The notes below the pieces were generated by a model. That model was not told the origin of the DNA, made no database searches, and saw nothing but the letters and a program-made list of their open reading frames with translations. This document shows positions 1 through 64,000 of a stretch of DNA of 64,000 nucleotides, in pieces. This DNA comes from Nitrospirales bacterium. GTDB lineage: Bacteria > Nitrospirota > Nitrospiria > Nitrospirales > UBA8639. Made by a program: the position numbers and the translations under genes. The stretch is from assembly GCA_021604105.1 (NCBI GenBank), contig BQIW01000011.1:1-64000 (forward strand), written 5' to 3'. Every line of letters begins with the position of its first letter. Within the stretch, counting starts at the first letter, position 1.

Positions 1-159
1 ATAGACCCGCTCGGCCAGATCACTACACATCGCATCAATCCGTTCATTCAATTGTTCAAACCCCTTCAAGGATTGACAAATTTCTTCACAGTTCTCCCCT
101 TCAATCTCAAACGAGACAAAGGGACCGAGTTTAATTCGAAGGACCATATTGGCCGCCAT
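1..159 (-). CDS. hypothetical protein, N-terminal fragment (runs off left edge)
   Basis: Open minus-strand frame from ATG at 159 to the window edge: MAANMVLRIKLGPFVSFEIEGENCEEICQSLKGFEQLNERIDAMCSDLAERVY. Confidence 0.6.
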   Translation of the reverse strand, partial: MAANMVLRIKLGPFVSFEIEGENCEEICQSLKGFEQLNERIDAMCSDLAERVY

Positions 160-261
160 TCTATCACCTTTGGTAAAAAATGAAACCGGGGTACGCAAAT
201 AAGGGCGTTCCCTTCAATACCTTGCTTCCCCTGAATTTGACGTGGGCCTACTCACCCTTGA

Positions 262-969
262 TTATTTCGATTTCCTTGAATCCTGGCGTCGCACCTGACG
301 CCTGCCGTTTCCCTTCCCCGCTTTCATTGTTTCAGTCCCATTGGGCTTCTTTTTCGCCATTCCATGGCCATTCATCTGCCTGTGACCATTAACCGGCTTG
401 TCGTGCACCTGACTCAGGTTTCTATCCGCCTCTCGCAGGAATTTCACCATCTGATCCATTGAATGCAACATCACTTCAATCGTGTCTTTTTGTTGTCGAT
501 CAAGGTTCTGGTACAAATCTTCAAGTTTTCGTTCAAGTTCCTGCCCGTCACTGGAAGTGCGATATTCTTTGCCACGTTCCCGCAGAACGGTTCCGAACTG
601 ATCCAGAATGGAGATCACACCAAATAAAATATCCAACGTTACGTCCTGTGCTTCCTGGCCACGAGGATAGGGGTGCGGACGGCAATGAGAACAGGCCAGA
701 AACTGTTCATCAAATCCCATGCTCCATCTGGCGAAAAGCGCCGACCGGGAATCGTCAGCAATATTCGAACATCCCCGACGATGAAGTTTCCCATAAACCG
801 GATCGAATTGATACGGGGCCATGGCTGCTTCGGTTTGGGCATCAATGCGCAACAGGGGACGCGCATCGCTGACCTTTCCTTGAGACCGTAGCTCCTGAAG
901 GGCAATTGCAAACACATCACCCCAATACACATCTGTGGGTCCCGTTATATCCTCAGGAGAACATCCCAT
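262..969 (-). CDS. hypothetical protein with possible Cys-based zinc site and basic C-terminal tail
   Basis: 235 aa ORF; segment KLHRRGCSNI...FDEQFLACSHCRPHPYP has a C-x(n)-C-x2-C pattern; Lys/Arg-rich tail. Confidence 0.65.
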   Translation of the reverse strand: MGCSPEDITGPTDVYWGDVFAIALQELRSQGKVSDARPLLRIDAQTEAAMAPYQFDPVYGKLHRRGCSNIADDSRSALFARWSMGFDEQFLACSHCRPHPYPRGQEAQDVTLDILFGVISILDQFGTVLRERGKEYRTSSDGQELERKLEDLYQNLDRQQKDTIEVMLHSMDQMVKFLREADRNLSQVHDKPVNGHRQMNGHGMAKKKPNGTETMKAGKGNGRRQVRRQDSRKSK

Positions 970-1084
970 ATTTCTCTGTGCGCCTGACCACCGGCCTCCT
1001 CTTCCTTAAACGTTTGCCTCCGGGAACATGCAACCAACCGGACACACCGCTTCCAACCCGGTCAAGATGATTCTTCCTGGAAGC

Positions 1085-1996
1085 TTAATCATAGACTGCC
1101 CAGGCCAACTCTCGATGCGTCCTTTGCAACCGATGCTTTTTGAGACGGGTCGCAAAATATTTGGTCAAAAAAGCAATCAGCAAATCCCGCCCTGAGCCTT
1201 CCGGTAGTCCCTGACGCAAACGGGCAATATGCCCTTGAAAGATCCGACGAAGCGTGCGTTCGGGGTCGACAACCTGATTGAGATAAGTCACCCGATGATA
1301 ATGCAAGTCCGAATAACAATCCCCGTGATCATCGATATGCATGATCAAGGAGCCTGCGAGAAAGATCATACTTAAATAATGCAGCGGAATCGCAGGGACT
1401 AAAAATCCTGTGAGAACTAAAATAGCATGGCCGCTTCGGTTCCTTGCACTTTCCCGTAAGATTCGCAATTGTTCCCGGCGGGGACGTGAGCGAATGCTCT
1501 CTGGATCAGAGCGGAAGGCCACATCCCGTTTTTGTGCCTGAAAGAGCAACAGGATGGCTTGCCGAAGGAGAGGATCCAGGACGTCCCGTTCAGCAAACAA
1601 ACGCGCAATAATGACATAAAACAGTTTTTCTCGATCGGTTTGAATCTCAAACCAGCCCTTAGTCAACAGGTCATCCATCCGATCAATATAGGAATTGGCC
1701 ACGTCCAATCCAAAGTCATCAATAAAGCTATCCGCAAGAAAACAACAGCCGCCGAACAAACTGCCAATCATTTGCCGACGCCCATCATAGGGAAACCCGG
1801 CAATCTCCGCGCAGGCATGACCCACAACCGTCATTTTGGCACTCAGCTCCATCATCTTCCGGTATTCATCCTGCCGTTGGTTAAACAGATCAGGATAATA
1901 CTCCAGCACCAACGGCTTCAGACAGGTCACCACCTGTTTCCGATAAAAACTGAACAATTGATCAAGAGGCGTATGGAGAGATTGGGACGCGTACAT
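1085..1996 (-). CDS. putative class I isoprenoid/terpene synthase-like protein
   Basis: 303 aa ORF, all-helical-looking, with Asp-rich segments FLADSFIDDFG and IMHIDDHGDCYSDLHYHRVTYLN reminiscent of the two metal-binding motifs of class I terpenoid synthases. Confidence 0.5.
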   Translation of the reverse strand: MYASQSLHTPLDQLFSFYRKQVVTCLKPLVLEYYPDLFNQRQDEYRKMMELSAKMTVVGHACAEIAGFPYDGRRQMIGSLFGGCCFLADSFIDDFGLDVANSYIDRMDDLLTKGWFEIQTDREKLFYVIIARLFAERDVLDPLLRQAILLLFQAQKRDVAFRSDPESIRSRPRREQLRILRESARNRSGHAILVLTGFLVPAIPLHYLSMIFLAGSLIMHIDDHGDCYSDLHYHRVTYLNQVVDPERTLRRIFQGHIARLRQGLPEGSGRDLLIAFLTKYFATRLKKHRLQRTHRELAWAVYD

Positions 1997-2453
1997 GGAA
2001 AAAACATCTCGTTGGCACGAACGGGTCCCTATTATAAAGCGTTGAAACCAAACTTTAAATATTATCCGATGATTCTTGACAAAAAAGTTCAGAAGTATAG
2101 CAGAGCGTACAATGCAACGGTTATGCCTTTTAGCAGTCAGGCAAGTGTGGATAACAGTAAGATGAGCCAGACTCGTGTTTCATCCAAAATCTCCACCAAA
2201 TGAAAGGTTGGAATCAGGATCCTGACAAAAGCAGACTCTGACAAAAAAAAGACTCATGGGGTTCGTGGCGAATGTTATAGGTATGCAACGTCCCTGCACT
2301 GATGCTACATGCGTCAACATATTATTTGATATCTCATAAGAGCTGAGATACCTTGCGATAAAAAACAATCGATGGGTTGTCCGTTGTCCAATAAAAAATA
2401 GGATTGGACCAGACGACAACATTGCAGAGAAGGTATATCATCCTACCGGAAAT

Positions 2454-3605
2454 TTATGCCGGCTTGGCCGCTGGATTTTTTTCGGCGTCTGTCAAGCCAT
2501 GCAGCTGAGCCCTGATATCCAACTCGTGGGCTTTTCGCCCTCCTCTCGCCGTCCGGCATTCCCCCAAACCTCCGTGTACCAGCAAGCCGGCCATTTGAAC
2601 ACAGCGCTCTACGAGGGCGACCGCTCCTTCCCGGAGTGATTGGGACTTCTGCACATACCGCATATTATTTTGCATGTCCTCGGCACTCCATCCTCGGGAA
2701 TGCGCAATATAGGGAAACTGCGGGAACTGCACACCGATTTCGGCGAAAAATCCGAGTAGTTGACCAGCCACAGCCTGAATATTATCCTGCCCACCGGTAA
2801 TGATAAATCCGCCCACTTTATTATGAAGCAGATGTGTATCTGCAATCGTTTCTTGATTCTGTATGCAGTTCATTCGCTCAACCATCTTGAAGTAGAGGCT
2901 GCTTGCTGCCCCCCATCGAATGGGAGTGGCCAGTACCAGGACATCAGCCCAATGCACCAGGCCTTCGTAAACCTGGTCCATCTCATCTTGGGGATCCATC
3001 TGAGTAATTGAACAAGGCCAGGTACACGCCCGTGATGATTTGGAATAAAACCCCTCGCAGGGGCGAAAGGACAGATCCCGAAGACGCAACAACCGCGTTT
3101 CACATCCTAGATTGTCCGAGGCATGCTTCAGCCCGACTTCAAGCAAATCTTCTGAAGTACTGTAGCGAGGGTGACCAGGCGTCATGACGGTCGTGGAAAG
3201 TCCAAGAACCCGAATCGGACCGTCTTCCCTGCGAGGAGTGCGAGCAAGCGGATGAGGTTCATGTGGTTGACGCCTTCGTTTCGAAATCGCCGTGGATCGA
3301 ATCAAAACCCGCCCGTTCTCTACTTTCACATCATAAGCCGGCACCGCATCTTCTTCATATCCGGGTTCCCCTTTGCCGGTCCGATAATGAAACTTCCAAT
3401 AATGCCAGGGGCAGACCACGTATTCTCCCTCCAATGTCCCTTCACCCAACGGCCCGCCCACATGATTGCACGCGCCATTGATCGCTCCGAACTGCTCATT
3501 GCAGTAAGTTAACGCCACTGGTGTCCGTCCGATCAGCACTTGCTGCACCGGCTGCTGTTTCAACTCGTCCGCACCACCAACATCGACCCAGGTTTCATCG
3601 GGCAT
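2454..3605 (-). CDS. Rieske [2Fe-2S] domain fused to NADPH-dependent FMN reductase/flavodoxin-like domain
   Basis: N-terminal Rieske motifs CNHVGGPLG...CPWHYWKF; C-terminal flavodoxin-like domain (IRVLGLSTTVM..., LATPIRWGAASSLYFKMVERM). ATG at 3605 preceded by GAGGAG. Confidence 0.8.
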   Translation of the reverse strand: MPDETWVDVGGADELKQQPVQQVLIGRTPVALTYCNEQFGAINGACNHVGGPLGEGTLEGEYVVCPWHYWKFHYRTGKGEPGYEEDAVPAYDVKVENGRVLIRSTAISKRRRQPHEPHPLARTPRREDGPIRVLGLSTTVMTPGHPRYSTSEDLLEVGLKHASDNLGCETRLLRLRDLSFRPCEGFYSKSSRACTWPCSITQMDPQDEMDQVYEGLVHWADVLVLATPIRWGAASSLYFKMVERMNCIQNQETIADTHLLHNKVGGFIITGGQDNIQAVAGQLLGFFAEIGVQFPQFPYIAHSRGWSAEDMQNNMRYVQKSQSLREGAVALVERCVQMAGLLVHGGLGECRTARGGRKAHELDIRAQLHGLTDAEKNPAAKPA

Positions 3606-3685
3606 GCGAGCTCCTCGGTTAGATTGTCCCGTCAATTTTTTACAATACACGTTTCATGGGCAACAACTGGAAAGAGAGGGCAACT

Positions 3686-4060
3686 CTATTGCGGATGAGC
3701 CGCCCTGCCTTTCGGATCCTCTACGATTAACGTTCCGCCCATAATCGGATGGATTTGGCAGTGGTATGAATAGCGGCCAGGGGGCAGCCCTGGAAGGGTG
3801 TACGTCTTCCCGGGTGCGACCTTCCCGGAATCGAACAGACACGGTTTCTCTGTTCCACAATCATCATGTTGGACGGTATGAGGAGACGCGGTGGCATTAA
3901 TCCATTGAATGGGAACACCGGCCCAGACGACGGCTTCATGCGGATAATAATAGGGAGGAAAATGTTCCATCCGTATTGGTTGATTAATAAATTCCGCTCC
4001 TACTGAGGAATAACCCATCAATACCAACCATATAAATATGACAAGATAGATTTTTTTCAG
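3686..4060 (-). CDS. plastocyanin/cupredoxin family copper protein, probable CTG start
   Basis: Type 1 copper ligand pattern SPHTVQHDD...YHCQIHPIMGG. The track starts at TTG 4027; extending to CTG 4060 gives (M)KKIYLVIFIWLVLMGYSSVGA signal peptide with AAGGAG upstream. Confidence 0.8.
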   Translation of the reverse strand: MKKIYLVIFIWLVLMGYSSVGAEFINQPIRMEHFPPYYYPHEAVVWAGVPIQWINATASPHTVQHDDCGTEKPCLFDSGKVAPGKTYTLPGLPPGRYSYHCQIHPIMGGTLIVEDPKGRAAHPQ

Positions 4061-4151
4061 AACTCAATCTCCTTTTTGGTGAAATGGAGGAATTGTCGCC
4101 CTTATTCTCTCATGTTACCAAAGCCCATAAGGGTATCAAAAATCTGAATAT

Positions 4152-4342
4152 GGGAGTGTTGAATAATAAGGATGTTCAAGGGCAAATTTGCTTAGGAAGA
4201 GATTACTCATCAAAGGCTCCGGGCCGGTTCAAAAAAGTCCGTCTAGCAAGGCCGCAGCCGTTTTTACGCACGGAACGTACGCTTAGTACGTGAGCACGGG
4301 AAAAGGGCGAGAACGCCGCTGGCGGCTTTTTTCAACAGACCC
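4152..4342 (+). repeat. dispersed MITE-like repeat, copy 1
   Basis: GGGAGTGTTGAATAATAAGG...GCCGCTGGCGGCTTTTTTCAACAGACCC; near-identical to 12949-13139 and 55767-55981; flanked by AATAT (4147-4151) and AATAT (4343-4347). Confidence 0.85.
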
Positions 4343-4407
4343 AATATCACTCCGAACTCCATCACGGTACAGTGGTATGACGGATACTTTTAGGGACTGA
4401 TGTGGTC

Positions 4408-4749
4408 TTAGAGGAAGAGAACATGCAAGAGCACGGCACAGAGGGAGATGGCGGAAAGGGCGATCGCCGCAAGACTGAGTTGCAAAGCGCGCTGCTGATT
4501 GGATGTGGCCACCGTGGCGGCCTGTTCGAGAGCCGCAACAGTGCGTTGCAATTGTTCGGCGAGTTCTTTGACATGTGTGGCGTTTTGAGAGGCAGCTCCT
4601 TGTAATTCACTGATCTGTTGCTGCAATAGATGTGTCTGATCCGTGGTGGGGGCAGCGCCTTTTTTAGTAAATGCTGGTGCCGTAGCTGAAATAATGGTCC
4701 CGATATGCGGAAGAACGGCTTTAAGAGCAGGAATAAGCCATGTGGCCAT
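4408..4749 (-). CDS. hypothetical small membrane protein with coiled-coil segment
   Basis: 113 aa; Q/L-rich heptad-like middle plus C-terminal TM helix LSLAAIALSAISLCAVLLHVLFL. Confidence 0.6.
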   Translation of the reverse strand: MATWLIPALKAVLPHIGTIISATAPAFTKKGAAPTTDQTHLLQQQISELQGAASQNATHVKELAEQLQRTVAALEQAATVATSNQQRALQLSLAAIALSAISLCAVLLHVLFL

Positions 4750-4977
4750 AGAAATGCCTCACAACAATAAAGGTCTGTTAGGTCGGATGAAGTACTAAAA
4801 GCAATATGCTGAAAATGTAGACGTTTGTCAAAGACATGGTCATAAACGCCATAAGAGGTTCAATACAGAATCGGGTGGAACGGGCGTAGTGACGGCGCGG
4901 GACCCATCTCCTCCAGGATACATTAGGCTTCCCTGACGAATTGAATCGATAACGGCGCTAGCTTCCTATCCCCTTCA

Positions 4978-6951
4978 TTAGAGCAGGGCGCGTTCAGCGC
5001 GCTGGAGATCATCAGGCGACCCGAATAACACAACGACATCCCATGCCTCCAGTCTGGTCTCCCCTGACGGCATGAGCTGCCGGTGCCCTTCCCGCACCAA
5101 CGCCGCGATCGCCACGCCATTGAGATTCAGTTCATTTAATGTGTGTCCTACAAAAGAACTGTCCGGCGGCAGAACCACCGGGCGAAGGCGGTCGACGTTG
5201 TGTTCCTGCCTCGTGTAGGCCAGCAGGCTATCGCCCAGAAAAAACTCACGTAATAAATGATACCGCCCATTTCGCTGTTCCCGCATGCGGCGTGCTACAC
5301 GGGAGATAGGCACATTCAGCAACACCAAGGCGTGTGCGGCGATCATGAGACCTGCTTCCAGTGTTTCCGGCACCACCTCCGTGGCGCCAGCCGCACGTAA
5401 TTCATCGACATGGGTTTCATCACGAGTGCGGACCATGATGGGAAGATCCGGACGTAAGCTGCGAAGGTGATGTAGCGTTTTATGAGCGGAGGCCACATCG
5501 GCGTGGCCGATCACGACCAGCCGGGCCGTACCGACACCAACCCCTTCAAGAATGGTTCGTTCCGAAGCATCTCCGTAAAAGACGCCCTCACCGGCGATAT
5601 TCGCGTCCTTGACTCGCGACGGATCCAGATCCAATGCCACATAAGGAATGTGTTCTTCCTCAAGTAGATGGGCCACACTCTGGCCTATACGCCCGTACCC
5701 GCAAATGATGACATGATCCCGAAGAGGCCCGAGGGTATCGAGGCTGACCTGCGGAACAGCATCCTTCCCCTCCCGGGCTGGACGAGGTGCGCACCAACGG
5801 GCAAGCACCTGGTTGTACCGAATGAGAAAGGGGGCAACAATCATTGAAAATAACACAGAGGTCAGCACAATCTGACCGATATTTGCTTGGACCACACCCA
5901 CATCCAGTGCAATGGAAAGCAGGGCGAACCCGAACTCACCTCCCACCGCCAATAGCCATCCGGTCCGCCAGGCAGTCAAAGTATCCATACCCGATAATCG
6001 TACCATCAGGGCCACAAGGGCTGACTTGATGAGCAACAAGACCGTGGCTCCCATTAATGCCCAATGCCAAATGCCCGGGATTGACGACGGATCGACCAGC
6101 ATGCCGATCCCGATAAAGAACAGACCAAGCAACACATCGCGAAAGGGACGAATGGTAGATTCCACCTGATGTCGGAATTCGGTCTCACCCAGCATCATCC
6201 CAGCCAGGAAGGCCCCGAAAGCCATAGACAGGCCGAGACTACTCGTCGTCCATGCCGAAACCAATGACACAAACAGGACTGTCAGGGTGAACACTTCCGT
6301 GGAGCGTAGCTCCGCAACCAGATAAAATAAGGGACGCATCACCCATCGTCCGGCCAAAAAGACCAATCCGAACGCTAGGGCTGCCTTTGCAAACGCCATT
6401 CCGAGTGAACCGGCCAGAACCATAACCTCCGTATTTGCCATAGCGAGCACAGGGATAACGACCACAAAAGGGACGGCAGTCACATCCTGAAAAACGGACA
6501 TGGCAATCCCCAATCGTCCGTGCCGACTATGCTCCTCTCCCTGTTCGATCAGTTGCTTGCTGATAATCGTCGTAGAGGACTGCGCGAACACCGCTCCCAC
6601 GACAAAGGCTGCAGCAATGGGTAAGTCCACGAGCCAAGCCAGGAACCCCACCGCGATCGTCGTGAGCAGGACCTGCCCCGTTCCCAGCCCAAGTAACTGA
6701 TGACGCAAGGCATGGATCTGAGGCATCGAAAAATTCAGGCCGATCGTAAACAATAAGAAGACAATCCCGAATTCTGCTAAGGCACGAACCGGTTGTGCCT
6801 CAATGACCGGCCCCGGGGTGTATGAACCAAGCAGCACGCCAACGAGCAGATAGGCAAGTGGCGATGGGATATGGAATCGGTGGAATACAACCACAACGAC
6901 CACGGCTGTTCCGAGTAAAAACAGAGACTGGAGAAAAATTGGCTCAATCAT
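4978..6951 (-). CDS. Kef-type monovalent cation:proton antiporter (CPA2) with TrkA-N and TrkA-C domains
   Basis: 657 aa; CPA2 membrane domain then Rossmann HVIICGYGRIGQSVAHLL and C-terminal TrkA-C. Confidence 0.93.
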   Translation of the reverse strand: MIEPIFLQSLFLLGTAVVVVVVFHRFHIPSPLAYLLVGVLLGSYTPGPVIEAQPVRALAEFGIVFLLFTIGLNFSMPQIHALRHQLLGLGTGQVLLTTIAVGFLAWLVDLPIAAAFVVGAVFAQSSTTIISKQLIEQGEEHSRHGRLGIAMSVFQDVTAVPFVVVIPVLAMANTEVMVLAGSLGMAFAKAALAFGLVFLAGRWVMRPLFYLVAELRSTEVFTLTVLFVSLVSAWTTSSLGLSMAFGAFLAGMMLGETEFRHQVESTIRPFRDVLLGLFFIGIGMLVDPSSIPGIWHWALMGATVLLLIKSALVALMVRLSGMDTLTAWRTGWLLAVGGEFGFALLSIALDVGVVQANIGQIVLTSVLFSMIVAPFLIRYNQVLARWCAPRPAREGKDAVPQVSLDTLGPLRDHVIICGYGRIGQSVAHLLEEEHIPYVALDLDPSRVKDANIAGEGVFYGDASERTILEGVGVGTARLVVIGHADVASAHKTLHHLRSLRPDLPIMVRTRDETHVDELRAAGATEVVPETLEAGLMIAAHALVLLNVPISRVARRMREQRNGRYHLLREFFLGDSLLAYTRQEHNVDRLRPVVLPPDSSFVGHTLNELNLNGVAIAALVREGHRQLMPSGETRLEAWDVVVLFGSPDDLQRAERALL

Positions 6952-7013
6952 GAGGATCTTTCCGCGAACACAATGTCATACTGGAATGTCGTGGTTAGGT
7001 CCCATTGGCCCAC

Positions 7014-7037
7014 CGCCACAGCCTTCAGGCTGTGGCG
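7014..7037. promoter_or_regulatory. perfect 10-bp inverted repeat hairpin upstream of the Kef-type antiporter
   Basis: CGCCACAGCC-TTCA-GGCTGTGGCG. Confidence 0.5.
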
Positions 7038-7292
7038 TCGGTCCTCCAAATCTATCATGGGAAAGCTCATCACAACTGACGGACGGTCAGGTCTGCTGGA
7101 ATCAAACATGCGGCCAAAGAGAAGCCGCCCCTTCACAATTACTATTAAGTATAAGGTATTGGCAAGAGCCATATATTAAAAATAGCCATTTCAACAAAAA
7201 TGGATTGTACCGTTCACTGGATATTCGGTAGCGAAAACCAACGACCTGCCGAACCGATGTCCTCTGCAATGGGATGATGTCTCGACTTGGTC

Positions 7293-7652
7293 CTATTTCT
7301 TCACAAAGAGATAAATCGCCAGGCCGATAAGAATGACGGCAAAGATTTTCTTGAACATGTCAGTGGGAATCCCTTCAACAAGGCGTGCACCGATTTGTGC
7401 CCCGATGATTCCACCCAGGCCGAGCAGGAGGCCATATTTGTAATCCACATGAGCCATCCTCCCGTGGGCAATCAAGGCCGAGACCGCAATCACCATGATC
7501 CCGACGAATGAGGTGCCAACGGCTTTTTGTGCCGTGAAGCCGAGAAATAAGAGCAGAGGGACCATTAAGAATCCCCCACCGAGCCCGGTGAAGGAGGCAC
7601 CCATACCCACAAAGACCCCACTCGCAATAATAGCTAACGATGTACCATCCAT
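7293..7652 (-). CDS. TSUP/TauE-SafE family membrane protein (half-size)
   Basis: 119 aa; GLGGGFLMVPLLLF and GAQIGARLVEGI motifs typical of TSUP permeases. Confidence 0.8.
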   Translation of the reverse strand: MDGTSLAIIASGVFVGMGASFTGLGGGFLMVPLLLFLGFTAQKAVGTSFVGIMVIAVSALIAHGRMAHVDYKYGLLLGLGGIIGAQIGARLVEGIPTDMFKKIFAVILIGLAIYLFVKK

Positions 7653-8008
7653 AAAAACTGTCCTTTTCGACCTTGCGTGAAACCAAAGAATCAGATGTAA
7701 TCATGAACCGTGCACTTGGAGAACAGCGTATTCAATCCGAACAGATGATGTGCAAAATCTGTTTTCTCCCTCCTTCAGCCCAGAAACTATACCGCTCATA
7801 AAAGTGGAAAAGGGTGTGCAGGGAATGAGTATACAGAGGTTCAACCGTTCCTGGCCCCCAATACCTGGAAAGAGACCACCGCATTCACGTAATATTGCTC
7901 GGCATAGCGAGGAATTCATTCAGAGTTTCCATATTTCAATAATACCCTACCGAACAAATTGGCGAAATCTTAACATGTTTCAACGCTCATAATTGACACG
8001 AGGTTCCA

Positions 8009-8866
8009 ATGGCTTCTCCTGAAAATGACTCTCTTCAACCAGTTTCAATGGCTCAATTGGCCGATCCCCATCTTCTTTACCAAAAGAGCGTGCAAAGCCC
8101 TGAAGTGGACATACCCTTCCTGACCGAATATTTTGAGAGCTATACCAACACCCCACTCCGCTATTTTCGAGAGGATTTCTGCGGAACCGCGTTGTTATCC
8201 TCTCATTTCGTGAGCCGGCATCCCGACAATCATGCCTTGGGCATCGACTTGGATTGGCCTACGCTGAATTGGGGTATCAAACACAACGTTTCTCATCTGA
8301 CTCCGGAGGAACAGCAGCGGCTCACACTGATCAATGACAATGTCTTGCACGTCCAACACCCGCTCTCGCAACTTACCGTTGCCATGAATTTTAGTTATAT
8401 GGTGTTCCGGGATCGCCCGACCCTTTTACAGTACTTCAGGAATGCCAGGCGGTCGCTTCATCCCGGCGGATTGTGTGTACTGGATATCTGGGGAGGCAGC
8501 GAAACTCAGGTAGAGCAGGAGGAGCATCGAGACATCGACAACCCCAATGAGGACGGCATCGGCGATTTCATCTTCGTGTGGGATCAGGATGTCTTTGAAC
8601 CATCCACGTATTTCTGTACAACCAGGATTCATTTTCTCTTTCGCGACGGCAGCGAGCTTCGTAATGCCTTTGTCTATGATTGGCGCTTGTGGACGATTCC
8701 CGAAGTCACTGAACTCCTGCAAGAGGCCGGTTTTGAAGACGTGCACTTTCTCTGGGAAGGTCTCAATGCAGAAACGAATGAAGGGACCGGCACCTATCAT
8801 CGCATGGAGAAAGGTGATTCCGACCCCTCATGGATTGCCTATGTGGTCGGAAAGAATCCGGAATAA
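8009..8866 (+). CDS. class I SAM-dependent methyltransferase
   Basis: 285 aa; REDFCGTALLSSHFV / ALGIDLDWPTLNWG motif region; LHPGGLCVLDIWGG. Confidence 0.8.
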   Translation: MASPENDSLQPVSMAQLADPHLLYQKSVQSPEVDIPFLTEYFESYTNTPLRYFREDFCGTALLSSHFVSRHPDNHALGIDLDWPTLNWGIKHNVSHLTPEEQQRLTLINDNVLHVQHPLSQLTVAMNFSYMVFRDRPTLLQYFRNARRSLHPGGLCVLDIWGGSETQVEQEEHRDIDNPNEDGIGDFIFVWDQDVFEPSTYFCTTRIHFLFRDGSELRNAFVYDWRLWTIPEVTELLQEAGFEDVHFLWEGLNAETNEGTGTYHRMEKGDSDPSWIAYVVGKNPE

Positions 8867-8987
8867 GAGATATTGTGGCAGACCAAAGACCTCATATCTC
8901 CAGATCAATCTTTGTAACCGGCAGGTCCCTTGCCTGGCATGTTCCCGAATAAATTAACTTACGCATTTCTTCTGTTCACCCTTTTTT

Positions 8988-10538
8988 TTGAGCCGGCACC
9001 ACCTACTTATGGCTCTTTCCCTTTCTGAATGTGAGTCCATTGTCAGGGAATTACGCAAGGCAATTGTCGGTGGATTCATCCAGAAAATTCACCAACCCCA
9101 GCCGTTGACGTTAACCCTCGAAGTTCGATCGCCAGGACAGACCTGTTCATTACTGGTCTGCGTGGAGCCCCGGTTTGCCCGCCTGCATCTGACCTCTCAG
9201 AAGTTTGAAAATCCGCCGACTCCCCCACCCTTTTGTGCCTTTCTGCGTTCTCATGTGGAGGGTGGACGCATTGCGGAAGTCAGCCAGGAGCCAGAAGACC
9301 GGATTGTGTTGATCACCATAGCCAAAGCCGAACAGATGTCTGTTCTGGTGATTGCGTTGACGGGCAATCAGGCGAATGTGCATGTCCTCAATGAGAAAAA
9401 ACTGGTCTTGAGATCCTTACGGGATTCCCGTGTGAAGATGGGAGAGCGCTATACGCCTCCAACGTTGAGGCCGGTGCCCCCCCAGGAGGCTCTCCCTCCT
9501 TCCGCCATGGATGGACGCATCACTCAAGACCAGATTGTTAACCTCCAGGAAGGGAAAATTCGTGAACCGCTTTCTGAAGCCGCCATTCAAAGAACAGGAA
9601 CCTTTGGAGAAATGTATCCCGTGTCGGCAGAACTGGAAGCCCGATATAGGCAGCGAGAACAGGAGGATGGCCGGGATACCATCCTTGAGCAGCAACTGGT
9701 TCAGGCCCGGAAGGCGCTGAAACAAGCCAAACGAAAAATTCAGGCGTTACAAGAAGATTTCAAAAAGACCGAGCGGTTTCGGGAATATGCCCGGTATGGA
9801 GAACTGTTGAAAAGTCATCTCCATGAGATCAAAAAGGGACAAGAGGCCATCACCATGGTTGATTATTATGATCCGGCCCTTCCTACCCTGACGCTCCCTC
9901 TTGATCCCGCTAAAGATGCGGTATGGAATATGAAAGAGTATTTTCGGAAATATCATAAATACATCGGGGCTCAGGAACATCTCCAACCCCGTGTGGACGA
10001 GGCCCACAAAGAGGTGGCCCGATTGGAGGGAAAATTAGCACAGTTGGAACAAGGGATTGTGGATCTTGAGGGTTTACCAAGAACGACCAAAAAAACAAAT
10101 CCCTCGATTCTCCAGGGGACGCGGGCATCCAAAGGCCGACCAGCTCCAGCCCAGGGGTACCGGACCTATACCTCTGCGGATGGGCTTCCTATTTTAGTCG
10201 GAAAAACGGCGAAGGATAATGATCATCTGACATTGAAGATCGCCAATCCGGATGATCTCTGGCTTCATGCTCGAGGGACACCGGGTTCGCACGTAGTTGT
10301 CCGCCTGGAAAAAGGCACCACGGTGCCCCCAGAGACATTGAAGGATGCCGCGACGTTGACCCTGTGGTTTAGTGATTTGCGAAAAAGCGGGAAAGGCGAA
10401 GTGATTTATACGTTGCGGAAATTCGTCAGGAAAGGCAAAGGCTTCAAACCCGGTTCTGTCACGGTAGAGAGAGAGAAGTCACTCTGGATTGAATTAAAAG
10501 ACGATCGATTGAATCGGTTGAAAGGCGGCCCCAACTAG
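8988..10538 (+). CDS. rqcH: NFACT family (Rqc2/RqcH-like) RNA-binding protein
   Basis: 516 aa; N-terminal NFACT domain, coiled coil, and NFACT-R domain (DGLPILVGKTAKDNDHLTLKIANPDDLWLHARGTPGSHVVVR). Alternative ATG at 9009. Confidence 0.9.
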   Translation: MSRHHLLMALSLSECESIVRELRKAIVGGFIQKIHQPQPLTLTLEVRSPGQTCSLLVCVEPRFARLHLTSQKFENPPTPPPFCAFLRSHVEGGRIAEVSQEPEDRIVLITIAKAEQMSVLVIALTGNQANVHVLNEKKLVLRSLRDSRVKMGERYTPPTLRPVPPQEALPPSAMDGRITQDQIVNLQEGKIREPLSEAAIQRTGTFGEMYPVSAELEARYRQREQEDGRDTILEQQLVQARKALKQAKRKIQALQEDFKKTERFREYARYGELLKSHLHEIKKGQEAITMVDYYDPALPTLTLPLDPAKDAVWNMKEYFRKYHKYIGAQEHLQPRVDEAHKEVARLEGKLAQLEQGIVDLEGLPRTTKKTNPSILQGTRASKGRPAPAQGYRTYTSADGLPILVGKTAKDNDHLTLKIANPDDLWLHARGTPGSHVVVRLEKGTTVPPETLKDAATLTLWFSDLRKSGKGEVIYTLRKFVRKGKGFKPGSVTVEREKSLWIELKDDRLNRLKGGPN

Positions 10539-10695
10539 GATGTGTATTGGTCGGTAGAATTAAATGAGCACGCCGATGCGGTATCCGACTGAACGAGGGG
10601 AGCGTGCATTTATGATCACGGATTGGGTGAGTGGGGTTACTTGGGGAACGTGAACTCACGAGTGAATGAATGACCGAACAGCCTCCATCGTGGGT

Positions 10696-11565
10696 TTACG
10701 GTAGACGAGCGGGTGGACTTCCATCGGATTCAGGGGAGACACCAGCGTCCGACGCATGATCACTCAAGAGCTGATCGATGATGACTTGAAATTTCGCCAG
10801 CGGTTGGGCACCACGGATAATCGTACCGGTTATTGAATCTCCGGAACCACTTTTCCCGACAAAGAATGATGGGGTTCCTCTAATTCCGGCAGCTTGACCA
10901 TCAGCAACGTCCTTCTGAACAGCAACCTGGTATTTCCCGCTATCTAAGCATTCCTCAAACGTCGTGGAATCCAGTCCGAGTTCCCCCGCATATTGTTTCA
11001 AAGAAGGAACCATGAGATCATTCTGCTTTTCAAACAACATATCATGCATTTCCCAGTATTTATTGAATTCCCCGGCGCAGTGCGCGCTTTCGTGCGCCTT
11101 TTCTGCCTGCTGATGAATACTGCTTAAAGGAAAATCTCTGAATATATACCGAACTTTTCCTGTATCGATATACTCACGTTGAATGATAGGAAGTACCGTT
11201 AACGAATACCGTCGACAAAAAGGGCATTGATAGTCTGAGAATTCCACGATCGTGACGGGCGCATTGGATTCCCCCAGTACCGTCCCCCCGGTCACACCCA
11301 CAGTGCCTGTACTTTTCTCCGGCTTTTGCCGTTTTGTCACACTCTGGAGGATGCTCTTAATTTCAGCAAGATCCTTTTTCACCTGCTCCATATCCTCACG
11401 AAGGGCCCGAACATCTTCTTCAACGACGGCCCGGCCCGCTCCAGGATTAATCATGAGGACACCTACACCTACCAGCAGGTACATTAGTCCTCGGGCTACA
11501 CGTCCTGGGCCTCTTCGTCTTTTCTCCTTCTTTTTAATCCTCTGGTTTCGCCGAATCATTTCCAC
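10696..11565 (-). CDS. DsbA-family thioredoxin-fold protein, membrane anchored
   Basis: 289 aa; VTIVEFSDYQCPFCRRYSLTVLP (CPFC active site), N-terminal TM helix, GIRGTPSFFVG cis-Pro motif. Confidence 0.92.
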   Translation of the reverse strand: MEMIRRNQRIKKKEKRRRGPGRVARGLMYLLVGVGVLMINPGAGRAVVEEDVRALREDMEQVKKDLAEIKSILQSVTKRQKPEKSTGTVGVTGGTVLGESNAPVTIVEFSDYQCPFCRRYSLTVLPIIQREYIDTGKVRYIFRDFPLSSIHQQAEKAHESAHCAGEFNKYWEMHDMLFEKQNDLMVPSLKQYAGELGLDSTTFEECLDSGKYQVAVQKDVADGQAAGIRGTPSFFVGKSGSGDSITGTIIRGAQPLAKFQVIIDQLLSDHASDAGVSPESDGSPPARLP

Positions 11566-12284
11566 CTTTTAACTTTGGGTTACCCATTTATCTCCATGGC
11601 TCCTACGCCTTTCGTCACACGCGACCTCAATCAGACTACAAGAAGCTAGAGAGGGTAGCAAAACCTAGGAAGAAGATCGAGGGATTGCGTAACGTTTATC
11701 AAGCCGGATTGCATAGCCATTAAACCGAGGTTGACTTCCAATTCGCAGCGTATGTGATTTTCCAGGATGAGGCAGGGCCGGCTTTCGCCGCATCAGGAAA
11801 GAAAAGATACCGAAGGTTTTTAGGCGAAGAGAATTCCAACAACCTATCAGAAAATTACCCCGATCAGAACTCTCAACTATTTCTCAGGGAATACCAAGTG
11901 CCTTCGTCGGAAATCTTTACCGGCTCCCGGCCCCATGTGCAGACCTCCGCGTATTTGCTGGGGAACCAATTGACTTTTGGGGCTAATTAATCAAAAATCG
12001 TCTCGTTTTTTCGCCCAATAAATGAACTGAAGCTGAGGGAAAAGTGGCAGGGACCAATCCGCATAAGATACATTCCTCACTGGCATACTCCTGAAACTGA
12101 CGAACATGAAAATAATAATAGCGGATTATACGGAAAGAAAAATGGACCCCTATTAAATTGACCATCAGATCCTGACGGGTGAACAATTGATTCCGTTCCA
12201 ATTTGAAAAAGATATGATGTCGATCGTCTTCGTTTGAGAAAAGACGAGTTGGACCATCACTCTAAAATGAGAAAGTATGGCAAG

Positions 12285-12911
12285 ATGACCAGATTAAAGA
12301 CCGTGCGAGACATCATAATTTGTTGGCTGATCCTGAGTGTATCCGGCTGCGCCATACCCTCAAAGAAGGCTACAGATCCCCTGACACCCACCCAGCAATT
12401 GTTATTCAGCTCAGCGATCAACAAAGGCCTGAAGAATTATGATGTGGACATTCTCAAAGGAGCATCCATACTCCTGACCGCTACAGATCTGAGGGTGGAC
12501 CAGAGTTTAAACGGAGATGTCATCAATCAGCATATGAGGCAGGTCGTGGCCGGTTGGCTAGGAAAACAGGGAGTGATCATTCAGGAAGAAGAAGAGGATG
12601 CGACATACCGCGTGCATTTAATCGTGGAGTCTATAGGGACGACCCAAAACGCGAGGTTGTTGGGACTACCGGCCACTCAGGCAACGATATTTCCCATCGC
12701 CACACCCGAATTAGCTTTTTATAAACGTGTGCAGAGCCAGGGCTATGTGCGCTTTTATTTTGATATTTTCGAAAGAGCATCCGGACGTTTTGTTTTTTCA
12801 ACCAAGCCGCAGGTAGGATCGGTGACGCAAACTGTCTATACGGCATTTTTCTTTTTCAACTGGAGAAAAACCGATATGGAGGCCCCACCTCCGATATTTG
12901 AAAATAATTAA
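12285..12911 (+). CDS. hypothetical lipoprotein, paralogue of 39894..40529
   Basis: Lipobox SVSGC after signal peptide; C-terminal half aligns with the 39894..40529 product. Track start is 12234. Confidence 0.75.
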   Translation: MTRLKTVRDIIICWLILSVSGCAIPSKKATDPLTPTQQLLFSSAINKGLKNYDVDILKGASILLTATDLRVDQSLNGDVINQHMRQVVAGWLGKQGVIIQEEEEDATYRVHLIVESIGTTQNARLLGLPATQATIFPIATPELAFYKRVQSQGYVRFYFDIFERASGRFVFSTKPQVGSVTQTVYTAFFFFNWRKTDMEAPPPIFENN

Positions 12912-12948
12912 ATAACATTTAGGGTCCGATTAATCTCACATCCATAGA

Positions 12949-13139
12949 GAGCGTGTTGAATAATAAGGATGTTCAAGGGCAAATTTGCGCAGGATGAGAT
13001 TCCTCCTCAAAGGCTCCGGGTCGGTTCAAAAAAGTCCGTCCAGCAAGGCCGAAGCCGTTTGTACGCGCGGAGCGTACGCTGAGTACGTGAACACGGGAAA
13101 ATGGCGAGAACGCCGCTGGCGGCTTTTTTCAACAGACCC
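12949..13139 (+). repeat. dispersed MITE-like repeat, copy 2
   Basis: GAGCGTGTTGAATAATAAGGATGTTCAAGGGC...GCCGCTGGCGGCTTTTTTCAACAGACCC. Confidence 0.85.
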
Positions 13140-13222
13140 TTGGATGGGCCGAACGGTGGAAGGAGGATGCGAGACACTGCTAGTCAGCGGGAACGCCGGT
13201 ATTGGCCATTTCGACACTTCCC

Positions 13223-13957
13223 TTAGTAAAAGACATTGAGAAGGTATAGCCCTTGGGGTGGGGCCGTTTCTCCTGCCGCTCGTCGGTCCTTAGCCTGAAG
13301 GATGTCTGCCATCGAGTCTGGTGATCTTTTGTGTCGTCCGACTTCGGTCAGCGTACCAATAATCGCCCGAACCATTTGCTTCAGGAATCGATTGGCTTGA
13401 ATCCGAATGATCAGGGAGTTGAAATCCGAGCTGAGGGATACTTGAGACACCACACACATCGGATCCGATGTGCTGGCACGCGGGCCTTGAAACGAGGTGA
13501 AGTCATGACAACCTAGGAAGCCAGACAGGGCCTGCCGGATGGCCGGGATGTCCAGGTCACAGGGGAGGTGCCAGACTCGATTCCGATCGATGGCCGGGCG
13601 GGCAGGGTGGGTGGAGATTCGATATTCGTACAGTTTTTCCTTTGCACTGTAGCGGGCATGAAACGATTCTGGAACCTCTTCACTCGACAGGACAGAGATG
13701 TCGTGCGGGAGGGCACTATTAATCGCAAGTCTCCACTTTTCAATTGGAAGGGGTTTGTCAGATTGAAAGCTGACGACTTGTCCACGGGCATGGACGCCAG
13801 CGTCGGTTCGTCCTGCGGCGATGACAGAAATGTGTTGTTGGGTGATGCGTGTGAGCGCTGTTTCTAGTGCGGCTTGTATGGTTGGCTGATTGGGTTGCCG
13901 TTGCCACCCAACGTAAGCCGTGCCGTCATATTCGATTGTCAGTTTAATGGTGGCCAT
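13223..13957 (-). CDS. truA: tRNA pseudouridine(38-40) synthase TruA
   Basis: 244 aa; KLTIEYDGTAYVGWQRQPN, AAGRTDAGVHARGQV, RFLKQMVRAIIGTL. Confidence 0.97.
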   Translation of the reverse strand: MATIKLTIEYDGTAYVGWQRQPNQPTIQAALETALTRITQQHISVIAAGRTDAGVHARGQVVSFQSDKPLPIEKWRLAINSALPHDISVLSSEEVPESFHARYSAKEKLYEYRISTHPARPAIDRNRVWHLPCDLDIPAIRQALSGFLGCHDFTSFQGPRASTSDPMCVVSQVSLSSDFNSLIIRIQANRFLKQMVRAIIGTLTEVGRHKRSPDSMADILQAKDRRAAGETAPPQGLYLLNVFY

Positions 13958-14101
13958 GATGTGAAGGGGAAGGATGAGGATGAAATGGGCTGCGGCAAAA
14001 TTATAGCTATGGGCGTAGAAATCATGAGATTATAGTGTGCTGATAGTCATGGGAACGTAAGGCCAGAGGAAGGCAATGCAAGAGGGCGAAGATAGCCTTG
14101 G

Positions 14102-15337
14102 TTATCGTGAAGCAGTTTGTAAGGGGGTAATGTAGGATTGAAGCCCCTTAAATATGCCCTTGGCCACTCGCTTTTGATAGGTAGAGCTTTGTAACAATTT
14201 TTCTTCTGTTGGATTGGAGATAAAGGCAATCTCTGCCAGGATGGCAGGCATGGTGGTCATTCGCAGGACGAAGAATGGAGCTGTTTTGATCCCATGATCC
14301 TTAATTTTATAAAAGGCATCCAGGAATTTTACCAGGGAATTTTTCGTTGTCCATGCCAACTCCCGGGAATCGTCAATTTTTTTATCGGTAAGTTTGTCGG
14401 CAAGGATAAATTGCCAGGGTGCGGCATTTTTTTCAAGAGGGGTGCCATTTTCCCGAGCAGCGACGGCAAGTGCTCGCGGGTCACTGGCTTCACCAAAATG
14501 ATAGAATTCCAATCCTTTCACGGAAGTCTGGGGATGGGAGTTAATATGAATCGAGACGAAAAGATCCGCCTTGTGTGTATTGGCGAATGTAGCTCGGTCT
14601 TCTAGTTCGATAAAGACATCCGTTTCTCGAGTCATGAAGACTTTTGTGGAACCTTGCTTGGCGAGCAGATCTCGCAAATGATTTGCCACACGTAAGACCA
14701 CATCCTTTTCTCTTGTACCTTTGCGTCCCAACGCCCCGGGGTCCTTTCCTCCGTGTCCCGGATCAATCACGATCACCAGATCTTTTTTTATGACAGGTGG
14801 TGGGGGGGAAATGACTGGAGAGGCTGGTGTGCTACTGTCTGGCACACGAGTGGTAACGGCCGTCTCAGATAGGGGATACAAATCAAGAACGATGCGAGCA
14901 GGTTTTTTGAGGACATACCACTTATAGCGCTTCCAGCCTTCAATGGGTATGCTGAGACGAATGGATCCGGAAGAAGTGGTGGAGAAATCCAATCGTAAAG
15001 GAAGTGAGTCTGCTGTTGATTTGGCAAGGGCAGGTTTGGCTAATTGCGTATTAGGAAGTTCCAATTGAAATGTTGTGGCTGTGCGATGCTCTTGAGGACC
15101 TGGATGGACAGGGCGATTGAGATCTAATACAACACGGGTAAAATGTTTATGGCGATGAGTACGAATGTTGCGGATGGAGGTTGACGGTGGAGTTTGTGCA
15201 ATAAGATGAACGAGTGGGTGAGCTTCGCCGCCGGAGAAAGGTGGAGTTTCTGTTGCTCCCCCCGGGAAGGGAAGAGATCCCAACAGGAAAAATATGCCGA
15301 TGCAGGAATAAAGGAATATCATTCGAGTGGAAGGCAT
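14102..15337 (-). CDS. N-acetylmuramoyl-L-alanine amidase with N-terminal AMIN-like domain
   Basis: Amidase_3 motifs VIVIDPGHGGKDPGALG, SIHINSH, ILAEIAFISNPTEE; start chosen at MPSTRM signal peptide. Confidence 0.93.
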   Translation of the reverse strand: MPSTRMIFLYSCIGIFFLLGSLPFPGGATETPPFSGGEAHPLVHLIAQTPPSTSIRNIRTHRHKHFTRVVLDLNRPVHPGPQEHRTATTFQLELPNTQLAKPALAKSTADSLPLRLDFSTTSSGSIRLSIPIEGWKRYKWYVLKKPARIVLDLYPLSETAVTTRVPDSSTPASPVISPPPPVIKKDLVIVIDPGHGGKDPGALGRKGTREKDVVLRVANHLRDLLAKQGSTKVFMTRETDVFIELEDRATFANTHKADLFVSIHINSHPQTSVKGLEFYHFGEASDPRALAVAARENGTPLEKNAAPWQFILADKLTDKKIDDSRELAWTTKNSLVKFLDAFYKIKDHGIKTAPFFVLRMTTMPAILAEIAFISNPTEEKLLQSSTYQKRVAKGIFKGLQSYITPLQTASR

Positions 15338-15481
15338 AGGTGTTAAACCATTCCTTTCTTTTTTCGCAGAAGATTGCCTTCTTGTCAAGGGAAGAAGTGC
15401 TTTCGAAACAGGTCCTGTTGCAGGTAGACTCACTGATTATGGGTAGATCGTGAATGGCACCATAACTATAAAGGAACCACA

Positions 15482-16027
15482 GTGACACCCAAACATTTGA
15501 TCATCGATGGATATAATGTGTTGGGCGCAATGGGGCTTCCTCCCCATCGGGTCATTGAACAGGGGGAACATCGCCGAGAGGAGTTTATTGTGCGTGTAGG
15601 CTTATATGGCCACAGACTCCATAATCCAATCACCTTAGTCTTTGATGCCTGGCAACAATCGGGAACGAGTAGGCAGGTCATCCATCGGGATGGTGTCACA
15701 GTTATGTATACAGGCCAGGGTGAAAAGGCAGACGGGGTGATTCAAGACATTATCCGGACCCATGGGAAAGAGGCCGCAGTCGTTTCTTCGGATCTTGAGG
15801 TGATAGCTGTTGCAAAAGCTTTTGGGGCGTTTTCCATCAGGTCTCAAGAATTTGTAAAACGCCTGGCTCCTTCTGGTCTTCAAGGAACAGCGGTGAGCCG
15901 ATCTCAAGGGAGACCCTCCCAAAAGGATATTGATGAGGAGCCGGTCCGATCAAAAGAAAAGAAAGGCAATCCCCGAAAACTTCCTAAGAAATTGCGTCAA
16001 CGCAATCGGATCATGAAGAAATATTAA
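15482..16027 (+). CDS. NYN domain (YacP-like) RNA-binding/nuclease-like protein
   Basis: 181 aa; HLIIDGYNVLGA, ITLVFDAW, basic C-terminus. Confidence 0.88.
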   Translation: MTPKHLIIDGYNVLGAMGLPPHRVIEQGEHRREEFIVRVGLYGHRLHNPITLVFDAWQQSGTSRQVIHRDGVTVMYTGQGEKADGVIQDIIRTHGKEAAVVSSDLEVIAVAKAFGAFSIRSQEFVKRLAPSGLQGTAVSRSQGRPSQKDIDEEPVRSKEKKGNPRKLPKKLRQRNRIMKKY

Positions 16028-16793
16028 AAAGTCGACAGGCATTATCGGTCGTCAGTTCGGCCACACGAGCTAATCCTCCTTCAGAGTCACCATATTTGAT
16101 TTTTGCAATTTGTTCTGCCACATAGGTGACATAGGCCGATTCGTTGCGTTTTCCTCGAAATGGGACAGGAGTTAAATAGGGGGCATCGGTTTCAATGAGC
16201 AACCGGTCATCGGGGACCGTGCGAATCACTTCATGTAACTGGGAGGCATTGCGAAAGGTGATGATTCCCGAAAATGAAAGGTAAAACCCCAGGTCCAATG
16301 CACGTTTGGCAAACCCCAGATCCTCCGAAAAACAATGAAAGACGCCGCCTAACTTTTCGGCATGTGTTTCTTGCAGGATGGCCATCGTATCCTCCTGCGC
16401 TTCACGTGTGTGAATCACCAGTGGAAGGGCGAGTGATTGCGCCAGTTCAATTTGTTCACGGAATCGTTGACGTTGGGTTTCTCGGGGAGAGTGATCGTAA
16501 TGATAATCAAGTCCGATTTCGCCGAAGGCCACGATCTTTGGTTGACGGGCCAGTTGCCTGAATTCCGCATACCAGTTGGGCTCAATGCGTTTTACTTCAT
16601 GGGGATGGACCCCGATTGTGGCATACACATTTGGTCGGCTTGTGGCTAATTGGACGGCCGCATGACTTGTGGAAAGATCGCAACCAATAGTGACAAATTT
16701 TTCAACACCGGCTTCCTGGGCCCGTTGAAAGATAGTCTCCCGATCCGGATCATATCGGAAATCGTCTAAATGAACATGGGTATCGATCAGCAT
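16011..16793 (-). CDS. tatD: TatD family DNase/hydrolase
   Basis: 260 aa; MLIDTHVHLDDFRYD, FGEIGLDYHYD, LLIETDAPYLTPVPFRGKRNE. Confidence 0.95.
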   Translation of the reverse strand: MLIDTHVHLDDFRYDPDRETIFQRAQEAGVEKFVTIGCDLSTSHAAVQLATSRPNVYATIGVHPHEVKRIEPNWYAEFRQLARQPKIVAFGEIGLDYHYDHSPRETQRQRFREQIELAQSLALPLVIHTREAQEDTMAILQETHAEKLGGVFHCFSEDLGFAKRALDLGFYLSFSGIITFRNASQLHEVIRTVPDDRLLIETDAPYLTPVPFRGKRNESAYVTYVAEQIAKIKYGDSEGGLARVAELTTDNACRLFNISS

Positions 16794-16896
16794 GAAGAAG
16801 TCCTTTCTTGTTAAAACTGTACCCTATCATACCCGTTCAATTTCTTGCAGAATTTCCTGTCTCTGAGGAGAAGGATGGAATAGGTCTGGGAAAACA

Positions 16897-17439
16897 ATGA
16901 ATATTGATGAATTATGGTTTTCGGCTATTAATGGTTGGGCCGGCCGGTTTAGTGGCTTGGATTGGTTCATGCTTCAGGTGTCACGGGAAAGCAATCTTGT
17001 GATTCCCGGCATCTTGTTCGTGGGGTATTGGTGTTGGATGAAATGGGGTGAAGCCCGACTCGCGATCCCCTGTTTAGCGGCCCTTATCGGCTTGAGTGAT
17101 TTTCTGGGTGGCCAAATGAAATTATTGGTTGGCCGTCCACGGCCCTGCCAGGCTCTCGAGCACATTCATGAATTAGTCGGGTGTGGGGGCGCTTTCAGTA
17201 TGCCGTCCAATCACGCGTTGAATTCAGGAACGGCCATTAGCTTTCTTGTCATACTCTACCCCGCCCTAGGGTGGGTATTGTGGCCGCTCCTGGGGCTGAT
17301 TGGATTATCCCGTGTGTTTCTAGGTGCCCATTATGTTACGGACGTGTTGGTTGGGGTTGGTTTTGGGGCGCTGTTAGGGGGTGGTGTGGGATTTTTGCTG
17401 AAGACTCGGGTATTGCGAAGAAAACCTCTTGGAGGTTAG
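16897..17439 (+). CDS. PAP2 family phosphatase
   Basis: 180 aa; KLLVGRPRP, FSMPSNHALNS, GLSRVFLGAHYVTDVL. Confidence 0.93.
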   Translation: MNIDELWFSAINGWAGRFSGLDWFMLQVSRESNLVIPGILFVGYWCWMKWGEARLAIPCLAALIGLSDFLGGQMKLLVGRPRPCQALEHIHELVGCGGAFSMPSNHALNSGTAISFLVILYPALGWVLWPLLGLIGLSRVFLGAHYVTDVLVGVGFGALLGGGVGFLLKTRVLRRKPLGG

Positions 17440-18392
17440 TGATGATGCAGATGAGGAGCTATGGGTTCTGTGCCTGGTGAGCTGTTCGTCAGGTAACTAA
17501 GATTGCAATGCAAGTCCTCCTGCTCCTGGCATTCGGTTTCCAATTGAATGGTTAAGTGATGAATGCCAAATTTCGAGGAGAGTGTGGCTTGTATGGGCTG
17601 GAGTAGTTGATCTTTATCCGGGACCGTCCCCATGTCTACCAACACATGACACGTCAACATCACGATGCGGGGTTCAACAGACCAAATATGTAGATCATGA
17701 ACTTTTCTGACACCAGGTACGTTTTCAATGGTAGCCACAATATCTGAGGTTTTGAGGTGGGGGGGAGTTGATTCCAATAAGATATCCAGCGATTCACGAA
17801 AGAGTGGCCAACTCCCTTTCACGATAATAATGACTATGAGCAGACTGATCAGAGGATCTAAAATGGTGAGGCCGGTCAGCGCAATACCCAACCCGGCGAG
17901 AATGACGCCAAGAGACATCCAGGCGTCCATTACCATATGAAGAAAAGCGCCGCGAATATTCAAGTCATTCTCGGCTCCCCGGCGCAATAACAGGGCAACG
18001 ACAAGGTTGGCGATCAAGCTGATACACGCGATCACCATGACCCAAACGCCATGGACGTCAACCGGTAAAAACATCCGGTTGAGGGCAAGAACTCCGATTA
18101 TCCCACCTGTAAAAATCAACAGAAGGCTATTGAGAAATGCGGCAATGGTTCCAGCGCGGTGGTAGCCAAACGTTCGATGTTCCGTGGCGGGTTGGGTGGC
18201 CAGAATATGTGCATATAAGGCTAACAAAAGAGAGCCTTGATCGATCAAGTTGTGACCGGCATCGCTCATTAATCCAAGACTATTGATCACATAACCGCCG
18301 ATGAATTCAGCGAGAATGATGATGCCATTGATAACAAGGCCCAGTTTAAGCCGATACGTGAAAGGGGAGGTGGTCAACCCTGCATGCGTCAT
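17436..18392 (-). CDS. cation diffusion facilitator (CDF/CzcD-like) transporter
   Basis: LMSDAGHNLIDQGSLLLALYA metal-binding helix and HMVMDAWMSLGVI; start chosen at MTHAGLTTSP, track start 18461. Confidence 0.92.
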   Translation of the reverse strand: MTHAGLTTSPFTYRLKLGLVINGIIILAEFIGGYVINSLGLMSDAGHNLIDQGSLLLALYAHILATQPATEHRTFGYHRAGTIAAFLNSLLLIFTGGIIGVLALNRMFLPVDVHGVWVMVIACISLIANLVVALLLRRGAENDLNIRGAFLHMVMDAWMSLGVILAGLGIALTGLTILDPLISLLIVIIIVKGSWPLFRESLDILLESTPPHLKTSDIVATIENVPGVRKVHDLHIWSVEPRIVMLTCHVLVDMGTVPDKDQLLQPIQATLSSKFGIHHLTIQLETECQEQEDLHCNLSYLTNSSPGTEPIAPHLHHH

Positions 18393-18539
18393 AGGATCTA
18401 CTCTCGCATGAAATTCACGTTTGGACAATGGGAAGAGACAAGGCTTCTTTACTCTTACCACAAGGGAAGGGAGGGGTACTGGTGCTGGCGAGGGTGATGA
18501 AGGGGAAGTACCTCCCCCTTCTAGGCGGCAGATGCGAAT

Positions 18540-18848
18540 TTACTCCTCGAAAGAATCGGTTTTGACAGCATGTTTAGTGGCATCCACGGCGGAGTTGACC
18601 CGTGTGGCCGCATGTTTCATGGTTTTTTTAGCTTCTTCAGACCAGGCATGCACGGCCTCTTTCGTTTGAGAAGCCATATCTGAAAATTCGTCCTGTGCGG
18701 TCTTCGCGCCTCGTGCTAATCGGTCGCGCACGTGAGTCCCTGCCTCAGGTGTCAGGAGTATGGCGCTACCGGCGCCCAATAGAAATCCTGCAATGAAGAC
18801 AAATGTATTTACCCAACATGAATCGTTTGGCGTCGTATGCTCATCCAT
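18540..18848 (-). CDS. YtxH-like small membrane protein
   Basis: 102 aa; AGFLLGAGSAILLTPEAGTHVRDRLARG. Confidence 0.8.
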   Translation of the reverse strand: MDEHTTPNDSCWVNTFVFIAGFLLGAGSAILLTPEAGTHVRDRLARGAKTAQDEFSDMASQTKEAVHAWSEEAKKTMKHAATRVNSAVDATKHAVKTDSFEE

Positions 18849-18880
18849 CGTGAAACTCCTCCTAGAAATTTTTTCGATTG

Positions 18881-19138
18881 TTATAACGGTTCCTGATGAT
18901 TTTTCGATGAGGCCATCGCCATGATGGCTCCTCCCAAGAGAACTCCGGAGGCAAAAATAAGACTGTAGGATAAGCCCGTTCGGAGCTCAGGCCATGTGTC
19001 CAGAACACGTTTCCATAACGGGACATCTTCAGAAAAATGGACGTGTCCCTCCCAGCCTAATTCCCCCTCCGGTGTGGACTGATCGGAGTATGATTCTTGG
19101 TCAGAAGCGTGTGCCGGGTTCGATTTGCTCATAGTCAT
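18881..19138 (-). CDS. hypothetical small membrane protein overlapping treY stop
   Basis: 85 aa; single [25 protein letters not shown] overlap with treY stop at 19135-19138. Confidence 0.65.
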
Positions 19139-22041
19139 GAGACGGGCTCCAATAGGGCAAAAGGAAAATGTTGAAAAAGCATTCCTAGGGGTAATCCTAC
19201 CATGCTCAGGCTATTTTGTGGAGTGACAATTTCTTGGGTCAAGAGATTGCGAAACGAGTGTGTCTCGAATTCCGGAGGGAGCCGCATCGAGGTTTGTCCC
19301 CATATGGATTCGCCCAGCGGACTGATGGTCTGGTCGGGGATGAGAGTCGTTAACAGTCGTGGGAATAAGACCAAACAGGTATGTGAGTGATTTTGTCTCA
19401 TGAATCCGCACACATGATGGGCCTGTTCCCCCTTGAATTCCAGCGGAAGATACGATCCTTCCAGAAACAGGTGAGGGTGGCTCTTCCGGAAATGAAGCGC
19501 GGTTGTGGTCAAATACATTTTGATCAGGCCGCTTTCCGCGTCCTGTAATAACGTGTGGACCAGGTCGAGAGGAGCCGTGGTCTGTTGCAAGTGTTGAAGT
19601 TCGGAAAGCCGTTGTTGTCTGAGAGGGTAATCCACGGGTTGTCGGTTGTCTGGGTCGACCAGACTGAAATCCCAAAGCTCGGTGCCTTGATAAAAATCGG
19701 GAACACCGGGAGCAAGAATTTTAATAAGGACCTGACTCAAAGAATTGTAGATGCCATATTTGGAAATGCGTTGTTGAAAGGTGATGAAATCTTGAAGAAA
19801 GACATTGGAAGGCCTGAGTGAAAGAATGCGGGAAAGAAATTCCCCAACGGCGGTTTCCCAGGCTTCATCGGGTTTTAACCAGCTGGTGTTTACTTTTGCT
19901 TCCCGTAAGGCTTTAACCATATATACCTGCATTCGCCCCAAGAAATGAGGATGTGCCGGTTCCGAGAGCCCACCCAATGGCCAGGTGCCAAGCAGTGTCT
20001 GGTAAATCAAATATTCTTCGTTCAAGCTTGGTGCCAGTTGATCATTGAGTTTTTGTTTGGCCTTTTTGTTCAGCCGATTCCAGGTTCGAAGATGCTGCCG
20101 CCATTCTTTGGGAATTTCCGACAACACATTGATTCGGGCCCGGACATCCTCGCTGCGTTTCGTATCGTGCGTGGATGTGGAGGAGAGACTTGCTGGCCAT
20201 TGAACGGCCCGATCCTGCATGTATTGGTGAAAGGTTGTAAGCGGGACCCCAAAGTGTTGCGGCTCACCGCCGACTTCATTGAGAGATGTGAGGCGGTTGT
20301 AACAATAGAAGGCGGTATCCTCAACGCCTTTCGCGGTGACCGGGCTGGTTGTTTGCTGGAATTTCATGACAAATGGACGAATCACCTCCCAATCAAGATC
20401 CGGTGAATTCTGTGGAATTCTCAAGAGGAGATCGCGGATGAAATCGAAGACCAGGTTGCTGATGGCGGGATTGCGCCGTTTAGCTCGTGCCACCGCGAGG
20501 CGAATATACGCGCGATCACGATCCAGGACGCCTTCGAGAGGGTCGGGTCCAATATAGGTTCGATACACCGGGAAACAGGCAATGATTTCGCGGATCGCAT
20601 GGATCAGACTGTTGAGCGTAAAGTCCCGTGAGCGCCGGTTTCGCTCGGAGAGGACATTCAGCTGATGGCCCAAAGCATTGATTTCTCCTGACATGGAACT
20701 GGTCATGATGAGATTTTTGCAGTCGTAGATCAGATCGTCATATTGGAGTGACTGTTTGGTAAATCGGCTGTAGATCTGTTCGATCTGTCGTTGGTGGGTT
20801 TCCTGGATGAATAATTGATTGACGAGGGCTAGGTAGTCATATCCAGTTGTGCCATGGCACAGCCAATCGGGAGTGAGATGTTCCTCTGTACCCAGGATTT
20901 TTTCAACGAGGAGATAGAGGGAGCGGCCTTGGGTGTCGGCTTGAACCTCCAAGTGTTCAGCCGCCCATTGTTGCCATTGGGCCAGAAAGGCTCTTGGATT
21001 ATACAGCCCGTCGACATGATCAATTCGCAGTCCATTCACGGCACCGGATGTTAATAATTCAAATATTTTTTGATGGGCTGCTTGGAAGACTTCTGGTTGC
21101 TCCATGCGAATGGCCGCCAATTGGTTAATGTCAAAGAACCGGCGGTAATTTATTTCTTCGGCGGCGACCCGCCAATAGGCCAGGCGATAGGCCTGGTGAC
21201 TCACCAGGCGGTCGAGGACATCGAATGTGCGGGGGCAGTTCTTCATGCCATTCAGTAACCGAATATTCTCCAGCAGAAAATCACGAATAGTTGGATTGTC
21301 AGAAATCACCGTGGAGAGGCGGCGGCGGATCACCTCTTTCTCCCGGTATCGTTCGGCAACCCGCTCGGCTTCCGTCTCGGTTCTGGCCGGTAAATGGGAA
21401 AGAGCGGTGATAATGCTTTGGTATTCATGCAAGTGCGGATCAGAATTTTCCAGGCTTTGGGTGAGGGTGTCTTGCCTGAAGGTCAGAATGATACTCCACG
21501 TGCAGGGATCAACAGGCAGACGATTTTCATAGTAGGTGAGGAAAAATTGCCCGTCGTCATAGTGGAGGATGATTTCCTGGTTCTCGAGAACAATGCCGTA
21601 TTGATCTCCGAGAATGGGAAGGAGCACCTTGTTTTCCAATTCCGGTTTCACCGGTGTCCAGTCAATATCGAAAAATGTGGCGTAATGTGAGGAAGGACCA
21701 TTTTCCAAGACATCCTGCCACCAAAGATTTGTCGACGCGGCTATCCCCATATGATTCGGGACGACGTCCAGGATTTGACCCATGCCATATTGGTGGAGTG
21801 CTTGGATAAACGCCTGATAATCGGCTTCCGTCCCGATCTCCGGATTTAATTCCGTGGGATCGACCACGTCGTATCCATGAGTACTCCCTGGAGTGGATTT
21901 CAGATAGGGAGAGGCGTAGCAGTCGGTAATGCCAAGTTGAGACAGATAAGGAAGGATGCGAGAGGCGTCTTGAAAGGTGAATAACGCGTTAAATTGCAGG
22001 CGATAGGTCGAGAGCGGAATATGCAGAGGTAGAGGAGTCAT
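19135..22041 (-). CDS. treY: malto-oligosyltrehalose synthase
   Basis: 968 aa; [60 protein letters not shown]. Confidence 0.97.
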
Positions 22042-22051
22042 GCTCCCTCCT

Positions 22052-23344
22052 TTATGTTAAAGAGGAGGGTGAGGAATGGATGGCCCGTCCGCCATACGAT
22101 TGCCCACGAGGGAAGAGAGTGAGGCCGAGCTTCCCGGCTGCGGATCGTCGACTGTCTCGTCCGTGTTTATCCCCTAGTGTGGTTCCGGACGAAATAATGT
22201 TAAATCGGTCAATGATACATCGGTGGAGATGGCAATTGGAGCCAATGAGTGTCCCATCAAGAATAATCGATTCTTCAATGGTACAGCCTTCTCCAATTCT
22301 GACATTCCGTCCAATAATGGAACGTTTCACCGTACTGTCTACGACGAGACTGCCTTGGCCGACCATGGCATCATCCATGTGGGATCGGACGAGACTGGCA
22401 ACGGGTTCAACCGACGCATCGGTCAGAATCGGCCATTTGACATTTCGTAAGTCAAGGACCGGGGACTCCCCCAAAATATCCATGTTGGCTTGCCAATAGG
22501 CCTCCAGGGTTCCCACATCGCGCCAGTACCCCCATTCTTCATAAGGGTGAATCCCGGGAACCACATTGTCCATGAAGTCATAGGCGAGGACCCGGTGCGA
22601 TTTGATGAGCGATGGAATTATGTTCCTGCCAAAATCGTGTGTCCCGGCTTGGCTGGCATCCTGTTCCAGGATTTTCACAAGAATGTCGGCATTAAATATA
22701 TAATTTCCCATTGAACTAAACGCCATCCCGGAATTTTCAGGCATGGGTTTGGGAGAGGCCGGTTTTTCCTCAAATCCGATAATTTGATGATCGGCATTAA
22801 CTTCGACGATTCCGAACCCCTTTGCTGCCTGAATCGGAACCGGAAGCGACGCGACGGTCACATCCGCTTCATGGTCAAGATGAAATTGGACCATCTGACG
22901 CACATCCATCCGGTAAATATGATCGGCCCCGAAGACGGCCACCAATCCTGGTGCAAAGTCCTGAATGAGATTAATATTCTGATAAACGGCATCCGCCGTC
23001 CCTTCATACCATTTGCCGCGTCCCTTCATCTGGGGAGGGACGACCGTAATGAAATTTTGACGGTTGGTACCTCCAAACCGCCAGGCTCTTCTCAGGTGTT
23101 CAATTAAGGATTGTGAACGGTATTGGACCAGAACATACATGGACTGGATACCGGAATTAATAAAATTGCTGAGGACGAAATCAACAATGCGATAGGTGCC
23201 GGCAAAAGGCACGGACGGCTTACTTCGTTGTTCCGTTAACGGCATGAGCCGTTCGCCTTTGCCACCGGCCATGATCATGGCCAGAATTTTCTGGGGCGTG
23301 CGTTCGATGATTTTTTTCTGTCGAGGTCCGGAAGGGCTTTTCAT
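22052..23344 (-). CDS. glgC: glucose-1-phosphate adenylyltransferase
   Basis: 430 aa; [42 protein letters not shown]. Confidence 0.97.
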
Positions 23345-23350
23345 ACAGAT

Positions 23351-23632
23351 TTAGGGGTTGGACGGAGGATTGGTGGACTCGGCGACGGATCGTTCCAGTG
23401 TCGTAATCGTTTTTTGTTGCTTGGCGATCAAGCGGATTTTTTTTATGTAGATGGGCAATGCGGCCAGAACGGTCAGGCCGACACCTAACGCCAACGCCGT
23501 GAGCAACATGAGAGCCCGGGACCCTTGAAAGGTCCAGGAAAAAAAGTTCAGAATTATGGGTTCGGAGTTTTGAATGGAAAAGGCGACCGCGAAAAATAAC
23601 AGAAGCAGCAACGCCAATAGTGCAGAATACAT
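23351..23632 (-). CDS. LapA-domain small membrane protein
   Basis: 93 aa; SIQNSEPIILNFFSWTFQGSRALMLLTALALGVGL, LapA-like two-TM topology. Confidence 0.8.
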   Translation of the reverse strand: MYSALLALLLLLFFAVAFSIQNSEPIILNFFSWTFQGSRALMLLTALALGVGLTVLAALPIYIKKIRLIAKQQKTITTLERSVAESTNPPSNP

Positions 23633-23682
23633 AGTCCCTTTTGTTATGTTAGGATATTGTTAATTAACACAGAAAGGACTCA

Positions 23683-25893
23683 TTGGCAATGCCAACGCTC
23701 TCAAATCGTTTTCAACGTCTGGTTTCTGCCACTGAATGGGATCCATTTTCCGTATTGGGTCCTCATCGTGGGGAGTCGAGGGATTTTTCGGGTGTCTGCA
23801 TCAGGGCTTTCCTGCCTGAGGCTGCCGAAGTGGTAGTGCTTTCTGCCCAAAATGGCCACACCCCTATTCCCATGAAGCTCGTCCATCCTGCTGGAGTTTT
23901 TGAAGCTCGATGGGAAGGACATCCATTGGGCACGGATTACCAATTTCGCATCGTCGATCGACAAGGGAAAGCCAGCCAACGCCATGATCCCTATGCCTTT
24001 CTTCCGTGTATCTCAGATTTTGATTTACATTTGTTCGGTGAGGGCAGGCTCTATAAAGCCTACGAACAACTTGGAGCGCAAGTTTGTACCCATCAGAATG
24101 TTCCAGGCGTCAACTTTGCTGTGTGGGCTCCGAATGCCAAGCGGGTCAGCGTGGTTGGAGACTTTAATGAATGGGATGGGCGCCGTCATCCGATGAGAAG
24201 CCGTGGAGGCGGTGGAATCTGGGAGTTATTTATTCCGGATTTGCTGGATGGTGCGGTGTATAAATTTGAAATTTTACCGCAAAATGGGGACGCGCCGTTT
24301 TTGAAAGCGGATCCGTATGCCTCTTCATCTGAATTACGACCCAAAACGGCCTCCGTTATCCGTAACCTTTCGGGTTATGAATGGCAGGACGGAGAGTGGA
24401 TGGCTGCCAGGCAACACTGTGATCCCCTTGCCCAGCCTTGGTCCATTTATGAAGTGCATTTGGGTTCATGGAGACGTGTTCCGGAGGAAGGGTCTCGATG
24501 GTTGACCTACTCGGAATTAGCGGAAACCCTCATTCCCTATATGAAGGACATGGGGTTTACGCACCTTGAGCTGATGCCGGTGACAGAACATCCGTTTGAC
24601 GGGTCATGGGGGTATCAGGCCACCGGGTATTTTGCACCCACGAGTCGGTTTGGCACCCCTGCGGAATTTATGGCGTTTGTGGATGCCTGTCATCAGGCCG
24701 GAATCGGGGTCCTGATGGATTGGGCTCCTGCGCATTTTCCCGAGGATCCCCATGGCTTGGCCTGGTTTGATGGGACAAATTTGTATGACCATTCGGACCC
24801 GCGGCTCGGATTTCATCCAGAATGGAATAGCCGAATTTTTAATTATGGCCGGACCGAAGTCAAAAATTTTTTAATCAATAGCGCGCTCAGTTGGTTTGAC
24901 CGGTATCACATCGATGGGCTTCGGGTGGATGCTGTCGCGTCGATGCTCTACCTCGATTATGCCAGAAAATCCGGTGAATGGATTCCCAATAAATTCGGGG
25001 GCAGAGAGAATCTTGAAGCGGTGGAATTTTTGAAAGAGCTGAATACCGTGGTTCACCGGGAACATCCCGGTATAGTGATGATTGCCGAAGAATCCACTGC
25101 ATGGCCTGGGGTCTCCAAGCCAACCTATGTCGGAGGGTTAGGATTTACGTTTAAATGGAATATGGGGTGGATGCACGATACCCTGGATTATTTTAGCTTG
25201 GATCCGATCTATCGGCGATTTCATCAACATAACGTGACCTTCGGATTAGTCTATGCATTTACCGAAAACTTTGTCCTCCCTCTTTCTCATGATGAAGTGG
25301 TGCATGGCAAAAAATCGCTTCTGGATAAAATGCCCGGGGACGATTGGCAGCGATTTGCGAATTTACGGGCCTTGTATGGACACATGTGGGGTCATCCTGG
25401 AAAGAAAATGTTATTCATGGGCTGCGAGATCGGCCAATGGTGGGAATGGAACCATGATGATAGCCTTCAATGGCATCTGCTTGAATATGAGCGGCATCGG
25501 GGTCTTCAGCGGTATGTCGCCGATCTCAATCGATTGTATGCCTCACAACCCGCGCTCCATCAAGTTGATTATGATTGGACGGGGTTTCAGTGGATTGATC
25601 TTCATGACAGTGACCATTCGACCCTCACGTATTTCAGGCGTGCCAAAAATCCTTCAGATATTGTGGTCTGTGCCCTGAACCTCACCCCTGTGCCTCGAGA
25701 AGCCTATCGAATGGGTGTGCCGACCTCGGGATATTATCGAGAACTGTTGAACAGTGACTCTGAAGCGTACGGTGGAAGCAATATGGGCAATGCTGGAGGG
25801 GTACAGGCTGAAGACATGCCCTGGCATGGTCAACCGTTTTCCGTGGTGATTACCCTTCCGCCTTTAGCCGCAGTCTTTTTTAAGCCTGTTTAG
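23683..25893 (+). CDS. glgB: 1,4-alpha-glucan branching enzyme
   Basis: 736 aa; CBM48 then GH13 ([51 protein letters not shown]). Starts at TTG 23683 or ATG 23689. Confidence 0.97.
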
Positions 25894-26037
25894 ATTCCCA
25901 AGATTTCAGTGAAATGTTGATTCTCACTCTTCCTTTCCGATCAGGATAGGGTGGTGATTCCATAACGACTGTTATCACCCAGGACATAGAGGGAGTGATC
26001 TTCATCCATATGCGGCCTGAATGACCTTGGCCTGAAC

Positions 26038-27915
26038 CTAGTCGGATTTCAGAAAAATCCAGGCTGGATAGGATGGAAGTTTGAGAGAGACCTGTTCCCC
26101 ATTCTGAACGGTGAGGTTGGAGGGAGCCAGGAGTTCTTCATGATTGTCGGCGGCGAAAGTTCCACCATCCAGGCGCGATTCCCAATTCCCTTGTGGAATT
26201 TTAACTAAGGCCAATGAGGACTTGTGATGAAACCCCAGGAGGACCAGTGCCTCGGGTCCATGTTTGGCACGCCGATGAATGATCAACAATTGACTTTTTG
26301 CATGTGACCCGATCTGAATTCTGTGACCTTTCGCCCCGGTGCCTAATGCGGGTACAGACTTGCGCAGGTGAATCAACGCCTGGCACCACCGCGCGTGGGC
26401 GTGTTGTTGGGGGTTGGTTTCAAGACTAGGATGAATGATAGAACGGTCGAAGGTTTCTTGAGCATAGGGATCAGGAATATCCGTCCATCCGAACGCCGAG
26501 AATTCCCTGGTTCTCCCTTGTCGGACGGCTTCAATTAACGCAGGATCTCCGTGGTCGATGAAATACAAAAAAGGCGCGGTTTCGCCGTATTCTTCTCCCA
26601 TAAATAAGAGGGGAAGATACGGGGAAAGAAGTACGGTGGCATTGGCGACTTTGAGGGCTTCAAAGCTCACCAAGCTACTGAGTCGGTCTCCCTGTGCGCG
26701 ATTACCGATTTGATCATGATTTTGGGCGCACACCACAAGTTGTGTTGGTGAGCACTGTTTGAAGGAATTGCCATGTTTCCGTCGTCGATGTGGAGAATAT
26801 TGTCCTGTATAAACTATGCCTTCTCGAATGGCTTTAACGAGATCTTTTAGCTGTCCAAAGTCTTCATAATAGCCCTTACGCTCCTTTGTGAGGACGGCAT
26901 GCAGGGCATGATGAAAGTCATCGCTCCATTGCCCGTCCAGCCCATACCCTCCCCGGGAGAGAGGCAAAATAATACGAGCATCGTTCAGGTCGCTTTCGGC
27001 AATCACATGAACCTGGCGATTGAGCCGCTGTCCCTCCGCATGAACCGCTTCTCCAATGTCCTGAAGAAGATGCTTGGCGCTGAAGTCGAAGATGCCGTGA
27101 ATCGCATCTAGTCGTAACGCATCAATGTGGTATTCATGAATCCAATAGACCGCATTGCTGATCATAAAATGTCTGACAGCATCACTATCGGGTCCATCGT
27201 AGTTAAGGGCACTCCCCCATGGGGTTTTATAGGTGTCGGTAAAGTATGGACCAAAGTCACCAAGGTAATTTCCTTCCGGACCCAGGTGGTTATAGACCAC
27301 GTCCATGATCACCGCGAGACCGGCTGCATGACAGGCATTGACCAATCGCTTGAGGCCTGCGGGGCCACCATAGTTGTGCTGTGGGGCAAAAAGGAATGTT
27401 CCATCGTATCCCCAGTTTCTGGACCCAGGGCATTGTGCCACCGGCAAGAGTTCAATGGCGGTGATGCCTATCCGGTCACGCAAATATGGCAGACGGCTGA
27501 TGATGGCATCAAAGGTTCCGTCCTGTGTAAATGTTCCGGTATGGAGCTCATAGATAATGTAGTCGTCAAGGGGCAGCCCACGCCAAGCTGTATCTGTCCA
27601 GGAAAATTCTAGAGGATCGATAATTTCCGAGGGACCGTGTACACCATCCGGTTGCGATCGGGAAGCCGGATCAGGGCGTTCAATGGTGTGATTTAATACG
27701 TATTGATAGCGGGAACCTGAAGAAAGGTCTTGCACGGTGCCTTTCCAATATCCAAAGGATTCCTGGCTGAGGGGAGTCGGTTCCAGGGTACTTCCCATGA
27801 TCTTGACGGCCACCGAATCGGCCTTGGGTGCCCATACCCGAAACTCGACAGAAGAGGCGTCGATACACGATGCGCCCAGTTCTAATTGCCATCCTACCGC
27901 TTTTAGTTTTTCCAA
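26038..27915 (-). CDS. treZ: malto-oligosyltrehalose trehalohydrolase
   Basis: 625 aa; YELHTGTFTQDGTFDAIISRLPYLRDRIGITAIELLPVAQCPGSRNWGYDGTFLFAPQHNYGGP. Confidence 0.95.
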   Translation of the reverse strand: MEKLKAVGWQLELGASCIDASSVEFRVWAPKADSVAVKIMGSTLEPTPLSQESFGYWKGTVQDLSSGSRYQYVLNHTIERPDPASRSQPDGVHGPSEIIDPLEFSWTDTAWRGLPLDDYIIYELHTGTFTQDGTFDAIISRLPYLRDRIGITAIELLPVAQCPGSRNWGYDGTFLFAPQHNYGGPAGLKRLVNACHAAGLAVIMDVVYNHLGPEGNYLGDFGPYFTDTYKTPWGSALNYDGPDSDAVRHFMISNAVYWIHEYHIDALRLDAIHGIFDFSAKHLLQDIGEAVHAEGQRLNRQVHVIAESDLNDARIILPLSRGGYGLDGQWSDDFHHALHAVLTKERKGYYEDFGQLKDLVKAIREGIVYTGQYSPHRRRKHGNSFKQCSPTQLVVCAQNHDQIGNRAQGDRLSSLVSFEALKVANATVLLSPYLPLLFMGEEYGETAPFLYFIDHGDPALIEAVRQGRTREFSAFGWTDIPDPYAQETFDRSIIHPSLETNPQQHAHARWCQALIHLRKSVPALGTGAKGHRIQIGSHAKSQLLIIHRRAKHGPEALVLLGFHHKSSLALVKIPQGNWESRLDGGTFAADNHEELLAPSNLTVQNGEQVSLKLPSYPAWIFLKSD

Positions 27916-28120
27916 GGGTAGTTCCTCCCTGCTGGTATTTTTCGATCAGATTGTTGGCTGGTGGGCAATGGGACGAATGAAAGTTTAACAAAAAGCTGAA
28001 GAACTGTACATGTAACGTTAGAAACCTCATATTAGGTTTGCCCCATTTTGGGATATCCTGTATTATCGTCCCCCGCTATTTTCGATATTCGGAAACCCAC
28101 ATCCAGGAGAGCAGAATTTT

Positions 28121-30256
28121 ATGAGGATTTGGCCAGGTCGATCATACCCGCTTGGTGCCACATGGGATGGGCAGGGTGTCAATTTTGCGCTGTTTTCCGA
28201 AAATGCGACAGGTGTGGATCTGTGTCTGTTTGACAATGAACGTCAGGACCAGGAAACCCACCGGATAACCATTGAGGAACGAACGGATCAAGTATGGCAT
28301 GTGTATTTACCTGAGGTGCGTCCTGGCCAACTCTATGGATACCGGGTGCATGGGCCATATGATCCTGAGGCCGGACACCGGTTTAACCCTGCGAAGCTTC
28401 TCATCGATCCGTATGCGAAATCCCTGACGGGTGTCGTGCGATGGTCCGATTCCATGTTTGGCTATCGGCTCGGAGATCCGGCAGGCGATCTTTCATTCGA
28501 TGATCGAAACAATGCGGCAAACATCCCTAAAGGGGTGGTGGTTGACCAGGCCTTTAGCTGGGGAGGAGACCAACGTCTGAATATTCCCTGGGAGCAGACG
28601 GTCATCTATGAAGTCCACGTCAAGGGAATGACGATGCGGCATCCGGAGGTTCCTGAATCATTGAGGGGCACATATGCAGGCTTGGCGTCTCCCGCGATTC
28701 TTGAATATTTTCAATCGCTCGGGATTACCGCAGTGGAATTGTTACCGGTGCACCATTTTGTCAACGACCTCTATCTGAAAGAAAAAGGCCTCACGAATTA
28801 TTGGGGGTACAACTCCATTGGGTATTTTGCTCCGGACATCCGGTATTCGGCCTTCCACGGTGGAGGAGAAAAGGTTGATGAGTTCAAGTCCATGGTCAGG
28901 AAACTTCATAGTTCCGGCATCGAAGTCATCCTTGATGTCGTCTATAACCATACCGGAGAGGGGAATCACTTCGGGCCGACGCTATCATTCCGGGGAATTG
29001 ATAACGCCTCCTATTATCGGGTGTCTCCGGACAATCCACGGTATTACATGGATTATACCGGCTGTGGAAATACGTTGAATGTCCGACATCCACGGACCTT
29101 ACAGTTGATCATGGACAGTTTACGGTATTGGGTGAATGATATGCATGTGGATGGTTTCCGGTTTGATCTGGCATCCGCGCTCGCACGTGAATTACATGAT
29201 GTGGATCGACTCAGCGCCTTTTTTGATATTATTCACCAGGATCCGGTGTTGTCGCAGGTGAAGTTGATCGCCGAGCCATGGGATCTGGGGGAAGGCGGCT
29301 ATCAAGTGGGAAATTTCCCTCCCGGGTGGGCTGAATGGAATGGGAAATATCGCGATGCCATACGCCGGTATTGGAAGGGAGATGGTGGGTTACTCGGGGA
29401 AATCGCCAATCGCTGGTCTGGGAGCAGTGATCTCTACGGAGAAAGTGGACGGCAACCCTATGCCAGTATTAATTTTGTGACCGCTCATGACGGATTTACC
29501 CTCCAGGATCTGGTGTCCTATGACCATAAGCACAATGAGGACAATCAGGAGGGAAATCGGGATGGGACCGATGACAATGATAGTTGGAATTGTGGTGTGG
29601 AAGGCCCGACTGATGATCCCGCGATTCAGGAGTTGCGTGACCGGCAGGTCCGGAATTTTTTCGCTACCTTGTTGTTGTCCCAGGGAGTGCCGATGATCTG
29701 TGGCGGGGATGAATTGGGCCGTACGCAACAGGGTAATAACAATGCCTATTGCCAGGATAATGAGTTGAGTTGGGTGAATTGGAACCTAACGCGATCCCAA
29801 CTCGGATTACTGGAGTTTGTGAAACTGCTCATTGAGATTAAAAAAACCCATCCGGTGTTTCAACGACGAAGATTTTTTCAAGGGCGCCGGGTAGAGGATT
29901 CGGAAGTGAAAGATGTGGCCTGGTTCGGATCGCATGGAAAAGAAATGACGCATGAAGATTGGCAGATGGGGCTCAGGACCTTGGGAATACGACTCGCTGG
30001 GGATGCCATCGTGGAGAAAGATAGTCAGGGGCGGCCGATTGTGGACGAGACGTTTTTAGTATTGATAAACGCCTATCATGAGGATGTGGAATTCATTCTT
30101 CCTGCTCACACCAAATCCGTGCGATGGGAGTTGGAGTTTGACACTGCGGTACCAGTTGAGAAGAAAAGTCCCAAGCATACGAAATTGCTGAAAGGGGGAC
30201 AACCCTATCATTTAATCTCTCGGGGGCTGGCCTTGTTCCGAACTCCAAAATCCTGA
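28121..30256 (+). CDS. glgX: glycogen debranching enzyme GlgX
   Basis: 711 aa; [52 protein letters not shown]. Confidence 0.97.
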
Positions 30257-30403
30257 CCAATGACCCCCTTGCCACAATTCCCGGGAATCGATGGCATAAG
30301 GTTCGTGCATACACAAAGCATTCCCCTGCTCAAGGCAAGAGGTCCTCATTCTTAAAAAAGGCATGGGCACATAGGCGGAACAGGTACCTTTGCCATCAGA
30401 TTT

Positions 30404-30631
30404 CTAGACGACAAATTTTTTGCTGCGCTCCACCATGCCGGTGACGGCTTCTTTGGCGTCATCCGCAAATTCTCCAGCCCTTTCGCTGGCATCCTCCATC
30501 ATGTTTTTTAACTGACGACGGGTTCGTGAGCCTGACTGGGGCGCCATCAATAGCCCAAGGCCGGTTCCGAGAACCACTCCGACCATTAATGAAAGTCCCG
30601 CGAGCAAGACGTATCGGGTGTCGTTATCCAT
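30404..30631 (-). CDS. YtxH-like small membrane protein
   Basis: MDNDTRYVLLAGLSLMVGVVLGTGLGLLMAPQSGSRTRRQLKN; ATG at 30631 preceded by GGAGGAAATTCAC; track start 30760. Confidence 0.8.
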   Translation of the reverse strand: MDNDTRYVLLAGLSLMVGVVLGTGLGLLMAPQSGSRTRRQLKNMMEDASERAGEFADDAKEAVTGMVERSKKFVV

Positions 30632-30699
30632 GTGAATTTCCTCCATTGTTGAAATGCTGGTGGATAATGGTTGCCACGAATCAAGATTTCCTTTGTCTA

Positions 30700-31026
30700 T
30701 TAAAGTGGCGGAGATTGCTGCAAAAGTATCTCGCGCTCCGCTTGAAGCCAATCTTCCCAATCACTTCCATGCTGCCCACCGCGTCGGTGATGAATTTCAT
30801 AGGCGCGTTGGGCAATCTGTTCCCGCAATTCTTCGGATAATGCCATAGAGGGATCGGGAGAGGAGGCTTGGGGCTCCTTCGCCTGAGGTCGCGCTAGGCG
30901 TGTAGCAGCACCTGATGCTACAGGTTTACTGCCGGGTTTTTTTGCGGTCTTGCCTTCCGTTGTGGTTCTTTTTGTGGTGGACGGTTTTCTCTTGGGTGGT
31001 TTCCCGTCTGATGGTTTAGGGGGCAT
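30700..31026 (-). CDS. DUF2934-like protein with basic low-complexity N-terminus
   Basis: LREQIAQRAYEIHHRRGGQHGSDWEDWLQAEREIL; start chosen at MPPKPSDGK. Confidence 0.78.
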   Translation of the reverse strand: MPPKPSDGKPPKRKPSTTKRTTTEGKTAKKPGSKPVASGAATRLARPQAKEPQASSPDPSMALSEELREQIAQRAYEIHHRRGGQHGSDWEDWLQAEREILLQQSPPL

Positions 31027-31563
31027 GGTTCGTTTCTCAGCTCCTATGCTTGTCCGACTTTGGAAAGACCCCATTCTAACTGACTCATATAAATTTATTG
31101 TATCGGAAATTGGACTCTTCGTCCAAGCTGTTGGGCATGATGAGTTTTTTTCCGTGTCGATCACCCTGTTGTGAAAAGACGAAAAGGTTTTGTCCTGCTA
31201 CGGGACCGTTCCCATGCAAAGAGTCAAGTACATGTTGCACACGGCAAATGTGGACTTTTCAGATCTATATTTTCAGTCGTGAGCCAGACGGTTTGTAGAA
31301 GACACAAGATTGATCTTCCCGTACAATTACTGAGAGGAAGTGTTAGGGGGAGGAAAGGAGACATTGATAAGGCGGAGATCCTCTGTCAGAGGGCATGATC
31401 GAACAATTCTTCTGAATTTCGGGGTACCGAATATGAACAATGTCATGGATACATGGTTCGTTACTAGCCATCTTTATGCCCCGGAAGAAATAACCCGGAG
31501 TATGAGGAGTGGTTTATGGTGATTTCCGCACCAAACGGGACTAAGAAGTTTCTCCCTATTTGA

Positions 31564-33798
31564 ATGACAACGATGAATAACTATGAATTTTCCACGAAGC
31601 CGATTTGGCAATTAGGGCGTCAGTATGGCATTGAACCAGTTTATTTTGATGGTTTAGGTGTTGAGCGAAAGGTTACGGTGCCGCATCTTCAGCAAGTCCT
31701 GGCTAGTATGGGGGTGAAGGCCTCATCGAAGAAGGAAATACTTGACTCGCTTGCTCATGCGGCCTCCCGAACCTGGACACAGGTCATTGATTCAGTTGTG
31801 GTGCGGTATCCTTCTGATGCTCCGTTCATGTTGGCGTTGTCTCTTCCTCTAGAGGACATCAGTCTGGAGAAGGTTTCCGTCGTCATCCAGGTGATGGATG
31901 AGAAGGGGGGCAGCCGGCGCCTATCTCTTCCTGGAGCCAGGGGCAAAGTGACATCTGAGAAGGCAATTCGTGGTGTCAAGTATGTCCAGGTTCATTTTCC
32001 TCTTTCGGGAAAATTTCCACTCGGATATTTCCGACTTTCGGTCTGTGTGAAGCTGTACGCAGGGCGAACGGTGGAGGGACAGGCCCTGCTCATCGTGGCA
32101 CCCAGGAAATGTTATCTTCCTCCTTCACCCAAACGGGCTTGGGGGATATCGCTCCAACTCTATGGGTTACGGTCACGCAGAAACTGGGGAATTGGGGATT
32201 TTCGAGATTTAGAAGAGGTTATGAAAGTGGCGGGGACTCGTTGGGGAGTGGCTACCATCGGGGTGAATCCTCTTCATAAACCGGCGGAGGGGTTAACGAG
32301 CCCCTATTCCCCGTCCAGCCGCCTCTTTTGGAGCCCCGTGTATTTGAACCTGGAGGGGGTAGATGAGTGGCGGAGGTCGGCAGGTCTTCGCCAGAGAGCC
32401 AAGAGTGCAAATTTCCAGCGGCGTCTCCAACAATTTCGGGAGAGTCCACTGGTCGACTATGAGGCCGTAAGGAAACTGAAATGGACCGTTCTCGAAGAAT
32501 TATTTCGAGTGTTTCGACGACACCATCTCCAGCCTCAACATCCCACGGCACGTGGGAGGGCGTTTGCCAGATTTGTGTCCGGGTTCCACCCGCATCTGAC
32601 CATGTTTTGTACATTTCAGGTCTTGACAGAACACCTGGGAACGGTGGCTTGGCGTACCTGGCCGAACGTCTTTCAGCATCCCCAGTCACCTGATGTAGAA
32701 GTTTTTCAACGATCCAATGCCACTCGGATACAATTTTATCAATATGTTCAATGGTTGTGTGAGTTGCAATTACAGCAACTCGATCATGTTGCGAAGAAAT
32801 ATTCGTTGTCTCTCCGGCTGTATCACGATCTACCGGTTGGTATTCACCCCGATGGAGCCGATGCCTGGGTCTTTCAAGGTCAGCTTGCCTCAGACATTAC
32901 GGTTGGAGCGCCACCGGACTCCTTTAATCTCAATGGACAGAGTTGGGGACTGGTTGTGCCCAATCCCCTTCGTTTGCGGGAAGATGGCTATCGCTTTCTT
33001 CGGGAAACCTTACGGCAAAATATGCGACATGGTGGAGTCCTGAGGATCGACCATGCCTTGGGGCTGTTTCGGATGTTCTGGGTTCCCAAGGGGGGAACAG
33101 GAAAGGATGGCGTATATGTCAAGACCTATGTCGATGAAATTTTGGCGGTCCTGGCACTAGAAAGCGTGCGACAAAAGGTCATGGTGGTTGGGGAAGATCT
33201 TGGTGCAGTCACTTCTGTTATTCGAAAAAAATTAAGTGCCGCCGGGCTTCTTTCCTATCGCCTACTATTTTTTGAGCGAGAGGATGGGGGGGCGATGATC
33301 CCACCACATGATTATCCTGAGCAGGCGCTTGTGGCTGCCACGACCCATGATCTTCCTACCCTTAAAGGTTTTTGGGCCGGACGGGATATCCTTATTAAGC
33401 AAGAAGGGGGTGTTTACCTCAGAAAAAATGATACCAGGCAAGACCGGCAACAGCGTGCGGAAGATCGGAAACGGTTATGGGACGCCTTGCATCGTGAGGG
33501 CCTCTGGTCTGCCGAGGCCATACCCACTAACCTTTCGGACGAGATGCTTCAAGCCATGTACCGGTATTTAGCCAGGACACCGTCGCGCCTCCTCATCGTG
33601 CAGCTTGAAGATTTGTTGGCAGAGCTTGATCCGCCTAATCTTCCTGGAGCACCGGAATCAGTCTATCCTTCCTGGCGAGTGCGAATTGGTCGAGAATTGA
33701 CTGCTTGGCTCAACGATCCGACTATCCTGCGTTTTGCTAAAGCGATGCAGCGCGAGCGACGGAAAGGCGGACGCATGCACCAGATATGCAGGGAATAG
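31564..33798 (+). CDS. malQ: 4-alpha-glucanotransferase
   Basis: 744 aa; GH77 motifs NPLHKPAEGLTSPYSPSSRLFWSPVYLNLE, VLRIDHALGLFRMFWVP, VVGEDLGAV, HDLPTLKGFW. Confidence 0.95.
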   Translation: MTTMNNYEFSTKPIWQLGRQYGIEPVYFDGLGVERKVTVPHLQQVLASMGVKASSKKEILDSLAHAASRTWTQVIDSVVVRYPSDAPFMLALSLPLEDISLEKVSVVIQVMDEKGGSRRLSLPGARGKVTSEKAIRGVKYVQVHFPLSGKFPLGYFRLSVCVKLYAGRTVEGQALLIVAPRKCYLPPSPKRAWGISLQLYGLRSRRNWGIGDFRDLEEVMKVAGTRWGVATIGVNPLHKPAEGLTSPYSPSSRLFWSPVYLNLEGVDEWRRSAGLRQRAKSANFQRRLQQFRESPLVDYEAVRKLKWTVLEELFRVFRRHHLQPQHPTARGRAFARFVSGFHPHLTMFCTFQVLTEHLGTVAWRTWPNVFQHPQSPDVEVFQRSNATRIQFYQYVQWLCELQLQQLDHVAKKYSLSLRLYHDLPVGIHPDGADAWVFQGQLASDITVGAPPDSFNLNGQSWGLVVPNPLRLREDGYRFLRETLRQNMRHGGVLRIDHALGLFRMFWVPKGGTGKDGVYVKTYVDEILAVLALESVRQKVMVVGEDLGAVTSVIRKKLSAAGLLSYRLLFFEREDGGAMIPPHDYPEQALVAATTHDLPTLKGFWAGRDILIKQEGGVYLRKNDTRQDRQQRAEDRKRLWDALHREGLWSAEAIPTNLSDEMLQAMYRYLARTPSRLLIVQLEDLLAELDPPNLPGAPESVYPSWRVRIGRELTAWLNDPTILRFAKAMQRERRKGGRMHQICRE

Positions 33799-34005
33799 GT
33801 TTCATGAACTCTTCGATAGAAGGATGGACAGGCAGGTTGTTGTCCAGAAGGAAAATAAGGTGTCTCGCCGGAATGTCAGTTGCGTGATCTCCAGGAGGAT
33901 ACTATGATCAACGATTGTCATGGTCCAGTGCTCATCGAGTCTATTGGGGGAAAACAAGGCGTTTCGTCTAAGTAGGTTGATACGGAAGAGAGGACGATCC
34001 TTCAC

Positions 34006-34854
34006 ATGCAAGAGAAAACGTTGACAATGGCCGGTTGGGTGGATGGCTTAACCGCCGCGGTTACTGCAAGCCTGGCGCAAATCGTTGCCTATTTACCAAC
34101 CGTGATTTTGGCGTGCATGCTGTTGGGTCTTGGCTATGTGCTCGCCCGGCTGGTTTCTGTTGTGGTGACCCGCTTGCTGCAATTGATGGGGTTTGACCGG
34201 TTGCTGAGTCGAACCGCTGTGCAAACCTTATTGGAGCGATCAGGAACCAAGCAGAAAATTTCTGAAATTTTGGGGATGATTGGTTTTTGGATTATTTTTC
34301 TGGTCTTTCTCATTCAAGCGTCTGACACCCTCAGTTTGACGATGGTCTCGGATGCCCTGACGAGTATTGCCTATTATATTCCTAAAGTCGGGATTGCAGT
34401 GTTGGTGCTGGTTCTGGGTTTAATCGCCGCGAATTTTGTTCGTGAATTGATTACCATGACGTGTAGCTCGGCAGGAATTACCCACGGGACGATGGTGGCC
34501 CAGGCCGTCTATGTGGCGGTTGTGTTGTTGATCGTGGTCACGGCCATTGACGCACTCGGGATTAATACGGAATTGTTGAACAACACCATTGTCATCCTAT
34601 TGGCAGGATTGATCGGGGGTGCGGCATTGTCGTTTGGGTTGGGGTCACGAAACGCGGTGGCTAATCTCATTGCCGCTCATTATTTAGGGTCAATGGTTCG
34701 AGTGGGCATGACGGTAAAAATTGGAGAGAACCAAGGAATCGTGGTTGCGGTTACACCCATTTCGGTTGTGTTGGAAACTCGGGAAGGCCGGGTCATCATT
34801 CCTGCTACCCAGGTTACCGAATCAACTTCCGTCATTACCCATCCCGAAGATTAA
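34006..34854 (+). CDS. mechanosensitive ion channel (MscS-like/conserved TM helix) family protein
   Basis: 282 aa; multiple TM helices, GLIGGAALSFGLGSRNAVANLIAAHYL, then short beta domain. Confidence 0.85.
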   Translation: MQEKTLTMAGWVDGLTAAVTASLAQIVAYLPTVILACMLLGLGYVLARLVSVVVTRLLQLMGFDRLLSRTAVQTLLERSGTKQKISEILGMIGFWIIFLVFLIQASDTLSLTMVSDALTSIAYYIPKVGIAVLVLVLGLIAANFVRELITMTCSSAGITHGTMVAQAVYVAVVLLIVVTAIDALGINTELLNNTIVILLAGLIGGAALSFGLGSRNAVANLIAAHYLGSMVRVGMTVKIGENQGIVVAVTPISVVLETREGRVIIPATQVTESTSVITHPED

Positions 34855-34857
34855 CAT

Positions 34858-35694
34858 ATGGAACTTGAGCATCGGCTTACTCTAGGGTATTTGCAGGCCC
34901 ATCCCGTGGAAGCGGCTCGTCATTTGGAATCGCTGGATCCTCATGAATCGGCTTCGCTTCTGGAGGCCTTACCCGGGGAGGAAATCGCTGGTGTCTTAGA
35001 GCATTGTTTGCCGGTGTCCACGGCAAAAATCATCGAAGAACTTTCCAAAGATCTTGGAGCAGGCGTCTTAGGCGCCATGAATGCCACATCGGCAATCGGG
35101 GTCCTTCGGCAATTTTCTGAACCAGTTCGCCAGGACGTGTTGGACCGGTTAGATAATCCGATGGGGGCTACCCTTCGCCGTGCCTTGCGGTACTCACCCA
35201 ACACGGCAGGAAGTTTAGCGGACCCTCAGGTGTTTACTCTCCCACCTGATATTGTCGTCGAAGAGGCCATAGACCGTATCCGTACCTATGGTCAGAAAGC
35301 CATGTACTATGTTTATGTCATCGATCGTGATAGCAAACTGGAAGGTGTCCTCACATTGAGACAACTGCTGATTGATCGGTCTGATCATTTGGTCGGAACC
35401 TTGATGGAGACCCAGATCACGACCTTATCAGCAGAAGCTAATTTGGAAGAAATTCTCAAACATTCTGAGTGGAGCCGATTTCATACCTTGCCGGTGGTCG
35501 ATCGATGGGGAACATTTTTTGGAGCCTTGCGATATCGCATGTTACGTAGGATTGAGAAAGATGTCGGAGGCAAAGCCCCGTTGGGATCGGTGAGTGATTC
35601 GCTTATGCAACTTTGGGAAGTCTATTCGTTAACCGGCATTCGCTTAATGACCGATGTAGCGGAAACGCTACAAGAACGGAACAAAAGAGGGTGA
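34858..35694 (+). CDS. MgtE-like N-domain plus CBS pair protein lacking the transmembrane domain
   Basis: 278 aa; MgtE_N-like helical repeats (ESASLLEALPGEEIAGVLEHC) followed by two CBS motifs, no TM segment. Confidence 0.85.
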   Translation: MELEHRLTLGYLQAHPVEAARHLESLDPHESASLLEALPGEEIAGVLEHCLPVSTAKIIEELSKDLGAGVLGAMNATSAIGVLRQFSEPVRQDVLDRLDNPMGATLRRALRYSPNTAGSLADPQVFTLPPDIVVEEAIDRIRTYGQKAMYYVYVIDRDSKLEGVLTLRQLLIDRSDHLVGTLMETQITTLSAEANLEEILKHSEWSRFHTLPVVDRWGTFFGALRYRMLRRIEKDVGGKAPLGSVSDSLMQLWEVYSLTGIRLMTDVAETLQERNKRG

Positions 35695-37025
35695 GGGAAT
35701 TAACCGCACAGGGTGGTACGAAGGTTCGGGGGAGAGGGCATCTCCTCAACGAAGCATTTTTCCAGAACCACCATGAGGAAGCCGCACATATTCTCGAAGA
35801 GTATCCGGTGGAGGATATTCTGCGAGTCTTGCAAGGAACCAGTCCGAAAAATGCGGCGAATCTTCTGGCCTGTATCACTCCTCCCGTTGCTGCGGATACC
35901 TTGGCGATCATGCCCACCGATTTACTGAAACAGGTCGTACCGCATCTCTCGCCGTCATTAGCAGCATCTCTGTTTCAACGGCTGGACGACGATCTTCAAC
36001 GCGCGATTCTTTTCAGAGTTCCTGAACGGTATGCCCAGGAAATTCTGTCCTACATGACGTACCCGGAGGAATCCGTCGGCCGGATTATGGATCCCAAATT
36101 TTTCGTGTTGCAGGAGGAAAGCACGGTCCGGGAAGCCATGGTACAGGTGCGGATCAGGGCGCAGAAAGATGTCCACGATGTCTATGTCATTGATCGAACC
36201 CAAAGGCTCGTGGGCCGGATTTCCGTTCGTGATTTGTTGCTGGTGGATCCGGAAGAAAAACTGCAGTCGGTTATGGTTCAGGACCTTCCCACCATTCATC
36301 CTTTGGAGTCGCGAGAAGAGATTATTGAACTTTTTGGTGAACGACATTTTTTTACGATTCCGGTTGTGGATCTGGACGAACGACTATTAGGCGTTGTCCG
36401 GAATGAAGCCATTATTAAGGCCAGTCAGGAAGATGCGAGTGCAGACCTGTTAACGATGGTGGGAGCCAATAAAGATGAGCGTGCGCTTTCCCCTGTGTGG
36501 TTTTCGGTCCGAAAACGATTACCATGGTTGCAACTGAATCTGTTAACGGCATTCTTTGCCGCCTTCGTCGTGGGAATGTTTGAAGGGACTATTGCAAAAT
36601 TTACCGCTCTGGCTGTCTTACTTCCGATTGTCGCCGGGCAGTCAGGCAATACCGGAGCTCAATCCCTGGCTGTGGTCATTCGCGGGTTGGCTCTGCGGGA
36701 TATTCGACCATCCCAATGGCTCAGGGTCAGCGGAAAAGAAGTTTATGTCGCCTTTTTAAATGGCCTGGCGGTCTCTGTCACGGCGTGTTTCGCCGTGGGA
36801 CTATGGAGCCGGTCATGGGGTTTGGTCTTCATCATCGGATCGTCCATGATTATTTCGATGGTTATTGCGGGGTTATCCGGCGCGATCATTCCCATTGCGT
36901 TGAAGGCACTCAAACAGGATCCGGCTCAATCCTCCTCCATTGTGTTAACCACGGTCACCGATGTGGTCGGGTTTTTCAGCTTCTTAGGCCTTGCCACCTT
37001 GCTTTCAAGTTTATTGGAAACTTGA
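35691..37025 (+). CDS. mgtE: magnesium transporter MgtE
   Basis: MgtE_N, CBS pair and C-terminal TM domain (LLPIVAGQSGNTGAQSLAVVIRGLAL). GTG at 35691 overlaps previous stop as GTGA; track start 35613. Confidence 0.95.
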   Translation: MRELTAQGGTKVRGRGHLLNEAFFQNHHEEAAHILEEYPVEDILRVLQGTSPKNAANLLACITPPVAADTLAIMPTDLLKQVVPHLSPSLAASLFQRLDDDLQRAILFRVPERYAQEILSYMTYPEESVGRIMDPKFFVLQEESTVREAMVQVRIRAQKDVHDVYVIDRTQRLVGRISVRDLLLVDPEEKLQSVMVQDLPTIHPLESREEIIELFGERHFFTIPVVDLDERLLGVVRNEAIIKASQEDASADLLTMVGANKDERALSPVWFSVRKRLPWLQLNLLTAFFAAFVVGMFEGTIAKFTALAVLLPIVAGQSGNTGAQSLAVVIRGLALRDIRPSQWLRVSGKEVYVAFLNGLAVSVTACFAVGLWSRSWGLVFIIGSSMIISMVIAGLSGAIIPIALKALKQDPAQSSSIVLTTVTDVVGFFSFLGLATLLSSLLET

Positions 37026-37199
37026 TCTTTGATTGGCCTGTGGGCAGTATCCTTATTCATGTGCACTCCATCCTTATCCTATCCCCATCCCGGGCCCTTT
37101 TTTTTTGCAAGAAAATTTCTGATTGCCTCCTAAATGATGGTAGGGTAGTATCATTTTCTCTCTCATTTTTATCTTATGTTATCGAGGAAAGGAGGCTCC

Positions 37200-37967
37200 A
37201 TGGTATCACAAAAGACATCTAAAACTGATCGGGTGGGGACATTGGACCAGGATATTACCCGAATTCGTCATCAGTTAGAGATCTTAAAAAAATTTCTGGT
37301 AGATGAGCCTTCCACTGTTGTCTTAAACGAATTTGATTCCGCTACAGAAGACATTCTCGCCGATGCGTTGGGCGGTTCTTCTCCGCTCTTAGATACCTAT
37401 GATTATGCCCAACTTGGAGAGGCAGCTGGGCTGATGAATCTTTCCGAAGAGGCACCCGAAGGCACCACCCATCACTCCCAGCGGGAAACGATCCGCCAAC
37501 GGCAGCGAGTACTAGAAAGCGCTATTGCCGATCTTGAGGCCAGGCGTGCCTCTCTCTCGCAGGAATCAAAGAAACGGAAAGCGTCCGGGCCGACTGTTGC
37601 CGACTATATGGCAAAATCTGTGCGATCGGTGTCGCTCGAAGCCACCTTGCAGGAAGTCGGACAGTGCCTTCAACAATGGAAAATTGGGTCGGTGTTAATT
37701 CAAAGCGGAGATGAGTACCTGGGGTATATCACCGAAACTGAATTGACTCGAGAGGTCGTCGCGTCTGGAACAGACCCTGTTACCACCACGGTGAAGACCT
37801 GCATGCGCGAACCGTTAGTCACGGTTGAGACCAGTGATCCAATTGTCGAAGCCGTGCGTCTGATGAAAGAAAAAGGTACCAGGCACCTCGCGGTCACAGA
37901 AAGTAACAGGATCGTGGGTGTAGTTTCCGTATCAGATATTATCCGGTATTATTCTGGGGTTGTGTAA
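37200..37967 (+). CDS. CBS domain-containing protein
   Basis: Two CBS motifs (VADYMAKSVRSVSLEATLQEVGQCL...; MREPLVTVETSDPIVEAVRLMKEKGTRHLAV); ATG 37200, track start 37176. Confidence 0.85.
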   Translation: MVSQKTSKTDRVGTLDQDITRIRHQLEILKKFLVDEPSTVVLNEFDSATEDILADALGGSSPLLDTYDYAQLGEAAGLMNLSEEAPEGTTHHSQRETIRQRQRVLESAIADLEARRASLSQESKKRKASGPTVADYMAKSVRSVSLEATLQEVGQCLQQWKIGSVLIQSGDEYLGYITETELTREVVASGTDPVTTTVKTCMREPLVTVETSDPIVEAVRLMKEKGTRHLAVTESNRIVGVVSVSDIIRYYSGVV

Positions 37968-38240
37968 ACATTAGTCTTTTGAGAGATTATCACTCGCCTC
38001 CTGGCATCGGTCTGCCAGGCTCTCTTCCTCTGGGACACATGCGGGTTTATACGTGGTTGTGTTTCTTGAGGAGGGTTCCACATTTTTCCATACTATTTTT
38101 AATTCCCCATTAGAATGCCGCTTCCGAAGCCGGCGGACATAAGGTGAGAAGAATCTGCCTGATGGACCTCTTGGACAATCGTGTTTTCAGCAACGGCATA
38201 ATCGAATCCGAGTTCGCAGTCCACGCCTCAGGAACTGAAT

Positions 38241-39740
38241 ATGAGGAAAAAAGGTGATAGGAGAAACACGGTGACGCGTCACTTTCCCGGGCTCACGGAG
38301 ATCTTGGGTTCGGTCCTGGCGGTGTGGATCGGGTTTAGCGGTGTTGTTGCGCTGAGTATTGGATTTGACCGCCGTGCCGGATGGGCAGGTGAATCATCAG
38401 AGTCCTCCCTGGCACGAACGGAGGAAAAGGCCTTTCAGCAAGGAGGATTTGCGGAGGTGGCTCAGGCCGTGACCCCGGCTGTGGTGAATATCACGGCAAC
38501 CGTTGATATTATCGAATCCCGGGGAGGAAACTTTCCACTTCCGTTTAGAGGTTTTGGGGAGAGCCAACCGCCACCGGGTATTCCCAAACGTCAAAAGGGT
38601 TCAGGGTCAGGCGTCATTCTGTCTTCCGACGGATATATTATGACCAATAATCATGTGGTTGCCGAAAGCCGGGATCTCCTTGTCACTCTTCCCGATACGC
38701 GTGAATTTCCAGCCTGGGTGGTTGGGACGGATCCCGAGACGGATTTGGCGGTTATCAAAATTCGGGCAGACGATCTTCCTGTGATTCCCTGGGGAAATTC
38801 GTCCGCGTTAGCCGTTGGCCAATATGTATTGGCCATTGGCAATCCGTTTGGTTTGAATTCAACGGTAACCCTTGGGATCGTCAGCGCTCTTGATCGAGGG
38901 GGTATGGGGTTGGCTCGCTTTGAAGATTTCATTCAGACCGATGCGGCAATTAATCCGGGAAATTCAGGTGGGGCATTGGTGAACACCCGAGGAGAATTAG
39001 TTGGCATCAATACGGCAATAGCCTCTCAAAGTGGAGGATATCAAGGAGTGGGGTTCGCTGTGCCTTCTGCATTGGCAAGGCCTGTGTTAGAGGAATTGAT
39101 CAAAAACGGCAAGATTGTCAGGGGGTATTTGGGACTGGGGGTACAGGAAATGACGACGGAACTCGCTCCGTGGTTTGGCCTGCGAAGCGGTGAAGGAGCC
39201 CTCGTGACCGACGTGGTTCCCGGTGGGCCCGCCGATAAAGCGGGCATACATCGGGGAGAGGTCATTCTTGAGTACCAGGGACAAAGCGTAAAAGATGGAC
39301 AAATGTTGCTGGAACACGTGACACGTGCCCCTATTGGAGAACAGATTGAACTGGGTATGGTCGAAAATGGAAAAAAACGTAAGGTAAGAGCAGTCATCCG
39401 TGAGCAACCACCGGCCCCTCAGGCCCGGCGTATTCGAATGCCTCGAGTGGAACATCCTCTTGCCGGGGTGGAAGTGGCCGATGTCGATGAGGCGGCCATT
39501 CAGGAATATGATCTGAATCCTACCATCAAAGGAGCGGTGGTCTCCTTCCTTGAGGAAGGATGTACCGCGGAGTTAGCGGGGATCATAGAAGGAGATGTCA
39601 TTATTGAACTGAATAAGCATCCCGTGGAATCCGTCAGGGAGTATACCTCATGGTTCAAACGGCTCAAGAAGGAACAAGCGGTACTGGTAGTGCTTGTCCG
39701 TTCCTCACGTCATTTATATGTGGTGGTGAAATCTTCCTGA
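38241..39740 (+). CDS. HtrA/DegP family serine protease with two PDZ domains (paralogue 1)
   Basis: 499 aa; catalytic motifs [23 protein letters not shown]. Confidence 0.95.
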   Translation: MRKKGDRRNTVTRHFPGLTEILGSVLAVWIGFSGVVALSIGFDRRAGWAGESSESSLARTEEKAFQQGGFAEVAQAVTPAVVNITATVDIIESRGGNFPLPFRGFGESQPPPGIPKRQKGSGSGVILSSDGYIMTNNHVVAESRDLLVTLPDTREFPAWVVGTDPETDLAVIKIRADDLPVIPWGNSSALAVGQYVLAIGNPFGLNSTVTLGIVSALDRGGMGLARFEDFIQTDAAINPGNSGGALVNTRGELVGINTAIASQSGGYQGVGFAVPSALARPVLEELIKNGKIVRGYLGLGVQEMTTELAPWFGLRSGEGALVTDVVPGGPADKAGIHRGEVILEYQGQSVKDGQMLLEHVTRAPIGEQIELGMVENGKKRKVRAVIREQPPAPQARRIRMPRVEHPLAGVEVADVDEAAIQEYDLNPTIKGAVVSFLEEGCTAELAGIIEGDVIIELNKHPVESVREYTSWFKRLKKEQAVLVVLVRSSRHLYVVVKSS

Positions 39741-39893
39741 AGGAGTCAGGATGTGAAGGGTTTCTGGTGATTCACGGATGTATCTGAGGAGCGTTTGTCC
39801 GCGGCATTTAAACTGTTTGACCAATGGATCTTTGTTTTTCCCCAAGATGCCGGGGATATTTGTAAATTCCTGGTGGAAAATAAGAGCACCAGA

Positions 39894-40529
39894 TCAAAAT
39901 GGAGCGATCAAATCGGTAAACTCGAAGTCGAAAAAAAACAAGATGGTATATTCGTTGAAGTAGGTAGACCCTTGAAACCAGGGAGTAGAGCGAATAAATT
40001 GTCCTGTTGCCGTTTCATAAATATCCAGGCGGAATCGAGTATATCCTGACAATTTTTGAGAAGCGTATATCGCAATCTCGGGCAAGGCAATTGGGAGGAG
40101 CGTACTCTGTATTGGAGGTAACCCGAACAAGGAGGACCGTTGCTCGACTCCTAGACCTTGCACAAGGATGTGGATCCGGTACTTGGCTTTAGCTGGATCC
40201 ATAACGATTTTCAGCCCGCTTTCTCCCAGCCAACTCCCAATCGCACCCTTAAAAAAGTCTTGGGCAACGGCCAATCCCTGTTCAACGCTTAATCCGGAGA
40301 TATCGAGACTTACGGTATCTCCAGAGGTCAAAGGAATGGGCATGGTGTTCTCTCCATGCAGGCTGCGGTCCACAGCCTGAGTCATGAGGAATTGCTGGAC
40401 TGCAGTTGGCGATGCGGGAAGGGGTATGGCATTCATGGCGCCGCAACCGGTCAGTATTCCCACTAACAGGAGTACCTGGAGAATATTGATTAGGGACCTA
40501 TCAACCCTTGCTTCGGTAAACCAAACCAC
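39894..40529 (-). CDS. hypothetical lipoprotein, paralogue of 12285..12911
   Basis: 211 aa; lipobox ILTGC; GLPPIQSTLLPIALPEIAIY...GYTRFRLDIYETATGQFI matches the first copy. Confidence 0.75.
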   Translation of the reverse strand: MVWFTEARVDRSLINILQVLLLVGILTGCGAMNAIPLPASPTAVQQFLMTQAVDRSLHGENTMPIPLTSGDTVSLDISGLSVEQGLAVAQDFFKGAIGSWLGESGLKIVMDPAKAKYRIHILVQGLGVEQRSSLFGLPPIQSTLLPIALPEIAIYASQKLSGYTRFRLDIYETATGQFIRSTPWFQGSTYFNEYTILFFFDFEFTDLIAPF

Positions 40530-40606
40530 TTTTACCTCTTTTTTTGATAAAACCAGGGAAGTACGTGAGTCAACTTCAAGGGGAACAGGTGTTCAATACT
40601 GCCTCG

Positions 40607-41053
40607 TTAGTTTAGGGGGACAAATCCTGGGGAATCATTCATTGAGCCGGATTCCTTTGTCTGGGTTGATGGAACGGACGTATTCGGAGGCGTCGCAACG
40701 GCAGGGTTCATCTCCGTGTGTTTGGTGACCCGAATCAGCGTGGGGTCGTGAACAAAAGGTTTGTATTGCGGCACGTCTAATGTCACCAGATCCCGTTCCT
40801 CAATGAGGAGATCAATTTCAGGCACCCGTTGCTGAAAGGTGGCTAAAATGCTTCCGTCTTGAGTCGTCATGGTGACCAGTAATTGGTCCTCCTGGCGTTG
40901 TTTGTGTGTCACCGATCCTTCAAGTGGATGCATGGTGTCCTTCAAAAAAGCGGGAAGATAGGAATCCAAATACCGTGTGGCTAGCATCGGGCCGCTTAAG
41001 CCGAGCCCTGTTCCTAGCAAAAAAACCGTCGCCGGTATGACCCATGGCCTCAT
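40607..41053 (-). CDS. hypothetical N-terminally anchored envelope protein
   Basis: 148 aa; hydrophobic N-terminus; start overlaps previous gene's stop as ATGA. Confidence 0.6.
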   Translation of the reverse strand: MRPWVIPATVFLLGTGLGLSGPMLATRYLDSYLPAFLKDTMHPLEGSVTHKQRQEDQLLVTMTTQDGSILATFQQRVPEIDLLIEERDLVTLDVPQYKPFVHDPTLIRVTKHTEMNPAVATPPNTSVPSTQTKESGSMNDSPGFVPLN

Positions 41054-41430
41054 GATTTCTTTTCCGTGGTTGGAGGTTCGTCTATTGGTTTTTCCGATTC
41101 TGTTGAAAGAAAGGTCTGCTGTGTGGTTGGAGGTTCGTCTAATGGTTTTTCCGATTCTGTTGGAGGAGAGGTCTGCTGTGTGGTTGGAAGTTTGTCTTCC
41201 AGTGGTACCTGCTGCGATGGACCAGGTTTCTGCTGTCCACGAATAAACGTTTCCAGGCGACTGAGGGCATCAGCGGTCATATCGCGGGCCCCCTTGGTCG
41301 CATGTTCGGATTTTTCGGTGAGGTCTTCAATTTGTCGACGGAGATCGCGCATTCCCCCGCCGGTTCGTTTAAATGCCATGATCGCAATCACTAAGGCGGC
41401 GATAGCGATCAGCAGGGCCAATACTTCCAT
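41050..41430 (-). CDS. hypothetical membrane-anchored coiled-coil protein with repetitive C-terminus
   Basis: 126 aa; N-terminal TM, coiled coil, C-terminal 19-aa tandem repeat SEKPLDEPPTTQQT... Confidence 0.6.
   Translation of the reverse strand: MEVLALLIAIAALVIAIMAFKRTGGGMRDLRRQIEDLTEKSEHATKGARDMTADALSRLETFIRGQQKPGPSQQVPLEDKLPTTQQTSPPTESEKPLDEPPTTQQTFLSTESEKPIDEPPTTEKKS
41066..41200. repeat. 57-bp in-frame tandem repeat (about 2.3 units)
   Basis: GTGGTTGGAGGTTCGTCTA-TGGTTTTTCCGATTCTGTTG... starting at 41066, 41123, and partially at 41180. Confidence 0.85.
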
Positions 41431-42034
41431 GATGATTTCCTCCTGTTCTGGGCAAGCCGTCCAGTTAAAATGTAAAAAGCGTTGAGGCTATGTGAGTACC
41501 AATTTGCAGATTAAAACACATTTGCTGAAATAACCGTCCTCTTGTCCTTCCGGATATCAGGTCTGTCTGCCCTCTCTTTATTATTGTGACACGACGTGCA
41601 TTGGGAATCTACCGCCAACCTGTTTTGTCTGTACACGGACACCTTGAAAAGTCGATGGTGACCCTTCTCATGGGTGTGGCCACGGCCGAATCCGGTGGCA
41701 TGCCCTGTTTGCTCATTTGGGGAAAATGGTTGCCCGCGGCCTCCGGATGACATAAGGCGCAGAGGCGCCTTTTTATTGGTTGGCAATTGGATTGTAGCCG
41801 GCATTTGATTTCTTAGCGGAGAAATGCGTCAGGATTACCTCTTATGTTGATGTGCGCCTTGCCATTATCTAATAGGATGAACTCATTTGAGGCTCTGAAC
41901 ATATGAACGGGCTCATCAAAGGATCGTGTGAAAATTAATCAAAATTAATAGTCAATTAATACTCAGCTTATACTGAATAGATAGGATGTCGATACGAAAT
42001 ATCTCAGCGACGGCTATCTTACTATCAAGGAGGA

Positions 42035-43585
42035 ATGTCAATGGGTACAAACAATCGTGTTTCTCGTGGTTGGCGGTTTCAATGGCCTTTGTTTTTTACC
42101 AAAATAATGCACGGAAAGGCGGGACTGGCCGGCATCGGTTTCCTGGCTGGAATCCTACTGCTCGGATCATGGAATATGCCGTTTCATTCGCAAGCAGCAA
42201 TTTCCCATCCGGAAGATCCTGCATCCGTGGGATCTCCTCCAAATATGGAAAATGGAGGATTTGCTGATATTGCCCAGGCGGTAACCCCCGCAGTGGTCAA
42301 TATTACGGTTCGAAAAGAAGCGCCGGTTCCCATGTCGGGAATGCCGTCTGATCCACTGAGAGAGTTTTTCGGTCTGCCAGGAATGCCGGAAATGCCAGGA
42401 ATGCCGAATAGGCCCAAAGGACCTCGCGCTCCGGAAGGTCAGGGAGCCGGTTCCGGTGTCATTATCTCTAGTGATGGATATGTGTTGACCAATGACCATG
42501 TGGTGGATGGGGCCAAGGAAATCATGGTGACCCTGCCGGATAATCGGGAATTCACGGGAGAAGTGGTCGGCCTTGATCCTCAGACTGACTTAGCCGTCAT
42601 TAAAATTGACGGGACGGATCTACCGTATGTTCCATGGGGAAATTCCGGCGAGCTTCGAGTTGGAGAATATGTCCTGGCGGTCGGCAATCCTTTTGGACTG
42701 AATTCCACCGTCACGCTGGGGATTGTCAGCGCATTAGGTCGAGGAGGCATGGGCATTACTCAGTATGAAGATTTTATTCAGACCGATGCGGCGATCAATC
42801 CGGGGAATTCCGGGGGCGCGTTGGTGAATACGCGAGGCCAACTGGTCGGAATCAACACCGCAATCTTTTCCCAATCAGGCGGGTACCAAGGTGTGGGATT
42901 TGCGGTTCCCACCAATCTTGCCAAACCGGTGTATGACAGTTTGATCAGTAACGGAAAGGTTGTGCGTGGATTTTTGGGCGTCGGTATACAAGCCGTCACG
43001 ACGGATCTCGCAGACTCGTTTAAATTGGATCAATCCAAGGGAGCGCTGGTCACCAATGTTGTGCCTGGAAGTCCTGCGGACAAGGCGGGCCTTAAACGAG
43101 GTGATGTGATTGTCGAATATCAGGGGAAACCCGTATTGGATCCGCGTAATCTTCAGCATCATGTCATCAGGACCACTATCGGAACGGAAGTGGAGATGGT
43201 GGTGATCCGGGATGGTCAGAAGCATAACCTGAAGGCGGAGATTCGTGAACAAGAGAAGCCTGTTCAAGTGGCACAAGCAGGTCAGATGGGCACGACGGAA
43301 GGACCGCTTGCCGGGGTGGCTGTTCAGAATCTCAACCCTGGTATGGCCGAGCAATTAGGGGTAGAAGAAAATGTAAACGGGGTAGTGGTCATGGATGTCG
43401 CTCCGGGAAGTTATGCCGCACGGGCAGGACTTGCTCAGGGTGATGTGATCAGTGAAATCAACCGCAAGCCGGTCCGTTCGGAAGAAGATTTCGTGAAGGT
43501 GGTTTCTCATTTGAAGGAAAATTCATCCGCGTTGATCTTTATTCATCGAGGGAAAGGGGCGTTGTATTTGAGCATTAAGGTGTAA
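42035..43585 (+). CDS. HtrA/DegP family serine protease with two PDZ domains (paralogue 2)
   Basis: 516 aa; [29 protein letters not shown]; strong similarity to 38241..39740. Confidence 0.96.
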
Positions 43586-43613
43586 CGGTTCATGTAGTGG
43601 GAACTTGGGTTAA

Positions 43614-43648
43614 GGGGGCTTCTTCTATGGAGAAGCCCCCATTTTTTT
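43614..43648 (+). terminator. rho-independent terminator downstream of htrA paralogue 2
   Basis: GGGGGCTTCT-loop-AGAAGCCCCC followed by ATTTTTTT. Confidence 0.9.
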
Positions 43649-43956
43649 AGGGGGCGTACCTCTTTTTCAGAAAAGAAGAATACCGCTATCACAAACACCC
43701 ATCATTCCGCATTTTGCCAGGCTGAAAGACCACATCATAAATCTCTTATCGAGGTCCGTCCATCCCTCAGGGCAGGGGTGGCACAACGTGCAAAGAAAAG
43801 ACCGGTCAAGGATAGGTGGTTGCTTTACCAATCAACCCGCTTGTAAGTTCGGATGACCTTCGGGAAACATGTCCGGCAATTTCCTCTTTAAAGATTGGTC
43901 GTCCAGAGATCCTAAATTCGAGGCGGGTGTGAAGTGAACCGACAGAATGGGCAGAC

Positions 43957-44991
43957 TTAGTGTGCCCCGAGCTTGACCTTCCCCCGAAACGCCTGATGCG
44001 CGCAGGCTTGATAGCCAATGAGCAGAAGGAATCCGACCAGAAACCACCAGAGGCCGATCTGCATGCCATAGACACCAGCGGTGGCATTGGTCACGGTCAG
44101 GCTATTGGCAGGATCGTTGGTCGCAATCAGGATGTTCGGATAGGACCCCCAGGCTGTGCTGGCCAGCATTGTCAGAATCACAAGACTCGTGGCGGAAAAT
44201 GCTCCCCCATCCCAATTGCGCCTTCGTATCAGGAGAGCCGACACCAGCGTCGCTATGTTGAGAGCCGGGAAGATGTATCCGATAGGATGGGCGGCATAGT
44301 TGAGATAGAATAAAGGTTGGACAAAGGGAACGGAGATCAGGGCCAACCCGACCAGAATAATCACGGTCGATCCAGTCAGCCAGGCCGCACGCCGTGCCCG
44401 ATCCCGCAACTGGCCCTCCGTTTTCATGGCCAGAAAATTGGCACCGTGCATGGCGAGGATCGCCGCGCTAGTGGCTCCCATGAGGATGGTAAACCAATCC
44501 AGTATGCCCGGCTCCGGTCCTGTCATGAAATCTGTCCAGAGCGCCACGAAGAAATAGCCTTCGGAATTCAAGGGCACGCCGCGAATGAGGTTGCCCAAGG
44601 CCACGCCGAATACGACAGCCAGGAGCAGACTCGCCCCGGAAAATGCCACATCCCAAAACTGCCGCCACAGGGCATGATCCACGTGCGAGCGGAGTTCAAG
44701 TGCGAGTCCACGGGCAATGAGTAACCACAAGACCAGGTGTAAGGCCAGATAGAATCCGCTGAACCCCGCTGAATAGGCCTTGGGAAAGGCGAAGAATAAC
44801 AGGCCGCCCGCAGCGATCAGCCATACTTCGTTGCCGTTCCAGATGGGGCCAATGGCGGCCAACGCCGAACGCCGGTCTGTTTCATTTTTTGCGACGAAGC
44901 CATAGACAATGCCTACGCCGAAGTCGAAGCCGTCAAGGACAACATAGAGCGCCAGCATCAACGTGACGGCAATATACCAGAAAGTTTCCAT
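43957..44991 (-). CDS. cydB: cytochrome bd ubiquinol oxidase subunit II
   Basis: 344 aa; LDGFDFGVGIVYGF, GPIWNGNEVWLIAAGGLLFFAFPKAYS. Confidence 0.95.
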   Translation of the reverse strand: METFWYIAVTLMLALYVVLDGFDFGVGIVYGFVAKNETDRRSALAAIGPIWNGNEVWLIAAGGLLFFAFPKAYSAGFSGFYLALHLVLWLLIARGLALELRSHVDHALWRQFWDVAFSGASLLLAVVFGVALGNLIRGVPLNSEGYFFVALWTDFMTGPEPGILDWFTILMGATSAAILAMHGANFLAMKTEGQLRDRARRAAWLTGSTVIILVGLALISVPFVQPLFYLNYAAHPIGYIFPALNIATLVSALLIRRRNWDGGAFSATSLVILTMLASTAWGSYPNILIATNDPANSLTVTNATAGVYGMQIGLWWFLVGFLLLIGYQACAHQAFRGKVKLGAH

Positions 44992-45002
44992 CGTACGGGT
45001 TC

Positions 45003-46373
45003 CTAGGGCTTCGCAGATTCAGGGAACGAGTCTGCCGGACCATGTCTGATAATTTCAGCCATCAGGAATAAGAAAAGCAGTCCCAACCCAAGATAGATTC
45101 CGAGATACCCGAGCAACGTAAACAGTGCGTTTCCCGAATGGACCAACGGTGAGACTCCATCAGCCGTACGAAGCAAGCCATACACCAGCCAGGGTTGGCG
45201 GCCGAGTTCAGCGGTCATCCATCCGGCCGTTGTGGCGATATAGGGAAATGGGGCGGAAAGCATGAGAAGCCAGAGCAGCCAGTTCGTGGTAAACAACCGT
45301 CCCCGCCAGAGCCAGAGCAACGCCAGGCCCATGACCGATACGAGCATGGTTCCGAGCATGGTCATCACATGGTAGGCATAGTAGAGCAGCGCGATGTTAT
45401 CGGGCCACTCTGTACGTGGAAACGCGTCGAGCCCTTTTACCGTGGCATAGAGTTCGTCAAAGAGCACAAGACTCAAGGCATCCGGTACGACAAGTGGATT
45501 GTCGATCGTCATGGTTTCAATGTTCGGTTGCCCGATAAGCACCATACCCGCGCCACGCTCGGTCTTGAAGAGCCCTTCAAATGCGGCGCCTTTGACCGGT
45601 TGGTGTTCAAAAACCTGTCTGGCGTTTTCGTGGCCGGTCGGGAAGATCATCAGCGCCGTGGCGATGGCGCCGGCCACCACGCCCGTGCGAAGGAAGGTCT
45701 TTGCATACTTCACGTGCAGACCGGACAGAAGATAGAACGAACCGATTGCTGCCATCACGAATGAGGCGGTCACGACGGCGGCCGTCATGTTGTGGGCGAA
45801 TTGCCAGACCAGATAAGGATTCGTGAGTAGACCGGAAAGACTGTCGACGAACAACCGTCCGTCCGGGGCCACCGTATAGGCGACCGGGTGTTGCATCCAG
45901 GCGTTTGTGGCCAAAATGAAATAGCCGGAAAGCCAGGATCCGAGAAAAAGCATCAGTGATGCGGCCCATTGCACCCGCTGACTGAATCTCCCTTCGCCGA
46001 ATAACAGGATGCCGAGAAACGAGGATTCCAGAAAAAACGCAAACAGGCCTTCCATTGCCAGTGTCTGGCCGATCACCCCGCCGGCAAAGTTCGAAAATTT
46101 CGCCCAATTGGTGCCGAACTGGAATTCCAAGGGAATACCTGTCACAACACCAAAGGCAAAACTCAAGGCAAAGATTTTTGTCCAGAATAGGGCAACCTGA
46201 TGATAATGGTCGTCGCCGGAAACGAGCGCACGGGTTCGTAGGTATAGCAGCAGTAAGGCCAGCCCTATCGTCAATTGGGGAAAGAGATAATGAAATGTCA
46301 CGGTGAAGGCAAACTGCAGACGGTCAAAGAGTAATGCGCTGGCCATAGAATTTTTCCAACTGAACAGTGTCAC
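45003..46373 (-). CDS. cydA: cytochrome bd ubiquinol oxidase subunit I
   Basis: 456 aa; RLQFAFTVTFHYLFPQLTIGLALLL, GRQPWLVYGLLRTADGVSP, short Q-loop type. Confidence 0.95.
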   Translation of the reverse strand: MTLFSWKNSMASALLFDRLQFAFTVTFHYLFPQLTIGLALLLLYLRTRALVSGDDHYHQVALFWTKIFALSFAFGVVTGIPLEFQFGTNWAKFSNFAGGVIGQTLAMEGLFAFFLESSFLGILLFGEGRFSQRVQWAASLMLFLGSWLSGYFILATNAWMQHPVAYTVAPDGRLFVDSLSGLLTNPYLVWQFAHNMTAAVVTASFVMAAIGSFYLLSGLHVKYAKTFLRTGVVAGAIATALMIFPTGHENARQVFEHQPVKGAAFEGLFKTERGAGMVLIGQPNIETMTIDNPLVVPDALSLVLFDELYATVKGLDAFPRTEWPDNIALLYYAYHVMTMLGTMLVSVMGLALLWLWRGRLFTTNWLLWLLMLSAPFPYIATTAGWMTAELGRQPWLVYGLLRTADGVSPLVHSGNALFTLLGYLGIYLGLGLLFLFLMAEIIRHGPADSFPESAKP

Positions 46374-46887
46374 CCTGGAACGGGAATCGGGCGGTCAAAG
46401 TGCGTTTGTTAGCAGGGTAGTTTCTCCCTCAACCGTGTTGCCATCGTCACAAATCCACCAGGTGGAGTGGAGCGGCTGCAGTGGATGACCCAGTCCACAC
46501 TCTCCATAAACAGTTTCCAAGCCTATGGGGATCTTGTGCGGCGAGATGCCGGACAAGGCTGTAGCACAATTACTCTCCCTGCACGAACCTGCGAACACAG
46601 ACCAGGATACCGTGATTCAATCGCTCGCCTATGGCTATCGTCATGAGAAGTATCTTCGGCTCGAGATATTGTCCGCCTATTTACCTGGGAAACGGGAAAA
46701 TTTTACCCCCATAAATCCGTGTGGGGTCATTGAAAAAAATGCCCGTCTGATTTCTATGGGTGAAGATGTCTGTTCATCATAGAGGGTGGAAAACTTGTTT
46801 GATTGTAGGGAAGATTTCATAAAAACCTTCCAAATGAAATACATAAAGAGCTGGATTTGTTGACGATCCATCATGGTCGTCTGGGTG

Positions 46888-48294
46888 CTATCCTATTTGT
46901 GAAAGTTTATTAAAGGCATTAAAAGCGGCCACTTTGTAACATTCCGCAAGGGTCGGATAATTGAAGATACGGTCAAGGAAATAATCCAGCCCCCCCCCTA
47001 ATTCCAGAACCGCTTGTCCGATATGGATGAGCTCCGTGGCGCCAGTGCCGATTACATGGACCCCGAGGAGCTTTCGGGTCTCACGATGAAACAGCATTTT
47101 GAGCAGGCCACCGTCATCTCCCATAATTTGCCCTCTAGCGATTTCCTTATAGCGGGCAACCCCGGTTTCATAAGGGATTTTTTTTTCGGTCAGCTCATGT
47201 TCGTGCATGCCGATCATGGAAATCTCAGGAATGGCGTAGATCCCGAAGGGAAAGTGTGTATCCATGGGGCCGGCACTGACCCCGAAGGCATGGCACGCAG
47301 CCAGTCGACCTTGCGCGGCGGAGGTTGAGGCGAGACTGGGAAATCCAATCACGTCCCCGGCAGCGAAGATATGGGGGACCTGCGTTCGAAAAGCTTGATC
47401 GACTGTAATGCGTCCTCGATTATCCGCCGTCAGGCCCGCACCGGCTAGATTCAAACGATCGGTTGCGCCGATTCTCCCGGCGGAATACAGGACCATGTCG
47501 GACACAATGCGCTTGCCGGATTCCAGTTGGATTACGGCTTGTTTGGGGGGGCCTTCGGCGATGGTCAATTTTTCCACGGTTTCTCCCAATCGGAAGGTCA
47601 CATCCCGGTTTCTCATTTGATGAATGAGTTCATCAACGATCTCGTTGTCCAGGAATTCCAGCAGGCGTTCCCGTTTGTCCACCACGGTTACGTCGATTTC
47701 GAGTGCGGCAAACATGGACGCATATTCTATTCCGATCACGCCCCCGCCGACCACCACTAATTTTTTGGGAAGGGTTGTGATGTGGACTATTTCGTCACTG
47801 GTGACAATGAGTTCACCATCCACGCCGGTACCAGGTGGCGGGGCAGCGATCGTTCCGACTGCAAGCAGAATATGCTCAGCGGTGACGGTTTTCGTCTCGT
47901 GTTCTGTGTGAATCACAAGCGTATGGGCGTCGGTGAAAGACGCTTCGCCGGAAATGAGTTCGATATCATTTCTCCACAGTTGGTCCTCCACGACGTCGAC
48001 TTCCCGGTTTCGGACCAATTGCACCCGGGAAAATAGCTGTTCTGCTGTGGGGCGGTGCCGTTCCCGATTCCTTGTCTGTTGGACAAACGGATGGTTGGTG
48101 GCCATGAAGGATAAGACGGCCTCGCGTAGGGTTTTGCTTGGAATCGTCCCGAGTTCTATACACACGCCGCCCGCACATTGCCGACGTTCAACCACTCCCA
48201 CCCGCTTCCTGAGCTTGGCGGCTTGGATGGCCGCTCTTTGACCTGCCGGGCCGCTGCCGATGCATAAGAGATCAAATTCGAATTGGTTATTCAT
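46888..48294 (-). CDS. sthA: Si-specific (soluble) NAD(P)+ transhydrogenase
   Basis: FDLLCIGSGPAGQRAAIQAAKLRKRVGVVER; CAGGVCIELGTIPSKTLREAV. Start chosen at MNNQFEFD; track start 48399. Confidence 0.92.
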   Translation of the reverse strand: MNNQFEFDLLCIGSGPAGQRAAIQAAKLRKRVGVVERRQCAGGVCIELGTIPSKTLREAVLSFMATNHPFVQQTRNRERHRPTAEQLFSRVQLVRNREVDVVEDQLWRNDIELISGEASFTDAHTLVIHTEHETKTVTAEHILLAVGTIAAPPPGTGVDGELIVTSDEIVHITTLPKKLVVVGGGVIGIEYASMFAALEIDVTVVDKRERLLEFLDNEIVDELIHQMRNRDVTFRLGETVEKLTIAEGPPKQAVIQLESGKRIVSDMVLYSAGRIGATDRLNLAGAGLTADNRGRITVDQAFRTQVPHIFAAGDVIGFPSLASTSAAQGRLAACHAFGVSAGPMDTHFPFGIYAIPEISMIGMHEHELTEKKIPYETGVARYKEIARGQIMGDDGGLLKMLFHRETRKLLGVHVIGTGATELIHIGQAVLELGGGLDYFLDRIFNYPTLAECYKVAAFNAFNKLSQIG

Positions 48295-48703
48295 CTGGAT
48301 CCAAAATATATCAAAACGTATTTGATGCCATGTGCAGGGATCAGGTCCGGATGTTTCCGAGCACCCCCGATGTAAACACAGAATAGGGCAGAGTCTCAAG
48401 CATTATCACTGTCCGGTTCCTCTCAATGCGACAACAATGACTCGTCCCGTCAGGCTGATTACGGTTGGACTCACATTGATCGGCTGGGAATTCTGTCCAC
48501 GCCTCTTTAGTGTATGCAGGTATTGGTTCCCATCAAGGCCAGGAACATAACATTTCTGTAATTTTCCCCCCAATCCATTAGGATTAAGTACCCCCATCAG
48601 CCGTATATGGGATCGGGATCTCGGTTACTGAGGTGACGGTAAACCATACGGGAGTGCCACGCTCCAACATACCCCATGCCAGTTGAACAGGGGAGAGCGT
48701 CGA

Positions 48704-50314
48704 TCAAGGAGGGGGTGGTTTGGTCAAATCATTATTCACCGCGTTATTGTCTGCGTTGACATCGATGCCCCCGGCGGGTGGTGGTTTGTCAAGATCGACA
48801 TATTGGAACGTATCGAAGGGCTGGATCTGTTCATCGGAGGGCAATTGGTTGCGGTTCCAGCCCCCGCCCAGCGCACGAATGAGGGCCACGGAAGATTTCA
48901 GCAGGTTTGCCTTAATTATTACCGAGTCGATGCGCGCCGCTAGCGTGTTGACCTCGGCATAAATGAGCTCAAGGCTGGAGGCCAGTCCGCCAAAATAGAG
49001 GCTAGAGGTCAGGTCTTGCGTTTTGAGAAAAGCCCCCACGGCGGCGTCTTGCCGTTTGGCTGCAGTGGTGAGTTGGTTGGTCAGACTCAAATTGTTCTCG
49101 ACTTCGCGAAAGGCGTTGAGCACCGTCGAACGGTATCGGTCTTCCGTCTCGCGATAAACCGACCAGGACTGCTGCAATTGGGCGCGGCGATATCCACCCT
49201 GGAAGAGCGGGAGCTCAATGGCGGAGCCATAGGACCAGAAACTATTGGCAAGCTTGATCAAATCGAAGCCGGAATCTTCGAATCCCCCGCCGGCCAGGAA
49301 GGTCACTTTAGGATAAAAGGCTGCGCGAGCGATGCCGATGGCACGGTTGGCCTGGGCCATCCGTCGCTCCATCGCCGCGATGTCGGGGCGACGCTCCAAT
49401 AAGGTTGATGGAATTGTCTGGGGCACCTCGAAATTTTCCACACGGAGGTCCGCGACCGGTTCGATCGTGAAACCGGCTGGCGCCCGATTGAGGAGGATGG
49501 CAATCGCCTGTTCAGTCACCTGGCGTTGGCCTCGAATCTCGGCTTCCTTCGTCTCAGTGCTGAACAACAGAGATTCCACGCGGGCAATATCAAGCATGGA
49601 CGCGATCCCGACCGTAAACTGCTGCTTTATCAAATTGAGCGAACCTCTATAGAGGTCGATTGATTGGGTATAAATCGCAAGTTGCGCGTCGAGGCCACGA
49701 AGGGTGAAATAGTTCGCTGCAATTTCCGCCTGCAAACTGAGGCGTGCAAGCCCATATTCAGCCGCACGCTCTTCGGCCCGGTACATCTCTACGCGCGTGG
49801 CGTTGCGGATCGCCGACCAGAAATCTGGCTCCCAGGATGCAATCCCCCCGAGAGAAACCGTCGAGGCCGTATCCGAAATATCAGGATCGCGAAACAGATG
49901 ATTTTCTGATTGTCTGTTTTCCGAGGCGCCGAACCCCAGACCTGCATGTGGGATACGCCGTGAACGGGCTTTCATCATCATATCTCGGGCCTGGACAAAT
50001 CGCTCAGCAGCCGCCTGCAGGTCAGGATTTGCCGCCATGGCCTCCTCTTCAAGGGTATTCAACACCGGATCGTGATATAGCGTCCACCAATCCTGTCGTA
50101 ATTCACCATCCGAGGGCTTCGCTTCGACAAAGGGACTGGAACCGTGCCATGAAACGGGGACGACGAATTCGGCCGGTTGATAGTCCGGCGCGAGATCCAC
50201 GTGTGGCAAGCATGCCGATAGATGAAGGGCAATCATAAATACGCTGCTACGCCATCCCCAAGTCAAAAACATACATGGCATTTCTTGTCGTGTTCGCAAG
50301 GCTTTGCTTCCCAT
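48704..50314 (-). CDS. RND efflux outer membrane factor (NodT/TolC-like)
   Basis: 536 aa; lipoprotein-like N-terminus, QDWWTLYHDPVLNTLEEEAMAANPDLQAA, RRPDIAAMERRMAQANRAIGIARAAFYP. Confidence 0.93.
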   Translation of the reverse strand: MGSKALRTRQEMPCMFLTWGWRSSVFMIALHLSACLPHVDLAPDYQPAEFVVPVSWHGSSPFVEAKPSDGELRQDWWTLYHDPVLNTLEEEAMAANPDLQAAAERFVQARDMMMKARSRRIPHAGLGFGASENRQSENHLFRDPDISDTASTVSLGGIASWEPDFWSAIRNATRVEMYRAEERAAEYGLARLSLQAEIAANYFTLRGLDAQLAIYTQSIDLYRGSLNLIKQQFTVGIASMLDIARVESLLFSTETKEAEIRGQRQVTEQAIAILLNRAPAGFTIEPVADLRVENFEVPQTIPSTLLERRPDIAAMERRMAQANRAIGIARAAFYPKVTFLAGGGFEDSGFDLIKLANSFWSYGSAIELPLFQGGYRRAQLQQSWSVYRETEDRYRSTVLNAFREVENNLSLTNQLTTAAKRQDAAVGAFLKTQDLTSSLYFGGLASSLELIYAEVNTLAARIDSVIIKANLLKSSVALIRALGGGWNRNQLPSDEQIQPFDTFQYVDLDKPPPAGGIDVNADNNAVNNDLTKPPPP

Positions 50315-50327
50315 GTGTCGATGATCG

Positions 50328-51609
50328 TCATTTTGATGATTGGTCTTTTATCATAGGTGTGTCGGTTTGTTCCTTTGCCACAGGTGTATTAGCCTGGCCC
50401 GATGATATTGATCCGTCAATTTGGTCCTTGGGTATCGTTGCGTCGGTGTTGAGACGATTATATCCCGGCGCTGGGGTGACGATGCGTACCTGGTCGTTTT
50501 CGAGCAATGCCGCGCTGGGATTATTCACAATGCGGTCGGTAGGGGTAATTCCCTCTGTGACCTCGACCGTGGCGTCAAGAATTTTCCCCACGGTGATCGA
50601 TTTAAACTGAACGCGATCGTCATCCGTCAGCACAGCGACTTCGGTGCCGTTTTCCTGGAAGACCATCGCACTGGTTGGAATCGTGAGAAAATCCGAATGA
50701 ACCGACGTTGTGAGTTTTACTTTGGCGTAGGAGCCGGGCCAGAGGGCTCTGTCCTCGTTGTCCAGCACGAATTCGGTAACCGCGGTGCGCGTGCTTACAT
50801 CGAATCCACCCGCGACGGTGAGGAATTTTGCCGTGAAACGACGACTGGGCAATTGCGGCACGGTTACCTCAGCCGTCAGGCCTGGTTTGAGATATGCCCC
50901 AAAAGACTCCGGAACCGAGACAAAGAGGCGCATCTTGCTGACGTCGGCCACAGTAAAGAGATTGCTGATGGCATTGGGGTCACTGATCGTGCCTTCTTTG
51001 TTGACATAGTCTCCGACGTTGATGTTGCGATCGATGACTACACCATCAAAGGGCGCCACGATCGTTTTGAATCGAATCAACGCCTCGAAATTCTTTACAT
51101 GCTGCTCCGCCGCTTTGACCTTAGCCGCATGGGCTTTGGCCTCTGCCACCTTCACCGAAATCGATTGGGCGGAAACCGCATGTTTTTCGCGGAGTGCTAG
51201 ATAGCGCTTGGCTGTCAATCGAGCAAGGCCATATAGGGCGCGCTCCGACGCCAGATCTGCTTTGGATTGCCGATATTGCGCGTCGAGAGCCGGCACGTTG
51301 ATTTTTGCGAGAATGTCGCCTTTCTTCACTTTCGCTCCGTAATCCGTGTACCACATTTTCACATAACCCGCGACCTGTGCGTAGATGGGTGCCTCATACC
51401 ATCCACGAATATTGCCCGGGAGGGTAATGGTCTCAGTAGGCGGTAACGGTTTGGGAGAAATGATGGAAACGGTCGGGATGGCACCGGCAAGAGTCTCCTC
51501 GCGTAACGCAGCCGCGCCGCTGTTGTGTGCATAGATCCGATAGCCCATGTATAGAATGCCAAGCAGGATTGCGAAGATTACAAGGCCTTTTCCACGAAGG
51601 ATTTTCATA
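50328..51609 (-). CDS. RND efflux periplasmic adaptor (MFP) subunit
   Basis: GNIRGWYEAPIYAQVAGYVKMWYTDYGAKVKKGDILAKI, VAPFDGVVIDRNINVGDYV; start chosen near MKILRGKG, track start 51662. Confidence 0.92.
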
Positions 51610-51612
51610 ATA

Positions 51613-54600
51613 TTACCCCTGGACCTTTTCGCGGCCAGCTCGCCTATTGTAGATGATGGCATACACGCAGGGCACGAAAAATAGAGTGAACACGGTCGCG
51701 ACCATCAGGCCGCCGATGACAGCCCGACCCAGCGGCGCGTTGGGGGAGTTGCCCATTGACATCGGCAGCATGCCGATGATCATGGCCGATGCCGTCATCA
51801 GTACAGGACGAATGCGGGCCTTCCCGGCTTCCACAGCAGCCAGGAGTGCGTCGCCGTGCATTTCGAGCCGTTCGCGGGCGTAAGAAACGATAAGAATCGA
51901 ATTGGCGGTGGCCGTGCCCATCGTCATGATGGCACCCGTTAAGGCCGGCACGGAAATATTCGTATAGGTCAGGAACAATGCCCAGGCAATTCCCGCCAAA
52001 GCACCTGGCAATGCCGTAATGATGATGAATGGATCAAGCCAGGATTGAAAGTTGACGACGATCAGGAGATACACCAGCACGACGGCAAAGATGAGACCGA
52101 CAATTAATTCAATATATGCCTCGTACATGGTTTCGGCCTGTCCATGAATTTCGAGGGCAGCACTGCGTGGCAAATCTTTTTCCAGTCTTTTGGCAGTCTT
52201 CTGGACATCCGCCAGAACGCCTCCGAGGTCGCGCCCTTCGGCAGACACATAGATGTTGAAGAGCGGCATAATGTTCGCGTGCGAGACTAGGCCCGGCGTT
52301 CCGATCATGGAATGCTTGGTCACATTGCCGAGCAACTGATAGGGATCTTTCGAGGAGTCGAGATTGTCCCGATCAACAGGAACCGTCATGAGATTTTTAA
52401 TGCTCGTGAGCTGGGGTTGTGGCGTATAGATGTTGATCTGATAGGAAATGCCGGTTTTGTGATTGAGCCAATATTGCTGGTCGACCTGTTGGCTCCCAGA
52501 GGTGGACAACAGCAGATTGCCGGCAATTTCCCCCTCGCTCAGGTTTGTGCCGAGTCCGAACGTGCGCTGGCCTTCAACGAAAAGGGTCGGCGTGCGCATC
52601 GTCTGCTGAATCACCACATCGCTGGCGCCGGGAATCTTGCGGAGCTCTCCCGCCAGTTTTCGTGCGAACTCGTAGTTGGGATACATTTCCATCCCATTAA
52701 TCTGCACATCGATCGGTGCCGGCGAGCCGAAATTGAGAATTTTGGCGGTCAGATCGGCCGGCTGAAACGTGAATTCGGTGCCTGGATACCGCTCCCTCAA
52801 GCCTTTGCGGAGAATACGCCGATAGTCCCAAACCCGCGACTTTTCATTTTTCAAGTCGATCGTCAGGTCGCAATCCTGAGACCCGATCGTCGGCGTCGGA
52901 ATAAAGGCCAGATTATGCGGTCCGACCGGCAGGCCGCAATTACTGACGACGCCTTCGACCTGTCCGGGCAACATCTGCGCGATGTCTTTCGAAACGAGAG
53001 AGGCGATGCGGCTTGAGACTTCGATCCGCGTGCCGAGAGGCGCACGCATATGCATCTGCATGGTCCCCGACTTGACCTCGGGAAAGAAGTCTCGCCCGTT
53101 GAAGTAAAACAGGCTCAGTGAGGCAAGCGCGAGTGCGAGAGAGATGGCAACGAACGTGCGACGATGGGCGATCGCTTGTTCGAGGCGGGCATTGTAACGC
53201 TCACGGAACCGGTCGAAGCCGCGTTCGAAACCCTGCTGGAAGCGGACGAAGAAATTTTGGGATTTTTCCGGGTTGCCCCCACTGCCGTCTTCAGATGGCT
53301 GTGGCCCGTGGTGATCCGCGAGGATATATTTTGCCATCGTTGGCACCAGCGTACGCGACAAGATAAAAGATGAGAGCATCGCGAAAATAATCGCCTTCGC
53401 CATTGGCGCGAATAGCCAGCCGGACACGCCGCTGAGCTCGAAGAGCGGGAGCCAGACGATGGCGATGCTTAACGTGGCAACCAACGTGGGGACGATGATC
53501 TGGTTGGCGGCGTCGACGATTGCCTCATCGAGGGGCTTGCCCATGGCCAGATGGGTGTCGATATTCTCAATCATCACAGTGGCGTCGTCAACGAGTATAC
53601 CGACGGCCAGCGCCAATCCACCTAACGTCATGAGATTCAGCGATTCGCCGGCTAAGTTTAAGCAGATGAGTGCGGACAGGATTGAGAGAGGGATTGAGGT
53701 GGCGATGATAACCGTTGGCCGCCATGAGCCGAGCAACATCAGGACGATAAGGGCAACCAGCGCGGAAGCCGTCACCATTTCTTTCACCACGTCTGCGATC
53801 GATTCCTTCACGAAGAGCGAGGCGTCATTGAGAATTTTAACTTCTACGCCCTTGGGCACAATTTTTTCAATGCGCGGAATCGCCTTCTTGACCCCGTCAA
53901 CCACTTCAAGGGTCGAAGCTTCCCCGCTCTTCATGACGACGAGGGTGACGGCCTGTTTGCCTTCCACCAGCACGGCATTCATTTGTGGGGGGCCGGCAAG
54001 GGTCACATTGGCGACATCACGCATATAAATGAAGGCGTTTCCCTCTCTCTTGATCGGGATATTGTTAAAATCCTCGACCTGCAACGGCATCGCGTTTGTC
54101 TGAACCATCCAGTCGGTGGTGTTAATCTTTTGGTCACCAGCCGGCAGCACTTTATTCTGCCTGTCGAAGGCATGGAAGATATCTGCCGGGGTGAGTTTAC
54201 GGGCGAGTAATTTTTGCTGATCGAGCGAGACCAGGAGCTGCTTTGGTTTTCCCCCGTATGGATGGGGCAGGATCGCTCCAGGAATGGTTACGAGCAAAGG
54301 ACGGATTCGGGTAAAAGCCAGGTTATAGAGCTCTGCAGGCGTTAAGGTGTCGGAGGTAACTTGCAGCATAGCGACCGGAACTGAGGACGCTTCGAGACGC
54401 ATGAGCATGGGGGGGGAAATATCTGGCGGCAATGATTTCACGACTGTCTGTGAAATGGCCGCAACCTCGGCTTCGGCGCCGGCAAGATTGACTCCCTCCT
54501 GAAGAAAGATATTAATGATGCTGATACCATAATAGGATTTGCTATCAATCTTCTTGATGCCTTCCACGGTCGAGGTCAACATGCGTTCGAAGTAAAAGGT

Positions 54601-54798
54601 GATACGGCCGGATACATCGCTTGGCAGCAAGCCTTTGTAGGCCCAGACTACGGAGATGACGGGGATCTTAATATTTGGAAAGACATCGGTCGGTGTTTGG
54701 AGCACCGACTTGGTCCCGAAAATCACGATTAAGATGGCAAGGACGACGAAGGTTAAAGGCCTGCGCAGGGCAATGAGGACAAGTTGGTTCATGCGCAA
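51613..54798 (-). CDS. RND efflux permease
   Basis: 1061 aa; PTDVFPNIKIPVISVVW, GILVDDATVMIENI, GTATANSILIVSYARERLE. Confidence 0.95.
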   Translation of the reverse strand: MRMNQLVLIALRRPLTFVVLAILIVIFGTKSVLQTPTDVFPNIKIPVISVVWAYKGLLPSDVSGRITFYFERMLTSTVEGIKKIDSKSYYGISIINIFLQEGVNLAGAEAEVAAISQTVVKSLPPDISPPMLMRLEASSVPVAMLQVTSDTLTPAELYNLAFTRIRPLLVTIPGAILPHPYGGKPKQLLVSLDQQKLLARKLTPADIFHAFDRQNKVLPAGDQKINTTDWMVQTNAMPLQVEDFNNIPIKREGNAFIYMRDVANVTLAGPPQMNAVLVEGKQAVTLVVMKSGEASTLEVVDGVKKAIPRIEKIVPKGVEVKILNDASLFVKESIADVVKEMVTASALVALIVLMLLGSWRPTVIIATSIPLSILSALICLNLAGESLNLMTLGGLALAVGILVDDATVMIENIDTHLAMGKPLDEAIVDAANQIIVPTLVATLSIAIVWLPLFELSGVSGWLFAPMAKAIIFAMLSSFILSRTLVPTMAKYILADHHGPQPSEDGSGGNPEKSQNFFVRFQQGFERGFDRFRERYNARLEQAIAHRRTFVAISLALALASLSLFYFNGRDFFPEVKSGTMQMHMRAPLGTRIEVSSRIASLVSKDIAQMLPGQVEGVVSNCGLPVGPHNLAFIPTPTIGSQDCDLTIDLKNEKSRVWDYRRILRKGLRERYPGTEFTFQPADLTAKILNFGSPAPIDVQINGMEMYPNYEFARKLAGELRKIPGASDVVIQQTMRTPTLFVEGQRTFGLGTNLSEGEIAGNLLLSTSGSQQVDQQYWLNHKTGISYQINIYTPQPQLTSIKNLMTVPVDRDNLDSSKDPYQLLGNVTKHSMIGTPGLVSHANIMPLFNIYVSAEGRDLGGVLADVQKTAKRLEKDLPRSAALEIHGQAETMYEAYIELIVGLIFAVVLVYLLIVVNFQSWLDPFIIITALPGALAGIAWALFLTYTNISVPALTGAIMTMGTATANSILIVSYARERLEMHGDALLAAVEAGKARIRPVLMTASAMIIGMLPMSMGNSPNAPLGRAVIGGLMVATVFTLFFVPCVYAIIYNRRAGREKVQG

Positions 54799-55766
54799 AT
54801 ACCGCTAAAAGCTGCTTGAGTTTCTGTCATTGGGACACTTAGCTTCCCTAAAGGTTCGCTCGAGAAATCCTTCCCTGAGCAAAACATCTCCTGCAGCGCA
54901 GAGCAAAATTATTGCCAAATTGAATCGCACCGGCATCGATTTCAAGAGCAGAATGGGCGCATGGTGTGGCCGCGCGGTCATGGTCATCTACTCTTAGTTT
55001 AAAGGTATTGAACAGCAGACTATAAAAACTGTGGGTGGCTTTTGCACTGAGCGCATTGTGCGCATCATCAATCTATAAGACGGCTGGGATGGGAGCATAA
55101 AAGGGGTCATACTAGAGAATTCTTTGAAAATGTCAAGTTAAGCGGGTTTTCTTTATTCCATCCATTTAATTCCGACAATATATGAATTTGAAGCCAGGCA
55201 TTGGTTCTGGTGTTCCGACAATTTAGTTCACGTGCCCCTTCATCTGTCAACATGAATGTCGAGGGCATCAAAATGGGGGGATGTGTTGCCGGGAATTGGG
55301 AATCTCGGTATGACGAAAGGACTGCCAGGTGGGCTCTCGGTGTCGTGGCAACGGGAGAGTCTGTTTAAGCCGAACCTTCGGCCATTGGAGGTACCCTAAG
55401 CTTGAGGGCGGAATTACAGGAAATGGTGCCGATGTTGGAGAAAGAATTGGGTGCGACGCTACAGGTCGAATACTGCTCAGTGCAAACAATGGGCCGGAAA
55501 TTTTGTTTCAGGCTCTCTACCAAGGAAGTTCCGCAAGGGGTTGCGAGGCGACGGCTGAACAGCCGACCGATCGGCTAGGGTCATGACGCGGGCAATTCTA
55601 TTCGTTCGATCCTGGTCAACGGATTAGGCAGGATTGGTTGCTCCACAGGGAACAAGGCGCATTGGCTATTCAACTAATCGGCGCTCATCGCAGGATCCTA
55701 CATCTGAATCCACGGTTGCGGGTATGCGTTTCCTTTCCTTGGGACAGGTTATGCCCTGGGCCGGCA

Positions 55767-55981
55767 GGGAGTGTTGAATAATAAGGATGTTCAAGGGCAA
55801 ATTTGCGCAGGATGAGATTCCTCCTCAAAGGCGCCGGGTCGGTTCAAAAAAGCATGCCCTGAGTCTTCCCGAAGGGTTCGTCCAGCAAGGCCGCAGCCGT
55901 TTGTACGCGCGGAGCGTACGCTTCGTACGTGAGCACGGGAAAATGGCGAGAACGCCGCTGGCGGCTTTTTTCAACAGACCC
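55767..55981 (+). repeat. dispersed MITE-like repeat, copy 3 (with 24 extra bp)
   Basis: GGGAGTGTTGAATAATAAGGATGTTCAAGGGC...GCCGCTGGCGGCTTTTTTCAACAGACCC; extra segment at about 55853-55878; flanks CGGCA / TGGCA. Confidence 0.85.
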
Positions 55982-56055
55982 TGGCACTCGTGGAAGATCA
56001 CTCAGGTTTTTGCTTAAAGGAATCTGACAGGACGCAGGTGCTGAATCTAGAATGG

Positions 56056-57462
56056 TCATGCTTGTAGACCGACCGGATTATGCCAACCTCCGTCGGGTTG
56101 GATGAGCGCGTTTGCTTCTTTCGGCCCCCAGCTGCCGCGCTTGTAGGGACGGACCGGGTGGTGTGATTTCAGGACTGAGTCGACCACGGTCCAAGCTGCT
56201 TCCACCGCGTCCTCACGGGTAAAGAGTGCGCCGTTGCCCGCCATGGCGTCAGCTAATAGCCGCTCGTATGGCCCTTCCTTCCCCGATTGCTCTTCGAGCA
56301 GATACAGCTCTTGTTGATCCCCGATGAACTCCTTTCCTGCCCGCTTGACTCGGGCGGCGAGCGCGACGGCGGAATTTGGCGAGAGGCGAAACCTTAGATA
56401 ATTGGCTCGTCCGGCCGCCGGTTGTGAATCGTCGAACAAGCGTTGCGGTGGCGGCTTCAATTCTACGAGAACTTCCGCCGCTGTCGTCGCCAGACATTTT
56501 CCCGATCGCAGGTACCACGGGACGCCCTGCCATCGCCAAGAGTCGATGTGTAAACGCAGAGCGCAAAACGTCTCCACGTCCGAGTCCTTTGCCACGCCCC
56601 GCTCTTTCCGGTAGCCCGCATACTGGCCGCGTACGACATCGTTGGCCCCTAGGGGGCGCATAGCCTGGAACACTTTGGCTTTTTCGTTGTGAACGGCACC
56701 ATAGCCCTGATAGGCCGGAGGCTCCATGGCCAGTAGCGAGACGATTTGAAAGAGGTGGTTCTGCACGACGTCCCGCAGACAGCCGGCGGTTTCGTAAAAC
56801 CCCCCGCGATCCTCCACTCCGAATTCCTCGGACATCGTAATCTGGACGCTGGCGATACAATTGCGGTTCCAGATCGGTTCCAGGAACGAATTGGCAAAGC
56901 GAAAATAGAGAATATTCATGATCTCTTCTTTCCCGAGGAAATGGTCGATACGGAAAATCGAGTCCTCCGGGAATGCAGATCGTGCGATGCGATTGAGGCT
57001 TCGTGCCGAGGCCAGGTCGCGCCCAAACGGCTTTTCAACGATGATCCGCGCGTGGTCAGCCAGGCCCGCGGTATTGAGCCCTTTGATGACGGTTCCGAAT
57101 AAGGCGGGTGGAATGGCGAGGTAATGTGCCGGGCGTCTGGCATTGCCCAGTGCCCGTTTGAGCGCGATGAAGATCGCGGGATCATGATAATCGCCGCTCA
57201 CGTATTGCATGTGGGAAAGCAAGTGACTGAGGGCCGCACGGTCATCGATCTTGCCGGCCTGTTTGATGCTATCGGTGGCATGTTTACGCAATTGCGCCAG
57301 GCTCCAGTGTGGAGCCGCGACGCCGATAAGTGGCACCGACAGTGCCTGGTGTTTCGCCATCGCATAGAGCGCAGGAAATATCTTTTTATGCGCCAGATCG
57401 CCCGATATTCCGAAGAACACCAATGCATCGGACCGCGTCCCATCGCTTGTGGTCTTGCTCAT
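56056..57462 (-). CDS. zwf: glucose-6-phosphate 1-dehydrogenase
   Basis: [43 protein letters not shown]; start chosen at MSKTTSDG, track start 57561. Confidence 0.96.
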
Positions 57463-57463
57463 C

Positions 57464-58486
57464 TCAGCTTCCACTTTCCTTCTTTTCGTCATGCCCGCCG
57501 AACTGTTTCCGCATGGCCGAGAGGAGTCGATTCGCGTAGTCGGCCTCTCCCCTGGATTCAAAACGCCCGAAGAGTGCTGCGCTGATCACCGGCGCCGGCA
57601 CGCCTTCGTCAATCGCTGCCAGGGCCGTCCAGCGGCCTTCGCCGGAATCCGACACTTGCCCCGAAAACCCGGTCAGCTCCGAATCATCAACCAGCGCGGC
57701 CGCAGTCAAATCGAGCAGCCAGGATGACACCACACTGCCCCGACGCCATACCTCGGCGACCTGGCCCACGTCGATCTGGTACTGATAGGCCTCCGGGTCA
57801 CGCAGCGGAGTCGTTTCGGCATCCTGTTCCCTGGGGTGTAGCCCGACGTCGGCGTGCTTGAGAATATTAAGGCCTTCGGCATAGGCCGCCATTATGCCAT
57901 ACTCGATTCCGTTGTGGACCATTTTCACGAAGTGTCCTGCTCCGGTCGGACCACAGTGCAAGTACCCCTGTTCGGCGGCAATGGAGGGGCCACTCCTCCC
58001 CTCGGTGCGTGGTGCCGACTTGATCCCCGGTGCGATCGTTTCGAAAATCGGCTCCAAATGCTTGACGACCTCCTTCTCTCCGCCGATCATCAAGCAGTAG
58101 CCCCGTTCAAGTCCGAAGACACCCCCGCTGGTGCCGCAATCGACATAGTGAATGCCCCGGCTTTTGAGAGCTTTCGCTCGCTCAAGATCGTCGCGGTAGT
58201 ACGTGTTGCCGCCGTCGATGATGATATCGCCTGCCTCCATGCGCGCGGCCAGTTCCTGGACTGTTTCGCCAGCCACCGCGGCGGGTACCATCACCCAGGC
58301 GGCGCGCGGCTTGGAAAGTTTGGCGATGAATTCATCAAGCGAGACGGCGCCCTGTACGGCTCCACCCTCAAGCTCCTTCACGGCAGCTCGGTTCCTATCG
58401 TAGACTACACACGTATGGCCATCTTTCGTCAGGCGTCGGACCAGGTTTGCGCCCATTCGTCCAAGACCGATCATGCCAAGTTGCAT
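57464..58486 (-). CDS. gnd: decarboxylating 6-phosphogluconate dehydrogenase
   Basis: [48 protein letters not shown]. Confidence 0.96.
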
Positions 58487-58529
58487 TTTGCCTCTCCTTT
58501 TTGAAATGGGTATCCGTATCTTTTCTCTT

Positions 58530-60614
58530 TCAACGTGGCTTTTCCAGGAGAGCCAGTGCCCGCCTGCATACGTTGTCGACGGTGAAACCATACTCTCGCA
58601 TCACAATCTCGCCGGGGGCCGATGCGCCAAAATGATCCACGGCGAGCACATCACCATGGTCCCCGACATAGCGATACCAACCCTGTGGCACCCCGGCTTC
58701 GACCGCAAGTCTTGCGCCGATTTGCGGTGGCAGCACTGTGTTACGGTATTCCTGTGACTGGGCTTCGAATAGGTCCCAGCTTGGCATCGAGACGATTCGC
58801 ACCTGGCATTTTTGTTCCAGGAGTTTCTTTTGTGCCTCCACGATCAGTGGAACTTCCGATCCGCTGGCAATCAGAATGAGGTCTGGATGGCCATTTGGGG
58901 CATCGGCCAGGATGTATCCACCGTGCTGCAAACCAGTTGCAGGGGAAAACTGCGTGCGGTCGAGTGTTGGCACCGATTGCCGCGTCAGGATTAAAGCCAC
59001 CGGGCGGTCCCGCGTTTCGATGGCCACGCGCCAAGCCTCTGCCGTCTCGTTGGCGTCGCCGGGACGGATCACGATCAGATTCGGAATCGCCCGAAGGCTG
59101 GCGACCTGTTCTACAGATTGATGGGTTGGGCCGTCTTCACCCAATGCGAGGCTGTCATGCGTGAAGACATATACCACCTGTAACCCCATCAGCGCGGCGA
59201 GTCGAATCGGCGGCCGCATGTAATCGGAGAAGGTCAGAAATGTTGCCCCGAATGGGAGGGTACCTCCGTGCGTGGCCATGCCGTTCATGATCGCACCCAT
59301 TGCATGCTCCCGAACCCCGAATTGGAGATTACGGCCGGCATAACTCCATCCACCGCCTGCCGATCCTTGCAGATCTCCGACTGCCATGGATGAATTCCCA
59401 AAATTGCCGGCTTCTCTTAGCTCCGTGAACGTGGAAGGATTCAAGTCAGCCGAGCCCCCGATCAGGCCAGGGAGTGTCCTGCTGATTCCGTCCATTATTT
59501 TTCCCGAGGCGACGCGGGTGGCCAAGCCTTTGGCATCGACGGGAAATTGCGGGATGTTCGCGTCCCAGCCTTGTGGTAATTCCCCCTTGATGAGTAAGCG
59601 AAGTTCCTGGGCAAGCTCTGGATATTGTTGTTCATATGCCGCAAACATCGCATCCCATTCCGCTTCCGTTTGGCGACCACGGTCAATGGCCTGGCGACAA
59701 TGCTGCCCGACTGCATCCGGAACAAGAAATGGCGGGTCGACGGGCCAGCCGAGCTTCTGTTTGGTTAGTTTCACTTCCTCCTCGCCTAGAGGGGAACCAT
59801 GCGCGTTAAAGGTGTCTTGTTTGTTGGGGGAACCATAGCCAATATGCGTTCGCACGAGGATCAGTGAGGGTCGTGCTGTATCCTGACGTGCCGCATGGAT
59901 AGCGCGGTCGATGGCATTGACGTCGTTGCCGTCCTCGACCGATTGCGTGTGCCAGCCATACGCCGCAAATCGTTTGGCGCGGTCTTCGGTGAATGTGAGG
60001 TCTGTGGACGCGGCGAGGGTTATCCGATTATCGTCGTATAGATAGATCAGCTTACCCAGTTTCAGATGACCTGCAAGCGAGGCTGTTTCGGCCGCCACGC
60101 CCTCCATCAGGTCACCGTCGCTGACCAGCCCGTAGGTGTAATGATGTATGATCTCGAATCCGGGCCGGTTGTAACGACCGGCAAGATAGGCTTCCGCGAT
60201 GGCCATGCCCACTCCATTGCCGAATCCCTGACCTAACGGGCCTGTGGTGGTTTCCACCCCGGGTGTCATCCCCCGCTCGGGATGACCCGGCGTGAGGCTG
60301 CCCCATTGGCGAAACTGCTTAATCTGGTCGAGTGGCAAATCATATCCGGTGAGATGGAGCAAGCTGTACAACAGCATTGATCCGTGGCCGGCAGACAGAA
60401 CGAATCGGTCTCGATTAAACCAGTGAGGATTGGAGGGATTATGTTGAAGAAATCGTGTCCACAGGACATAGGCCATCGGGGCCGCTCCCAGCGGAAGGCC
60501 CGGGTGCCCACTCTTGGCCTTTTGCACCGCATCCACCGACAAAAAACGAATCGTATTAATCGACAATTGCTCCAATTGCGCCGGACTCAAAGTTGTGGCA
60601 TCTGTGGTATTCAT
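58530..60614 (-). CDS. tkt: transketolase
   Basis: 694 aa; [65 protein letters not shown]. Confidence 0.97.
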
Positions 60615-61441
60615 TGTTCGTTCCCCTCGCAGGCTTTCATTGGTGGCCCCACCTCGACGAAATGGTATGCGGGAAGCCCAACCGGTAAGGTGGGAGATGA
60701 TTTTGAGGTCGTGTTATAGAGTGTTTTCTTTACGGATCGTTTTCGGCGTCATCGACCTTAGGGTACTTCCAGGGCATCTCTAGACACTCCTGATAATATG
60801 CGCCCTCTTTCCGAGGCCGCTGTTACTAAGGGGAATTGCTTTGATCGCGCTTCAGATCGTTCAGCTTTTTTAATCCTTCCGCTCGCTACGGCGCCTTAGT
60901 CATGTTCAAAATCCTTGTCCTCCAAGTCATGTCCTATTTAACCGATGACCAAAGGCAAGATCAAATTCGCAACAGGAAGGGCCGCGATTGCTCGGTCTGT
61001 CATCTTTGGGAAATGTTCATATTTGATTCCACGAGCCGTTGGCTCGATTCGCCGCGAAAAAAACGCTCGCATTTGGTTTTTTTAATTGTTTTCAACCACT
61101 TCAATAATTGTCTTGATAGATGACGCCTTCTTGTTGAGGTTCTGGCTTTTGTATTCGCTAATAAAATGATGGGGGCGTTTATCGTTAGATGGTCAGCCTC
61201 AATTTTTGTCGTTGAAGAGGTCGTGGGTATAGGAGGAGAAATCCTCTGACACTTCCACTTGGCCGAGCGGGATGATAAGGAATTGGATCATGTGCGATAC
61301 ATGCGTTTCAATGGAGAGATCGACTTCCTAATCTGGTGCCGTTGGTGACTTCCGCGTTCAAGTCCCGCACATCGAGAACGTTCAGTGTGGCCGGTGCCGA
61401 CATTTCAAGGCGGGGAAGAGAAGCGTGCGGATCGTTCCCCG

Positions 61442-63430
61442 TTACATGAAATAGTCGAAGTCGCTTTCACGACGGGTCCGGCGTCGGAGTGCGAAAATGG
61501 CAGCTGGTTCGTCGTTAGGGTCCAATCGAATGGTGTAATCACCTCCCACGACTTGATGGCGGTAATCTTGAATGAGTTCATGTAGTTGATAGGTGTCCTG
61601 TTTGCCAATGCCGCATTCTTCAATCGGAATACGCAGGTGAGCCTCATGTATGGTATAGGGATCCATATTAATTGCAAACAAAAGAATGTCCGTCTGGTCG
61701 GCGTTCATTTTTCCATAGAAGAGAATGTGGTCGTTGTCGGATTGGTAAAAATGCAGGTTGGTAAAGGTATGTAAGGCGGGATGGTCCCGCCGGATCCGGT
61801 TGATGCGGGTGATATAGTCACGGATGTTTCCGGGACGATCCCAATCCCAGTGCCGAATTTCATATTTTTCCGAATCCTGATATTCCTCGGTTCCGGGAAT
61901 CGCCGTATTTTCGCACAGTTCATAGCTATTGTAGATCCCGTAGGTCGGGGAAAGCGTGGCAGCCAGCACGAGCCGGAATTTAAAAGCCGGTCGACCTCCC
62001 TGTTGGAGAATTTCCGGCAGAATATCCGGTGTGTTAGCGAAAAAATTCGGCCGGAAATATTCTTTCATTTGGGTCCGGGTTAATTCGGTCAGATATTCGG
62101 TCATTTCTCCTTTTGAATTTCGCCAGGTAAAATACGTGTACGATTGGGTATAGCCGGCTTTGGCCAAGACCCGCATCATTTTTGGACGGGTAAAGGCTTC
62201 AGCCAGAAACAACACATCAGGATGCTCCACCTGAATTTCCCGAATGAGCCATTCCCAAAAAATAACGGGTTTGGTGTGTGGATTATCCACTCGAAAAATT
62301 TTGATTCCGTGCTCAATCCAAAAGAGGAGGACCCGTTTCATTTCCTGCCAGATGCCCTGCCAGTCTTCGGTATAAAAATCAAATCCGTAAATGTCTTCAT
62401 ATTTTTTAGGCGGGTTCTCGGCGTATTTGATTGTCCCATCCGGTCGTTGTTTGAACCATTCAGGATGTTGTGTGACATAGGGATGATCCGGGGTGGCATT
62501 GATGGCGAAATCAATGGCGACCTCCATTCCGTGGTTTCTCACGGCTTGTTGAAAATGATCAAAATCTTGCATGGTGCCGAGGGCCGGCTCGACCGCATCA
62601 TGTCCGCCATGTCGACTTCCAATGGCCCAGGGACTGCCCGGATCTCCAGGGTTGGCTTTCAAGCTGTTGTTCCGGCCTTTGCGGTTGGTCTCTCCGATGG
62701 GATGAATAGGGGTGAGATAGAGGACATCGAATCCCATATCCCGGATGGCCGGAAGGCGTTGTTCGCAATCTTGAAATGTTCCCCCTTTTCCCGGCACGGT
62801 TCCTTCTGATCGAGGAAAGATTTCATACCAGGCGCCATACCGGGCACGCTCACGGTCGACAATCACTTCCAAGTCCTTCTCATAGGTGGACCAGGCAGCC
62901 CGTTGTTCGTGTCGGTCGACGAGTGTGGCCACAATCGGATCCAGGGCGATGGCGATCCGGGCTTCCTGATCGGAAGCCGACTTCCATTTTTCCAGCCAGA
63001 GTTTCAGTTCGGATTTGTCGGGTCCTTTTGCTTTGGTCATCGCCTCTTTAACTTGCGCTTCTCCCTCCAATAATTCACTGGAGAGGTCGGGAAGCACTCC
63101 ATGCTTCTTGGTCAGTTCAATTCGCCAGGTTTCAAAACTTTTAACATAGGCTCCTACGGAATATAGATAGCGGGTGTTTTCTTGGAGTGGAAATGATCCC
63201 GCCCACCGGTCATTATCGACATGATGCATGGGGGTTTCCGACCAATCCTTCCGCCCCAGCACTTTGTAGCGAAGCACGGCTCCGATGGTGTCGTGTCCCT
63301 CTTTAAACACGTCGGCTGTGACGTCCAGATTCTCCCCGACAATGCGTTTGACCGGATAGCGTCCCCCATCCAGTTCAGGCTCCACATGTTCAATGATCAG
63401 GGTTTGTAACGTTTTGGGAATAGTAGACAT
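61442..63430 (-). CDS. glgE: alpha-1,4-glucan:maltose-1-phosphate maltosyltransferase
   Basis: Full-length GlgE-type GH13 protein (GAWYEIFPRSEG, DVLYLTPIHPIGETNRKGRNN, FRVDNPHTKPVIFWEWLI); start chosen at MSTIPKTLQ, track start 63526. Confidence 0.94.
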   Translation of the reverse strand: MSTIPKTLQTLIIEHVEPELDGGRYPVKRIVGENLDVTADVFKEGHDTIGAVLRYKVLGRKDWSETPMHHVDNDRWAGSFPLQENTRYLYSVGAYVKSFETWRIELTKKHGVLPDLSSELLEGEAQVKEAMTKAKGPDKSELKLWLEKWKSASDQEARIAIALDPIVATLVDRHEQRAAWSTYEKDLEVIVDRERARYGAWYEIFPRSEGTVPGKGGTFQDCEQRLPAIRDMGFDVLYLTPIHPIGETNRKGRNNSLKANPGDPGSPWAIGSRHGGHDAVEPALGTMQDFDHFQQAVRNHGMEVAIDFAINATPDHPYVTQHPEWFKQRPDGTIKYAENPPKKYEDIYGFDFYTEDWQGIWQEMKRVLLFWIEHGIKIFRVDNPHTKPVIFWEWLIREIQVEHPDVLFLAEAFTRPKMMRVLAKAGYTQSYTYFTWRNSKGEMTEYLTELTRTQMKEYFRPNFFANTPDILPEILQQGGRPAFKFRLVLAATLSPTYGIYNSYELCENTAIPGTEEYQDSEKYEIRHWDWDRPGNIRDYITRINRIRRDHPALHTFTNLHFYQSDNDHILFYGKMNADQTDILLFAINMDPYTIHEAHLRIPIEECGIGKQDTYQLHELIQDYRHQVVGGDYTIRLDPNDEPAAIFALRRRTRRESDFDYFM

Positions 63431-63571
63431 GACGCACTCCTTCGTCTGTGGCTCCTCGGATATTCCTATAGATGATGATTGGCAATTGTTCCCCGTTAAA
63501 AATGCCTGATAGGTTTGGGCCATCACCCTGAGTCGGACGTCCGTCAGGTTAATGGCTCGGTTCCTTGAACA

Positions 63572-64000
63572 TCAGTCCACTTCTAAAATTTGGAGAATAC
63601 CATCCAGGGGGATGCGCACCCAATCGGGACGGTTATTAAGTTCATAGCCGAGTTCATAAATCGCCTTTTGGAGTAAATATCCATTCAGCAAAATTTGGAT
63701 GTCGTCGAATGACGGGGGCAGAATGTCACGAACTTCCTTAACGGACAGATACGCGTTGAGGTAGCTGACGCTGACCCAAATTTGCCAATAGCGGGCCCAA
63801 GGTTCAAGCAAAGAAAAGTCTTCCGGTCGAACTCCTTCGACTAATCCAATAGAGGAGGCATGCGCCGCGTAATGAAAGGATCGCAACATGCCCGCGACGT
63901 CACGCAGGGGGGATTCCTTCAGTCGCCTGACATTTAACGGCCTGGCCGGTTCGCCCTCAAAGTCGATGATGATGAAATCTTTTCCGGTATAGAGCACCTG
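63572..64000 (-). CDS. maltokinase C-terminal region, probably part of a TreS-maltokinase fusion (truncated by window edge)
   Basis: FIIIDFEGEPARPLNVRRLKESPLRDVAGMLRSFHYAA kinase-type motif; frame open to the window end. Confidence 0.8.
   Translation of the reverse strand, partial: QVLYTGKDFIIIDFEGEPARPLNVRRLKESPLRDVAGMLRSFHYAAHASSIGLVEGVRPEDFSLLEPWARYWQIWVSVSYLNAYLSVKEVRDILPPSFDDIQILLNGYLLQKAIYELGYELNNRPDWVRIPLDGILQILEVD

Follow-up and report, generated by a model that had tools for sequence, protein, structure and literature searches.

The repeat at positions 4152 to 4342 is a genuine non-autonomous MITE; its family is new, but the type of element is known. Judging from its ends and flanks, the MITE is very probably moved by an IS5/IS1182-like DDE transposase, which would insert it between genes with a 5-bp target-site duplication.

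Copies in the window and their anatomy

The window, that is, the whole stretch of 64,000 nucleotides that was analysed, contains three copies in the same orientation: 4152-4342, 12949(12953)-13139 and 55767-55981. An earlier sequence-only reading had described a block of about 191 bp recurring at these places with high identity, imperfect terminal inverted repeats, and identical AATAT pentamers on both sides of copy 1. The coordinates, the inverted repeats and the pentamers were all confirmed, and copies 1 and 2 were identical at 175 of 191 positions. The features are as follows.

4152..4342, plus strand: MITE copy 1, 191 bp, from the repeat alignment and the empty site in relatives
4147..4151, no strand: target-site duplication AATAT, left of copy 1
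4343..4347, no strand: target-site duplication AATAT, right of copy 1
4152..4166, plus strand: left terminal repeat GGGAGTGTTGAATAA, nearly matching the partner IS at its left end (GGGACTGTTGAATAA)
4167..4220, plus strand: left arm, about 54 bp, almost unconstrained in sequence and about constant in length
4221..4342, plus strand: quasi-palindromic core, 122 bp, from the internal GGGNN[T/G]GTTCAAAAAA to the right end, with strong covariation
4328..4342, minus strand: right terminal repeat GGGTCTGTTGAAAAA, nearly matching the partner IS at its right end (GGGGCTGTTGAAAAA)
12949..13139, plus strand: MITE copy 2, left end degenerate (GAGCGTG), without a clear duplication
55767..55981, plus strand: MITE copy 3, of the 215-bp subfamily, whose core carries a 24-bp insert on its left

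The anatomy is asymmetric: a left end and a left arm of about 54 bp are followed by a 122-bp quasi-palindrome that ends in the right terminal repeat. Neither this asymmetry nor the nested hairpin core appeared in the sequence-only reading. Terminal inverted repeats of the form GGGNNTGTTGAA[T/A]AA were found at both ends in most of 31 copies. At copy 2, where the left end has mutated to GAGCGTG, the flanks ATAGA/TTGGA match at three of five positions; the flanks of copy 3, CGGCA/TGGCA, match at four of five, which the earlier reading had missed. At 191 or 215 bp the element is short and carries no transposase gene. No ORF longer than 69 aa overlaps copy 1, and the 69-aa ORF begins outside the element. 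Copies belonging to the 215-bp subfamily are common in the genome. In another repeat (L054:1246), too, GGGAGTATTGAAAAAT was followed by the motif CATGCCCTGAGTC.

Copy number and distribution

The genome (4.9 Mb, 217 contigs) contained at least 40 full copies at 90% identity or more (40 of 187 candidates scored). The exact end motif GGGNNTGTTGAANAA was counted 229 times and its reversed control 2 times, which suggests that the genome holds about a hundred copies. Given this excess of end motifs and the blastn matches between the window copies (E 1e-64 to 1e-76), the repeat is not a product of chance. Contigs with the core were labelled nearly all as Nitrospirota/Nitrospirales. Two contigs labelled Nitrosomonas sp. 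OFTM190 (L185 and L191) also bear the core; since core-bearing Nitrospirales are found among the same OFTM-series bins, mis-binning is as likely as transfer. The plasmid collection had no match to the MITE, and a literature search returned no relevant paper on a Nitrospira MITE.

Target-site duplications and empty sites

A genome-wide copy search and flank alignment, which the sequence-only reading had proposed, gave consistent end points. Over 31 copies aligned with their flanks, the start and stop bases were identical while the targets varied from copy to copy. The 5-bp flanks at offset 0 matched exactly in 18 of the 31 and at four or more of five positions in 26; other offsets yielded at most 1 exact and 3 near-exact matches, and randomly re-paired flanks gave means of 0.7 and 2.0. 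Of 82 cases, 64 had a duplication (at least 4/5 match) at the element's outer left end, and none of 91 had one at the core boundary, indicating that the whole element is the mobile unit.

Empty orthologous sites, also suggested by that reading, were sought for copy 1 by joining both flanks with a single AATAT and searching relatives. Two relatives had the uninterrupted site: G004, with 82% identity over 502 bp and no gap at the junction, and G005, with 90% over 291 bp. For a second copy (L015) there was an empty site in Nitrospirales OFTM334. A third (L012) was probably inherited, because the orthologous place in G019 also has a copy. The empty-site match for copy 3 was weak (70% identity). 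None of the 31 copies lay inside a long ORF, and no rule was found in the orientation of the genes around them. The fixed ends, the 5-bp duplications and the empty sites support the earlier view of a non-autonomous, MITE-like element between genes.

A candidate partner insertion sequence

A search for DUF772 transposases in the genus led to a locus (L124) flanked by GGGACTGTTGAATAA as a perfect inverted repeat. Its relatives in the order comprise ten IS copies of 1199-1228 bp (about 1.22 kb) with a single transposase, and exact 5-bp duplications flank five of the ten (TATAG, ATAGA, CTTAT, CTTCA and ATGTC). The left end reads GGGACTGTTGAATAATAGGG in the IS and GGGAGTGTTGAATAATAAGG in the MITE; the right end reads GGGGCTGTTGAAAAAAGCGG and GGGTCTGTTGAAAAAAGCCG, respectively. 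The stretch common to both is short, with 15-20 bp on the left and up to 35 bp, at 80% identity, on the right. From this comparison, the asymmetry between left and right ends is thus also common to IS and MITE. The full-length IS with the same ends for which the sequence-only reading had recommended a search therefore exists in relatives, and it agrees with the MITE at both ends and in the length of the duplication.

The partner transposase has DUF772 and DDE_Tnp_1 domains, as in the IS5/IS1182 superfamily. It scored below the curated NCBIfam cut-offs of NF033551 (IS1182; 148.7 vs 270 bits) and NF033581 (IS5_4; 133.4 vs 140 bits). The likely partner is thus an IS5/IS1182-like element, placed in the superfamily only and in neither family. 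It also differs from IS1272, a member placed in the IS1182 family that replaces stem-loops and makes no target duplication (PMC5678879), in having 5-bp duplications.

In the genome of the window, the partner was represented by a decayed remnant with stops (C1:4349-4880, 47-59% identical), and no intact copy was found in the 217 contigs; an intact IS could be absent from such an assembly by falling at contig breaks. Because this genome has only the remnant, we infer mobilisation by the partner IS from the shared ends and the duplication length. An IS5/IS1182-like DDE transposase would recognise both ends of the MITE and move it, and a 5-bp staggered cut at an intergenic target would leave the 5-bp duplication. 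The source transposase in this genome would now be dead or missing.

Other searches turned up further elements. The genome's own DDE_Tnp_1 transposases (PF01609) were rejected as partners, their ends being different. We inspected the surroundings of end motifs (38 in relatives, 2 in the genome of the window): the elements there were all miniature, and no convincing long one emerged. Another IS family of the genus, whose ends read GGGCACCTCTAAAAAC, lay near DUF772 transposases at L052, L053, L103, L105 and L120. At L117, L127 and L129 there were IS with (A)GGGYTTGCTGAAAAA ends, which are MITE-like but have different flanking repeats (4-6 bp).

The ends could also have been served by a different transposase that uses GGG ends and makes 5-bp duplications. 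TIMEs are Tn3-derived miniature elements with a 5-bp duplication, a GGG start and a 38-bp repeat, and the first two of these fit our MITE. Tn3 transposases are present in 4 of 22 genus genomes, but they are missing from most MITE-bearing relatives, and the Tn3 transposase domain (PF01526) had no match in the genome of the window. Moreover, the MITE ends share only about 15 bp, against the repeat of about 38 bp in Tn3, while the IS5/IS1182-like IS fits both ends and the duplication length. We therefore regard a different mover, such as a Tn3-type element, as improbable. Spread as a REP/REPIN-type repeat by a RAYT (Y1) transposase is extremely improbable: although the element resembles REPINs and BIMEs in being palindromic, intergenic and present in about a hundred copies, and the genome has one broken, RAYT-type Y1_Tnp gene (G000:C9:36657-37019, L286), 5-bp duplications are the rule here, whereas to our knowledge REPINs and BIMEs are not flanked by target duplications and REP/RAYT spread is expected to give none, and the 191-bp length with defined transposon ends and the empty sites also speak against it.

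Structure and conservation of the hairpin core

Folding was assessed over 38 diverse elements. In the core, 92.9% of cells were paired and 16 pairs had changed on both sides; none of 500 shuffles reached the observed pairing, and slid partners gave 39-44%. The internal dinucleotide after GGG covaried with the terminal dinucleotide before CCC. Since many rows of this alignment (A1) had been fetched by the core pattern, its core conservation is partly biased, and conservation was recomputed on elements located by their ends (14 elements plus copy 1). In that set the mean pairwise difference was 0.63 for the left arm, 0.23 for the core and 0.21 for the left terminal repeat.

Within one genome, private changes were counted in 27 copies of 191 bp, a small sample, and the rates were 0.0158 for the left arm, 0.0132 for the paired core, 0.0104 for the unpaired core and 0.0148 for the terminal repeat. 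Inserted copies thus decay evenly while the lineages that spread keep the core, so that, on these few private changes, propagation and not the individual locus seems to be where the constraint acts. Covariation and an end-like conservation across genera, together with even decay within one genome, lead us to propose, tentatively and with somewhat less than even confidence, that the hairpin core of 122 bp acts in cis as a fold required for propagation, on which the family would depend besides its terminal repeats. It might, for example, be a second transposase site, a host-factor site or an aid to end pairing.

Alternatively, the symmetry could come from arm-to-arm gene conversion of the palindrome and not from selection on pairing. 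Conversion would also make the dinucleotides in the internal GGGNN and the terminal NNCCC covary, but it leaves unexplained the conservation of the core sequence, which equals that of the terminal repeat among the end-chosen elements. Conversion could yield part of the symmetry, though not the core conservation, and as the full account it is rather unlikely.

A further reading makes the core a host element, either a terminator or a structured RNA, selected at each locus and merely spread by transposition. The covariation, the intergenic position and, at the right end, a GC-rich stem with T6 after it agree with this. On the other side, private changes were similar in the paired core and the left arm, orientation relative to genes followed no rule, a promoter and terminator scan around copy 1 flagged nothing in the element, and Rfam holds no family for it. 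Such a host role is, in our judgement, distinctly improbable, and we take a part in propagation as the simplest reading of the core.

Comparison with known MITEs and implications

A close comparison in kind is MITEAba12 of Acinetobacter, which measures 111-114 bp and has 9-bp duplications and a variable centre (PMC6382973). Our MITE is likewise short and geneless, with IS-shared ends, duplications in part of its copies and a parent deduced from its ends. In contrast to MITEAba12, it has 5-bp duplications, a conserved, covarying hairpin core and a variable left arm.

The analysis yields a Nitrospirales MITE family together with its probable IS partner, its end points and the length of its duplications. 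Should movement require the core, the family would offer a tractable DDE-moved MITE whose internal fold matters.
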